Virus record (IMG/VR): IMGVR_UViG_3300025120_000158
Coordinates: 1 to 40,453 of that record
DNA: 40,453 nucleotides
Origin: a virus
Reading direction: 5' to 3' (one strand)
In this document: piece by piece, positions 1 through 40,453 of the stretch
Layout of the letters: the number at the start of each line of letters is the position of its first letter
How positions within the stretch are numbered: position 1 is the first letter of the stretch
The notes under the pieces: generated by a model
The model's database searches: none
What the model was told of the DNA's origin: nothing
The model's input: the letters and a program-made list of their open reading frames with translations, nothing else
Translations under genes and position numbers: made by a program

Positions 1-778
1 TTGAGAATATGCTTGACAGTGTGTCGTCAGTGTCTACTAGAACGCAAGAAGCAAATTGTCTTATAGGAGTTCTTACTCCTGCCATCACTGGCGTTGGAAT
101 GTTTATCTTGTGTTGTGATATTGCATCGTAGTATTTCTTAACATAGCTCATTCTTGTCTTTGTTGGATACTCTGCAAACAATGTGGCCGCGATCATCATG
201 TACATGTCCTGCGGTGTTTCATAAAGTTGTCCTGTGCTTCTATCTTGCACAAGGTACTTGTCACATATCTGTCTTAATCCTGCATATGTAAATTTAAGAT
301 CTCTATCTCTTTTGATCCATGTGTTGAATTTTTTTATATCTGTCTTTGAATATTTGTCAAGTATACCTTTATCATACACACCCAATCTAATATTTCTTAA
401 AATAAGTTTTAATAATGGAATGTATTCGTATTGTCCGTGTGCTTCTTTTCTTACATCATACGAAAGTAGTCTTGCCGCGGCATATTGATAGTTGGGTGCT
501 TCTAAACTTATAAGGTCGTTAGCAGAACGTACTAAAACATTTTGAATATCCTTGGTCGTCATGCCATCATAGAACTGTATGTTAGCGTTCATTTCTATCT
601 GTGACGAACTTACTCCTGTGAGACCTTCACAAGCCTCTTCAACGACGAAATGAATTTTATTAATATCTAGGCTCTCCAACTTGCCATCTCTTTTTTGAAC
701 TTTGATCGTACTAGAGTTGGTGTTGGGCATTAAGGTTTTGTATTTTTTATGTTTGATTTTTGTTTTCTGTGTATCCAT
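1..778 (-). CDS. nrdA: Ribonucleoside-diphosphate reductase large subunit, N-terminal part (cut by window edge)
   Basis: Class Ia ribonucleotide reductase alpha subunit, which reduces ribonucleoside diphosphates to deoxy forms for phage DNA synthesis. My own translation of the minus strand runs open from the ATG at 778 to the window edge (259 codons). It shows an N-terminal ATP-cone-like segment (KVQKRDGKLESLDINKIHF near residues 27-45) and reaches the catalytic-domain entry RQFASCVLVDTDDTLSSI, where the Cys corresponds to the first redox-active cysteine of NrdA. The C-terminal two thirds lie outside the window. No clear Shine-Dalgarno site precedes the ATG. T4-like phages commonly carry nrdA, so the identification is firm even though the gene is partial. 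Confidence 0.93.
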   Translation of the reverse strand, partial: MDTQKTKIKHKKYKTLMPNTNSSTIKVQKRDGKLESLDINKIHFVVEEACEGLTGVSSSQIEMNANIQFYDGMTTKDIQNVLVRSANDLISLEAPNYQYAAARLLSYDVRKEAHGQYEYIPLLKLILRNIRLGVYDKGILDKYSKTDIKKFNTWIKRDRDLKFTYAGLRQICDKYLVQDRSTGQLYETPQDMYMMIAATLFAEYPTKTRMSYVKKYYDAISQHKINIPTPVMAGVRTPIRQFASCVLVDTDDTLSSIFS

Positions 779-919
779 ATTTATCTAAATCCGTGTGTTT
801 AACTTTTTTTGTCTTTCTTGCTTACCCTTCATACGAATAAAATCGCAACGTCGTTTTGCAATTTTATAATGTACTAATATTACGACGAAAAAAGTTTTTT
901 GTCTATCTGTTTGTGAAGT

Positions 920-2518
920 TTATGCCAAGATTGTCACTTGGTAATCGATAACAGCAGTGTTACCTGTGTTGGTAGTCTGGTACTGGAACTTGATTGTTTC
1001 ATTACCTGCGGTTGAGTCCTTGTTGTCTAGAGCCGCTATTAGGTCAACACCAACGTCTGCGTCACTGTCAACGGAGTTGTCGTCGTATGCGATGTTGGTT
1101 CCATCTGATGAGATGTCCATCCTTCCCACACGTGTGTCTCCTCCCCTCTCGATTTTGTATTCAATTGTGATTCCTTTTGCGTTAAGTCCAGGATATTCTC
1201 TTATGGTGGCGGCCGATGATTGGTTGTTGGTCATTGTAAATGTTCTGATTGGTTTGACTTGTCTAGCAATACCTTGTATTTCAGGCGCGGCGTTGAGTTC
1301 TGAACTACCGTCTGCGGCTCTTAGGTCCGATCTCTCAAAGAAGTCAAGTGTAGATGTACACTCGTCGTTGTCAAACTGTATCACAGGTACTTCTGTGATG
1401 GATCCAACACCCCCGAAGTTGTTGGCAACTGTCTTTGAGTAATAGTTTCCATTTGAGATTATGTTTCTCGGGCCTGTGCCTGCATCTGCACCTGCTGTTG
1501 GTTTCACCCAGATCGCTTGTTGTCCTATGTCACTCCAACTAGAGTTTGCGAAGTGTATGTCTCTTGGACCGTTTATTAAACCTACTGTACTACCATCCAT
1601 TTCTGCTCCTATTAATGAACCATAGTAGGCAGTTGAGAAATCGCAGTCATGGAATCTCATGTTAGTTGCATCAAAACTGATGTCCACCAATCTAGCAAAT
1701 TTTGTGAATTGGCATTGATTGAATACTACATTTGTTGTTGAGTATGTCGCTGTTGAATTTGTTACTGTCACACCTTTTGAGTTTGAAGCATCCGCTCCAG
1801 CCGATGCATAAGATCCTTGGAACTTCACATTGTTTATGTAGGCCTTTGTAACTCTATCTAGAGATATGCCTCCATAGGCCACTGTGTTTCTCACAGTCAT
1901 GTTTGATATCTGAATTTGTGTTGGTGTAGTGGCTCCGGAGTTACCTATGTTTGCTCCAACGTTTCCTTCGTCATCTTGTGTAACCATTACTGCGTTGTTA
2001 CCTGAATTTCTAATTATGGTCTTGTCTGGACCCTCGCCTACCAAGTGTGCGTATGGTGGTATCTTGAGTGCGGCATTAATTCTGTAAGTTCCTGCCGGGA
2101 AGAAAAGCACTCTTCTTGATCTTGTGTCGTCCTTATCTGTGTCTTTGTAAATCTCGTCTATGGCATTTTGTATCGCTGTAATGTCTGCTGTGCTGTCATC
2201 CCCTTTTGCACCAAAGTCTTTCACTGACACACGTTCGTCTAGCCTGTCACCTATTGTTCTTTGCTGTGCTGTCCCCACAGGTGTGCTATCTCCCAAGTAA
2301 CCTTTGTATGTGTGACTCAGTGCTGTAGTGAATGCTGAACTGCCTGATGTTATAATTTCTGTATTTCCTACTGCTGGTGCACCATCGGCTACTGTACCGT
2401 TACCTATGTATAATCTTTGTGTGTCAACTGACCAACCTATTTCTCCAGCCGCTAGTTGCGGTAGATCGGTTGCTTTTCCACGTCTGTGCTGTATTCTTGA
2501 TATCTGTACTATCGGCAT
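920..2518 (-). CDS. Tail spike/fibre protein with pectate-lyase-like beta-helix
   Basis: 532 residues. The N-terminus (MPIVQISRIQHRRG, then LPQLAAGEIGWSVDTQRLYIGNG at 19-41) is the virion-attachment type seen in marine T4-like tail fibre proteins. Residues about 96-120 (RVSVKDFGAKGDDSTADITAIQNAID) are the classic start of a pectate-lyase-3/right-handed beta-helix domain. The middle is rich in short N/T/V/G strands as expected for parallel beta-helix rungs, and the C-terminal ~130 residues look like a separate beta-sandwich or trimerisation region. The likely role is binding or depolymerising a host surface glycan. A late-type box lies 7 bases upstream of the ATG with no Shine-Dalgarno site. 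The exact substrate cannot be read from the sequence. Confidence 0.85.
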   Translation of the reverse strand: MPIVQISRIQHRRGKATDLPQLAAGEIGWSVDTQRLYIGNGTVADGAPAVGNTEIITSGSSAFTTALSHTYKGYLGDSTPVGTAQQRTIGDRLDERVSVKDFGAKGDDSTADITAIQNAIDEIYKDTDKDDTRSRRVLFFPAGTYRINAALKIPPYAHLVGEGPDKTIIRNSGNNAVMVTQDDEGNVGANIGNSGATTPTQIQISNMTVRNTVAYGGISLDRVTKAYINNVKFQGSYASAGADASNSKGVTVTNSTATYSTTNVVFNQCQFTKFARLVDISFDATNMRFHDCDFSTAYYGSLIGAEMDGSTVGLINGPRDIHFANSSWSDIGQQAIWVKPTAGADAGTGPRNIISNGNYYSKTVANNFGGVGSITEVPVIQFDNDECTSTLDFFERSDLRAADGSSELNAAPEIQGIARQVKPIRTFTMTNNQSSAATIREYPGLNAKGITIEYKIERGGDTRVGRMDISSDGTNIAYDDNSVDSDADVGVDLIAALDNKDSTAGNETIKFQYQTTNTGNTAVIDYQVTILA

Positions 2519-2525
2519 ATAGTGT

Positions 2526-2533
2526 TATTTATT
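2526..2533 (-). promoter_or_regulatory. T4-late-type promoter box (AATAAATA)
   Basis: On the minus strand AATAAATA ends 7 bases before the tail-spike ATG at 2518. It overlaps the stop codon of the upstream nuclease gene. With T4 late spacing, transcription would start one or two bases before the ATG. Confidence 0.55.
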
Positions 2534-3236
2534 ACAGTACAGACTTGTAGTATTGTTCCAATTTACGGTACCACTGGTCAGTCCAGTAGTCATAGTTGTC
2601 TATTTCAAACGATTGGTATTCGTTTGCCTGTGTGCATATAAACATACGTCCACTCTTTATGTTTGTGCCGTACTGTTTGTTATGTGCTTCTGAATATGCT
2701 ACTAATTGAAGGTAGTAATCGTCCACCCACTCTTTCTTCTTCAATCTACGTGATTGTTTGAAATCCATTATAGCAGGTTCGCCTTTATAAACACCAACCA
2801 AGTCTGTTGTGCCTGCATACAGTTCTTCATAGTAAAGCGATACTTCTGATCCCCACACTTCACTGACATTTTTTAATCCGTTGTCTATGATAACATTAGC
2901 CATTTTATGTGCTTTCTGCTGTATGAGATTTGAACCTGGTGTCCTGTCTATTCCTTTTACGTGCTTCTCCAAAGAATTATGCATCACTGTTCCTATGTTG
3001 GCACTCTCTGTTGTTATTTGTTGTGCCTTTTCCGCACCAATCCTCTTACGCCACGCATGTAGGAACGTCATGTCCTTGGTTGCACTTAACACAGTGGTCA
3101 CACTTGGTAATTGCCTACCATCTGGGGTCTCATAGTGTCGCTTGTGATTCTTGGTCACCCTGGCCAGTTCACCATAGGGGTACTTCTGATTATATGTGAT
3201 TCCTTTATCCACAAGGATATCTTTTGTAATTTTCAT
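2532..3236 (-). CDS. PD-(D/E)XK superfamily exonuclease (RecB/Cas4-like fold)
   Basis: 234 residues with a full PD-(D/E)XK core: His86 (GTVMHNSLEKHV), Glu131 (SEVWGSEVSL), Asp145 (AGTTDLVG), then Asp158-Phe-Lys160 (IMDFKQS) and a QxxxY motif (Q177-Y181, YYLQLVAY). This arrangement is that of RecB-like exonucleases, which bind Mg2+ and degrade or process DNA ends. No cysteines are placed for a Cas4-type iron-sulfur cluster. The gene overlaps the next upstream gene by 4 bases (ATGA), so it is translated as the last member of the 8102-2532 run. A DNA processing or recombination role is inferred; the precise substrate is unknown. Confidence 0.82.
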   Translation of the reverse strand: MKITKDILVDKGITYNQKYPYGELARVTKNHKRHYETPDGRQLPSVTTVLSATKDMTFLHAWRKRIGAEKAQQITTESANIGTVMHNSLEKHVKGIDRTPGSNLIQQKAHKMANVIIDNGLKNVSEVWGSEVSLYYEELYAGTTDLVGVYKGEPAIMDFKQSRRLKKKEWVDDYYLQLVAYSEAHNKQYGTNIKSGRMFICTQANEYQSFEIDNYDYWTDQWYRKLEQYYKSVL

Positions 3237-4015
3237 TTCTTATTATAACACAGAATACTATGTATATCAATTGCTAATTGTTCGTGAACTTTTTCTGTAA
3301 CATGTCCAAATGGTAAAAAAACTTTTTCTTCGTTATTTTTTGTATGAGGAAAATGGAAAGTAATGTCTCTGACTTTGTGTTTTATGGATTCATACACGGG
3401 CAACATGTCTCCAAAGTTGTGTTTGTCGCCTTCAACATAATTGAAAACACCGCTGTTAATAAAATAGAACTTTTCTACTAGATCCGATGTGCTACAGTAA
3501 TCAAAGATTGCTTGTAGTTCTAGTAACCATGAACAGAACCTACTGGTATCCGTGTTGTTGGAGATCTTTGATTTAAAATGTTCGAGTGCTTCGCCTGTGT
3601 AAGAGTTTCCTGGTAGGAAATCCATCCATTGATCATTGTAATAGTCCATCCATCTTTCTGGCGCAGTTGGTTGTACAAAGACAGTGGCTAGATCTTTAAT
3701 GTTGGTCAAGGATTTTGTCAATAGGTATCTAGTCTTTTGCAGGCTAGATCCTCCCACTGCCATATTATGATGTGGTACCTGCAAAAGATCTGCTAACTTC
3801 TGAGCATAGGTACATTTTTTTTGTTCTTCCGATAAAGTATCAAGTTTTTGTTTATCCATAATGTGACGCAAACTTTTATTTTTGTTTCTCCATGTTACCA
3901 ACTGATCTGACTGTTGGTCAGCGAACGAAACCGGTTTGGGATAGTTGTCATAATGTAAATGATCAAGCAGTTCTACACCAGCAGTAAAACTGTCTCCGAA
4001 AAAGAAATGTGTCAT
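3233..4015 (-). CDS. SGNH/GDSL-like hydrolase, first copy
   Basis: 260 residues. The start MTHFFFGDSFTAG carries block I with the candidate nucleophile Ser9. NMAVGGSS looks like block II (Gly), and GHVTEKVHEQLA near the C-terminus supplies a candidate catalytic His. The family includes esterases and O-acetyl-sugar esterases/transferases. The block III Asn is not obvious, and the C-terminal Asp-x-x-His is less canonical than in the neighbour at 4012-4758. The gene overlaps both neighbours by 4 bases, so it is translationally coupled. A role in modifying acyl groups on a surface or virion glycan is inferred from the sulfotransferase-like and radical SAM genes beside it. Confidence 0.65.
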   Translation of the reverse strand: MTHFFFGDSFTAGVELLDHLHYDNYPKPVSFADQQSDQLVTWRNKNKSLRHIMDKQKLDTLSEEQKKCTYAQKLADLLQVPHHNMAVGGSSLQKTRYLLTKSLTNIKDLATVFVQPTAPERWMDYYNDQWMDFLPGNSYTGEALEHFKSKISNNTDTSRFCSWLLELQAIFDYCSTSDLVEKFYFINSGVFNYVEGDKHNFGDMLPVYESIKHKVRDITFHFPHTKNNEEKVFLPFGHVTEKVHEQLAIDIHSILCYNKK

Positions 4016-4758
4016 ATTGAAAGTTCTCTGTTGATATAAGCCACCACATCCTTAACCAGATTTTGACATGTTAGGACATCAAAATGATGCCCGTCTCTGG
4101 CATAATCTATCTGTTCCACTTCTATGATATCTGGCAAGTGTATTGCTGTGCTAACTGACAATAGTCTGTTGATATTTTTCTTTTTCTTTACCTTGCTAAC
4201 ATGTACTTTGTTGATAGAAGATTCTATCAAGCAGTCTGGTACAACCAGATTAATGACATTTTCAAACATGCCATTTACCTTCGTTAAATTTTTAATGAAA
4301 TTATCCATGTCGTGTTTTGGAAGTTCTCTTTTGCTCTTATCATAATGCACGTTTTCTCCTTGTAGGTATCTTCTCCAGAAGTAACTCCACATCACTACAA
4401 TAAACTTAGGTTGGTGTTGCTGTACAATTTGTTTCGCCCTCAAGGTAATCAGGTCATTGCTACATCCATCTTGACCTACATTGATACATCTTTCTCCCAG
4501 GGTGTCCTCCAGCAAAGCCGGCCATGTCTCATGTTGCGGTTGTCCGATGCCACTGGTAAAACTGTCACCGATGCACCATATCCTGTCTTTTGTATCACTA
4601 GGCCATTCTTTGTCTCTGAATCCTTTGGTATTGTATTTGTATGAGATAGGTTTATTATAATTAAGAAAGTGATGTTGATCAAAACACATATGGTAGTCAT
4701 CTATACCCGAGTGCTCTTGATCTTTATTGATGTTGCCTGTCAATTCTAAGTAGTTCAT
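4012..4758 (-). CDS. SGNH/GDSL-like hydrolase, second copy
   Basis: 248 residues. YNTKGFRDKEWP leads into IWCIGDSFTSGIG, with Ser66 as candidate nucleophile; CINVGQDGCSND gives block II/III-type Gly and Asn; and YARDGHHFD contains a candidate Asp222-x-x-His225 pair. This is a better SGNH match than the adjacent 3233-4015 gene and may be its diverged paralogue. The N-terminal NTKGFRD motif followed by the GDS box is common in bacterial and phage SGNH proteins of unknown substrate. It overlaps its neighbours by 4 bases on each side. An esterase or acyl-transfer role on sugars is inferred. Confidence 0.8.
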   Translation of the reverse strand: MNYLELTGNINKDQEHSGIDDYHMCFDQHHFLNYNKPISYKYNTKGFRDKEWPSDTKDRIWCIGDSFTSGIGQPQHETWPALLEDTLGERCINVGQDGCSNDLITLRAKQIVQQHQPKFIVVMWSYFWRRYLQGENVHYDKSKRELPKHDMDNFIKNLTKVNGMFENVINLVVPDCLIESSINKVHVSKVKKKKNINRLLSVSTAIHLPDIIEVEQIDYARDGHHFDVLTCQNLVKDVVAYINRELSI

Positions 4759-5675
4759 TTTGTTTCTACTCCATTCCAGAAATCATAGTCAACTATGGTG
4801 TTATCAATCCAGTTGTGACGTCGAGAAAATTCCATGAACCTATCTCTGCACTCTGCATAGTTTGAAACTATTTCTTTTTTATCTTTAAGTGTGGTATTCT
4901 TGATTGGTGCCGACGCACCCAGAGGCAGTATGGCTTTCTTTTCTAAGGCCATCATGGTCTGTTTGTATTTTAAAAGTGGTACGAAACTTTGCTTGTTAGA
5001 GAGGTCTATTTTCCTTTTACTTACTAGATATTCTTTTTTAAATATGTCAGCCAACGGTTCTCCAAACGCTCTAGCGAACACTTGATCTATGCCAAATATT
5101 TCTTTTATCTTGCTGTCTGGATCTACTGCGAAGTCCTCATAGTAAACCACATCGAAGTCTTTGAAGTGTTCGTGTATCCAGTTGTCATAGTCAACATAAT
5201 CCTGACATTTCTTCATAAAGTACTCAACGTCAACAGACCCAACATTCCTTACTGCCTCCCTGTCTTTCTTTTGATAGACATTTAAGACTTTTGATTTGTC
5301 TCTGATGCTCCAACTCATTGCGTATTCGAAAAGATTTTTACGTCTACACACCAGTACCTTTTGATTGAATGATTTCAGGTAGTTGTAGAAGGTCAACTGC
5401 TCTTGCTTTCTGTCCTTGCGATCGTCTACATGATATTTGGCCAGTCTCGACACCAATATGCCTGTCGATTGGTCAAGCATCTTGGTTATTTGATCAAGTG
5501 ACTGCGTGTACTCTAGTGCGAAGTCCTTGTACACCCGGGATCTATCAAGGTGTAGGCCATTTGTCAACTCATGACAGTTTACGACATCTTGTCCGTCGAG
5601 ATGTAAAGCCAGTGTACATATCCTCTGCAACACCGTTGAGCCTACTCCGTCTGGGGTCAATACAAGTACATTCAT
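4755..5675 (-). CDS. Sulfotransferase-like P-loop protein
   Basis: 306 residues. VLTPDGVGSTVLQR at the N-terminus resembles the 5'-phosphosulfate-binding loop of PAPS-dependent sulfotransferases. VLVCRRKNLFEYAMSW near residue 110 resembles the 3'-phosphate-binding Arg/Ser segment, and VVYYEDFAVDP near 176 is the usual strand after it. If correct, the enzyme moves sulfate from PAPS to a sugar or protein. It overlaps the flanking genes by 4 bases within the surface-chemistry run. The match is by motif order only, and catalytic residues are not certain. Confidence 0.6.
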   Translation of the reverse strand: MNVLVLTPDGVGSTVLQRICTLALHLDGQDVVNCHELTNGLHLDRSRVYKDFALEYTQSLDQITKMLDQSTGILVSRLAKYHVDDRKDRKQEQLTFYNYLKSFNQKVLVCRRKNLFEYAMSWSIRDKSKVLNVYQKKDREAVRNVGSVDVEYFMKKCQDYVDYDNWIHEHFKDFDVVYYEDFAVDPDSKIKEIFGIDQVFARAFGEPLADIFKKEYLVSKRKIDLSNKQSFVPLLKYKQTMMALEKKAILPLGASAPIKNTTLKDKKEIVSNYAECRDRFMEFSRRHNWIDNTIVDYDFWNGVETK

Positions 5676-6451
5676 GATTTAACCTTTAATAATTGTTCAT
5701 ACTGTTTCCAGCACTGCGTAGGTGTTAGGGACTCGGACATTCCACGCAGAGCAATTGCCATGCCCTTCTGATAGTCATGTTTCAGTAGGCCAGGAGCATC
5801 AAAATTATTATTAATTGCTTGCCAAGAATCAAATATCAATTTTTGTGATTGTCTCCATTTCTCATATCTTTGCCCGTTGTATCTTATTCCAAACTTGTCG
5901 AATTCTTTGACAGCGTCATTGATGCTTTCGTACATAGAGCCAAATGAAAAATATTGATCACATAGTAACGACTGCTTGACATCTATGAACTCATTGTCAT
6001 AGAGTTTGTAGGTCCACTCCATAACCGCTCTCTCTATAGGAAACTTGGTGTAGGGACTCCATGTTTGTCTTTGTTGCTGTTCCCACTCTTTGCTAAAGAT
6101 CCGATCAGTGTCATCCATTGCGTTGATCCTAAGTTTCTCTTGCCAATTTATTAACATACATTCTCTGTGGCTGTCTATTATTATTTGTATGACATTGATT
6201 CCAAACCTTTTGAACAAGGTATACAAGTCTGCATTCCACTTTGAAGCGAAACAGACCATGAACAAGGGATCATCGTTTTTGATCAAATGGTCTATCCTAT
6301 CGTGTGACATGTTGGAGATGTCCACAACATTGACCCCACCATGTGTTCCCTGATTGTGATATGCTAAATTGTCCTGTGGTTGCCTGTTGACCAATGTTAG
6401 GCCTATGTAGTTGTGATTGGATCCAGAGTTACCTATTAAAACAAACATCAA
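5672..6451 (-). CDS. Unknown protein, possible distant sulfotransferase-like P-loop fold
   Basis: 259 residues, not confidently recognised. The N-terminal FVLIGNSGSNHNYIG is glycine/serine rich after a hydrophobic strand, and GINVIQIIIDSHRECMLINW near residue 85-105 has the same layout (strand, charged turn, helix ending in W) as the 3'-phosphate segment of the sulfotransferase-like genes at 4755 and 17513. No canonical Arg-Asp-Pro motif is present. It lies between the sulfotransferase-like gene and the radical SAM gene with 4-base overlaps on both sides, so it probably acts in the same pathway. Confidence 0.45.
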   Translation of the reverse strand: MMFVLIGNSGSNHNYIGLTLVNRQPQDNLAYHNQGTHGGVNVVDISNMSHDRIDHLIKNDDPLFMVCFASKWNADLYTLFKRFGINVIQIIIDSHRECMLINWQEKLRINAMDDTDRIFSKEWEQQQRQTWSPYTKFPIERAVMEWTYKLYDNEFIDVKQSLLCDQYFSFGSMYESINDAVKEFDKFGIRYNGQRYEKWRQSQKLIFDSWQAINNNFDAPGLLKHDYQKGMAIALRGMSESLTPTQCWKQYEQLLKVKS

Positions 6452-7722
6452 TCTAAATCACTTTTTCGTTTATCTTCTATCTCTGCGGCCAACTCGGGAA
6501 GTAATACCCTCCAAGTCTTTGGTACTTTACGGAATTGATCTTGCCGGTCGTTGTACTTGACGAATGCCTTCTGTAATTCTTTATACTTCTCTGGAGTGTG
6601 TTGATCTATCCTTAATTCTTTTATGATGTTTTCATAAAACTGGTCAAACTTATATTTTGATAGTTTATCTGCCACCCGTAATCTCCACTCACGTGGTGCC
6701 ATATTGGGATTGCATATGAGTGGATACCACACCGTGGCCAGCCAAGTGAACCCGTATCTGTCGTTCAGCTCTCCGCCACACCAATCCAACCACCATTTTA
6801 TTATATCGTCCAGTTGATCGATGTTCAGTAATTGGACAGCAGGACTCAAAGTGATGTTACCGTTGTCTCCTAACATGCTCTTGTAGAAATTCAAACTCTG
6901 TAACGCTTTGTTCCAGTTACTCGGATACCTTATATATTCTGTCCTTTCACCAAGTCCGTCCACACTGGCCCATATAGTCCAGCACTTCAGTTTTGGCAAC
7001 CAGTTGGTCAGTTTTGGGTTGGTGTTTGTAAGGTTGGTTACGATTGTGACATCTTTTGTTCCTAGTGTACCTCTCTGATCACAATATTCAAACAGTTCAT
7101 AGAACTCCGGGATCAGTGTTGGCTCTCCGCCTATCACATTTAGTTGCTTAATATTCTTACTGATGTGTTCAAACATCTTTTCTTTTGTAGCAGTATTTTT
7201 GTACCACTCCTGTTTGATACCTAGCTCGTTGGTCCAGTTATTCACATTGGCACCTTGCTCCTTTACCCAGTGTAACCATTCTGGATCTTGTTCTCCGATG
7301 TCTCTGGTTTCCATACCGTGCATGTGACTATACATTTGGCTACACATTTTACATTTCAGGTTACATATATTACCCATCTGTATCTGCATGGTGTCAGCAC
7401 TTTTTTGGAAGGTGCCATCAGGCAGTGTATCTTTGATGTAGTCCTCCATGCCTTGTGTTGATCTTAGGCTTTGTGCTCCTTTTTCCTCCTGTTGGTAGCA
7501 CTTCGCACAGTCACGTATCTTCTCACCGGCTATCATCTTCCTACGTATCTCTTTCATCCTGTTGCTATTCCAGTAGTCATTGATAGTGTGCTTTTTGGCG
7601 TCAAACAGGTTGTATTTGTTGTCAGTAGGTATGTCCTGTAACGTTGTACAGCACAATCGCATCTTGCCGTTGGGGTGTATGTAATTGTGATTGAAAGGTT
7701 TTTCACAGAATACTTTACTCAT
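6448..7722 (-). CDS. Radical SAM protein with N-terminal SPASM/twitch-like cysteine region
   Basis: 424 residues. C120-NLK-C124-KM-C127 is the CxxxCxxC motif that holds the radical SAM [4Fe-4S] cluster. NVIGGEPTL further on is the usual GGEP motif for SAM binding. Unusually, SPASM-like cysteines lie before the core: Cys6 (FCEKPF), Cys24-Cys25 (GKMRLCCTT) and Cys72/Cys75 (DCAKCYQQ), which could hold an auxiliary Fe-S cluster. SPASM proteins usually modify peptides or sugars, with the extra cluster C-terminal. The gene abuts the peroxidase-like gene upstream (stop and start share one base) and overlaps the next gene by 4 bases. The substrate is unknown. Confidence 0.85.
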   Translation of the reverse strand: MSKVFCEKPFNHNYIHPNGKMRLCCTTLQDIPTDNKYNLFDAKKHTINDYWNSNRMKEIRRKMIAGEKIRDCAKCYQQEEKGAQSLRSTQGMEDYIKDTLPDGTFQKSADTMQIQMGNICNLKCKMCSQMYSHMHGMETRDIGEQDPEWLHWVKEQGANVNNWTNELGIKQEWYKNTATKEKMFEHISKNIKQLNVIGGEPTLIPEFYELFEYCDQRGTLGTKDVTIVTNLTNTNPKLTNWLPKLKCWTIWASVDGLGERTEYIRYPSNWNKALQSLNFYKSMLGDNGNITLSPAVQLLNIDQLDDIIKWWLDWCGGELNDRYGFTWLATVWYPLICNPNMAPREWRLRVADKLSKYKFDQFYENIIKELRIDQHTPEKYKELQKAFVKYNDRQDQFRKVPKTWRVLLPELAAEIEDKRKSDLD

Positions 7723-8102
7723 TACGCTTTCCTCACGAATTTAGTTTCATTATCAAAATGGTATTCTGTAAAGTCATTTTTAGGAACTCCAAAATCTTTG
7801 AAGAATTGATGAGATGCATCTATCTTTTCTGTTACGTAGAATTTGATACCTAACATATTCTCATAGTGTGCAACGATCTCATAGTCATCACCAGGTTCTG
7901 ATCCATTGTTATCAAAAGGTATGGCGACAAGATTAACGTTTCCCTTGTTGGCTAATTCTTTGTAGTATTTGATATGTGGGTCAACATCAGGAGACTGTGA
8001 TCCCATCACTAGAAAAATAGTAGGCTTACCGTAGATGTTGTCTTCGTGCACCAACCCCAGCCGCAAGGAATTTAGTTGGTAAATCCTACTCTTGTAATAC
8101 AT
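7722..8102 (-). CDS. Glutathione-peroxidase-fold protein lacking the catalytic Cys/Sec
   Basis: 126 residues. GKPTIFLVMGSQS matches the GPX strand that normally reads VNVASxC/UG. NNGSEPGDDYEIVAHYEN matches the conserved NQFGxQEPGxxxEI region, GIKFYVTEKID matches VxFPxFEKIDV, and KFVRKA at the end matches the start of WNFxKFLV. At the peroxidatic position the residue is Ser37 (codon TCT), the Gln of NQF is Asn, and the Trp of WNF is absent. The protein also ends about 30 residues earlier than full GPX. A thioredoxin-fold with lost or altered activity is likely. It is the first gene of the 8102-2532 run, directly before the radical SAM gene. Confidence 0.6.
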   Translation of the reverse strand: MYYKSRIYQLNSLRLGLVHEDNIYGKPTIFLVMGSQSPDVDPHIKYYKELANKGNVNLVAIPFDNNGSEPGDDYEIVAHYENMLGIKFYVTEKIDASHQFFKDFGVPKNDFTEYHFDNETKFVRKA

Positions 8103-8117
8103 GTATATAATTATGGT

Positions 8118-8474
8118 TTATTTTCTTCTGTTCATCGCAGACTTGGCCATCTGCTTGACCACGTCTGTTGATCCTTGGTCGTCATAGTCCATCTCTGGAT
8201 TGTCCTCTGCTTCTTGGTCTGTCTTAACAACGATCTTCTCATTGTCAAAGTCCGCCACAACATTCTTCAGGTCACCGTCTGCGTCATATATTCTTTTAAA
8301 CACATCATAGTTGAATGCTGGATAACCTGTGTTGCTCATGATCTGTGCAACTGCATCCATACTGATGTCTGATGCTTGGTCCTTCTCATCAGCATCACCC
8401 TTCATGTTCAACAGGATGTTGATAAGTGCTGACTCTAGGTCTGTATCGCTTTTGTTGAATTCGAAAAATCTCAC
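8118..8474 (-). CDS. Unknown acidic phage protein
   Basis: 118 residues beginning MRFFEFNKSD, an N-terminal style shared by several conserved proteins of marine T4-like phages. It is strongly acidic with a short basic C-terminus (KSAMNRRK). No enzyme motif is visible. It follows the 448-residue gene by 4 bases, so the two are probably co-translated and may act together. A structural or assembly role is a guess from the late location. Confidence 0.6.
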   Translation of the reverse strand: MRFFEFNKSDTDLESALINILLNMKGDADEKDQASDISMDAVAQIMSNTGYPAFNYDVFKRIYDADGDLKNVVADFDNEKIVVKTDQEAEDNPEMDYDDQGSTDVVKQMAKSAMNRRK

Positions 8475-8478
8475 AGGA

Positions 8479-9825
8479 TTACTTCCCTGCTAGTTTACTG
8501 AACAATCTGTTTGATGCTTCAAACACCTCTTTGGATTCTCTTTGTTCTCTGCCTTCTGGTTCTGTTCCACCCGCTTCGGCATCAGAGGCGCCAAACTCAT
8601 CTGTCTCAAGGTCATCTATCCCTGAGTCATCTAAGTCTGCGTCTGTTGTGTCCATGTCCATCGTGTCATCGGCGCCCATAGGGTCTGATGCTACTTCTTC
8701 TCCGGTCAAAATTCTTACACCGTTGTCTAGCTCTTGTCTAGTTGTCGTTAAAGTGGCTTCCGCCTGTTCAATCGCTGGTTGGATTTTTTGTAGGAATGCG
8801 TCTGATTTCTCAGCACCCATCTCGTCTCTGATTCTGTCTGCTAGTTCTAACATACCCTCTGTCTTCATTGATGCTAGATCTTCCAAGAATGATGTAACCT
8901 TGTCCATCATGTCCTTGGCCGCTAAAATTAATTCTGATTGTTCTTCTACGCCCTCGTTCACTGATTCTGCTGGAACTGTTTGTCCTTGCAATATGGCCAT
9001 TAATTTTTTTCTTGTTGCTGGATCTGATGCCATTTGTTGAAACTGTTTCATAAAATCTGTCTTCATTGTTGGAGCACTTTGTTTTTGTGCCGGTGCTTGA
9101 AATCTAAAAGTGTCTTGCACAGATTTCATTAAAATGTCGTCTACTTGTTTTTTGTTTAGAACTTTTCCTGCAGGACCTTTTGGTGTCCTGTCTGTTTTAT
9201 ATCCTTGTTTCTGTAAGAAAGATTGTAAATCTGATACTGTTAATGCATCTGCATCACCGCCTGTTTGTCCTGCGTATCTACGTAGTTGCACATAAAGTTC
9301 TCTTGCTTTTTTATCTGCCTGAGCCGCACCTTTTAATCCTGCCGCCGTGCCTTTCATTCCAACAGCACCTGCCGCCTTTGCTCCTATAGATCTTAAACCA
9401 CGTTTTATAAGACCTGCTCCAGGCACTTCATTTAATTCTGCTTCATTGTCGAGTAATTTAGATGCCGCTTCTCTCTCATCTGGACTTAATGGTTGACCTT
9501 TTTTAAGTTTGTCTTTGATTGGTGCTGATGCCTTGTCTAACACTGGGTTAGCATCGCCACCATACTCTGCAAGTTTTCTTTCTGTTATCGCTTGATTGAT
9601 AACATCCAACATCATTTGATTCTTTTGGTAGTTGTTGTCTTTTAATTCTTGTCCAAAGTGTGTGTTCTGTGTGATCTCGTGTATCTTAGTTCTTACATGA
9701 TTTGCGTAATCTTGCAACTCTTCCTCGTTAAATTTTGTTAGGTCCATGGTCATGTTGAATCTAGATTCAAATTCTTTTAGTAAAGATTCAGTTGTGATAG
9801 GTTTTGTAAGGTCTAAGCTCTTCAT
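8479..9825 (-). CDS. Unknown late protein, probably virion or assembly related
   Basis: 448 residues. It has a helical N-terminal region, a Gly/Ala-rich stretch near 145-175 (GLIKRGLRSIGAKAAGAVG), a Gln-rich centre, a helix-rich segment (AAKDMMDKVTSFLEDL) and a highly acidic Asp/Glu/Thr tail ending in LFSKLAGK. No known catalytic motif is present. The late-type box AATAAATA 8 bases before the ATG, and no Shine-Dalgarno site, place it with the late genes. The composition would suit an internal head or scaffold-like protein, but this is not shown. Confidence 0.6.
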   Translation of the reverse strand: MKSLDLTKPITTESLLKEFESRFNMTMDLTKFNEEELQDYANHVRTKIHEITQNTHFGQELKDNNYQKNQMMLDVINQAITERKLAEYGGDANPVLDKASAPIKDKLKKGQPLSPDEREAASKLLDNEAELNEVPGAGLIKRGLRSIGAKAAGAVGMKGTAAGLKGAAQADKKARELYVQLRRYAGQTGGDADALTVSDLQSFLQKQGYKTDRTPKGPAGKVLNKKQVDDILMKSVQDTFRFQAPAQKQSAPTMKTDFMKQFQQMASDPATRKKLMAILQGQTVPAESVNEGVEEQSELILAAKDMMDKVTSFLEDLASMKTEGMLELADRIRDEMGAEKSDAFLQKIQPAIEQAEATLTTTRQELDNGVRILTGEEVASDPMGADDTMDMDTTDADLDDSGIDDLETDEFGASDAEAGGTEPEGREQRESKEVFEASNRLFSKLAGK

Positions 9826-9833
9826 ACTGTGTT

Positions 9834-9841
9834 TATTTATT
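9834..9841 (-). promoter_or_regulatory. T4-late-type promoter box (AATAAATA)
   Basis: The minus-strand box ends 8 bases before the ATG at 9825, just past the end of the upstream gene. No ribosome site fits in the gap. Confidence 0.55.
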
Positions 9842-9843
9842 AT

Positions 9844-10347
9844 CTACGTGCCGAACGTGTCACTAAAGATCTGCTGTATGTTTGCTTTACAGTCGTCCGC
9901 TAGGCGGTTAGCGACATCTAATCTGTCCCAATATACATCTTCTGTAAGTTCGTCCTTGTTCTTCTGTGCTTCCTTTATCATTCGTTTAGCACTCTGTATA
10001 TCAAACAGTTGTGATGCATGTTTGGCATCCAAATCTAATATGTTGGTTGGTATGTTCTTGCCATCTGCCAGATAGTGTGATACCAGTATGGCTGTCTGTT
10101 TTAGATTGATATCGTTATGTAGCACTGTGGCTTCCATCATGTCCGCTATCACGTACACATATCTAGTGCCTGTGTGTTTCTTGGGTACGATTGCTATGTT
10201 GCCTATGAGGATGCCTTTTGAAAACTGTTTTGGTAGATGTTGGAATGGTCTGCGTGCCTGCTCCTTGTGTGCCAGGTCCGCAAGTTTGCCCTTCAGCCCG
10301 TAGGCCTCGATCTGTTTTACCAGTTCTGATTTATTTTTTCCTGTCAT
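9844..10347 (-). CDS. Unknown conserved phage protein
   Basis: 167 residues from the ATG at 10347 (MTGKNKSELVKQIEAYG). An in-frame TTG nine bases earlier gives a slightly longer version. It is predicted mostly alpha/beta with a basic N-terminal half (ARRPFQHLPKQFSKG) followed by hydrophobic strands (GILIGNIAIVPKK, RYVYVIADMM) and a helical C-terminus. No motif is recognised. The start lies inside the 3' end of the preceding gene (17-base overlap), so translation is probably coupled. Confidence 0.6.
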   Translation of the reverse strand: MTGKNKSELVKQIEAYGLKGKLADLAHKEQARRPFQHLPKQFSKGILIGNIAIVPKKHTGTRYVYVIADMMEATVLHNDINLKQTAILVSHYLADGKNIPTNILDLDAKHASQLFDIQSAKRMIKEAQKNKDELTEDVYWDRLDVANRLADDCKANIQQIFSDTFGT

Positions 10348-10564
10348 TTGCAACAAACTTTATCTTTCTATTTAAAGCATATTGCATGTGGGTGTCAAGT
10401 TTCTTACGAACGAACACAGCCTTGTCGGCCAACTTCTTGGCTCTGTCTGCGTCCTCCGGTGACAGTTGATCGCTCCTGAATGATTCCAGTGCATGTGCCC
10501 GTATAAATTCAACGTCTGTGTCTGTTACGTATACCCTGGCCTTAGGTGCTATTTGTATGAACAT
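10331..10564 (-). CDS. Unknown small protein
   Basis: 77 residues, basic at the C-terminus (ALNRKIKFVANDRKK) and helical in the middle (SPEDADRAKKLADKAVFVRKKL). No recognised domain and no good Shine-Dalgarno site. It overlaps the next gene in the minus-strand run. Confidence 0.55.
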   Translation of the reverse strand: MFIQIAPKARVYVTDTDVEFIRAHALESFRSDQLSPEDADRAKKLADKAVFVRKKLDTHMQYALNRKIKFVANDRKK

Positions 10565-10577
10565 GTATTGGTGAATT

Positions 10578-10883
10578 TTAGCCTGGCATCTTCATCAGGA
10601 TCACTACCACTGTTGATAGTAAGCCTGCGACTACTGTGCCTGCTGTTGCTATGATCGTCTTCTGACTGCTCTTGTGACTAATCTGTTGATCTTCGTTCAT
10701 CTTGGATAGTCTGATTTCTATCGCACTCAGTCTGTCGTGTAACCCTTTGTATCTCTCTGAACAAAGGTCCACGTGTGCTTCTAGGTTCTGTTTTTCTAAT
10801 TCTGTTGTACTCATATATCTTTGTAAATCTCTTTTGAGGATTTGTACCTCCGCTAGTAGAGCCTGTAGATGAGCCTGTTCCAT
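10578..10883 (-). CDS. Coiled-coil protein with C-terminal membrane anchor (XhlA/holin-like layout)
   Basis: 101 residues. About 70 residues of heptad-rich coiled coil (LLAEVQILKRDLQRYM, LHDRLSAIEIRLSKMNEDQ) are followed by a single C-terminal membrane segment (TIIATAGTVVAGLLSTVVVILMKM). This is the layout of XhlA-type hemolysin/holin-associated proteins and of some other tail-anchored phage proteins. A lysis role is possible but unproven, because the endolysin lies far away in the early arm at 35614. The late-type box is 49 bases upstream. Confidence 0.6.
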   Translation of the reverse strand: MEQAHLQALLAEVQILKRDLQRYMSTTELEKQNLEAHVDLCSERYKGLHDRLSAIEIRLSKMNEDQQISHKSSQKTIIATAGTVVAGLLSTVVVILMKMPG

Positions 10884-10931
10884 TGCCTGTGCGTGCCTTG
10901 TTAAGTTTTTGTTTGTGCCTAATTTATGCTA

Positions 10932-11447
10932 TTATTTATCGATAGGACCGGCATATGAAAAGTACGTGTTTATGACTCCTCCTGACAGTGCACCGATGAT
11001 CTTTTGTCTGTCTGTCCCTGATAGATCTTCAGTAACGAAAGTTTGTATTGGCAGGTGTGCAGTGTTCATGCAATCTGCAACCACTGGCACAAGACTGAAA
11101 TCATCAACTAGACTCTGGGTAGGATCGACCACGTCGCCATATACTCCCGACTGCTCCGTGAAGAACTGGAAGTGCCAGGTCAAGTGTGGGCCTTCGTAGT
11201 AGGAGCCGAACTCATGATTAGCCAGATTGGGTAGTTCCACTTGCTTGGGTGGGTGATCCCATGTTATGTTACCCCTCATCTGTAGCAGTTGTAACATAGT
11301 GGCAAAGTTGCTGTTCTGCTCGCGAGCCATAGACAGTGTGTGCTTGTCGTGTATCTCATTGCCTGCTGTGGTTATGAATGGGAATTGCTGTTTTAGATTG
11401 CCGTTGTCAGTGATGTCTACCAGGGTGTGTATTCTGTACTCGTGCAT
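10932..11447 (-). CDS. Unknown conserved protein of marine T4-like phages
   Basis: 171 residues beginning MHEYRIHTLVDITDNG, an opening I associate with uncharacterised marine T4-like phage proteins. It is a soluble mixed alpha/beta protein with aromatic-rich centre (GPHLTWHFQFFTEQSGVYGD) and no catalytic signature. The gene follows a terminator and has its own late-type box 5 bases before the ATG. Confidence 0.6.
   Translation of the reverse strand: MHEYRIHTLVDITDNGNLKQQFPFITTAGNEIHDKHTLSMAREQNSNFATMLQLLQMRGNITWDHPPKQVELPNLANHEFGSYYEGPHLTWHFQFFTEQSGVYGDVVDPTQSLVDDFSLVPVVADCMNTAHLPIQTFVTEDLSGTDRQKIIGALSGGVINTYFSYAGPIDK
10933..10940 (-). promoter_or_regulatory. Possible late-type promoter box (GATAAATA)
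   Basis: The minus-strand GATAAATA lies 49 bases before the coiled-coil gene ATG at 10883 and at the end of the upstream gene. Unlike most late boxes here, it leaves room for a normal leader. Confidence 0.4.
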
Positions 11448-11452
11448 ATCGA

Positions 11453-11460
11453 TATTTAAG
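11453..11460 (-). promoter_or_regulatory. Late-type promoter box (CTTAAATA)
   Basis: The minus-strand box is 5 bases before the ATG at 11447 and just downstream of the terminator at 11469-11500, so it would restart transcription for the next gene. Confidence 0.45.
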
Positions 11461-11468
11461 TCATTAAA

Positions 11469-11500
11469 AAAGGGCGAACCTAATTAAAGATCCGCCCTTT
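11469..11500 (-). terminator. Rho-independent terminator
   Basis: A perfect 8-bp stem (AAAGGGCG with CGCCCTTT) around a 16-base loop. Read on the minus strand it runs directly into a T-tract (CGCCCTTTTTTAATGA). It closes the three-gene unit 12784-11527. Confidence 0.85.
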
Positions 11501-11526
11501 GGTAATTGTGTATCAGTCTAATTGGA

Positions 11527-11928
11527 TTAGAATGAAGCCGCCGTAGCCGCCACAACAGTTGCACTGCTCAGGTTTACTGGACCTGGACCAACTGATGTTA
11601 ACAGTTGTAAGACAGTTTGTAGGTATGCCGCGAAAGCCTCACTGTTCGTACCATCGTACGTGTCAGTTCCGAACTCACCTTCGAACACCATGTCAAATAC
11701 TTGACCTGCATTCGCACCACCATCAGCTCTTAATTTAGTGATGATGATTGGAGTTGCCTCTTGCGTCATTGTTGCTATTGCCGCCTGCACAGTACCCAAT
11801 GGTCCCATTTCAGCAGATGATGTAAAGTCTGTACCGTTAACTGCGAAGTCAACTGTAACAGCCGTGATCGTCTTACCTGAAAGGTGATCCGTTGTGTTTG
11901 CTTTAGTCGGGTTTATTTTAGTTGTCAT
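11527..11928 (-). CDS. Small Ala/Thr-rich protein, likely abundant virion protein (third of three)
   Basis: 133 residues, low in aromatic and charged residues, rich in A/T/S/V/G, ending NLSSATVVAATAASF. A beta-strand start (ITAVTVDFAVNG) is followed by a helix (TVQAAIATMTQEA), a variable middle, a second helix (AFAAYLQTVLQLL) and a beta C-terminus. The Shine-Dalgarno site GGAGATAT precedes the ATG. The same helix-then-beta-tail plan occurs in the two genes upstream. Composition and strong translation signals suggest a virion or decoration protein, which is inference only. Confidence 0.6.
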   Translation of the reverse strand: MTTKINPTKANTTDHLSGKTITAVTVDFAVNGTDFTSSAEMGPLGTVQAAIATMTQEATPIIITKLRADGGANAGQVFDMVFEGEFGTDTYDGTNSEAFAAYLQTVLQLLTSVGPGPVNLSSATVVAATAASF

Positions 11929-11955
11929 TTTCTATATCTCCTATAACTTTAACTA

Positions 11956-12375
11956 TTAGTCAGATTGAACTTCAGTGTCAGATAGGCCTTTGCTTGCCGC
12001 TGTCGCTGAACTGATAGTTGCAGTGATTTTAGAGTTACTGTTCAACGCTCTTAACGCCGCCTGTATCGCGTCGATAGTAGTTGTTGCACTGATCGTGTCT
12101 AACGCATCAGATCTAACCATGAAGGTCATCTCTGTGTTACCGTTCGCTAGAATACCTCTTCCTATCACGTTAACACCTTGGTTTTCAATTGCTTGTCTGC
12201 ACAATTCTAAACCTGCTGTGTTAGCCGATGCTAATGGGAAAGTTGTTTCACTGTTCATCGCTGAGATGTAGTCTACTGAGATGAATGTTATACCAACACC
12301 CTCTGCTTCATATAGACCATTAGGTGTTTGAAAGTTACCCGGGCCACCTGCCGGAATTGCTGTATCGTAAGCCAT
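11956..12375 (-). CDS. Small protein, likely abundant virion protein (second of three)
   Basis: 139 residues with GITFISVDYISAM, a central helix (AGLELCRQAIENQG), a beta segment (NTEMTFMVRSDA), another helix (TIDAIQAALRALN) and a beta tail (SKITATISSATAAS). The tail resembles that of the neighbour at 11527. GGAGAAAC precedes the ATG. It has no enzyme motif. It is part of the strongly translated 12784-11527 unit. Confidence 0.6.
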   Translation of the reverse strand: MAYDTAIPAGGPGNFQTPNGLYEAEGVGITFISVDYISAMNSETTFPLASANTAGLELCRQAIENQGVNVIGRGILANGNTEMTFMVRSDALDTISATTTIDAIQAALRALNSNSKITATISSATAASKGLSDTEVQSD

Positions 12376-12397
12376 TTTATGTTTCTCCTAATTGCTA

Positions 12398-12784
12398 TTA
12401 AGCAAATTTTAATGTTGATTTAATTGAACAAGCAACAGTACCTGATCCAAAGTTAACTGAATCTACTGTTCCTAGGTTGATGATGTCCTCAACTAATACT
12501 TGTGCAAGTGTACCAGAAACAGTTCCATCTAATGAAGTGAAATTATTGATCGTGTCAGTTAAATTTCCTTCTAAGATGTAGTCCTGTTTAGTACCCGTAT
12601 CGTATACCGCACCTGCGGCTAAGATAGTTCCTCTTGATAGTACTGTGTTGATGATTGCTTCCATTGCCTCTCTCGAAGCGTCTGCGTCTACGTCCCAATC
12701 TAAGTGTATCATAGTTATAGGTTTACCTATAGTTCTGATATCTTCGCCGATTAGAGTAGTCACGGTTCTTTGTGGTGTTGCCAT
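12398..12784 (-). CDS. Small protein, likely abundant virion protein (first of three)
   Basis: 128 residues. It has beta strand TMIHLDWDVD, helix SREAMEAIINTVLSRG, then beta-rich turns and C-terminal strands (VNFGSGTVACSIKSTLKFA). The strongest ribosome site in the late region, GGAGGATTAAAA, precedes the ATG, and a late-type box lies 61 bases upstream. The leader and Shine-Dalgarno site contrast with the leaderless-style late genes nearby. Confidence 0.62.
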   Translation of the reverse strand: MATPQRTVTTLIGEDIRTIGKPITMIHLDWDVDADASREAMEAIINTVLSRGTILAAGAVYDTGTKQDYILEGNLTDTINNFTSLDGTVSGTLAQVLVEDIINLGTVDSVNFGSGTVACSIKSTLKFA

Positions 12785-12845
12785 TTTTAATCCTCCTTTT
12801 TTCTGATTAAATGACTATGACCCCGCTCAGGGATCAAGTTGCAAG

Positions 12846-12853
12846 TATTTATT
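12846..12853 (-). promoter_or_regulatory. T4-late-type promoter box (AATAAATA)
   Basis: Minus-strand AATAAATA sits 61 bases upstream of the ATG at 12784. The following leader contains GGAGG, so this is a late promoter with a conventional 5' leader. Confidence 0.55.
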
Positions 12854-12881
12854 GGTAAAGTTGGTAAATTATGCTGTAATA

Positions 12882-13499
12882 TTACGATTTTAGCCAGACT
12901 TCGTCACTTTTGGTACGTTTTTGGAACTTGTAGCCTAGATCTTTCAGTATTGCTTCACACTTTTGTGTAATGTTGTTTCTCTTGTCTCTTTTCATTTCAA
13001 TATTGATAACTGGATTATTCTTGGTCAATGTCTCCCTTGCACCATTCAACAATGGTACTTCGAATCCGTCAACGTCTATCTTTACGAAGTCCACATTGGT
13101 CAGTGCAAAACTGTCAAGCGTCCTGCAATCAATATCTCCATCTTCATTTTGTAACACAGTTGAATTGAAGCCTTGTTTTGCCTTGTGTTCCTTGTCCGAC
13201 AATCCGATAGGCCAAAGTAAGACATTGTTCTCGTCGATGTTCTTGTTGAAGCACTCCCTGAAGTTGGGATTTGGTTCGAAGCAAACTACACTTTCAAACT
13301 TGCTACAAAGTGGTCTCGTCCACTGTCCTATGTTGCTACCTATGTCTAGACACACCCGCCATTGTTTGATATATTTCAGTGCGGCATCTCTTTGAAGTCG
13401 TTGCCCGTTGCCGGCATCGTCCAGGAAGGTCGGTTTGTCGTGCTGTCCATACAGCACCCAGAAACTACTTTCGTTCGGCACCACACTCCTTGCAGTCAC
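12882..13499 (-). CDS. FkbM-family SAM-dependent methyltransferase
   Basis: Up to 205 residues. CLDIGSNIGQWT is the SAM-binding glycine motif I, VVCFEPNPNF is motif II, and VDFVKIDVDGFEVPLLNGARETL is the diagnostic FkbM block. The family O-methylates sugars and other small molecules, consistent with glycan modification. The longest frame starts with GTG at 13499; other GTG codons at 13484 and 13481 are possible because AAGGAG occurs nearby. The 5' end overlaps the cysteine-rich mini-gene by 35 bases or less, so translation may be coupled to it. Confidence 0.85.
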   Translation of the reverse strand: MTARSVVPNESSFWVLYGQHDKPTFLDDAGNGQRLQRDAALKYIKQWRVCLDIGSNIGQWTRPLCSKFESVVCFEPNPNFRECFNKNIDENNVLLWPIGLSDKEHKAKQGFNSTVLQNEDGDIDCRTLDSFALTNVDFVKIDVDGFEVPLLNGARETLTKNNPVINIEMKRDKRNNITQKCEAILKDLGYKFQKRTKSDEVWLKS

Positions 13500-13581
13500 A
13501 GTCAGGACAGTCTAGGCACTCGCCACAAGATCGTCCACAATGTTGTTCGCACTCGCACTTCTCACAGATATATTTGATCAT
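13465..13581 (-). CDS. 10-cysteine mini-protein B (metallothionein-like)
   Basis: 38 residues, beginning MIKYICEKCECEQHC and ending in KECGAERK. Cysteines are at 6, 9, 11, 15, 19, 22, 25, 28, 30 and 33, that is C-x2-C-x-C-x3-C-x3-C-x2-C-x2-C-x2-C-x-C-x2-C. The spacing is the same as in mini-protein A upstream, though most other residues differ. The start ATG lies 2 bases after the TGA of A, in another frame. Ten Cys in 38 residues suggests metal or Fe-S binding. No close named family is recognised. Confidence 0.7.
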   Translation of the reverse strand: MIKYICEKCECEQHCGRSCGECLDCPDCDCKECGAERK

Positions 13582-13583
13582 GG

Positions 13584-13706
13584 TCAAGATGGCCTGCCCA
13601 GGCATTTGTTACAGTCACAGTGATCACAATTCTCACAGTTGGAGCATTTTTTATCACAGTGTGGATTGCAGGCACACCTATGACAGATTTTTCTTTGTTC
13701 TTTCAT
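13584..13706 (-). CDS. 10-cysteine mini-protein A (metallothionein-like)
   Basis: 40 residues, beginning MKEQRKICHRCACNPHC and ending NKCLGRPS. Cysteines are at 8, 11, 13, 17, 21, 24, 27, 30, 32 and 35, with three His between them. The start codon overlaps the TAA stop of the upstream gene (TAATG at 13704-13708), a common translational-coupling arrangement in this genome. The exact match of cysteine spacing with mini-protein B argues that both are real genes from a duplication. Metal binding is inferred. Confidence 0.7.
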   Translation of the reverse strand: MKEQRKICHRCACNPHCDKKCSNCENCDHCDCNKCLGRPS

Positions 13707-14266
13707 TATAGTTCCTTGAATTTTTTTAGAATGTCAGTGTTGGGCAGTTTAGATTGTAGTTGTTGTTGCAGTCTGTGTAGGGTCTGCATCTTCATTTTTG
13801 AATTCAACTTGTTGTAGTTGGCCACTGCTCGCCTAATGTTCTTTAAATTAGCATCTTTGATATTTAGAGATCTCTCTAGGTGTGTCAAGTTCTTGTAATG
13901 ATCTTCCCAACTTCTCAGATATCTTCTCAGTGCCATCACAGGCACGGGTTGTCTCTGCCTCATGGCTTGAGCTTCGTCCTTGTTCTTTAGTTTCTTGGTA
14001 ATTTCTGGATCACCTGACACTATGGCCAACATGTTGGACAGATCATTGTTGATCATCCTCACTTGGTCGAATGTGCCTTTCGCCATGGTTTGTTGTGCGT
14101 AATCTTTAGCGAACTGCTGTGTGCCCTTGTTCTGACTCATCAGTGCCAGTGCTAGGAAACTTAGATATATCCTCTCTGTAACCTCTGGGAAAGTGAATCT
14201 CTGCAAGTCACTATGCCGTCTTATTACCTTGCCCTCAGATACATACTTTAAAAATGGTGTTAACAT
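13706..14266 (-). CDS. Unknown helical late protein
   Basis: 186 residues from the ATG at 14266 (MLTPFLKYVSEGKVIRR). A longer open frame upstream is rejected because it would cross a perfect late promoter box and the divergent gene. The protein is almost all helical and basic, with a Gln/Leu/Lys-rich C-terminus (QTLHRLQQQLQSKLPN). No enzymatic motif is seen. It heads the small unit with the cysteine-rich mini-proteins and FkbM gene. Confidence 0.62.
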   Translation of the reverse strand: MLTPFLKYVSEGKVIRRHSDLQRFTFPEVTERIYLSFLALALMSQNKGTQQFAKDYAQQTMAKGTFDQVRMINNDLSNMLAIVSGDPEITKKLKNKDEAQAMRQRQPVPVMALRRYLRSWEDHYKNLTHLERSLNIKDANLKNIRRAVANYNKLNSKMKMQTLHRLQQQLQSKLPNTDILKKFKEL

Positions 14267-14271
14267 ATAGG

Positions 14272-14279
14272 TATTTATA
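14272..14279 (-). promoter_or_regulatory. T4 late promoter, perfect consensus TATAAATA
   Basis: The minus-strand TATAAATA ends exactly 5 bases before the ATG at 14266 (TATAAATACCTATATG). With T4 late geometry the A of the ATG would be +1, so the mRNA would be leaderless. Confidence 0.75.
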
Positions 14280-14285
14280 GGGCTT

Positions 14286-15329
14286 ATGCAACGAAACTTT
14301 ATTCTAACAGACGTAATGAAGACCGGGGACCATTCCAAACTAGAACAATTTATTAATTTACACAGTTTACCGGAACAGACCGTTGATGTCACAGGAGAAT
14401 ATTACACACTCCACACTCATGATCTCGACAGTTATGACAGGAAGTTTGCAGTAATAGATTCAAACTCGTTGCCAAAACAAGATTTACTAACAAGCAACAA
14501 AGAATTTGTTCCAGAACTAAAAAGGCGTTGTGATTTGTTACACAGTCAGGGTTTTGTTTTTATAAAGGCCAACCCATGGGAGTCACTAGATAACATAAAA
14601 AATACAAAACAGTATCCGGAGTTTGATATTGAACATATAAAATGGACAGGAGGCGTGTCATGGTTTTGGTTCTACATGTATCAAAAACATAAAGACACAA
14701 AATTCAACTTTGACCACTCTGACAAAAAATACGATTTCTTATATCTTAACAAGATGCCCAGAGCACACAGATTAAAACTGTACAACAAGTTGAAGAACAA
14801 GGGTGTGTTAGAAAATAGTTTGCACACCAAATGGCCAGACAGGAAACTGCCTGCCGAATATGAATTGCCATGGGCACCAGACTATCCGCATTATGGAATG
14901 GATCAAGACATATTTGAGAAGCCATACAACGACACTGCCTGTAGCATTGTTTCAGAGACCAACGACAACGACAACGATGTGTTCATGACAGAGAAAATAT
15001 GGAAACCCATCATAGCACAACAGATATTTGTCGTGCATGGCAACTATCTATACCTGCAGAAGTTGAGAGAAATGGGATTCAAGACATACAACAACTACTT
15101 TGAAGAAGCATATGATATAGATAGAGATCCAAATTTGAGGATTGATACTATTGTAGATGTGTGTGATAGGTTACGTGATGCTCCATGGCAGGACTTATAC
15201 TTACAAAGTAAAGCACTGAGGCAGTATAACTTCAATCACTTTTTCAACGAAGAGAAGTTGAGTTTAGAAATAAACAAAACTCTTAATTTATTTTTTGAAT
15301 TTGCTGATACCCGTCAAGTTTCTTCTTGA
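14286..15329 (+). CDS. Glycosyltransferase-like protein (GT10/fucosyltransferase-type C-terminal domain)
   Basis: 347 residues on the opposite strand to its neighbours. CSIVSETNDNDNDVFMTEKIWKPI, then QQIFVVHGNYLYLQKLREMGFKTY and an acidic-Tyr-Asp segment (FEEAYDIDRD) follow the pattern of GT10-like nucleotide-sugar transferases (SET...TEK...KPI...L..LR..GFKT...E.YD). The N-terminal half is variable, as expected for an acceptor domain. It would transfer a sugar to a glycan or virion protein. A related protein is at 25849. The last 42 bases overlap the convergent gene at 15288. A promoter was not recognised. Confidence 0.68.
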   Translation: MQRNFILTDVMKTGDHSKLEQFINLHSLPEQTVDVTGEYYTLHTHDLDSYDRKFAVIDSNSLPKQDLLTSNKEFVPELKRRCDLLHSQGFVFIKANPWESLDNIKNTKQYPEFDIEHIKWTGGVSWFWFYMYQKHKDTKFNFDHSDKKYDFLYLNKMPRAHRLKLYNKLKNKGVLENSLHTKWPDRKLPAEYELPWAPDYPHYGMDQDIFEKPYNDTACSIVSETNDNDNDVFMTEKIWKPIIAQQIFVVHGNYLYLQKLREMGFKTYNNYFEEAYDIDRDPNLRIDTIVDVCDRLRDAPWQDLYLQSKALRQYNFNHFFNEEKLSLEINKTLNLFFEFADTRQVSS

Positions 15330-16502
15330 GAATCCCAACCTGTCAACTAATTTAACAGCATTACCTGACTTGTCAACAGCAACGAAACCCTCTGGTTCTG
15401 TCACTTCTAGTCCGCCATCTGTCTGTTGGAATGATCCTATCGCCTGTGCTTGATTCATTTTCTTCAACACAAAGCCTTTCATAGTCTGCACTGCCTTGTA
15501 GAAAGTCAGCATCGCCTGTAACGGTTTCTTGGCTCTGTTAAGGAATACAGGCATCTGCTTCATCTTGTCCTGTCTCAACTGCAAGGCCTTCTGTGCCTTA
15601 AGTCCTGACATCTGCTGTTGCATTCTGTCTGCGTAGAACTTCTTGAAGCCTAGCAGGAACTTATTCACATCACTTGGTAACTGTCCTTGCTTGACCATTG
15701 CGTTGATGTACATCTGGAACATGGGTATGAAGTCTTGATTCTGTCCTAGCACACTTGATAGGTTCTGTGGCACACCATTTAACAGTGTCTCTAATTTTTC
15801 TATGCCATTGTAGAATTGTTTTGTTTCATCGTCAGTGAACTTGGCACTGCCTGACACGTCCTTGTATGTGGCATTGTCGAAGAACACATCATTGCTTTTG
15901 GCAAATGAACTCACGTCTGCACCGGCCTGTGCGTTCATGTCCGCTAGGGACTCACCTGCATATGTTGTGTGGAATATGATTCCTAACTTGGCTCTGTCTA
16001 TCTGCTTACCTAATTCACTTGCTTCCGGAACTGCATATGTTATTGTGTTTGGTGTGAAGGTCAGGTTAGGTTTGCCGTCCACATTCTTACGTGTAATGTC
16101 CTCGTCTGTGAACAGTAGATCTCCTTGCACTACTCCCTGTATGTTTAGTTTCTTAACATGGACTAGGCATTTCAATAATTTTTGTCCTAGTTCGTCTGTT
16201 CCGTGATTGTTTGCTATATCTTTTTTAGTGTAGTTTACTTTTGCATTCTTGGCAAAGACAGATTTTGTTCCTACGAAGAATTTACCATTGTCTGGATTGA
16301 TTCCACAAACCACGGCAGGAGCACCGTCCCATTTCACGGAAACACTCATTGCTTCTGAGCTTGTTCCTTTTAGTGTAAGCAGTAGTCCTCTGAAGTATTC
16401 GACAACCGCCTTGCCACCCTCGTAGCCGTCGGTTATCACAATGTCCTCGATGTGTTCAAGGTGTGTCCTCTTAAACTCTGTTAGGACATCTTCTATCAAC
16501 AT
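15288..16502 (-). CDS. Nucleotidyltransferase-fold protein with ligase-like KWDG motif (DUF6267-like)
   Basis: 404 residues. VSVKWDGAPAVVCG has the Lys-x-Asp-Gly motif I (Lys57) of ATP-dependent DNA/RNA ligases and capping enzymes. GKFFVGTKSVFAKN, GVVQGDLLF and LGIIFHTTY lie where motifs III, IIIa and IV occur. The family is widespread in marine T4-like phages as a protein of unknown function; I recall it as DUF6267. The C-terminal half is helical, basic and Gln-rich. Whether it forms a covalent nucleotidyl-lysine is not known. The window also has a true DNA ligase at 36333, so this one likely has another substrate. Confidence 0.65.
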   Translation of the reverse strand: MLIEDVLTEFKRTHLEHIEDIVITDGYEGGKAVVEYFRGLLLTLKGTSSEAMSVSVKWDGAPAVVCGINPDNGKFFVGTKSVFAKNAKVNYTKKDIANNHGTDELGQKLLKCLVHVKKLNIQGVVQGDLLFTDEDITRKNVDGKPNLTFTPNTITYAVPEASELGKQIDRAKLGIIFHTTYAGESLADMNAQAGADVSSFAKSNDVFFDNATYKDVSGSAKFTDDETKQFYNGIEKLETLLNGVPQNLSSVLGQNQDFIPMFQMYINAMVKQGQLPSDVNKFLLGFKKFYADRMQQQMSGLKAQKALQLRQDKMKQMPVFLNRAKKPLQAMLTFYKAVQTMKGFVLKKMNQAQAIGSFQQTDGGLEVTEPEGFVAVDKSGNAVKLVDRLGFSRRNLTGISKFKK

Positions 16503-16504
16503 GA

Positions 16505-16804
16505 TTAGTCCTCTTTGTATTCGCCGTCTTTGATTTTAAGCACGTTCTCTTTTACGTCTCTGTTCTCTTTGATACGAGCGACGCCTTTGCTGAACTTGGA
16601 TGCGTCCATGTTCTTCAGTGCTGAATTGAATTTCTTTTCTAGTTTGAATGCTGTGTCCTGATCAAAGTGCTCTCTGATGTATGTCATTAATCTTATTGCA
16701 CTCTCTAGGATGTGTGAGGCTCTACTCTCCACAACTTCTTCCTTGTCTCTTTTAAGAGGCATTGAACTTAATTCTTCTAATAAACTTCTAGTACGTTTTT
16801 GCAT
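16505..16804 (-). CDS. Unknown conserved helical protein
   Basis: 99 residues, MQKRTRSLLEELSSM followed by long helices with many Lys/Glu residues (ESAIRLMTYIREHFDQDTAFKLEKKF). Similar small proteins next to the KWDG gene are typical of marine T4-like phages, and the two are probably partners: they are separated by 2 bases. No motif gives a function. The late-type box is 6 bases before the ATG with no ribosome site. Confidence 0.62.
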   Translation of the reverse strand: MQKRTRSLLEELSSMPLKRDKEEVVESRASHILESAIRLMTYIREHFDQDTAFKLEKKFNSALKNMDASKFSKGVARIKENRDVKENVLKIKDGEYKED

Positions 16805-16810
16805 TGTAGG

Positions 16811-16818
16811 TATTTACT
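16811..16818 (-). promoter_or_regulatory. Late-type promoter box (AGTAAATA)
   Basis: The minus-strand box is 6 bases before the ATG at 16804. The sequence AAATACCTA after it resembles the perfect box at 14272-14279 and its downstream bases. Confidence 0.45.
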
Positions 16819-16851
16819 CTTTATTGTAGCACAATTCTAGCATAAGTCTAC

Positions 16852-17511
16852 TCATTTTACTTTTCTATACACGAAATACTTACGTTGATTGGTGTCATCG
16901 TGTATATCTAAAACTTTAAGATTAAACATACTTGCTAGTTCTATGATAAAAGGAACGTTCCAAGGGAAATATTCTATCCACCTGGCCTCTGGTGCTGAAT
17001 TTTGCACACCTGGATTAACCCTAAAGAACATTGTCCCGCCATCGGCCAACATCGTTACCATCCTTGAGAATTCAGAAATGATCTTATTCCGTCCACCAAA
17101 GTTCACTGAGCCCAATGCCAATATCACGTCAAATTTTTCTGTGCTCCTGTAGTCCATTATGCCAACATTGATATCGGCATTTTTGTTATAGGGATCTATG
17201 CCTATCAGATTATCAATCTTGCCTCGAAACTCGTTGTATCCGCAACCCACATCAAGCACTGCTCTTGGTTTCAGGCTGTTTACCTCATCTATTAGTGCAA
17301 CACCACTGTACTTCCATTTCTTCATCTTGTTTTGCCAGTGCTTGGAGAACCATCTGTGCAAGACAGCATCATCTATAACCTTAGCGTATTCTATGAGATT
17401 ATCACAAGTTTTTACTTCAACATCAAAAATGTCCTTGATGTAAGATGAAGTGCATTTAGATACATCATTTTTAGTGTCTAGTATCAGTTGTGTGTAGATT
17501 CTTTTATTCAT
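16852..17511 (-). CDS. Class I SAM-dependent methyltransferase
   Basis: 219 residues. AVLDVGCGYNEF is motif I, LIGIDPYN motif II, FDVILALGSVNFG motif IV and LADGGTMFFRVNPG the post-motif IV loop, in the right order for a Rossmann-fold methyltransferase. The N-terminal ~80 residues form a helical cap (WFSKHWQNKMKKWKY). The substrate is unknown. It lies one base after a sulfotransferase-like gene, and its 3' end leaves only a short gap to the next promoter. Confidence 0.85.
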   Translation of the reverse strand: MNKRIYTQLILDTKNDVSKCTSSYIKDIFDVEVKTCDNLIEYAKVIDDAVLHRWFSKHWQNKMKKWKYSGVALIDEVNSLKPRAVLDVGCGYNEFRGKIDNLIGIDPYNKNADINVGIMDYRSTEKFDVILALGSVNFGGRNKIISEFSRMVTMLADGGTMFFRVNPGVQNSAPEARWIEYFPWNVPFIIELASMFNLKVLDIHDDTNQRKYFVYRKVK

Positions 17512-17512
17512 A

Positions 17513-18082
17513 CTATTGGTATAGATAGACCTTGATGTCTTTCTGTGCGTAGTTATGTATCCTGCCTTTGGAGTCAGGAAAATTTATTTCTAGTGCTCTG
17601 CACAGGTCAACATTGTCCACAGGACTTGTGATCCTGTCTGCGTTGTCTCTGACAAATTGCATAATATCTCTGTTTTCAGATTGTATGTGGCTCCACATTG
17701 TATCTTGATCTTTGAAGTAACTGTAGTCAGGATAGGTTATGTCAAACCCGCCAGCATCGTTCCACCATTTCAAACACTCCACGTCGTTTCTGTATACCAT
17801 CACAATCGGATATCCTAATTTTTTAAGATCGTTTAATCTGTGTGCAAAGGTGTGTGACTTGATAATTCGTTTGCCTAGGCCAGAAAAAGGCTTGTCCCAA
17901 TTGGTTATTGAGTTTTCAAATTCCATACCTGGATCAAAGTATGCACCTTCGTGTTTGACCACACCCTTCCTGTAAGTGTTTCTGCCATTTCCGTCTGTCT
18001 GGTCTATGTCAGGTGATCGGTATATGTTTTCTGCCACACTGCTCCATCTTGATCCTGGTGCACCTGTGAATAGGATGTACAT
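17513..18082 (-). CDS. Sulfotransferase-like P-loop protein
   Basis: 189 residues. YILFTGAPGSRWSSVAENI is a P-loop-like 5'-phosphosulfate segment, RIIKSHTFAHRL corresponds to the Lys-Ser/Thr-His motif, and IVMVYRNDVECLKWW resembles the 3'-phosphate-binding strand and Arg. The same type is common in marine T4-like phages. It is short for a full sulfotransferase but keeps both PAPS-contact regions. The gene overlaps the 2OG oxygenase stop by one base, so the two are co-translated. Confidence 0.65.
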   Translation of the reverse strand: MYILFTGAPGSRWSSVAENIYRSPDIDQTDGNGRNTYRKGVVKHEGAYFDPGMEFENSITNWDKPFSGLGKRIIKSHTFAHRLNDLKKLGYPIVMVYRNDVECLKWWNDAGGFDITYPDYSYFKDQDTMWSHIQSENRDIMQFVRDNADRITSPVDNVDLCRALEINFPDSKGRIHNYAQKDIKVYLYQ

Positions 18083-18771
18083 TACAATTTTATTATATTG
18101 TTTGGTATTGATAGTAATTTATAAGTCTTTTCAGTAGCAACGCCAGTCACCAATAGATTTGATCTTGGTCCTTGTCCTGCGTTTGCTGTGCAGTGTGGAA
18201 CATTGTACCAGTCGAAAGTGTATATCTCACCTGCCTTGTATCCTGCAAGGAAATGATTCCCAAACTGCATGAAGTGGCCTGGTTGCCAATCTTCTAACAT
18301 CACAAAAAATCTATACACACTGTCGATGTCGTTGGGTGCCCATCTTTGCACAGCGTCTATGTGAGTAGTCCATACCTGTGTTGGCCACTGTACGTGGACA
18401 CGTGCTTGTATTTCACGTTCACCCGCTTTGAGATGCAACGAGTCTGCCATTTTCTGGAACACTGGCGACAGTTCGTAATCCATGTTGCCTATAGGATGTT
18501 TGGGATCGCCACCAACCCTCTCGATGTCTCTTTCCTCTGCCTCTATGTCTACGCTACTGCCTTGTTTGGTGTATTTGCTTTTGTCATCTGGGTTCCTAGT
18601 CCTCCATGTGACTTCCTTGCTTCTTTCTTGTGTCTGTGTCAACTCAGCACTCCAGTCTCCTTCGAACCTACCCACGTACCTCATGGTGTCGTGGGCAGGG
18701 TTATGATCGAAAGGATCGAAATGATAATTTGATCTTTTCTTTAGTGCGTCGTACTTGCTCTTGTTATTCAT
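18082..18771 (-). CDS. 2-oxoglutarate/Fe(II) dioxygenase, aspartyl-hydroxylase-like
   Basis: 229 residues from the ATG at 18771; a TTG two codons earlier is less likely. THIDAVQ gives the His137-x-Asp139 iron pair, WYNVPHCTANAG gives His193, and GPRSNLLVTG gives Arg203, which would hold 2-oxoglutarate. The core between (RFFVMLEDWQPGHFMQFGNHFLAGYKAGEIYTFDW) is a typical jelly-roll. These enzymes hydroxylate proteins or small molecules. A late-type box lies 6 bases before the start, inside the end of the transporter receptor gene. Confidence 0.82.
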   Translation of the reverse strand: MNNKSKYDALKKRSNYHFDPFDHNPAHDTMRYVGRFEGDWSAELTQTQERSKEVTWRTRNPDDKSKYTKQGSSVDIEAEERDIERVGGDPKHPIGNMDYELSPVFQKMADSLHLKAGEREIQARVHVQWPTQVWTTHIDAVQRWAPNDIDSVYRFFVMLEDWQPGHFMQFGNHFLAGYKAGEIYTFDWYNVPHCTANAGQGPRSNLLVTGVATEKTYKLLSIPNNIIKL

Positions 18772-19819
18772 TAACAATATTTATTTTGTACTCCACCTTG
18801 TGTCCTAAAGAATTTTTAGTGAAGTCTATCAGCGTCTTGTATGCTGATTCAGTAACCAATGACATCACGACATCTAAATGCCTGTTGCCATCTTCACCGA
18901 TAATCCATCCGTAATTGCCGATCTTTTTTTGTATTGCTTTGACGCTGTCAGGATTGCTGGCCACTTGTTCCAATGCATTCCTTAGGGTCTCTGCATGTTT
19001 GGATCCCTTGCTGATAAAGATCGCTTTCTGTATACCATCACGTATTGATTTGACCAACTTGTATGCATCGTAGAAGTCTCCACTAGGTGCGACGCCCCAT
19101 TTCTTTTCGAAAACTATCTCGAACTGGTATCCTGGAAAGTTTGGATCATCCTTGTGTTGTCCTGTTTCTGCATCAAGTATTCCATGATGGAACCATATCT
19201 CCGCCTTGCCTTCATCTATGACAGGTTTGATGTGTTTCTTGAATGCGGCAGGGTTCTCACGTGAACCTGTAGTTTCGCCCCTTTTGAAAGTAAGTCTGAA
19301 CTCGTTCTGTTTCATACCAGGCACCCAAGTCACCTTGTCCTTGAAACAAGACTTGTACTGTTCAACGTTCATGTCAGGTCCACACATAAGCATCGCAATG
19401 GCAAATGCCTCCGGTGCGTGTCCCAAGCCTTTTGGAAACACAGTTCCGTCTGTGCCGGTCCTCTTGGCGGCCACTATGTTCAAGTTCATTATTCCTATCG
19501 CATCGTAGTTGTAATCATAGACCACTTTAGGGTTGGTCAGGAACTTGATTGCGTTACCGCCACTTGTCGCCAACATCACTGTGTCGTCTTTTTGTAAATC
19601 CGTGTGCCAGTCGTTTGCACCTATGATGTTGCCTTTGCCTGGCAAGTGTTTCAATATTATCTCGCCGTCAATGTATTTGTTCATCTCGGTTGCGACTATC
19701 TGACTCCAGACACTCAACCCGCTACCAGGCTTGTTTGGCACAACCAATGTGTATTTTTCTGCCATTGTTGCTGTGGATAAACCTAACACCACCAACAATG
19801 AAATTATCATCTTCTTCAT
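18764..19819 (-). CDS. tctC: TctC/Bug-family periplasmic substrate-binding protein
   Basis: 351 residues with a signal peptide (MKKMIISLLVVLGLSTATMA, then EKYTLVVPNKPGSG). VPNKPGSGLSVWSQIVATEM and the following LKHLPGKGNIIGANDW correspond to the P-loop-like substrate contacts of tripartite tricarboxylate transporter receptors. The length is near the family norm (about 320) with an internal insert near 150-235 (GMKQNEFRLTFKRGETTG) that is unusual. It would capture a carboxylate in the periplasm and deliver it to TctA, which is encoded 15 bases upstream. A GGAG site precedes the ATG. The substrate is unknown. Confidence 0.82.
   Translation of the reverse strand: MKKMIISLLVVLGLSTATMAEKYTLVVPNKPGSGLSVWSQIVATEMNKYIDGEIILKHLPGKGNIIGANDWHTDLQKDDTVMLATSGGNAIKFLTNPKVVYDYNYDAIGIMNLNIVAAKRTGTDGTVFPKGLGHAPEAFAIAMLMCGPDMNVEQYKSCFKDKVTWVPGMKQNEFRLTFKRGETTGSRENPAAFKKHIKPVIDEGKAEIWFHHGILDAETGQHKDDPNFPGYQFEIVFEKKWGVAPSGDFYDAYKLVKSIRDGIQKAIFISKGSKHAETLRNALEQVASNPDSVKAIQKKIGNYGWIIGEDGNRHLDVVMSLVTESAYKTLIDFTKNSLGHKVEYKINIVNE
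18778..18785 (-). promoter_or_regulatory. T4-late-type promoter box (AATAAATA)
   Basis: The minus-strand box ends 6 bases before the ATG at 18771 and lies within the last codons of the TctC-like gene. There is no Shine-Dalgarno site between box and ATG. Confidence 0.55.
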
Positions 19820-19834
19820 ATTATCATTTTCTCC

Positions 19835-21274
19835 TTATGCATACTCAAGTTTGTTTTTTCTTGTTATTCCGTATACAAATAGACAAACCACAAATACCAG
19901 CAAGAGTATGAATAATGGTCTGTCAATTAGTCTGTCTATAGTATACAGGGAATTCAATTGCATTGTCAAGGCCTCAACCTTGCCAGCAAGTATAAATGCC
20001 ATCAGCATCGCTGGCCTGCTGAACTTGTATTTCTTGGCAAGTACACCAAGCACAGTGCAGAGTGCCAATACCACATAATCCTCAATGCCACCCGTGTGTT
20101 GCACACTGGCCCACACTATGAAAGCAACGATTATGGGAAAGTAATATTTGTATGGAACGTAAGTTATCATTGCGATATACTTGTTGAACACCAGACATAT
20201 TACACCAACGATCACAGTCGCCCACATGAAACCAAAAGTGAGGCTATTGAAAAATTTAGTGTCCTGTGCCAACTCGGGAGTGCCCAGTTCAAAACCAAGG
20301 TACATGAACAGAGCCATCAGTACCGCGGCGAAACTTGCACCAGGAATACCAAACAGTACAGTGGGTATCATGCTTGTGGCCTTCTGTGAGTTGTTAGCAC
20401 CCTCTGGTCCTATCACACCTCTTATATTGCCATTGCCAAACTTCTCAGTTGGGTTTGAAGCGACGGTGGCGCCATATGACATCCAGTCCGCCATTGCTCC
20501 GCCTATCCCTGGAAGTAGTCCAACGAACGCACCTATCCCTCCTCCTCGGAGTGCGTCCCACTTGCAACGCCAAACTTCTTTTATGCCAATTATTGTTTGT
20601 GCTGTGTCCTGATTCAGCCTCACTGTGGCTACCTGTCTGCCCCTACGCCATCCGTCAATGATTTCAGGGAAGGCAAACAAACCTGCCATGAAAGCAACCA
20701 TGGACACACCGTCACTCAGATAGTCCCATCCTAGCGTGAATCTATCTGCATTGGTGTCTGGGTGTACACCTATCAGTCCGATGAGTGTACCAATTACTAT
20801 TGCGATGATGCTACGGAACCAAAACTTGTTGCTTACGAATGCAACACAGGACAAACTCAACACAATGAACGCCCATAGTTCAGGCACACCAACAAACATT
20901 ATTACCTTGACATACCAAGGCAGTAGTGCAAATGTCAAAGTGCCCCATATCAATCCGTTCAACGTTGATGTCGTTATAGCGGCGGTGAGAGCAATGGTGG
21001 CCTTACCTTGTTTGGCCAATGGATGTCCGTCCACCATTGTTGCGGCCGCAGAATTGGCCCCAGGTATGCCCAAAAGCACACCACTAAAAGAATCACCAGT
21101 TGTGGATGAAGCGACAACTGCCACACAGAAGATAACTCCAAGATAAGGATCCATTCCCATAAAAAACGGAATGAATCCAAACAGTGCTATCAGTCCTGTT
21201 GTTGCTCCAGCGGCAGGTATAAGGCCAATGATTAAGCCATACACTACACCTGCGAGTAGTACAATTATTTCCAT
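19835..21274 (-). CDS. tctA: TctA-family large membrane subunit of tripartite tricarboxylate transporter
   Basis: 479 residues, essentially full family length, with about 11-12 membrane segments. IIGLIPAAGATTG, then GVLLGIPGANSAAATMVDGHPLAKQG and GIGAFVGLLPGIGGAMADWMSYG match the two conserved TctA repeats, and VLFGIPGASFAAVLMA is the second GIPG loop. It would carry substrate across the inner membrane using an ion gradient. A TctB-type small subunit is not encoded next to it on the same strand. The gene is intact with no frameshift. No convincing promoter was seen in 21275-21368. Confidence 0.9.
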   Translation of the reverse strand: MEIIVLLAGVVYGLIIGLIPAAGATTGLIALFGFIPFFMGMDPYLGVIFCVAVVASSTTGDSFSGVLLGIPGANSAAATMVDGHPLAKQGKATIALTAAITTSTLNGLIWGTLTFALLPWYVKVIMFVGVPELWAFIVLSLSCVAFVSNKFWFRSIIAIVIGTLIGLIGVHPDTNADRFTLGWDYLSDGVSMVAFMAGLFAFPEIIDGWRRGRQVATVRLNQDTAQTIIGIKEVWRCKWDALRGGGIGAFVGLLPGIGGAMADWMSYGATVASNPTEKFGNGNIRGVIGPEGANNSQKATSMIPTVLFGIPGASFAAVLMALFMYLGFELGTPELAQDTKFFNSLTFGFMWATVIVGVICLVFNKYIAMITYVPYKYYFPIIVAFIVWASVQHTGGIEDYVVLALCTVLGVLAKKYKFSRPAMLMAFILAGKVEALTMQLNSLYTIDRLIDRPLFILLLVFVVCLFVYGITRKNKLEYA

Positions 21275-21368
21275 AAGAATCTGAATTGGGGGTTATTGCT
21301 GTGAACTTCCATGGGAGCGTTACAACAAATTATGTGTTTGTAATTATATCCTATACTATATACTTTAT

Positions 21369-21806
21369 ATGAAACTGAGTCAGCAACAGAAGATCAGGAT
21401 GTACTCACACCACGACAGAGATCTTGATATTGAGGACGAGTTCTGGCCTATAATGGGCATACTACTGGCCATAATCGGCGTATGGACAACCATTGTACAT
21501 TGGATAGATTGGGCCACGTTAGACGTGATCCCATGGTGGGCTGAACCATTCACTATAACACCTGTTGTGTTCTTGTTGGTAATGAAGGAGAGGTTTGATT
21601 CTATCAACCCTCTACACTGGTGGCCCATGTTCTGGGGTTATCAAGCCAAACTACCTGATGAGGATAGGATAACCATAAGACCCCTAGACACAGAGAGGAT
21701 AATGGAACAGCACGGTGGTAGATTGAACGTGTACATAATCGACTACGAACACATCAAGTTCCGTAGGAAGAAGGACGCCGTTATTTTTGGGTTGAGATAT
21801 TTCTAG
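21369..21806 (+). CDS. Small membrane protein, two predicted TM segments
   Basis: 145 residues. Two hydrophobic spans (FWPIMGILLAIIGVWTTIVHW and PFTITPVVFLLVMK) lie in the N-terminal half, joined by a Trp-rich loop, and a soluble C-terminal part follows. It is divergent from tctA (94 bases apart). It does not have the four segments of TctB, so I do not call it a transporter subunit. The 3' end overlaps the convergent gene at 21781 by 26 bases. Confidence 0.6.
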   Translation: MKLSQQQKIRMYSHHDRDLDIEDEFWPIMGILLAIIGVWTTIVHWIDWATLDVIPWWAEPFTITPVVFLLVMKERFDSINPLHWWPMFWGYQAKLPDEDRITIRPLDTERIMEQHGGRLNVYIIDYEHIKFRRKKDAVIFGLRYF

Positions 21807-21990
21807 CCTGTTTGAATACCAAACCGTACTTTTTCTCGTACAGTTTCAATTTATCCGAAAGCTCTTTCACTATCTGCTGGTAGTCTGCATTCTGCACTTC
21901 GAGGTTACCTAACTGTGCTGACAGCATAGTCATTGCTTCTTGATTTTTTTCAGACATTTCGTTTAAGGTCTTTTCGCAACATTTTTTCAT
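21781..21990 (-). CDS. Small coiled-coil protein
   Basis: 69 residues from the ATG at 21990 (MKKCCEKTLNEMSEKNQEAM), chosen because it overlaps the TAA of the gene upstream (TAATG). It is nearly all heptad-like helix (LSAQLGNLEVQNADYQQIVKEL). No function is recognised. Confidence 0.6.
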   Translation of the reverse strand: MKKCCEKTLNEMSEKNQEAMTMLSAQLGNLEVQNADYQQIVKELSDKLKLYEKKYGLVFKQARNISTQK

Positions 21991-22130
21991 TACTTGCCTT
22001 GACCTACGTAGGCTTTCCATGATCTCTTCTTGGACTTGTTCATTGAGCTTGTCTTGATCCTGCTCTTGTTACTGCCCTGAGAAGTCTTCTTGGGTTTGCC
22101 TTTTGTGTATCCTGAAACATTAAGTGCCAT
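21990..22130 (-). CDS. Very basic 46-residue protein
   Basis: Begins MALNVSGYTKGKPKKTSQ and ends KKRSWKAYVGQGK; about a third of residues are Lys or Arg with many Ser. The C-terminal WKAYVGQGK-like end is a style seen in small basic proteins of marine T4-like phages. A sigma70-type promoter lies directly upstream. Nucleic-acid binding is plausible but not shown. Confidence 0.6.
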   Translation of the reverse strand: MALNVSGYTKGKPKKTSQGSNKSRIKTSSMNKSKKRSWKAYVGQGK

Positions 22131-22138
22131 ACACATAT

Positions 22139-22165
22139 ATTATAGTAGACAGTTTTATCTGTCAA
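22139..22165 (-). promoter_or_regulatory. Sigma70-type promoter (TTGACA, 15 bp, TATAAT)
   Basis: On the minus strand TTGACA (22165-22160) and TATAAT (22144-22139) face the small basic gene at 22130. Both hexamers are perfect consensus, but the 15-bp spacer is short. It overlaps the plus-strand promoter for the DUF1178 gene. Confidence 0.5.
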
Positions 22166-22174
22166 GTGTATAAT
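22146..22174 (+). promoter_or_regulatory. Sigma70-type promoter (TAGACA, 17 bp, TATAAT)
   Basis: TAGACA at 22146-22151 and TATAAT at 22169-22174 with ideal spacing point to the DUF1178 gene whose ATG is at 22187, leaving a leader of only a few bases. Confidence 0.6.
22148..22163. repeat. Inverted repeat in divergent promoter (GACAG, 6 bp, CTGTC)
   Basis: A perfect 5-bp dyad lies between and across the two divergent promoters. It would suit a dimeric repressor or could merely reflect the overlapping -35 elements. Confidence 0.5.
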
Positions 22175-22186
22175 GTAAATAATATT

Positions 22187-22600
22187 ATGATCAAATATCA
22201 ATTAAGATGCAGATGCCAACACGAATTTGAGGGTTGGTTTCCAAACAGCAAAGAGTACACAAGACAGAAGAACAAGGGCATGATACAATGTCCCATGTGC
22301 GATAGCACGGCCGTTGACAAGGCCATCATGGCACCAAACGTAAAGACTTCCAAAAAGAAGTCAATACCGGAGGACTATATGGTAATGAATGAGACCGCAG
22401 AGCAGATTCTGAGGAAATTGAACAAGAAGATCAAGAAAGACTTCCAAGATGTTGGTAAAAACTTCGCCAAGGAGGCCAGGAAGGCACACAAAGGCAAACG
22501 TGACCAGAAGTTCTACGGCAAGCCGACCAAGGAAGAGACCGATAAACTGTTGGACGAGGGCATAGATCTATTTGCAGTGCCAGACTACAAGGACAATTAG
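22187..22600 (+). CDS. DUF1178-family zinc-ribbon-like protein
   Basis: 137 residues from the ATG at 22187; an in-frame upstream ATG at 22124 is rejected because it precedes the promoter. MIKYQLRCRCQHEFEGWFPNSKEY and GMIQCPMCDSTAVDKAIMAPNVK match the DUF1178 family of alphaproteobacteria (usual form MIxYxLxCxxxHxFxxWFxSSxxF...CPxCxSxxVxKxxMAPxV). The two Cys pairs suggest a zinc ribbon. The C-terminal half is Lys-rich and helical, like family members. The function of the family is unknown. A gene normally on host chromosomes is notable in a phage. Confidence 0.75.
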   Translation: MIKYQLRCRCQHEFEGWFPNSKEYTRQKNKGMIQCPMCDSTAVDKAIMAPNVKTSKKKSIPEDYMVMNETAEQILRKLNKKIKKDFQDVGKNFAKEARKAHKGKRDQKFYGKPTKEETDKLLDEGIDLFAVPDYKDN

Positions 22601-22629
22601 TCGCATAAAAGTTGATCTTTCAGCACCGG

Positions 22630-22658
22630 TTGACTTAATACACTTTATAGTATATAAT
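22630..22658 (+). promoter_or_regulatory. Sigma70-type promoter (TTGACT, 17 bp, TATAAT)
   Basis: TTGACT at 22630-22635 and TATAAT at 22653-22658 precede the gene at 22797 and would give a leader of about 130 bases. Confidence 0.65.
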
Positions 22659-22796
22659 TGTTTTATGGAACGTAGGATAACAGAGATTGAAACTCCAGAG
22701 TTACGTAACCATATAACAACAATAGGAAAAGGAAACAATATGCTAACAAGTATGTTCAATACACTTTTTCCATCTACTAAGAAGGAAATAAAAACC

Positions 22797-23111
22797 ATGG
22801 CAAACTCAACACAATACGTTGTATACACAAGAAACTTCAAATCAAGAGCGAAGCAAATTGGTGTATTTGCGGAACCGGCTTCTACTTACAAAGTAAACGG
22901 TGAAGTACACGGTGGTAAAATCAAGTTCAAAAACCTAGCAGTAAAAAGCACTGCAAGAAAAACAGCGACTAACAAGTTGTTATCAAAAGGTTTGGACTTT
23001 ACAGTAGAAGTATTAGGTGTTGCACCTAAGAACTCTGCTTTGACTATGAAGTCAAACATCATTTCTTTATTAAAGAAATCAGGAAGAAAAGTAATTAATT
23101 ACTCTGCGTAA
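22797..23111 (+). CDS. Unknown basic protein in a monocistronic unit
   Basis: 104 residues from the ATG at 22797 (MANSTQYVVYTRNFKSRAKQ), which has a good GAAGGAAAT site before it. In-frame ATGs at 22740 (with AAAAGGAAAC) and 22665 could add 19 or 44 residues. It is basic (pI high), with alternating strands and helices, and no motif is recognised. It has its own promoter and a strong terminator, so it is probably expressed well and separately from its neighbours. The codon pattern is more A-rich (AAA, ACA) than nearby genes. Confidence 0.65.
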   Translation: MANSTQYVVYTRNFKSRAKQIGVFAEPASTYKVNGEVHGGKIKFKNLAVKSTARKTATNKLLSKGLDFTVEVLGVAPKNSALTMKSNIISLLKKSGRKVINYSA

Positions 23112-23130
23112 TTAATACAATAATTCTAAG

Positions 23131-23160
23131 GGGCGGTGGGAAACTATCGCCCTTTTTTTT
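23131..23160 (+). terminator. Rho-independent terminator
   Basis: Stem GGGCGGT (23131-23137) pairs with ATCGCCC (23146-23152) with one G-T pair, then eight T. It ends the 22797-23111 unit. The convergent minus-strand gene stops at the last T of the tract. Confidence 0.88.
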
Positions 23161-23513
23161 TAGTCTTGAGATCTTCCGTGAGCTTTGTAATGATCTTCAG
23201 CACGTTCACGATATGGATGTGAACCAGTGGGATTATTCTCTGCACCATCAGCCGGAATAGTATGTGCCCAATCGCCATCTTTAATCGCGTTATGCACAAG
23301 AAGTTGATCCGACACTTCAGCGTCCGTAAACACCCAAGTTAGAACCAATCTCATATCACTATCTTCTAAACTCCAACTAAGATCTCCTTTTGTGAAATCC
23401 CAGTTACTGTCGAATCTGCACAATGCTTTAGCATCGTCTATTGATGTAAAAATCCTGTCAGTGTCGTCACCAGCCCTGACTCTGTATGCGTATCTTAATT
23501 CTCTGTCTGCCAT
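23160..23513 (-). CDS. Unknown small acidic protein
   Basis: 117 residues from the ATG at 23513 (MADRELRYAYRVRAGDD), preferred over the frame start at 23549 because AGGAACAAAC lies before it. Contains FDSNWDFTKGDLSWSLEDSDMRLVLTWVF and a C-terminal charged tail (HPYRERAEDHYKAHGRSQD). No family recognised. A weak GGTAAATA box is 26 bases upstream. Confidence 0.6.
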   Translation of the reverse strand: MADRELRYAYRVRAGDDTDRIFTSIDDAKALCRFDSNWDFTKGDLSWSLEDSDMRLVLTWVFTDAEVSDQLLVHNAIKDGDWAHTIPADGAENNPTGSHPYRERAEDHYKAHGRSQD

Positions 23514-23561
23514 GTTTGTTCCTAGTTGTTGTTTGTTACTATTTACCAATAATAGTCTATT

Positions 23562-24605
23562 TTAAGTGTATGGTAGTTCTTTATCCCTTTTACCGTGTAT
23601 TATAAGCAATGGTCTTTCGACAGTGTTTGAGTCATTGATGGTGCCGTGATCATAGTAGAATTGGTTAAAAAATACACCGTTGTCCAAGGGCAGTACTCCG
23701 GCCACACCTAGTTTGAATAGGTGTTTGGTTGTATCTTCGGCTAAATCCCATAAAAACACAGTAGGTCCCTCGATGTCCTCTCTACAATCTCTATCGTAGT
23801 GATCATCTATGTGGGGGGCGAATGCCTGTCCGGGTAGAGACGTCTGTAGCGTTATGTTCAAGATTTTAGTGAATCCCAGTTTGCGGATCAATTTTTTAAG
23901 TTCGTCACCTTTTATTGTATCGATTTCTATGTATGGGTATACGCTGTTCCTACGTATTGCCCGTCCTTGCATAATTTTATTTTTAGTATTGCTTTCCTTG
24001 GTAGGCATCTCGTATTCAATTTCTATTTCACAGTCAATTGGTATTTCTCGTAGAATCTTTGTCTTATCACAATCCTGTAACAAAGATTCTTCACAGACTT
24101 CATAGGGTGTTCTTTTCAAATCTTTCTTCCACCAACGGGGGCCGTTGCCGTGCCTGAAGTAGGACTTGATCATCTCTGGCCAGTTGTCGTCTACCTCTAT
24201 ACTTTTATCAACAGTGAAGAGATAATCATCGAATAAGTCTTTTCCATAGTCGCCATTCCTGATGGATCTGGCATGTGTTTGAAGCATGTGTCCTATTTCT
24301 GTGTGTATCCATATCGAATAGAATCCCTCTGTCCATAGGCTGTTTGCAGGTTGGAATCTTTTACCTGTGGATGTTTCTGTGAAGAAACCTGTATGCAGGA
24401 AGTGTCCTATCGATTGGCCGTTGATCGTGATGTCCGTGATGTCTACTTTTTCACCATGATATTCTACTATTAGATTGTACCATCCGTTTTGAATGTCAAA
24501 GGCAGTTCCGGAAGTGAAACTTACTTTACCATCACTTAGGTTACTCAGGTAATAGTTCTTAAGTTCAACGTTTGTGTCTATTGATAATGTAAAGTTTTTA
24601 TGCAT
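23562..24605 (-). CDS. 2OG-Fe(II) oxygenase-like protein with N-terminal beta domain
   Basis: 347 residues from the ATG at 24605, which overlaps the stop of the upstream dehydrogenase gene by 8 bases. Residues 1-110 look beta-rich (DITDITINGQSIGHFL), like a small carbohydrate-binding or jelly-roll module. The C-terminal part has APHIDDHYDRD (His265-x-Asp267), FYYDHGTIN (His320) and ERPLLIIHG (Arg331), the four ligands of a 2OG dioxygenase. The role is probably hydroxylation of a sugar or protein in the surface-glycan cluster. Confidence is high for the fold, low for the substrate. Confidence 0.7.
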   Translation of the reverse strand: MHKNFTLSIDTNVELKNYYLSNLSDGKVSFTSGTAFDIQNGWYNLIVEYHGEKVDITDITINGQSIGHFLHTGFFTETSTGKRFQPANSLWTEGFYSIWIHTEIGHMLQTHARSIRNGDYGKDLFDDYLFTVDKSIEVDDNWPEMIKSYFRHGNGPRWWKKDLKRTPYEVCEESLLQDCDKTKILREIPIDCEIEIEYEMPTKESNTKNKIMQGRAIRRNSVYPYIEIDTIKGDELKKLIRKLGFTKILNITLQTSLPGQAFAPHIDDHYDRDCREDIEGPTVFLWDLAEDTTKHLFKLGVAGVLPLDNGVFFNQFYYDHGTINDSNTVERPLLIIHGKRDKELPYT

Positions 24606-25770
24606 CTGTGTGCGAACCATAATGGACAACATTCTTCGCTTTTGGATATGTCCTCCATGGATCAAATATCATAGTTGTTTCGTCTGCAGATATTTTATCT
24701 GACTCGTGTACTCTCACTATCACCTCGACCGGGGCATCTATGCCATTGACAATCTGTCCCCCGTGCTTCGTTACGAAGTGTTGCAACAACAACGAGCTCG
24801 ACCCGTCTGGCATGTTCACTCCTGGCTTGTAAGAATCTGAGGAGAACCATACATTGTTTCCGTGTGTCAATATTGCTTTGGCCATGTTTTCTGCTTGTTT
24901 CTCACGTGCCGTCATTATGCTCTCGAACATGTCGTACCCTAGGTCGAGATCTTTGGCCAACCAACGCAGTGCGATGTTATCTCTGGGGTGGCATGCACCA
25001 CCGTCGCCCATCCCTGCTTTCATGTAACGTGAACTGATGATCCTCATTGTGCTTTTTGATAACGCCTCTGTTACTGTATCAACATTCATGTGGCCAATTT
25101 TATGTGCAACATCCTGTATCATGTTGACCAAAGCGACCTTGGTGCTGATAAATGTGTTGTAGAATATTTTCATTGACTCTGCTTCCTCATATGTTCCAAT
25201 TTCTACTCTTGGCATGTTGTCGCATACTTGGTTGTAGAAACTTTCAAGCAGTTCAGATCTAATTTTACAGTTTGTTCCTGCACGTCCTTTCTTGGAACCT
25301 ATCATGATCATCTCTGGGTTGATCATGTCATCTGCCACTGTGCCCATGGCTATCAGATAAGGATTGTACATCAATTTTGTGTTTGTTACAATTGGAGCAA
25401 ACTCTCTTCTAGTTGTCCCTGGTAACACCGTTGATATCAGAACCAATGTCTGTGCCTCGGTCATATGTTTATTACATGTGTGTAATACTTTTTTTACTGC
25501 ATCGTAATTGAAATCTTTCACAGGCAAGTGACTAGTCGGTGATCTTCCGTCGTATCCATCTTCATGTGGAGTGGGTGTAGCAACAAACACTATGTCCCTG
25601 TCTTCTACTGTTTCACTTATACTGTCTTTTATATCAATATGGTTGCTGGTCTTGTTTACTATGTCGTATCCAGATACTTCAAAACCTTTCTTGGATATGG
25701 CTTCTGCACATGGCATACCTAGTTTGCCTAGACCTATGAATCCTATCTTTGTTCCGTAAATTTTATTCAT
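24598..25770 (-). CDS. UDP-glucose/GDP-mannose dehydrogenase family protein
   Basis: 390 residues from the ATG at 25770; an in-frame ATG at 25800 would add 10. KIGFIGLGKLGMP is the NAD-binding Rossmann loop, FVATPTPHEDGYDG and LISTVLPGTT follow as in the family, TYEEAESMKIFYNTFISTKVALVNMI is the central helix, and GDGGACHPRDN holds the catalytic Cys260 (normally GGxCxPKD). These enzymes oxidise a nucleotide sugar to the uronic acid. The following genes encode a 2OG oxygenase and, on the other strand, a glycosyltransferase. The precise sugar nucleotide is unknown. Confidence 0.85.
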   Translation of the reverse strand: MNKIYGTKIGFIGLGKLGMPCAEAISKKGFEVSGYDIVNKTSNHIDIKDSISETVEDRDIVFVATPTPHEDGYDGRSPTSHLPVKDFNYDAVKKVLHTCNKHMTEAQTLVLISTVLPGTTRREFAPIVTNTKLMYNPYLIAMGTVADDMINPEMIMIGSKKGRAGTNCKIRSELLESFYNQVCDNMPRVEIGTYEEAESMKIFYNTFISTKVALVNMIQDVAHKIGHMNVDTVTEALSKSTMRIISSRYMKAGMGDGGACHPRDNIALRWLAKDLDLGYDMFESIMTAREKQAENMAKAILTHGNNVWFSSDSYKPGVNMPDGSSSLLLQHFVTKHGGQIVNGIDAPVEVIVRVHESDKISADETTMIFDPWRTYPKAKNVVHYGSHTDA

Positions 25771-25822
25771 TTTAAATTCTTTCTGTTCATCTATATGCAT
25801 AATTATCTATTATAATGTACTA

Positions 25823-25830
25823 TATAAATT
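25823..25830 (+). promoter_or_regulatory. Possible late-type promoter box (TATAAATT)
   Basis: Plus-strand TATAAATT, one base off consensus, lies 18 bases before the glycosyltransferase ATG at 25849. Confidence 0.35.
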
Positions 25831-25848
25831 TTCTTGCTGTTGAACGTT

Positions 25849-26865
25849 ATGAATAATGTTCGGATAGCACTCAAGGTCGTAGAAGATCAAATCCGTAACG
25901 AGCATGAGTTAATCAATGCCATCACAGATGATGCACCAGGTACATTAGAAATATTGATAGATGAGGGTCCAGACCTGTCCGTAATAAAACTTTTTGGTAA
26001 GAGTTTTGTAGAGTCATTGCACCTACTGGCAGACAATCTAGGAATAGATAAAAAAAATATAAAAATCACTACATTCAATCTCACACAGGACCTTTCGGTG
26101 TGGCCCAACATCGAGATACAACACCCAACGGAATACTTCACTGCCGCAGATAGGTTCGAAGTGCCGCTGGATAAGAAAATACAGAAACATTTTGGAGTGT
26201 TCGTAGGTACCAGCAGATGGCATAGATTATATATTGCCAGCATGATGCACGGACTGTACAAAGACAAGACCATGATGTCTTTCTGGCAACATCATCTCAA
26301 CGGTAGCATGCCAGCAAACTTGCGAATGGATGACGTGATGCTCAAAGACACCGATGAACCACTGCGTGAACGTATGTTTGATTTCGTCAAACAGTTACCT
26401 TTGCATCTCGACAAGGAAGATGTTAAAATCAACGACAACAAGGGTGCAGACATCACGAGGGGAGATTGGGAAACTCCATACGAGATATTGCCATATTACA
26501 ATAGAATATTCATCGATATTGTGTGTGAGACCTGGCATGAGGGACAGTGTTTCCTGCCCAACGAGAAGACAGGACGACCAATCATTGCCAAGACACCTTT
26601 CATTGCATACGCCGGCAAGGGGTTCCTAGGGAATCTCAAGAAAATCGGTTTCAAGACATTCGACAAGTGGTGGTCCGAGGGCTACGATAACCATGAAGGT
26701 GTTAAGAGGATACAATACATGTTGAGGGAGATAAGAACAATATCCAACTATCCTGTAGATAGATTACAAGAGATACATCAGGAAATGATGCCAACTCTCC
26801 AACACAACTACGAAACTATAAAGTCTCTGACCCCAGAGACGATGTTAGAAAAATTAAAATCCTAG
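25849..26865 (+). CDS. Glycosyltransferase-like protein (GT10-type C-terminal domain)
   Basis: 338 residues from the ATG at 25849; a TTG in frame 15 bases earlier is less likely. RIFIDIVCETWHEGQCFLPNEKTGRPIIAKTPFIAY followed by FLGNLKKIGFKTFDKWWSEGYDN has the same C-terminal pattern as the gene at 14286, so both are probably diverged paralogues. It would add a sugar to a glycan. Its 3' end overlaps the convergent 2OG oxygenase gene by 4 bases. Confidence 0.65.
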   Translation: MNNVRIALKVVEDQIRNEHELINAITDDAPGTLEILIDEGPDLSVIKLFGKSFVESLHLLADNLGIDKKNIKITTFNLTQDLSVWPNIEIQHPTEYFTAADRFEVPLDKKIQKHFGVFVGTSRWHRLYIASMMHGLYKDKTMMSFWQHHLNGSMPANLRMDDVMLKDTDEPLRERMFDFVKQLPLHLDKEDVKINDNKGADITRGDWETPYEILPYYNRIFIDIVCETWHEGQCFLPNEKTGRPIIAKTPFIAYAGKGFLGNLKKIGFKTFDKWWSEGYDNHEGVKRIQYMLREIRTISNYPVDRLQEIHQEMMPTLQHNYETIKSLTPETMLEKLKS

Positions 26866-27599
26866 TCCTGCTCCGGAACGTCGTATGGTTGTTGGTTCTT
26901 CTCATCATACCAGTATAGACTCCTGTGAGGGTTCTTGTCTAGTTTGTAGTTTGACATCTCGCTCACGTAGTAGAACATACGGAATCCATCACGGTACGTG
27001 CCTTCAGGACATTCCATTGGTTCAGGGTGTCCGTGGAAACCAAACTTGTGATGTCTGAATATGACTGCACGTCCGGCCTCTGGGTAGTACCTTGTCCTAC
27101 ATTCCTTCCGCTCGAAGTCCCAGAACTGTAAGTCTCCATTCCATTCCGGTTGCCATTCTTGATTTAGGTATATGTTTATGGACAGCATTCTATACAACTT
27201 TAGTGTATTGTTGAAATTGAAGTCACTGTGTAGTTTAAGGCTGTCACCACGTGTGCATCTCATGTAACCTGCTCCCACCATGTGGGGATCAGGTATTAGG
27301 TCATGGTGTCCTGTGACCTCTCCCAACCAGACTAGAAATTTTCTAGAGCTCATTGCATTCTTGACTTCGTTGGCTACTGATAAGTCTTCCACATCCTGTC
27401 TCTCTATCATGTGACTTCCATTCCTAGTGAATTCACGTGTCCACTTGAGATTGTTACATTCCTGTTTCATTGCCGCGATGGTCTCACTCGGTAGGAAATT
27501 ATCTATGGCTATGTTTGGATAGGGAGGCGACTTCACGTAGTCAATGTTCAACTGTGTTGTGTTTGATAGCCTGTTGATAATTTTGTCTACTAGTTGCAT
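26862..27599 (-). CDS. Prolyl-4-hydroxylase-type 2OG-Fe(II) oxygenase
   Basis: 245 residues. DSLKLHSDFNFN gives His124-x-Asp126, EWNGDLQFWD is the conserved core turn, FGFHGHPEP gives His189 and YRDGFRMFYYV supplies Arg207 for 2-oxoglutarate. PPYPNIAIDNFLPSETIAAM is the typical N-terminal opening of this family. Such proteins are frequent in marine T4-like phages, and their substrates in infection are unknown. A tandem 11-bp repeat lies just upstream. Confidence 0.82.
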   Translation of the reverse strand: MQLVDKIINRLSNTTQLNIDYVKSPPYPNIAIDNFLPSETIAAMKQECNNLKWTREFTRNGSHMIERQDVEDLSVANEVKNAMSSRKFLVWLGEVTGHHDLIPDPHMVGAGYMRCTRGDSLKLHSDFNFNNTLKLYRMLSINIYLNQEWQPEWNGDLQFWDFERKECRTRYYPEAGRAVIFRHHKFGFHGHPEPMECPEGTYRDGFRMFYYVSEMSNYKLDKNPHRSLYWYDEKNQQPYDVPEQD

Positions 27600-27611
27600 T
27601 AACTGTAATTA

Positions 27612-27633
27612 TGGCTCGCTATTGGCTCGCTAT
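27612..27633. repeat. Two tandem copies of an 11-bp repeat
   Basis: TGGCTCGCTAT occurs twice back to back just upstream of the 2OG oxygenase gene. It is part of a repeat-rich stretch that continues at 27979-28055. Confidence 0.8.
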
Positions 27634-27653
27634 TAGGTCTCTGATTTTTAGTA

Positions 27654-27890
27654 TTATTTTGAGTAGTCCGGAGTTGGTCCACCGTATTTGTTACCTTTGA
27701 TCCGCTTGCCACTGACTTTCATTGTCTTACCGCCTACCTTCTCATTACGGCTACCGGTACGTTTCCTTTTGCCTTGTGACTTGCATGACGATATCCATGA
27801 CGCTGGTAGATCTTTTGCAGGTCTGGAACAAGCACTGGCCGGTGCTGGTCCTATGTTCTCATCTGTGTTGTATATCTCAAATATCTTCAT
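27654..27890 (-). CDS. Small basic protein with MKIFEI-type N-terminus
   Basis: 78 residues from the ATG at 27890 (MKIFEIYNTDENIGPAPA). The C-terminal half is strongly basic and Gly-rich (CKSQGKRKRTGSRNEKVGG, then KRIKGNKYGG). The opening resembles that of the 28076 gene. A late-type box lies 8 bases before the ATG. A DNA-binding or internal head role is possible but not shown. Confidence 0.6.
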   Translation of the reverse strand: MKIFEIYNTDENIGPAPASACSRPAKDLPASWISSCKSQGKRKRTGSRNEKVGGKTMKVSGKRIKGNKYGGPTPDYSK

Positions 27891-27898
27891 CGCAACTG

Positions 27899-27906
27899 TA
27901 TTTAAC
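27899..27906 (-). promoter_or_regulatory. Late-type promoter box (GTTAAATA)
   Basis: The minus-strand box ends 8 bases before the ATG at 27890, and no Shine-Dalgarno site is present. Confidence 0.42.
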
Positions 27907-27978
27907 ACATCCGTCCATGCGAAGTTGATCTTGTGCAGAATGTAGCACTTGTAACAAAATGTTATCAGTTCCTTTGTT

Positions 27979-28014
27979 TAAGCATCAGTATAAGCATCAG
28001 TATAAGCATCAGTA
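27979..28014. repeat. Three perfect tandem copies of a 12-bp repeat
   Basis: TAAGCATCAGTA repeats three times without gaps between the divergent basic-protein genes. Confidence 0.9.
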
Positions 28015-28055
28015 AGGTTTAGTTAGTTAGGTGTAAGGTTTAGTTTAGTTAGGTG
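28013..28055. repeat. Two tandem copies of a 21-22 bp repeat
   Basis: TAAGGTTTAGTTAGTTAGGTG and a second copy with one extra T follow the 12-bp repeats and run up to the late promoter at 28063. A third partial copy (TAAGG) follows. Confidence 0.85.
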
Positions 28056-28062
28056 TAAGGCC

Positions 28063-28070
28063 TATAAATA
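28063..28070 (+). promoter_or_regulatory. T4 late promoter, perfect consensus TATAAATA
   Basis: Plus-strand TATAAATA ends 5 bases before the ATG at 28076 (TATAAATACTCGTATG), giving a predicted leaderless mRNA. It is one of two perfect copies, the other being on the opposite strand at 14272. Confidence 0.75.
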
Positions 28071-28075
28071 CTCGT

Positions 28076-28576
28076 ATGAAGATAACCGAAGTTCTGATAG
28101 CGTCAAAAGAATCCAAAGAGACAGGATCTAGTGCCACAATATCTAGTGCCATCAAAGGCAACCAAACACAAGATGTAGTGCCACAGGATATAGTATCAGA
28201 AAACTTCCAAGGCACTATCGAGGAACAGCCGGATCACTCTGCCATCGCGGAGGGCGTGAGCCAGATCCTGAGGCGTACCAAAGGCAAGGCACCCAAGCAA
28301 GGATTCAGATGCTCATCCGGACCCAGGAAGGGTCGTATCGTTGCCAAACCCAGCACCTGTTTTCAGAAGACAGACCCACAGAAGTCGGCCAAGATCAGGA
28401 AGAAACGTCAGGCCAAGGCCGGGATAGCAGGCAAGAAACTGGCCATGACCAAGAGGTCTGGTGCAGGATCAAAAAGGTTACAAGGTGTCCAAATCAAAAA
28501 AGCCAAGAACAAAGGCAAGTCAGTTGCCAAAAGAGTTAGGGGTCGTTCTCCGGTCAAGTCAAAGATAGTCAAATAG
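28076..28576 (+). CDS. Very basic Lys/Arg/Ala/Ser-rich protein
   Basis: 166 residues. The first ~60 are neutral to acidic (MKITEVLIASKESKETG...QDIVSENFQGTIEEQPD); the remaining ~100 are very basic with repeated KGK, KKA and RSGAGSKR elements, and two Cys. It resembles histone-like or internal head proteins of T4-type phages, which condense DNA and have an N-terminal leader cut by the prohead protease at I/L-x-E sites; ITE at residues 3-5 and VSE later fit loosely. Function is inferred. It has a perfect late promoter. Confidence 0.6.
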   Translation: MKITEVLIASKESKETGSSATISSAIKGNQTQDVVPQDIVSENFQGTIEEQPDHSAIAEGVSQILRRTKGKAPKQGFRCSSGPRKGRIVAKPSTCFQKTDPQKSAKIRKKRQAKAGIAGKKLAMTKRSGAGSKRLQGVQIKKAKNKGKSVAKRVRGRSPVKSKIVK

Positions 28577-28588
28577 GTATTTGGTAAT

Positions 28589-29803
28589 TTAGGTTCGTTT
28601 GGTAAGATGAGATTGCTCTACCCAACTTTTATGACTCTTTGGTCCGGCATGTATGTTATCCCGGGCCTGATCAATCTTTTCAAAAAATGGTAGGACATTG
28701 TCTGAGGCCATACTTGATTTAAGATAATCATAGGTCTCTTCGTCCCAAGATGACAGATAGAAAGGCCTGCCTGATTTTTTACAAACTTCGATGATCATCC
28801 TTATGATTCTGCGAGAGTATTCTTCGCAATTACCATTCACCAAGAATTTGAAATTTCTGTTATACAGTTTCTTCCATCTGTTCAGGTCGTCCTGTGATAA
28901 CTGTCTATTAAATGTCTTCCATGCCCAATGTTTGAAATCCATGGTGGCCCATTCACTCTGTAATGTGGAAGGCACCCGAGTGACCGCACCGCTTGGCAGA
29001 GTAAACCTTGTTAATTTCCTTGTCAGATTTGGCAAGAGTATCACTGTGGTCTCCCAATTGAATTTTTTCAAGGCGTTGACTAAATTCAGATAGATCCCAT
29101 CTATTCCTAGTCCGCCCAAAGATAGGTTCAACGGATCTTCTGTCAGCAACATTGGCCACACTTCCTGGGGGAGTAAGGCACTACCACGGGTCGCCGAACA
29201 ACCGAAACAACCAAATTCATAGTTCTTGTCCTGCTTATAGGGAGGATGAGGCATGTTTTCATAGACTTTTTTCTTCATCTGTTGCTCCAACAACCACGGC
29301 TCGGCAGTTTCGATACCATAGCCAAACACGGATTCAAAGGAAGTGTTCTCAAAATAGCAGACCAACCTGTTATCAAATACGAAATCATTCCTTTTATCAC
29401 TGGAGTAGTATGGAGACCAGAAAAATTTCTTCATATTCTCCCTCACGATCAAATTCAGTTCACCGTTGAGATGTATTTCTGATATCTTATCTAACCTGTG
29501 GTCATCAACATACTTGTTATCGATCACATCAAATGCCAAGAAGTCCTGCATCTCCTCATGATCCACATCTATGGAATTGATACAAAATGAATCTATCTCT
29601 AATTTTGATTCTGTTCCAACCTCAAAATTTTGGACAGTCAGTATAGGACTCTGATTTATAGAATTATCGGAGTGTGAAATGTTAAATTCTTTTTCAATTC
29701 CTAGAGTTTCTTCGTGGGTAAGATCAAAGGTTTTACCATTACACGATATTCTTATCGGAGATTCCTGTGTTGAAATTAACTTCAGTCTAAAATTTATCTT
29801 CAT
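28589..29803 (-). CDS. SGNH-family hydrolase with N-terminal beta domain, third copy
   Basis: 404 residues. The C-terminal half has FGCFGCSATRGSALLPQEVWP (a GCS variant of the GDS box, Ser203 as nucleophile), LNLSLGGLGIDG (block II) and ARDNIHAGPKSHKSW (Asp382-x-x-His385), a complete SGNH triad. The N-terminal ~190 residues are beta-rich, perhaps a sugar-binding module, and loosely resemble the front of the 2OG oxygenase at 23562. An acyl or acetyl ester hydrolase/transferase role on surface sugars is inferred. Late-type box 6 bases before the ATG. Confidence 0.75.
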   Translation of the reverse strand: MKINFRLKLISTQESPIRISCNGKTFDLTHEETLGIEKEFNISHSDNSINQSPILTVQNFEVGTESKLEIDSFCINSIDVDHEEMQDFLAFDVIDNKYVDDHRLDKISEIHLNGELNLIVRENMKKFFWSPYYSSDKRNDFVFDNRLVCYFENTSFESVFGYGIETAEPWLLEQQMKKKVYENMPHPPYKQDKNYEFGCFGCSATRGSALLPQEVWPMLLTEDPLNLSLGGLGIDGIYLNLVNALKKFNWETTVILLPNLTRKLTRFTLPSGAVTRVPSTLQSEWATMDFKHWAWKTFNRQLSQDDLNRWKKLYNRNFKFLVNGNCEEYSRRIIRMIIEVCKKSGRPFYLSSWDEETYDYLKSSMASDNVLPFFEKIDQARDNIHAGPKSHKSWVEQSHLTKRT

Positions 29804-29809
29804 CCAAGA

Positions 29810-29817
29810 TACTTATT
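29810..29817 (-). promoter_or_regulatory. Possible late-type box (AATAAGTA)
   Basis: Minus-strand AATAAGTA, one base further from consensus than the others, lies 6 bases before the ATG at 29803. Confidence 0.35.
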
Positions 29818-29836
29818 GAGTTAAACGGTGATGGAA

Positions 29837-30073
29837 TTAATCTTCTAGTTCGATGCCATCGTCCTTTAAGGCTTTTTCTACGATGTCTCTGGGTGAGTAT
29901 GTCCAAACGGTAAATCCGGCCGAGTTCATCTCATCTCCATCCACCACTCCTTCTATGCCCTGTCTCTCTAGGGCAGAATTGATGTCTGGTACTATACTTC
30001 TGTCGATGTCGTTATCCGAGTCACCCAGATCGGCTACTTGGAAATGATGCTTATGTGTTTCATGTATTGTCAT
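29837..30073 (-). CDS. Unknown small acidic protein
   Basis: 78 residues, His-rich start (MTIHETHKHHFQVADLG) and an Asp/Glu-rich remainder. AGGAGAAGAT precedes the ATG. It is the last gene of the minus-strand early-type operon that begins at 31133. No family recognised. Confidence 0.6.
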   Translation of the reverse strand: MTIHETHKHHFQVADLGDSDNDIDRSIVPDINSALERQGIEGVVDGDEMNSAGFTVWTYSPRDIVEKALKDDGIELED

Positions 30074-30081
30074 ATCTTCTC

Positions 30082-30315
30082 CTAATTAATTGATGGTGCA
30101 TCGAAAGGTTGAATACTATCTCCAGTGTCTGCGATGACCTTAACCATCGCTTCGAAGCCTTCGTCTGTTAGGTTGCTTTTATACAATCTCAAGGCCTGTG
30201 CCATCATTGTGCCGGCTATCACTTGATTGTTATACCTGGTCTGTAATTCTATCATCACTTTGAAAACCTCTTGGTAGCAATCGTTCAACAATATATCTTC
30301 TTTTTTCTTACTCAT
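30082..30315 (-). CDS. Unknown small helical protein
   Basis: 77 residues (MSKKKEDILLNDCYQEVFKVM...), mostly helical, with AGGAGAC before the ATG. It overlaps the upstream gene by 4 bases (ATGA). No function recognised. Confidence 0.6.
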   Translation of the reverse strand: MSKKKEDILLNDCYQEVFKVMIELQTRYNNQVIAGTMMAQALRLYKSNLTDEGFEAMVKVIADTGDSIQPFDAPSIN

Positions 30316-30515
30316 TTGCCTGTCTCCTTTATTACATCTTTTAAAATCTGTTGGGCTTCTTCGTGCAAGGATGCCGACAATAGTTTCTGTTCCTTCTTTT
30401 CTTGTATGTTATTGCCTAAGGTCACTATCTTGTATCCTGCAACCGCCGTCTCATTCACACCTACAACGGTCAGAATGAAACCAAATATTGATGATATTAT
30501 CATGACATGATCCAT
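30312..30515 (-). CDS. Small membrane protein
   Basis: 67 residues. One hydrophobic segment (VMIISSIFGFILTVVGV) is followed by a charged helical tail. It lies in the minus early operon and overlaps the tiny gene upstream by 16 bases. No family recognised. Confidence 0.55.
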   Translation of the reverse strand: MDHVMIISSIFGFILTVVGVNETAVAGYKIVTLGNNIQEKKEQKLLSASLHEEAQQILKDVIKETGK

Positions 30516-30592
30516 GGTCCAAACAAGATCAGTATCAACATCGCTGGCACCACTATGGTCATTGGCCAGAAATCTAATAGTTCCAATATCAT
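30500..30592 (-). CDS. 30-residue hydrophobic peptide
   Basis: MILELLDFWPMTIVVPAMLI is followed by ten more mostly hydrophobic residues (LILFGPWIMS), a single membrane segment. It fills the gap between two operon genes and overlaps the next by 16 bases. Only a weak Shine-Dalgarno site (AAAGAAA) is present, so it may not be translated. Confidence 0.42.
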   Translation of the reverse strand: MILELLDFWPMTIVVPAMLILILFGPWIMS

Positions 30593-30609
30593 TTTCTTTG
30601 TTTTCTTTT

Positions 30610-30867
30610 TCATATGAACTTGCTTTCTAGATGGCTCAAGTGTTCTTGGCACCATTCTTTTATTTCGGATTTCATTGGTATGATCTCTGCTTCTCTGTAC
30701 CCAAAGCCGAAACAGATGTGTTGGAACCTGTCTGCGAACTTGTCCGGATCCATCAATGCGTCATCACCATATGGTGTACGACCGTCCAGGTATTCGCCTG
30801 ATATGTAGGAATCCTTCATCTCTTCGTATATCTCTTCTATTGATTTTGTCTGTAATCCTACGGTCAT
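30610..30867 (-). CDS. Unknown small acidic protein
   Basis: 85 residues (MTVGLQTKSIEEIYEEMKDSY...). The ATG overlaps the TAA of the upstream tagged gene (TAATG). No domain recognised, although FGFGYREAEIIPMKSEIKEW suggests a small alpha/beta fold. Confidence 0.6.
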   Translation of the reverse strand: MTVGLQTKSIEEIYEEMKDSYISGEYLDGRTPYGDDALMDPDKFADRFQHICFGFGYREAEIIPMKSEIKEWCQEHLSHLESKFI

Positions 30868-31133
30868 TATCTAACGATACCTTTCTGCATTATCTGATGA
30901 TGGTCCAAAGCATCTGCAACCACTTTAGGCTCTTCCGGTTTGTATTCCGAGATCTCGTAGTTGTGGATTTCTAGAACCTTCTTCATATTCTCCACAGCCT
31001 CTAATCTGTTAGTCCTTGTTGGGAAACTGTTATCCGATAGGTCCAACTTTATCTTGTTGAACAGATCTAATAATCTATCAACTTCTCTCGAAGTAAGGTG
31101 ATCTGTTAGATTGTATCTAAATTTATCTGCCAT
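30867..31133 (-). CDS. Small early protein with C-terminal tag VADALDHHQIMQKGIVR
   Basis: 88 residues from the ATG at 31133 (MADKFRYNLTDHLTSREV); the longer frame would run through the CAGGAGTTGAAT ribosome site. The first ~70 residues are helical and charged. The last 17 residues are identical to those of the gene at 39676, but 7 of the 17 codons differ synonymously. First gene of the minus early operon, with promoter at 31169-31196. Confidence 0.75.
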   Translation of the reverse strand: MADKFRYNLTDHLTSREVDRLLDLFNKIKLDLSDNSFPTRTNRLEAVENMKKVLEIHNYEISEYKPEEPKVVADALDHHQIMQKGIVR

Positions 31134-31168
31134 TTTATTCAACTCCTGTTTATTGTTAATCATAATTC

Positions 31169-31196
31169 ATTTTAGCACGGATCTCGATTGGGTCAA
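31169..31196 (-). promoter_or_regulatory. Early sigma70-type promoter, minus-strand member (TTGACC, 16 bp, TAAAAT)
   Basis: TTGACC (31196-31191) and TAAAAT (31174-31169), 16 bp apart, then GAATTATGA as in the plus-strand copies. Drives the 31133-29837 operon. Confidence 0.72.
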
Positions 31197-31311
31197 CCTG
31201 GTGATATTATATAATATAAAGCCGACTACGCCTAGTGCCACTCAGTGAGACCAACTACTGCATATAGTCTTTGGCAAAAAAACTCCCATTCTATGCGACT
31301 TCTACAGGAGG

Positions 31312-31339
31312 TTGACGGTATTACCATCCATGCTATACT
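31312..31339 (+). promoter_or_regulatory. Early sigma70-type promoter (TTGACG, 16 bp, TATACT)
   Basis: Same cassette as at 33456 and 38660, including the spacer element ATTACCATCCATG. It starts the plus early operon at 31375. Confidence 0.82.
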
Positions 31340-31374
31340 GAATTATGAAGCAATTAACAAAAGGAGTTGAACAA

Positions 31375-31656
31375 ATGAAGATAGACATACATAATGAAAT
31401 CTTTAAGATGAATGCTGATGAATTAGAATCAATAATGGCATCAGTAAAATTGAGAAGAAATCAATTACACTTTAAATCAGCCCACTCATTGAGAGTAGGT
31501 CAGAGAGTGTCATTCCAAGGCAGACACGGTATCACGGAAAAAGGTACTGTTGAAAAAATTAAGATCAAATATGTTCTAGTAAGAACTGACAGGGGTCAGA
31601 GATGGAATGTACCAGGATCACACCTAACTCAACTCAAGGAGGCAGTTAATGCCTAA
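31375..31656 (+). CDS. Small protein with SH3/KOW-like C-terminal domain
   Basis: 93 residues from the ATG at 31375. An upstream ATG in frame at 31345 is rejected because the AAAGGAG ribosome site lies between the two. VGQRVSFQGRHGITEKGTVEKIKIKYVLVRTD looks like a small beta-barrel (KOW/SH3-like), often nucleic-acid or protein binding. The N-terminal third is helical. First gene of the plus early operon. Confidence 0.65.
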   Translation: MKIDIHNEIFKMNADELESIMASVKLRRNQLHFKSAHSLRVGQRVSFQGRHGITEKGTVEKIKIKYVLVRTDRGQRWNVPGSHLTQLKEAVNA

Positions 31657-32275
31657 TTGGTGCGATAATCAGATCACTATCACAGCCGACAAGGCTGTGA
31701 TAGACAAGATAGAGAAGATTGTAAAAGACGAGGATGAAAAGAACGGACTTCTTAATTTTTTCCATCCGATGCCTAAAGAACTAGACGGCACGACGTCGCC
31801 CAGTTCATCAGCAGACAAGCCACAGCCGATGATCGAAGGCTTTGATTGTTGGTACGATTGGAGAGTGGAGAATTGGTGCACCAAATGGGAGGTGTGTGAG
31901 TTCTACGGTGTAGACAGACAAGATGACACCATATCATTTGGATTCAGTTCAGCCTGGGCACCACCGACTGGTGCTTATACTCGTTTCATAACAAGTATGG
32001 CGGAGAAGAACTTGGATGTGTCCTTGAAGGCGTACTACTACGAAGGTGGATGTGATTTCGCAGGATGTTGGGACAATGGAGATGATGAATGTATCGCCCC
32101 AAGCGATTACAAGTCAGACGATGATTACTGGAATGACGGACTGGGCTATGACCTGAACGAGATGTTCAACTTCTTGGAGTCCATGGCGGAGTACGAAGCA
32201 GAACAGGAAGCCGAGAAGGAAGACGTCCACGAGTATGTGAAAGGCAAAGCAATCAACATAGGGGAGGAAGTATAA
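31649..32275 (+). CDS. DUF1281/YubB-like protein (Api92-type ferredoxin-like fold)
   Basis: 208 residues. MPNWCDNQITITADKAVIDKI is the family opening (MPNWCxNxLTI), and ISFGFSSAWAPPTGAY is the central SFSTAWSPP-type motif. The C-terminus is very acidic. The family is common in phages and plasmids and its function is unknown. The ATG overlaps the previous stop by 8 bases. Confidence 0.8.
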   Translation: MPNWCDNQITITADKAVIDKIEKIVKDEDEKNGLLNFFHPMPKELDGTTSPSSSADKPQPMIEGFDCWYDWRVENWCTKWEVCEFYGVDRQDDTISFGFSSAWAPPTGAYTRFITSMAEKNLDVSLKAYYYEGGCDFAGCWDNGDDECIAPSDYKSDDDYWNDGLGYDLNEMFNFLESMAEYEAEQEAEKEDVHEYVKGKAINIGEEV

Positions 32276-32454
32276 TGAGTGACGTTAGACAAGCGACTGA
32301 CAAGATACTGGAGATGGTTGAAGAGGGTATCCTGGACAAGGATACGGTGATTATGTCGTGCCTGAAATATATGTCAGAGGATGACGTGGCGGACATGGCT
32401 CATTCCAATGAGTTTTTTATCAATGAGGAAGAACACGAAGAGGAGGACGAATAA
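32275..32454 (+). CDS. Small acidic protein conserved in marine T4-like phages
   Basis: 59 residues (MSDVRQATDKILEMVEEGILD...SCLKYMSEDDVADMAHSNEFF). The pattern MVEEGILD...CLKYMSEDDVxDM is one I associate with small proteins of marine T4-like phages. It overlaps both neighbours by one base (TAATG). Confidence 0.65.
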   Translation: MSDVRQATDKILEMVEEGILDKDTVIMSCLKYMSEDDVADMAHSNEFFINEEEHEEEDE

Positions 32455-32705
32455 TGTGGGAAGATGAATTATTTGACGAGATACAGAAGGGTGACAAGGT
32501 GTGGTACTGTGGAGCACCCGACGATGACACGGTACATGGACCAGTCAAAGCAATGATGATAGGACCTGCGGGTTGGGTCTGTGACAAGGGTGACGGACAA
32601 CCCATAGTGGTGAACGAGGGTTCGAACTACCTGGGACACACCGAGGGCAAGGACAGACAACCGGATCACTTTGGCCACTTCATGAACACCCATGGAGCCG
32701 ACTAG
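32454..32705 (+). CDS. Unknown small acidic protein
   Basis: 83 residues (MWEDELFDEIQKGDKVWYCG). Contains a hydrophilic beta-like centre (VKAMMIGPAGWVCDKGDGQPIVV) and a His-rich end. No family recognised; it is coupled to the previous gene through TAATG. Confidence 0.6.
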   Translation: MWEDELFDEIQKGDKVWYCGAPDDDTVHGPVKAMMIGPAGWVCDKGDGQPIVVNEGSNYLGHTEGKDRQPDHFGHFMNTHGAD

Positions 32706-33395
32706 ATGGCGACACTGAAACAGAAGAAGAAACTGATCGACACTATCAGGAACCCGATCAGATACTTCAGGCTGACTTTCGGACGATATGGCGGAGAGGT
32801 GGCCATGGGCAAGATTTCCGAGGAACAGTATGACTATTGGTCACAAAAGGACCAGTCAGAGTTCGAGGAGTACATGGTGTCCGTGGAGAGCGATCCAGAT
32901 GAGGCCAACAAGGATGTACCAGGCAATGCACAGTTTGACCATCCTTTCTACGAATACAACGACTTCTGCCAAGTGTCAGGACCGGAGTTCGCGAACGGAC
33001 AGACATTATACATAGAAGAATTGAACAAGGACGGTGAACCCCTGGACAACGGCGAGGGCGGGTATGTGGAAGACATCCAACATGACTTTGATGACCTCAC
33101 GTCGTTGGGGGTGGAGATCGACAACTCCGAGGTTTACAATTCAGGATCAAAGGCCTGTAAGGATTATTATTATGTTTTCGGACAGTATTTCAACAAGGGT
33201 AGTTGGCACACGCCAGACATCATCAAGACTGGATCAGATGGCATACTGATGGACAAGATGAAGATCTATCTAACAGATGCAGACGGATTCAAGGCGTTCA
33301 GTGATGTAGAATATGACGGTGAGTCCTACTCCCTGGAAGAGGATAGCACCGGTAAGAGTTCAAGTTTCTATGTGGGAGAGGGTGACGACGTCTAA
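32706..33395 (+). CDS. Unknown acidic protein
   Basis: 229 residues. A basic first 30 residues (LKQKKKLIDTIRNPIRYFR) precede a long acidic, Tyr- and Asp-rich body (SGSKACKDYYYVFGQYFNKG). Homology not recognised. It closes the first transcription segment before the promoter at 33456. Confidence 0.6.
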   Translation: MATLKQKKKLIDTIRNPIRYFRLTFGRYGGEVAMGKISEEQYDYWSQKDQSEFEEYMVSVESDPDEANKDVPGNAQFDHPFYEYNDFCQVSGPEFANGQTLYIEELNKDGEPLDNGEGGYVEDIQHDFDDLTSLGVEIDNSEVYNSGSKACKDYYYVFGQYFNKGSWHTPDIIKTGSDGILMDKMKIYLTDADGFKAFSDVEYDGESYSLEEDSTGKSSSFYVGEGDDV

Positions 33396-33451
33396 TGGCA
33401 CTATATGTTGTGTCGACCATAAGTTGTGGCACTAGATGTTGTGGTTTTTGG
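33396..33451 (+). repeat. 56-bp stem-loop element, forward copy
   Basis: Begins TGGCACTATATGTTGTG and ends in a GTTGTGG-T tract. The reverse complement of 35109-35164 matches it at about 43 of 56 positions. The hairpin GGCAC/GTGTC is kept with one G-T pair. It lies directly before the early promoter at 33456. Confidence 0.75.
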
Positions 33452-33455
33452 TAGG

Positions 33456-33483
33456 TTGACGCTATTACCATCCATGCTATACT
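33456..33483 (+). promoter_or_regulatory. Early sigma70-type promoter (TTGACG, 16 bp, TATACT)
   Basis: Identical to the 31312 copy at nearly all positions from -35 to a few bases past -10 (one spacer difference). It drives 33509 onward. Confidence 0.82.
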
Positions 33484-33508
33484 GAATTATAACAAAGGAG
33501 TTGAAAAT

Positions 33509-33910
33509 ATGTATAAAAGAGACCAACATTACAATGAGAAACTTTCTAAAGCAGATTTAGAAAAAGAACTATCTACCCATTACACAGGCGAAACAGGACT
33601 TGTTATTAATTTGATGAGTTATGCCATACAGGACGGCATCGTTGAAACTAGACATGAGTTGTCTTGTGCCAATGAAGAGCTTTGGAGCCTGAATGATTGG
33701 CCGGAAGGCGAAGGGTTTGGTAGTTCAGATAGATTTGAGTATGTGAGAAGAATTACAGAAACTGTCGCTTCAGAAAGAAAGTTCTTACAAGTAGAAGACG
33801 AGTTGGTTCAGATCAACAAATTGGATGAGTGTCCGAAGAACGACACGGTAAGAAAATACATGATCATGAATGAAGAAATTAGACAAGGCTTAACACAGGG
33901 AGGAAAATAA
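33509..33910 (+). CDS. Unknown small protein
   Basis: 133 residues (MYKRDQHYNEKLSKADLEKEL), helical and acidic with a strong AAAGGAGTTGAA ribosome site. No domain recognised. Its stop overlaps the next ATG. Confidence 0.62.
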   Translation: MYKRDQHYNEKLSKADLEKELSTHYTGETGLVINLMSYAIQDGIVETRHELSCANEELWSLNDWPEGEGFGSSDRFEYVRRITETVASERKFLQVEDELVQINKLDECPKNDTVRKYMIMNEEIRQGLTQGGK

Positions 33911-34449
33911 TGGCGACTAGAGCGAGGATAGGTATAAAACAGAAGAGCGGAAGAATAATTGCATCGTACCAACATTGGGACGGTTATCCTGGAGGACTTG
34001 GGTTCAACCTATGTGAGAATTGGGAAGACCCAAAGAAGGTCACAGAGGCGATCAAGTTGGGTGACAGTTCTAAATGGCACACGATCATAGGTGAGCAGAT
34101 AGACTTCGACGATAGGTCTAATCCAATGCACGAGGTCCAGAACTGTTATTATGGCAGAGACCGAGGTGAGAAGGGTTGTGGATACAAGGTCTACAAGGAC
34201 GAAGCAGAATACATCAAGAACGGATTCAGATCAGGAGAACAGTATGTGTACCTTATGAAGTTAGATAATGACAAGGACTACCTGGGCAATCCAAGGGGGA
34301 CTTGGTACTATGTGGAGAGCAGATACACAGATGCCGGCAAGGAAGTGATAGACGATGCTTTCAAACCTTTAGAAGAGGATGCCATCAAAGATCAGATAGA
34401 CATCCTGAACAGAACACTAGAAATGATCAAAGAAAGAAAGGCGGCCTAG
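33910..34449 (+). CDS. Conserved phage protein with MATRARIGIK opening
   Basis: 179 residues. MATRARIGIKQKSGRIIASYQHWDGYPGGLG is a well-known opening of an unnamed phage family. GCGYKVYKDEAEYIKNG and WYYVESRYTDAG follow. The function is unknown. Coupled to the previous gene by TAATG. Confidence 0.7.
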   Translation: MATRARIGIKQKSGRIIASYQHWDGYPGGLGFNLCENWEDPKKVTEAIKLGDSSKWHTIIGEQIDFDDRSNPMHEVQNCYYGRDRGEKGCGYKVYKDEAEYIKNGFRSGEQYVYLMKLDNDKDYLGNPRGTWYYVESRYTDAGKEVIDDAFKPLEEDAIKDQIDILNRTLEMIKERKAA

Positions 34450-34635
34450 ATGGTAAGGATTGATTGGAGATACCTCAAGGAGCGAGGTGACTACAAAGAC
34501 GACAATTCCAAGAACAGGGGATTCAGTCTTGTGGAAGTTGATACCAAATATGATATCAAGACGGTGCTGGAGGAGTTCTATGACAGCATGAACGAGCCAG
34601 TTCAAATTATTAACATTAGACAGGAAAGGATATAA
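34450..34635 (+). CDS. Unknown small protein
   Basis: 61 residues (MVRIDWRYLKERGDYKDDN). Directly follows the previous stop. No family recognised. Confidence 0.55.
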   Translation: MVRIDWRYLKERGDYKDDNSKNRGFSLVEVDTKYDIKTVLEEFYDSMNEPVQIINIRQERI

Positions 34636-34755
34636 GTGAGCCAAGTGAAAGCGGTAGGAGTATCATTCGTTGAAGGAATGGTGTTCGCTTCGTACACAGT
34701 TCTACCAGTGATTGGTATTATGTGGGCGACAGGAATAATCAGTTTAAACATATAA
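34636..34755 (+). CDS. 39-residue small membrane peptide with GTG start
   Basis: Starts with GTG directly after the previous TAA, with AAGGA six bases upstream. It contains a hydrophobic span (MVFASYTVLPVIGIMWATGI). The fit of ribosome site and spacing supports it, but it may be non-coding. Confidence 0.5.
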   Translation: MSQVKAVGVSFVEGMVFASYTVLPVIGIMWATGIISLNI

Positions 34756-34766
34756 GGAAAGATTGT

Positions 34767-35159
34767 ATGTCAAAGAAAGAAAAGATATGGACAATGGGGA
34801 ACAAGGGTCCGACAGGACCTTGGGTTTGGCACGCCTGGATCAAAGGTAGCAAGAAACCTTTAAGGGTGGTGGCCTTTGATGTGGATCACATCCGTTGCCA
34901 ACTAGAGGGCCGACAGGTGATCAAGGCCAAACGATTACCAGAGGAGAAGAATGAATTCTCATCCATGCCACTAGGACCAAAAGGATGTGTGGTGAACCAG
35001 CCAGCAGATTATGACAAAGGATTTAAGGTATTGAGGGAGTGGATAGATGAGAATGGTGGACCACCAGAAGAAATAAGGAAAAAATTAAGGGAATTATTCA
35101 TAGATTATGAAAAAACCACAACATATAGTCAAAAAAAGAACGGTCGGCACAAGATATAG
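34767..35159 (+). CDS. Unknown basic protein whose 3' end lies in the stem-loop element
   Basis: 130 residues from the ATG at 34767 (MSKKEKIWTMGNKG); the longer frame from 34722 would start inside the previous gene, and AAGGAAAG precedes this ATG. The last 17 or so codons (KTTTYSQKKNGRHKI) are encoded by the inverted 56-bp element. No family recognised. Confidence 0.6.
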   Translation: MSKKEKIWTMGNKGPTGPWVWHAWIKGSKKPLRVVAFDVDHIRCQLEGRQVIKAKRLPEEKNEFSSMPLGPKGCVVNQPADYDKGFKVLREWIDENGGPPEEIRKKLRELFIDYEKTTTYSQKKNGRHKI

Positions 35160-35164
35160 TGCCA
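35109..35164 (-). repeat. 56-bp stem-loop element, inverted copy
   Basis: Inverted relative to 33396-33451. It contains a perfect hairpin, GGCAC (35146-35150) with GTGCC (35159-35163), and a run of seven A. It overlaps the end of the 34767 gene and ends 8 bases before the early promoter at 35173. Confidence 0.75.
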
Positions 35165-35172
35165 TCCACCGG

Positions 35173-35200
35173 TTGACCCTATGGATATCCATGTTATATT
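35173..35200 (+). promoter_or_regulatory. Early sigma70-type promoter (TTGACC, 16 bp, TATATT)
   Basis: A more diverged copy of the cassette with CCATG retained before the -10. It drives 35225 onward. Confidence 0.72.
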
Positions 35201-35224
35201 AAAGAATAACAAAAGGAGTTGAAT

Positions 35225-35614
35225 ATGCAGAAAACAATAGAAGAAAACAAAGACCTACTTAAATTCAATGCAGAGGGAGTTCATCCAGCAGATCAGTTCT
35301 TGAATGCTAGGAAGAAGGCAGTCGAGGCTGTTGACCAATACATGATAGGCAAAGAAGAACCAATGTATTGTGGTTTCGCTAATGTTTCGATCCACCCTGC
35401 AAGAGGTAAATTTGTTTCGTTTATGAAAAAGGCGAGCATTGGAGACAGTGGTTTCAGAGGCGGATATAGAATATCTTATTATGATATAATGCCAACAGAT
35501 CACCAATATGCTAGAACACAGTCGATGGACATCAAAGAAATTGCCTGTGAGGCTTTCAGAGATGAACTGAAGAAATACGGTTTGACTGTATATGCAGAAA
35601 GCAGAGCAGACTAA
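35225..35614 (+). CDS. Unknown small protein
   Basis: 129 residues from the ATG at 35225 (MQKTIEENKDLLKFN) after AAAAGGAG; a TTG two codons earlier is part of the ribosome site. Contains CGFANVSIHPARGKFVSFMKKA, perhaps an alpha/beta fold. It is coupled to the lysin gene by TAATG. Confidence 0.62.
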   Translation: MQKTIEENKDLLKFNAEGVHPADQFLNARKKAVEAVDQYMIGKEEPMYCGFANVSIHPARGKFVSFMKKASIGDSGFRGGYRISYYDIMPTDHQYARTQSMDIKEIACEAFRDELKKYGLTVYAESRAD

Positions 35615-36201
35615 TGCAAGGAACATTAGAATTCGTTTTACAATCAGCGAGAGCCGTTATGGCCTCGCTGGCTTTGAGCTACGAGGTAGAGACCGGAGTG
35701 AGTGTGAACGAACATGAACTGAAGTGTATGGCAGAGAACATCTACTTCGAAGGTAGAGCAGAACCCATGATAGGCAAGATTGCGATAGGTCATGTGGTCA
35801 TGAACAGAATTGAAGATAAGAGATTTCCAGGAACCATATGTGATGTGGTACACCAAGGTCCTGTTAGGGAATCATGGAAGACAAAGAAGGATCCCACACT
35901 GGCAGACAAGGACAGAATTTACTATCCTAGAAAGCACAGATGCCAATTCAGTTGGTGGTGTGATGGACAGAAGGACATAATTTGGGCGACATACATGAGT
36001 GGTGAAGTGATACCAGAGAACATGACAGCCTGGAGAGACAGCATCCACGTCGCCCTATTCGTAATGAATGGTGACTACGGCAAGGATCCGTCGGACGGTG
36101 CGGTGTTCTACTACAACCCACACATCGCGAATCCTAATTGGGGCAAAATTTACAACCAAACGGCTATGATAGGCAATCATAGATTTATGAAGGACAAATA
36201 A
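35614..36201 (+). CDS. SleB-type cell-wall hydrolase (endolysin candidate)
   Basis: 195 residues. LKCMAENIYFEGRAEPMIGKIAIGHVVMNRI, FPGTICDVVHQGP and HRCQFSWWCDG match the Hydrolase_2/SleB family (ENxYFEARGE...VVxNR...FPxTVCxVVxQ...CQFSWxCDGK). Members cleave peptidoglycan glycan strands. The second Glu of YFEGRAEP is the likely catalytic acid. No clear signal peptide is present, so it would need a holin to reach the wall. A tiny membrane protein follows immediately. Its place in the early-type operon is unusual for a lysin. Confidence 0.82.
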   Translation: MQGTLEFVLQSARAVMASLALSYEVETGVSVNEHELKCMAENIYFEGRAEPMIGKIAIGHVVMNRIEDKRFPGTICDVVHQGPVRESWKTKKDPTLADKDRIYYPRKHRCQFSWWCDGQKDIIWATYMSGEVIPENMTAWRDSIHVALFVMNGDYGKDPSDGAVFYYNPHIANPNWGKIYNQTAMIGNHRFMKDK

Positions 36202-36202
36202 T

Positions 36203-36331
36203 ATGAAAAAGAAAAGAAACAAACTAGAAAGAAAATTAGACGAATACAATCACACAATGGAATTGGTAAGAACTATCCTACCGATTGCGATATTAGTGAT
36301 TCAAGTTATAATCTTAATGAAGGTGATATAA
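36203..36331 (+). CDS. 42-residue tail-anchored membrane protein next to the lysin
   Basis: MKKKRNKLERKLDEYNHTME (basic helix) is followed by one membrane segment (LVRTILPIAILVIQVIILMK). It starts 1 base after the lysin stop and ends 1 base before the ligase ATG. A holin or regulator role is possible but there is no family match. Confidence 0.55.
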   Translation: MKKKRNKLERKLDEYNHTMELVRTILPIAILVIQVIILMKVI

Positions 36332-36332
36332 T

Positions 36333-37619
36333 ATGCAACCATGGAAAGTGATACAAGAACTTGAATCGGATAACAGCCGATTGAAGAAAGAAGCAATCAT
36401 TAAAAGAGAGTCCGATGCGGATAACATCAGATTCTTCAACGGTGTAGGATCGGCTTTGGACAGTTTTAGAACATTCGGAGTCCAGAAGGTACCAGTATCC
36501 AAGCAGGACGGCACAGGCATCACACAGACGGAATTCGATGATGTTTTGAGACAGTTGGAGGACAGAACTCTTACAGGCAATGCCATGAAGGATGTGATCC
36601 AAGAATTGTGTGACAGAAGTAAGATGGAACAGTGGAATGATTGGTATCGTAGGATCCTGATCAAGGACCTGAGATGCGGAATGACCCACAAGACCGTGAA
36701 CAAGTTTTCTACAATGAAGGTTCCTGTGTTTGAATGTATGTTGGCCACAGACTCTGCCAAGCATGAGAAGAAAATGGTAGGAGAGATGCTTATAGAACCC
36801 AAACTAGACGGGGTTAGGGTGATTGTGATATGTGATGTGGACAAGGACGAAGTGAAACTGTTCTCAAGGAACGGTAAGGAGTTGTCTAACTTTCCAGAGA
36901 TCAATAAGCAGTTTGACGAGATGTTGGATCAGATGTCAGAGAGCATGGTGTTCGATGGTGAGGTAATGAGCGATGACTTCCAGACATTGATGAGAGAGAT
37001 ACACAGGAAGGGTGGAGCCAAGACCAAGGATGCCAAACTTAACCTTTTTGATTGTATGCCACTTTATAATTTCATGGACGGCAGTTGTGTCGAGCCTATC
37101 ACCGAGAGAAAGAAATGGTTAGACAAGTATGAGTTCGGACCAAATGTTAATGTGGTCGAGTCTGTGAAGATGAATTTAAGTGAACCTGATGGACAGAAGC
37201 AGTTCGCAGACTATAACAAGCTCTGCATAGACAGAGGATTCGAAGGAATCATGGTCAAGCCCGTAGGTGGCATCTATGAATGTAGGAGAAGTGTGGGATG
37301 GTTGAAGGTTAAGCCATTCATAGAAGTATCGTTGAAGGTCGTAGACGTGGAAGAGGGCACAGGCCGTAATGCAGGCAAACTAGGTGCTCTAGTCGTTGAA
37401 GGCACAGACATGGACAAGTTTATTAAAACAAATGTTGGATCAGGTCTCACAGACACTGACAGGGAAACATTTTGGAAGGCCAAGGACAAGTTGATTGGAC
37501 AGATAGTAGAAGTTAGGGCAGATGCCATAACACAGAACCAGGACACCACAAACGAGTGGAGCCTCAGGTTTCCAAGATTCCTAAGATTCAGAGGATTCGA
37601 ACCAGGAGAGAAGTTATAA
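36333..37619 (+). CDS. ATP-dependent DNA ligase (gp30-type)
   Basis: 428 residues. Motif I EPKLDGVRV (Lys157 is the adenylated lysine), motif III SMVFDGEV, motif IV FEGIMVKP, motif V GWLKVKPF and motif VI SLRFPRFLRF are all present, and the N-terminal ~150 residues form the helical DNA-binding region (LIKDLRCGMTHKTVNKF). The enzyme seals nicks in phage replication and repair. T4 gp30 is 487 residues, so this form is a little short. It lies in the early operon, as expected for replication. Confidence 0.93.
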   Translation: MQPWKVIQELESDNSRLKKEAIIKRESDADNIRFFNGVGSALDSFRTFGVQKVPVSKQDGTGITQTEFDDVLRQLEDRTLTGNAMKDVIQELCDRSKMEQWNDWYRRILIKDLRCGMTHKTVNKFSTMKVPVFECMLATDSAKHEKKMVGEMLIEPKLDGVRVIVICDVDKDEVKLFSRNGKELSNFPEINKQFDEMLDQMSESMVFDGEVMSDDFQTLMREIHRKGGAKTKDAKLNLFDCMPLYNFMDGSCVEPITERKKWLDKYEFGPNVNVVESVKMNLSEPDGQKQFADYNKLCIDRGFEGIMVKPVGGIYECRRSVGWLKVKPFIEVSLKVVDVEEGTGRNAGKLGALVVEGTDMDKFIKTNVGSGLTDTDRETFWKAKDKLIGQIVEVRADAITQNQDTTNEWSLRFPRFLRFRGFEPGEKL

Positions 37620-37831
37620 TGCAAAAGAAATACGAACATGGTTATGTGGAGGCAAAGACATCCGGAGGGGCAGTTTATGAACTTGGTGTTAAGACATCAA
37701 AGAATGCCAAAGCGATCAGAAGGATTGCGGAACCATTGATGGAGAAACACTGGCATGACAAGGTCACAAATTTACACAGAATTTATAGAGTTGCAGAATA
37801 TCTCTATAAAAGACAAAGGAGAAACAAATGA
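37619..37831 (+). CDS. Unknown small basic protein
   Basis: 70 residues from the ATG at 37619 (MQKKYEHGYVEAKTSGG), which overlaps the ligase stop (TAATG). The longer frame from 37556 lies inside the ligase. Basic (RIAEPLMEKHWHDKVTNLHR). Overlaps the next gene by 4 bases. Confidence 0.6.
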   Translation: MQKKYEHGYVEAKTSGGAVYELGVKTSKNAKAIRRIAEPLMEKHWHDKVTNLHRIYRVAEYLYKRQRRNK

Positions 37832-38046
37832 CAAATAAGATAAACTTGGTTATCAACCTATCCATATTGGCTCTGTTGATGTACCTAGCGGTATCTGTGA
37901 AGACACTCGAAGACAAAGTGTTTCCAGATCCTAACATAATGCAACCGGCAATGGGATATGATAATTCATTAGAAATGAAATACAATATCCAGGAACTGTT
38001 GAACAATGTTATAAAAGACGCAATCAACCAACAGGAGAATGATTAA
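37828..38046 (+). CDS. Small membrane-anchored protein
   Basis: 72 residues; an N-terminal segment (INLVINLSILALLMYLAVSV) is followed by a soluble acidic part. ATGA overlap with the previous gene and TAATG with the next. Confidence 0.58.
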   Translation: MTNKINLVINLSILALLMYLAVSVKTLEDKVFPDPNIMQPAMGYDNSLEMKYNIQELLNNVIKDAINQQEND

Positions 38047-38267
38047 TGGACGATCTAGATAGCATACTGACCAACATAGATCTTGAAGAAGAGAAGTTGG
38101 AGACAGAAGAGAAGGATTGGTATTGCAATGATTGTGAACACGGTCCTATGATGGACAGTGATACCAATTGTAGCAGATGTGGTGCCAAGCACAGTTCTCA
38201 TCATGAGGAAGAGATGACTGGTTGGGAAGACGAGGATATCGAATCAGAGGTGGAGGAGATATGGTAG
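38046..38267 (+). CDS. Zinc-ribbon-like small acidic protein
   Basis: 73 residues. WYCNDCEHGPMMDSDTNCSRCGAK has two CxxC pairs typical of a zinc ribbon. The rest is Glu-rich. The role may be protein or nucleic-acid contact. Confidence 0.65.
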   Translation: MDDLDSILTNIDLEEEKLETEEKDWYCNDCEHGPMMDSDTNCSRCGAKHSSHHEEEMTGWEDEDIESEVEEIW

Positions 38268-38467
38268 AGTACAGTAGCCACGACTGGAGAAAGAACACAG
38301 ACGACGCTGTCGTGATGGACGAGCACGGAACTATCGTTAGATCGGTCAATGACCTGAAGGTGAAGTTCACTGATCCAAATAGTCTGAAGGTGCAAGAAGT
38401 TGATGTGTCTAGACTGATCAGGGTGTTCTGTAATAATCAAACCCTAATGAGAAAGAGTATAAAATGA
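38261..38467 (+). CDS. Unknown small protein
   Basis: 68 residues from the ATG at 38261 (MVEYSSHDWRKNTDD), with GGAGGAGAT before it and a 7-base overlap with the previous gene. No family recognised. Confidence 0.58.
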   Translation: MVEYSSHDWRKNTDDAVVMDEHGTIVRSVNDLKVKFTDPNSLKVQEVDVSRLIRVFCNNQTLMRKSIK

Positions 38468-38640
38468 TTGGAACAATGACACAAGACACCAAGGACAGGA
38501 TAGCAGAGATGGAACGACAGAAGATTGATCTAGAGAATCAATTGGAGATGTTAGGATACTCGGGCAATTTGGTAAGAATGCACCAAATCGAGGAGGAAAT
38601 CTACGAGATAGAGGATACCATCTGTAAATTACTTCCATAG
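38464..38640 (+). CDS. Unknown small coiled-coil protein
   Basis: 58 residues (MIGTMTQDTKDRIAEMERQK), helical with heptads (IDLENQLEMLGYSGNLVRM). It overlaps the previous gene by 4 bases. Its stop codon lies inside the terminator hairpin that follows. Confidence 0.58.
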   Translation: MIGTMTQDTKDRIAEMERQKIDLENQLEMLGYSGNLVRMHQIEEEIYEIEDTICKLLP

Positions 38641-38653
38641 AATGGGAGTTTTT
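38631..38653 (+). terminator. Rho-independent terminator just before an early promoter
   Basis: ACTTCCA (38631-38637) pairs with TGGGAGT (38643-38649) with one T-G pair, then TTTT. The hairpin lies 6 bases upstream of the -35 of the 38660 promoter, like the stem-loop/promoter cassettes known in T4-type phages. Confidence 0.65.
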
Positions 38654-38659
38654 AGGTGG

Positions 38660-38687
38660 TTGACGCTATTACCATCCATGTTATACT
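38660..38687 (+). promoter_or_regulatory. Early sigma70-type promoter (TTGACG, 16 bp, TATACT)
   Basis: Same cassette as at 31312 and 33456, with only one spacer base different from the 33456 copy. It drives 38720 onward. Confidence 0.82.
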
Positions 38688-38719
38688 GAAGTATAACCAT
38701 TAAACAAAAGGAGTTGAAA

Positions 38720-39169
38720 ATGGATACAATTAATACAAAAAAGATATTAGACTTTACAAAATTGACAGGTCTAACAGAAAGAATTACTATGAGTCATGGC
38801 ACTTTGTATGTGACTCTACACCAACCAGAAAGATGTGATTTCTTCCATGGAATCATTAGAACATTTTACAAGGATAATATCAACACAGACGGTGGCGTGA
38901 ATATGTATGCCGTAGGTGATGAGTTCGCTTTTGATTTTGTACCACAAGACAGAGAAGCACCTGTGTTCTCAGACGAGGACTACTCGGGCAAGGAGGACAT
39001 GATGCCGAGTGATGTTGACAAGGGCATTTGGTCAGAGTTCGCAGAAGATGAAATGTTTGACAACATGGATGACGAGGACGAGAGTCCGGCGTTTCCGTCT
39101 TACTACGAGGTACCGGCAGATGTTGACACGGCCTTAGACCTAGAAGCAGATGCAAAGGAGGGCAGATAA
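38720..39169 (+). CDS. Unknown acidic protein
   Basis: 149 residues from the ATG at 38720 (MDTINTKKILDFTKLTG); a TTG six bases upstream belongs to the ribosome site. The N-terminal half is alpha/beta (LYVTLHQPERCDFFHGII); the C-terminal half is highly acidic, as in DNA-mimic-like phage proteins. Function unknown. Confidence 0.62.
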   Translation: MDTINTKKILDFTKLTGLTERITMSHGTLYVTLHQPERCDFFHGIIRTFYKDNINTDGGVNMYAVGDEFAFDFVPQDREAPVFSDEDYSGKEDMMPSDVDKGIWSEFAEDEMFDNMDDEDESPAFPSYYEVPADVDTALDLEADAKEGR

Positions 39170-39170
39170 C

Positions 39171-39455
39171 ATGACAAGAAATAGTTGGATCGTGAAACAG
39201 ATCTACACAGATGCAAAGAACAATCTAGGTTGGTTGTTCAAAGGCATACTGTTGGCAGGTGGTTTCATAGCAGGAATCAAGATACTGATGTTCTTCAGTG
39301 TACCAAAGGAGATATTGTTTCCGGTGATGTGGATAGCATTCATATTGGTGATGCTCTACAAATGGTACTCGATGAAGTATGATTGGAAGAACGATGACAA
39401 GGCGTACGACAGAGCGTCTAAAAGATACATGAAAAAACTAAAGGGAGGAAAATAA
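39171..39455 (+). CDS. Small membrane protein, two TM segments
   Basis: 94 residues from the ATG at 39171 (MTRNSWIVKQIYTDAKN). Two hydrophobic spans (FKGILLAGGFIAGIKILMFF and ILFPVMWIAFILVMLYKW) and a basic tail. The GGAG site lies before the ATG. Confidence 0.6.
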   Translation: MTRNSWIVKQIYTDAKNNLGWLFKGILLAGGFIAGIKILMFFSVPKEILFPVMWIAFILVMLYKWYSMKYDWKNDDKAYDRASKRYMKKLKGGK

Positions 39456-39676
39456 TGAAATCAGAATACGAAGAAATAAAAGCGATATTGATCAAGCACG
39501 ATGTCACAGACCTAGACCAGATAGAGTATGGTTCAGATGTGTATGAAGACCTTTTTGAGTATTACATGAGCTCGGGCGAGATGCCATATGGTATCATGAA
39601 GGCCAGAACAGGTGATCCAGATGTTTGGATCGTGGACAGAGTTTTTGAAATGGGATTAATCAAGGAGGAGGCGTAA
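39455..39676 (+). CDS. Unknown small acidic protein
   Basis: 73 residues (MKSEYEEIKAILIKHDVTDLD), helical and acidic. Coupled to both neighbours by TAATG overlaps. No family recognised. Confidence 0.58.
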   Translation: MKSEYEEIKAILIKHDVTDLDQIEYGSDVYEDLFEYYMSSGEMPYGIMKARTGDPDVWIVDRVFEMGLIKEEA

Positions 39677-39876
39677 TGACAGTAGACATAAACGGACTAT
39701 CGACCAAGCTCGAAGTCCTTACATCAATCAAGGAGAACATCCAAGATGGTGACACGGACACAGCCATAGACATGGTCAATCAGATGATTGAATTAGAACC
39801 GGCACCAGGACAGAGAAGACCTGTCGCGGATGCACTGGACCACCATCAGATAATGCAGAAAGGAATCGTAAGATAA
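39676..39876 (+). CDS. Small protein with C-terminal tag VADALDHHQIMQKGIVR
   Basis: 66 residues. The first ~45 are helical (LSTKLEVLTSIKENIQDGDTD). The last 17 residues are identical to those of the 30867 gene on the other strand, while the rest is unrelated. Seven of 17 codons differ, all synonymous. The stop overlaps the next ATG as in the other copy. Confidence 0.75.
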   Translation: MTVDINGLSTKLEVLTSIKENIQDGDTDTAIDMVNQMIELEPAPGQRRPVADALDHHQIMQKGIVR

Positions 39877-40112
39877 TGCCTAAATTCGCAGTCAAGATGA
39901 GTTGGTTGGACACCTATGTTCAGGTTGTAGAAGCACCCACAGAAGCAGAAGCGATAGCAGAGGCACATGATGTTGGTGAGTGGGGAGACCCTAAATGGGG
40001 TGGTGACGAGCAGGACACCTGGGCAGAACAGATGGAAGAAGCAGAAACAAACGATCCAAACGGATTGCCTCTGAACTTCACAGACAAGTATCACGAGGAG
40101 GAGCCGGCTTAA
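39876..40112 (+). CDS. Unknown small acidic protein
   Basis: 78 residues. MPKFAVKMSWLDTYVQVVEAPTEAEAIAEAHDVG suggests a short beta strand, then helix; the rest is acidic. No family recognised. Confidence 0.6.
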   Translation: MPKFAVKMSWLDTYVQVVEAPTEAEAIAEAHDVGEWGDPKWGGDEQDTWAEQMEEAETNDPNGLPLNFTDKYHEEEPA

Positions 40113-40402
40113 TGATATCCAGAGCGATAGCATCAAACGGACTACCACTCAAGATACAGACCGAATGGACAGACAACGACTATTGGGAGAGGATAGACCC
40201 AGAGTATGATGATCTGAAGTGTGTGAATGTCGCAGGTTGGCTTGTACGGATCAATGGTAAGAAATTTCCAAGGGGTCATTTCGACGGAGATGATACCCCA
40301 GATTGGACCTACAGGTACACACCAGGTGAAGGGCAGACAGAGGCAGGCAGAAGGATCGCCATAGAAAGAGCATTGGGAGAGGCCAGGTTGACGGTTTGGT
40401 AA
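40112..40402 (+). CDS. Unknown small protein
   Basis: 96 residues (MISRAIASNGLPLKIQTEWTD), alpha/beta with Trp- and Tyr-rich centre. Its end overlaps the promoter at 40388. No family recognised. Confidence 0.58.
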   Translation: MISRAIASNGLPLKIQTEWTDNDYWERIDPEYDDLKCVNVAGWLVRINGKKFPRGHFDGDDTPDWTYRYTPGEGQTEAGRRIAIERALGEARLTVW

Positions 40403-40415
40403 TCTGTAATATAAT
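40388..40415 (+). promoter_or_regulatory. Early sigma70-type promoter (TTGACG, 16 bp, TATAAT)
   Basis: Same -35 and exact spacing as the other cassettes, but the spacer lacks the ATTACCATCCATG element. It drives the gene at 40440. Confidence 0.72.
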
Positions 40416-40439
40416 GGAACTAACAAAGGAGAAACAAAT

Positions 40440-40453
40440 ATGAAGACTTATAC
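40440..40453 (+). CDS. Start of next early gene (cut by window edge)
   Basis: ATG at 40440 (reads MKTY) after a good AAAGGAG ribosome site. Only four codons lie in the window. Confidence 0.6.

Follow-up and report, generated by a model that had tools for sequence, protein, structure and literature searches.

Twin mini-proteins with a conserved Cys10-His pattern, and their putative late expression and metallothionein-like role, in a probably marine phage lineage

Gene organization at the locus

The window analysed here, 40.5 kb in length, is in its entirety a genome fragment from an uncultured virus. Two adjacent mini-genes, encoding the proteins designated P1 and P2, lie on its minus strand within a late gene cluster:

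14286-15329, plus strand: divergent 347-aa gene with no family match, marking the boundary of the conserved cassette
14272-14279, minus strand: T4-type late promoter, TATAAATA, at -13 relative to the start codon of the 186-aa gene
13706-14266, minus strand: 186-aa late protein with no assigned function; its gene opens the transcription unit and is the conserved upstream neighbour
13584-13706, minus strand: P1 (type A), Cys10-His mini-protein of 40 aa, MKEQRKICHRCACNPHCDKKCSNCENCDHCDCNKCLGRPS
13465-13581, minus strand: P2 (type B), Cys10-His mini-protein of 38 aa, MIKYICEKCECEQHCGRSCGECLDCPDCDCKECGAERK
12882-13499, minus strand: FkbM-type SAM methyltransferase (PF05050, E 2.7e-15)

Both open reading frames, of 40 and 38 codons, are present as the first-pass annotation had described them. 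Its account of their junctions is also correct on the letters: the start of P1 overlaps the stop of the upstream 186-aa gene (TAATG), and P2 begins 2 nt past the P1 stop. An AAGGA Shine-Dalgarno-like site is found on the 5' side of P1. An in-frame ATG at 13605 would give an alternative P2 of 46 aa, but the 38-aa form is preferred because, in relatives that possess only the second gene, translation begins with MIKYI or an equivalent. The frame for FkbM runs into the 3' end of P2, and its start is uncertain, with GTG candidates near 13481-13499.

The nearest counterparts of the window's DUF6267 protein, at about 42% identity, belong to Pelagibacter phage HTVC008M and many T4-like cyanophages, and the window therefore likely derives from a T4-like marine phage. 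Other genes on its minus strand include a radical SAM protein with a SPASM domain in the late region (6448-7722), similar proteins of which recur in related contigs, and a UDP-glucose/GDP-mannose dehydrogenase (PF03721/PF00984; 24598-25800) whose likely role is the modification of surface glycans. At 18764-21274 on the minus strand, a gene for a TctA permease (PF01970, E 1.6e-96) adjoins one for a 351-aa signal-peptide protein that is putatively TctC-like by eye and has no Pfam match; together they may constitute a phage-carried tripartite tricarboxylate transporter of host type. A TctA gene was also found among the control open reading frames of related contigs.

Conservation of the ligand pattern

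P1 and P2 share the spacing C-x2-C-x-C-x2-H-C-x3-C-x2-C-x2-C-x2-C-x-C-x2-C. The invariant histidine preceding the fourth cysteine was absent from the earlier description, which had reported identical spacing of the ten cysteines amid mostly different residues. That report is confirmed: all ten cysteine positions of the 28-residue cores are common to both proteins, and 2 of the 18 non-cysteine positions match, one of them being the histidine. With the end cysteines fixed, there are 1,562,275 possible placements of the eight inner cysteines, so the likelihood that P1 and P2 came to the same spacing by chance is negligible.

To avoid circularity, relatives of the locus (n = 80) were retrieved by the upstream 186-aa protein only, without use of the cysteine motif. 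Rather than the stop codons or lost cysteines that the first-pass annotation had named as evidence against these genes, 79 of the 80 relatives have one or more intact copies where these were expected, with type B only in 47, both types in 31, and type A only in one. The twin arrangement is thus a lineage feature, 47 of the 80 relatives keeping the second gene only. In four relatives of this set, the A copy has an extra residue between Cys4 and Cys5.

Substitution patterns were compared among distinct sequences, 48 of type B and 17 of type A. At cysteine codons pN was 0 with pS of 0.76-0.82, at histidine codons pN was 0 with pS of 0.85-0.93, and across the whole core pN/pS was 0.08 (B) and 0.21 (A). 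The proposal that the cysteines are selected is borne out as strong purifying selection, and the combination of pN = 0 at ligand codons with intact open reading frames in 79 of 80 loci indicates that P1 and P2 are genuine, selected proteins.

Other properties of the family drift. Net charge among members ranges from -9 to +6, and 35 of 53 members (about two thirds) have no aromatic residue in the core; P1 and P2 themselves contain zero or one aromatic residue, 25-26% cysteine, ten cysteines within the 28-residue core, and two CxC motifs. Because the 11 ligands alone are conserved whereas charge and aromatic residues vary, selection probably acts on metal ligation itself, and the ligand set appears from these comparisons to be what is selected in the family.

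Probable late expression

The octamer TATAAATA occurs twice in the window against 1.94 occurrences expected, which is not significant alone. Its position relative to the start codon of the 186-aa gene, exactly -13, is kept in 75 of the 80 relatives (L323-L402), in support of the earlier proposal that the mini-genes are co-transcribed from a late promoter. At four other loci (L019, L023, L068, and L265) the octamer is found at -13 of the cysteine-rich open reading frame itself, and a late-type promoter therefore drives the mini-gene there. The count of nucleotides from octamer to expected start suggests a leaderless late transcript in this phage group. Shine-Dalgarno-like motifs are present on the 5' side of 108 of 175 mini-genes of the family, compared with 11% of random sites.

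Extent of the family

When IMG/VR was scanned for the exact spacing of ten TGY codons, with no histidine required, about 47 true members emerged alongside low-complexity sequences; all 47 true members possess the histidine (one low-complexity match left out). A scan requiring the histidine identified at least 119 contigs with at least 132 instances, at least 90 distinct cores, and at least 13 two-copy loci. Types A and B form a single open reading frame in L074. A half-motif scan that left Cys7 to Cys10 free revealed two sister subfamilies: type 2, in which xNDV replaces two residues between Cys6 and Cys7 and an extra N-terminal cysteine is often present, and the shorter type 3, which has CxCHC and a tail of the GCVGC type. 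The alignment of types 1 and 2 has 53 rows and 11 invariant ligand columns. Type 3 (CxxCxCxCHCxxxC..GCVGC) was seen in L404, L420, L422, L424, L430, L460, L461, and others; in L422, L424, and L460, apparently of a different phage group, its gene is followed by genes for a class I methyltransferase and GroES.

Standard searches did not recover this family. Neither Pfam nor NCBIfam has a metallothionein family or any other model matching P1, P2, or the scanned members, and a search of PHROGs at E up to 1 matched neither P1 nor P2 (the best for subtype members was E 1.3-6.9). A tblastn search of INPHARED (50,697 phage genomes) with P1, P2, and longer members returned nothing useful, probably owing to the low-complexity filter. 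In genome contigs the exact pattern was found only in low-complexity or poly-cysteine sequences among the matches listed. The half-motif had four matches and no true member in 398 Pseudomonadota genomes; by eye, these comprise a repeat, a match interrupted by an in-frame stop, and two that look spurious. Among the papers searched, no description of a phage metallothionein was found. The family may be one of the unnamed clusters in the small-gene survey of phage genomes by Fremin et al. in 2022. The family is widespread in uncultured phages and so far unnamed. Since tblastn found nothing while spacing-pattern scans gave more than 100 contigs, length-based gene calling and low-complexity filters evidently hide families of this sort.

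Two proteins of cultured phages, both annotated as hypothetical, are apparent remote relatives. The family profile weakly matched AGE60383.1 of HTVC008M (40 aa, MNCDNCGHPSHCGTPLMKTNEGSEYEVCKHCRCEECTPKE; E 0.03), to which Mosig_00110 (QOI69074.1; 45 aa) of phage Mosig EXVC030M is 51% identical over 32 residues. In whole records of Mosig, Melnitz, and HTVC008M, the half-pattern had no match and the profile found HTVC008M only. Both proteins resemble the family in size, in a C-x2-C-G-x3-H/C-H/C-C front half, and in a C-x2-C-x-C tail, but differ from P1 and P2 in having fewer cysteines (about seven or eight), a longer linker, and a position a few genes to the 5' side of the baseplate wedge gp25 genes.

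A putative metal-thiolate cluster

Somewhat better than an even chance (roughly 0.55) is given to the reading that P1 and P2 belong to a phage-specific cytosolic family that wraps a small metal-thiolate cluster, is made late, and has a metallothionein-like function. The ten cysteines and one histidine would wrap a cluster of about four ions, most likely zinc (or copper or cadmium). Produced late in infection, when the proteome of the infected cell is dismantled, metals are released, and virions are assembled, the mini-proteins would take up, buffer, or hand over a thiophilic metal as metallothioneins do; late expression suggests such a role during host protein breakdown or virion building. A possible specialisation in this lineage would be that of a local metal donor or structural partner for FkbM. 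We infer metal binding by P1 and P2, its stoichiometry, the identity of the metal, and the buffering role from sequence.

The earlier suggestion of a metallothionein-like or metal-cluster pair is supported insofar as P1 and P2 are predicted to be metal-cluster proteins of metallothionein-like composition. They have the low mass, high cysteine content, CxC and CxxC motifs, and scarcity of aromatic residues of the metallothionein class, in which CxC and CxxC motifs are typical (PMC10119931). By homology, P1, P2, and the scanned members match no family in the libraries searched, including the bacterial metallothionein family (SmtA/BmtA, Metallothio_Pro). SmtA, whose core is Zn4Cys9His2, is likewise a small, cysteine-rich protein with CxC and CxxC motifs and a total of 11 cysteine and histidine ligands (PMC10119931). 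Ten cysteines and one histidine equal this ligand count, and a four-metal cluster is therefore the natural prediction. As in SmtA, a metal cluster that incorporates a zinc finger-like part is an established design. Buffering, storage, and donation of metal have been proposed for host metallothioneins; BmtA, of the same family as SmtA, is able to hold as many as four zinc ions and might provide enzymes with zinc (PMC9337993). In contrast to the 56-aa SmtA, with which it has no detectable sequence homology and whose cysteines are in a different order, the family has a 28-residue core in 38-40 aa, is phage-borne and not seen in the bacterial chromosomes sampled, and is controlled by a late phage promoter rather than by a metal sensor.

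Three observations count against the metallothionein-like reading: no metallothionein model or solved structure was matched significantly; the position amid virion and baseplate-region genes in several phages, like the FkbM fusion, is also compatible with a structural zinc domain; and reduced relatives, such as that of HTVC008M with seven cysteines, look more zinc finger-like than metallothionein-like.

Gene neighbourhood and a possible structural role

In relatives of the window, the gene order is the divergent 347-aa gene, the 186-aa gene, type A and/or type B, FkbM, and small late proteins. Of the 119 family loci among the matches listed, 85 have the divergent gene and 74 have FkbM (some truncated). 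L041 (reverse strand, 1642-2367) and L267 (5219-5944) each encode an in-frame fusion of an A-type domain with FkbM, a 242-aa protein with a single ATG. Elsewhere the neighbours include SNase, ferritin-like DUF5856, Methyltransf_24, GroES, radical SAM proteins, and glycosyl- and sulfotransferases.

The main rival explanation, to which a minority share of the probability is assigned, is that the mini-proteins are structural zinc-cluster adaptors with two to four zinc ions, serving as protein-protein modules for FkbM or for late or virion assembly proteins. Trm112-type zinc activators of methyltransferases offer a comparison. The overlap of FkbM with P2, the in-frame fusions, the position of types 1, 2, and 3 genes before a Methyltransf_24 gene, and the location of the cultured relatives just 5' of gp25 genes all fit such a module. 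However, intact cassettes that lack FkbM (L023, L037, L265, and L270) demonstrate that the family persists without it and that co-occurrence is not obligate, and almost no non-ligand residue is conserved, which leaves no conserved interface. At the level of lineages, a downstream methyltransferase was found in 2 of 29 family clusters, no more than among distant control clusters (at least 3 of 61), and a general methyltransferase partnership was therefore rejected. The FkbM linkage noted by the first-pass annotation thus holds within this lineage, where one natural fusion strengthens it, but does not extend to the family as a whole.

Structure prediction and other alternatives

For so short a protein, P2 is modelled by AlphaFold with good confidence (pLDDT 85, pTM 0.54), and the model matches no solved fold. 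The top results of the fold search were two viral predicted structures of 45 and 40 aa, neither significant; these lengths equal those of Mosig_00110 and AGE60383.1, a pairing made by length alone. A search of the PDB with the family profile gave nothing significant (best E 2.1), its weak top matches being the zinc knuckles of AIR2 and HIV NCp7 (E 2-7).

These matches, together with the exact fit of Cys1, Cys2, the histidine, and Cys5 (core positions 1, 4, 9, and 14) to C-x2-C-x4-H-x4-C, raise the improbable alternative of a nucleic-acid-binding protein derived from a CCHC zinc knuckle by addition of cysteines. AIR2 and NCp7 share this front-half spacing. With ten cysteines in 28 residues, a few percent of arrangements would place it around one histidine by chance. 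The family differs from such knuckles in possessing seven further invariant cysteines, of which Cys3 and Cys4, outside any knuckle, are equally invariant, and in lacking the expected conserved charge and aromatic residues. Nucleic-acid binding through conserved charge was rejected on the range of net charge. The drift of sequence outside the 11 ligands favours the metal-thiolate reading over a zinc knuckle.

Two weaker readings have lower probability still. A role as a carrier of iron-sulfur clusters, or as a small protein like ferredoxin, would account for the many cysteines, for the frame resembling the C-terminal iron-sulfur scaffold domain of NifU (by eye) that overlaps or follows a type 2 gene near position 1139 of L442 (reverse strand), and for the ferritin-like DUF5856 gene downstream in L252/L289, but these neighbours are confined to single lineages, no ferredoxin or other iron-sulfur family was matched, and an invariant HC-x3-C with two CxC motifs is unusual for iron-sulfur proteins. 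Least probable is a RiPP-like substrate of the adjacent FkbM or radical SAM enzymes, or a disulfide-rich secreted peptide: a small peptide does adjoin modifying enzymes and in L041 forms a fusion like that of substrate and enzyme, but there is no leader or signal-like segment, the conserved residues are ligands rather than modifiable residues, and the enzyme next door is absent in most lineages.

Implications for phage metal management

Trace-metal limitation of growth in oligotrophic oceans lends interest to how phages acquire and manage metals. In extension of the metallothionein-like reading of P1 and P2, aquatic tailed phages, including relatives of T4-like cyanophages and pelagiphages, might carry their own late-expressed, non-homologous metallothioneins that capture host zinc or copper as the proteome is broken down at the lysis stage, and carriage in virions or donation to phage enzymes may follow; this broader proposal is speculative. 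A widespread family in which metal ligands are the sole conserved residues, with apparent remote relatives in cultured pelagiphages, provides a directly testable handle. If the proposal is true, phages would have a direct part in the ocean's trace-metal economy.

Follow-up and report, generated by a model that had tools for sequence, protein, structure and literature searches.

The stretch of DNA analysed here (the window) is an entire virus record of 40,453 bases, in which scans of the window proteins also identify tail-spike, exonuclease, cell-wall hydrolase and ATP-dependent DNA ligase genes. Two small genes on opposite strands, termed A and B (Table 1), end in the same 17 residues, VADALDHHQIMQKGIVR, identical at 17 of 17 positions, and a third copy is absent from the whole record. 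The mechanical open reading frame of gene A begins at 31163, while the start adopted here (MADKFRY...) is backed by the ribosome-binding cassette GGAGTTGAA, common to other operon starts. Elsewhere, the window (19835-21274 and 18764-19819 (-)) holds a phage-borne TctA transporter gene (Pfam TctA, E = 1.6e-96) and a neighbouring secreted-looking protein with no family match.

Table 1. Genes, tags and promoter cassettes of the tag region (window coordinates).
Feature	Position	Strand	Remarks
Tag type I (VADALDHHQIMQKGIVR), C-terminus of gene A	30870..30920	-	Read from the window sequence
Tag type I, C-terminus of gene B	39823..39873	+	Same 17 residues; 7 synonymous codon differences from the gene A copy
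Gene A	30867..31133	-	Body (helical), linker of varying length and tag; 19 relatives retain the body, with a type I tail, a type II tail or neither
Gene B	39676..39876	+	Profile comparison shows no relation of the body to that of A; tails of homologues differ
Gene C	39455..39676	+	Untagged in the window; in record G007 its homologue bears a terminal type I tag
Gene E	38720..39169	+	Normal tail is type III, shared with the gene B homologues of L107-L110, L114 and G020
Promoter and ribosome-binding cassette in front of gene A	31128..31206	-	GGTTGAC, extended -10, GGAGTTGAA
Cassette of the same kind, ahead of the operon through genes E, C and B	38652..38725	+	Same elements

At the DNA level the two copies of the tag differ in 7 of 17 codons, all synonymously; counted by sites, 7.0 of the 10.3 synonymous ones have changed and none of the 40.7 nonsynonymous ones (Fisher p about 1e-6). 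The sequence-only reading of this DNA, from which the shared C-terminus and the codon count were already known, had concluded that the copies are not recent and that selection acts on the tag as protein, and our recount of the sites bears out both conclusions. The window copies also agree at positions 1 and 9 (V1, Q9), which are variable between genomes, and this agreement despite the diverged codons fits one partner shared within the same phage. The TAATG overlap reported at both stops is indeed there, but it is not a special feature of the tagged genes, since 11 of the 29 same-strand neighbour pairs in a hand-made gene list of the tag region have the same 1-nt overlap.

Upstream of the tag the proteins look unrelated. 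Tail-less body profiles, which are shallow and hold few effective sequences, gave hhalign probabilities of 1.4 % for A-B, 1.5 % for A-C and 0.2 % for B-C, and single-sequence shuffle tests revealed no strong pair, A-B being the closest with 32 of 500 shuffles scoring as high. A fourth carrier of the tag, protein D from a related record, was compared with the other bodies by shuffles only. The earlier claim of unrelated upstream parts, which similarity far upstream would have overturned, thus survives both kinds of comparison, and we treat the bodies of A, B and C as unrelated, with A-B the least certain pair. Could A and B nevertheless be remote members of one ordinary family, the tail being its best-kept part? 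The weak A-B alignment would allow this, but the hhalign values for all three pairs, the confident model that gene C has of its own (below) and the existence of untagged homologues of A, B and C make it very unlikely; homology outside the tail, the mark of a paralogue family, was found neither by hhalign among A, B and C nor by shuffles for D.

The bodies themselves resemble little that has been described. The predicted model of gene A (22 sequences) is poor, with a pLDDT of 62.7, helices that include residues 25-42 and 53-66, and a short low-confidence helix at residues 86-93 within the tag, whereas gene C yields a confident, small, helical model (pLDDT 92.8). Fold searches with these two models returned no match with E below 4, the PDB held nothing significant for the gene A or gene C profiles, and nothing significant was found in Pfam or PHROGs for gene A or gene B. 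Peptides of tag plus linker had no PDB match and a single Pfam match (E = 0.21). In cultured phages gene B, gene C and gene E have no match and gene A has chance-level matches only. The gene C domain is also found inside large phage proteins, and in one of these (L145) the N-terminal part gave a virion-structural match, which points only slightly towards the virion. These large mosaic proteins (L120-L166, e.g. L130:2257-5229 and L133:4501-6708) contain the domain as EMPYGVxKARTGDPxEW, and several of them terminate alike, in RLKxLAG or RLKxLSG, which may represent a further shared tail. Gene B too has a counterpart in larger proteins, its domain lying within a protein of about 915 residues in L111-L113; the 915-residue protein at L111:118-2862 shows a weak match to the RNA-polymerase-binding protein SutA (E = 6e-5, below Pfam's cut-off).

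A search of IMG/VR with gene A recovered 19 loci, in all of which the body is kept, while the tail is of the window type (type I) in nine, of a second type (type II) in five and of neither type in five. Across these relatives gene A has a conserved body, a variable linker and a conserved tail. Type I follows the pattern DAxDxHxIMxKGIV and ends in GIVR or GIVK; type II follows DAxDxHxIxxNxNKATGG (..DARDQHLI..N.NKATGG[KR]), ends in TGGK or TGGR, and has the core DAxDxHxI in common with type I. The window together with 20 related records provided 16,800 stop-to-stop frames, in which 13 matches to a tag-I score matrix reached 85-90, followed by five type II tags at 41-49, with noise at 35 or below. 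A degenerate scan of IMG/VR for the type I core found 12 contigs, and the corresponding type II scan eight; the motif forms the extreme C-terminus of a small frame in 12 of 12 and the end of gene A in 8 of 8, so that the terminal position attributed to the tag from the window holds throughout. The type I carriers were gene A in ten contigs (one of them, L070, a partial copy cut by the contig edge and assigned from its linker and next gene), a gene C homologue in one (G007) and the unrelated protein D in one (G012). In the GTDB contigs the type I pattern had one match, on a 7,318-base phage-like contig (L086) binned with an uncultured Pelagibacter MAG, a weak hint at Pelagibacter as the host. 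A relaxed scan gave 13 stretches, two of them new: for one (L087) no open frame containing the motif was found, and the other (L088:3548-3580) has FSDAQDYHTIM, near the tag core, at an internal position 75 residues short of the end of an unrelated frame, probably by chance; the frame is similar to a microvirus scaffold protein. Literature searches brought up no description of the tag.

The tag is thus found on four kinds of body, A, B, C and D, and is missing from some homologues of A, B and C. Two of the five records in which gene A is untagged carry the tag on another gene, on C in G007 and on D in G012; no tag was seen in the other three (G015, G018 and G019), but these records are fragments, and the exclusive pattern of a tag either on A or elsewhere rests on two records. 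The presence of two tagged proteins in one genome holds for the window but does not extend beyond it, as a second carrier was not seen in any of the 14 relatives whose gene A is tagged. In both G007 and G012 the gene that follows the tag is of the same family (KEPNPPF) although the upstream bodies differ, while genes A and B precede other genes; it follows that the tag and the following gene can stay together at one place, and that the tag is not tied to one neighbour.

Comparison across carriers shows synonymous sites near saturation with the protein kept. Between the window copy on gene B and the gene A copy of G002, 10.0 of the 10.3 synonymous sites differ and none of the 40.7 nonsynonymous sites, and between the G007 copy on C and the G012 copy on D the figures are 9.0 of 9.3 and 5 of 41.7; the constraint is weaker between window gene B and G012 D (6.5 of 10.0 synonymous against 7.5 of 41.0 nonsynonymous). 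In all 15 tags compared, two of which (G006 and L086) are identical in tag DNA, the lysine preceding GIV is encoded by AAA, a codon that forms part of an AAAGG stretch ahead of the overlapping start, so that an RNA constraint on the last codons of the tag is likely.

Tag I is absent from every gene B homologue outside the window, and these homologues have other tails. A third type ends the homologues in five similar loci (L107-L110 and L114) and in L117, which is G020, and is also how gene E, which the window contains, normally ends; a fourth ends those in G022 and G024; L118 has none. Type IV is common to gene B and an unrelated 104-residue protein of the same genomes, which are two near-identical records. 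In a tail-against-tail search of 1,809 gene-like ORFs the type III pair scored 38.4 bits and the type IV pair 35.4 bits, both just above the best chance pair of 34.6 bits in 20 runs of a shuffled control. The case for type III is strengthened by the agreement of the L107 gene B tail with gene E of G012 at 14 of 19 residues (hand count), and type III is likely to be a real shared tail; type IV can be proposed as one tentatively.

In relatives the tail appears on other proteins or is replaced by a variant, so that it has the look of a reusable address label and does not seem to belong to a single protein family. Its anatomy is that of a docking or targeting tag: a conserved terminal peptide joined through a variable linker to a body, with different bodies in use and a variant built on the same core. 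We consider it probable that the 17-residue tail is a modular C-terminal tag of this kind, which would bring different bodies to one shared partner. Small unrelated phage proteins would then be built from a body, a linker that varies in length and, at the end, a short conserved peptide containing the D-A-x-D-x-H-x-I core; the peptide would bind one shared putative partner, and therefore whichever bodies carry it would be delivered to the same place. We infer that the tag works through binding to a partner, that its types I and II would be equivalent and that the putative partner would be phage-encoded; the single host target suggested in the sequence-only reading is only one option. Loading of small proteins into the procapsid, as for the T4 internal proteins, is the most specific version of this proposal and a rather unlikely one. 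It is also conceivable, though we advance it with reserve, that this uncultured marine phage group uses interchangeable C-terminal address tags (I, II and possibly III and IV), each recruiting diverse small bodies to a shared partner, with the tag and not the body being kept by selection. If the tag does dock many bodies to one place it offers a handle for pulling out the partner together with a group of cooperating, unannotated small phage proteins, and shared terminal tails on otherwise unrelated proteins would be a simple way to find more such sets.

Other readings account for part of these data. The tail might itself be the active peptide, such as an inhibitor of a single enzyme of host or phage, with bodies that only stabilise or express it. 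Retention of the tail while bodies vary would suit such a peptide; however, a free-standing copy of the tail was not found, and the gene A body is strongly conserved even without the tail, so the bodies must have a role of their own, which renders this reading unlikely. The repeated occurrence of the tag before the same downstream gene in G007 and G012, behind different bodies, could instead reflect recombination, with mosaic junctions near gene ends, a tail carried along with the following gene's ribosome-binding site, and a motif that marks points of exchange and not function. The AAAGG in the tag can serve an overlapping next start, and loss of the B body beside C would yield a tagged C. 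Such a relic is nonetheless quite improbable, as A, B and C/D have different downstream genes and 17 residues have been preserved despite near-saturated synonymous sites.

The overlap of the stop with the next start and the AAA codon found in all 15 tags might be taken further, to a wholly RNA-level element acting as ribosome-binding site or coupling signal for the next gene, but most tag codons vary synonymously and the many untagged neighbour pairs that overlap likewise leave this reading with hardly any likelihood. SsrA tags end in LAA, and degrons of this kind have a non-polar C-terminal end recognised by a protease. The terminal position, the portability and the small size of the carriers are what a degradation signal that makes several small early proteins short-lived would show; the tags compared here end in GIVR, GIVK, TGGK or TGGR, unlike SsrA, and 17 conserved residues are long for such a signal, so that we regard it as highly improbable. 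The degradation, recombination and RNA-level readings are all weaker than that of a docking or targeting tag.

The T4 capsid targeting sequence (CTS) is N-terminal and is cut off at maturation by the prohead protease. The T4-type internal proteins that bear it are highly diverse small phage proteins sharing only a targeting tag (PMC3012670), and in this they are like the carriers described here. The present tag differs in being at the extreme C-terminus, as in the 12 type I contigs, and in having a different sequence. Encapsulin cargo-loading peptides are likewise short conserved C-terminal peptides on different cargo proteins (PMC7355545), but they are of about 10 residues and are found next to a shell gene, against 17 residues here. 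A short conserved peptide at the terminus of unrelated proteins is what the window presents too; no encapsulin shell gene was seen among the subset of window proteins scanned. Because the T4 tag is N-terminal and the encapsulin likeness is confined to the peptide, we assign the tag to neither system. Domain mosaicism, as outlined in PMC10684548, also has otherwise unrelated phage proteins sharing a homologous fragment, but the units there are domains, in tail fibres, endolysins and replication proteins, and here a 17-residue terminal peptide with alternative forms. The nearest precedents that the tag resembles are the T4 internal proteins in logic, among phages, and encapsulin cargo in position, with no evidence of homology to either.

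Joint expression of gene A and the gene B operon is plausible from the cassettes that precede them, and early expression is plausible from their sigma70-like character. The stretch upstream of gene A in G001 has the cassette as well (by eye). Copies of it, with GGTTGAC, an extended -10 and GGAGTTGAA, lie in the window at 31312, 33456, 35173 and 38660 (+), at 31196 (-) and, in part, at 40388, and the repeated cassette may drive the operons of this region together.
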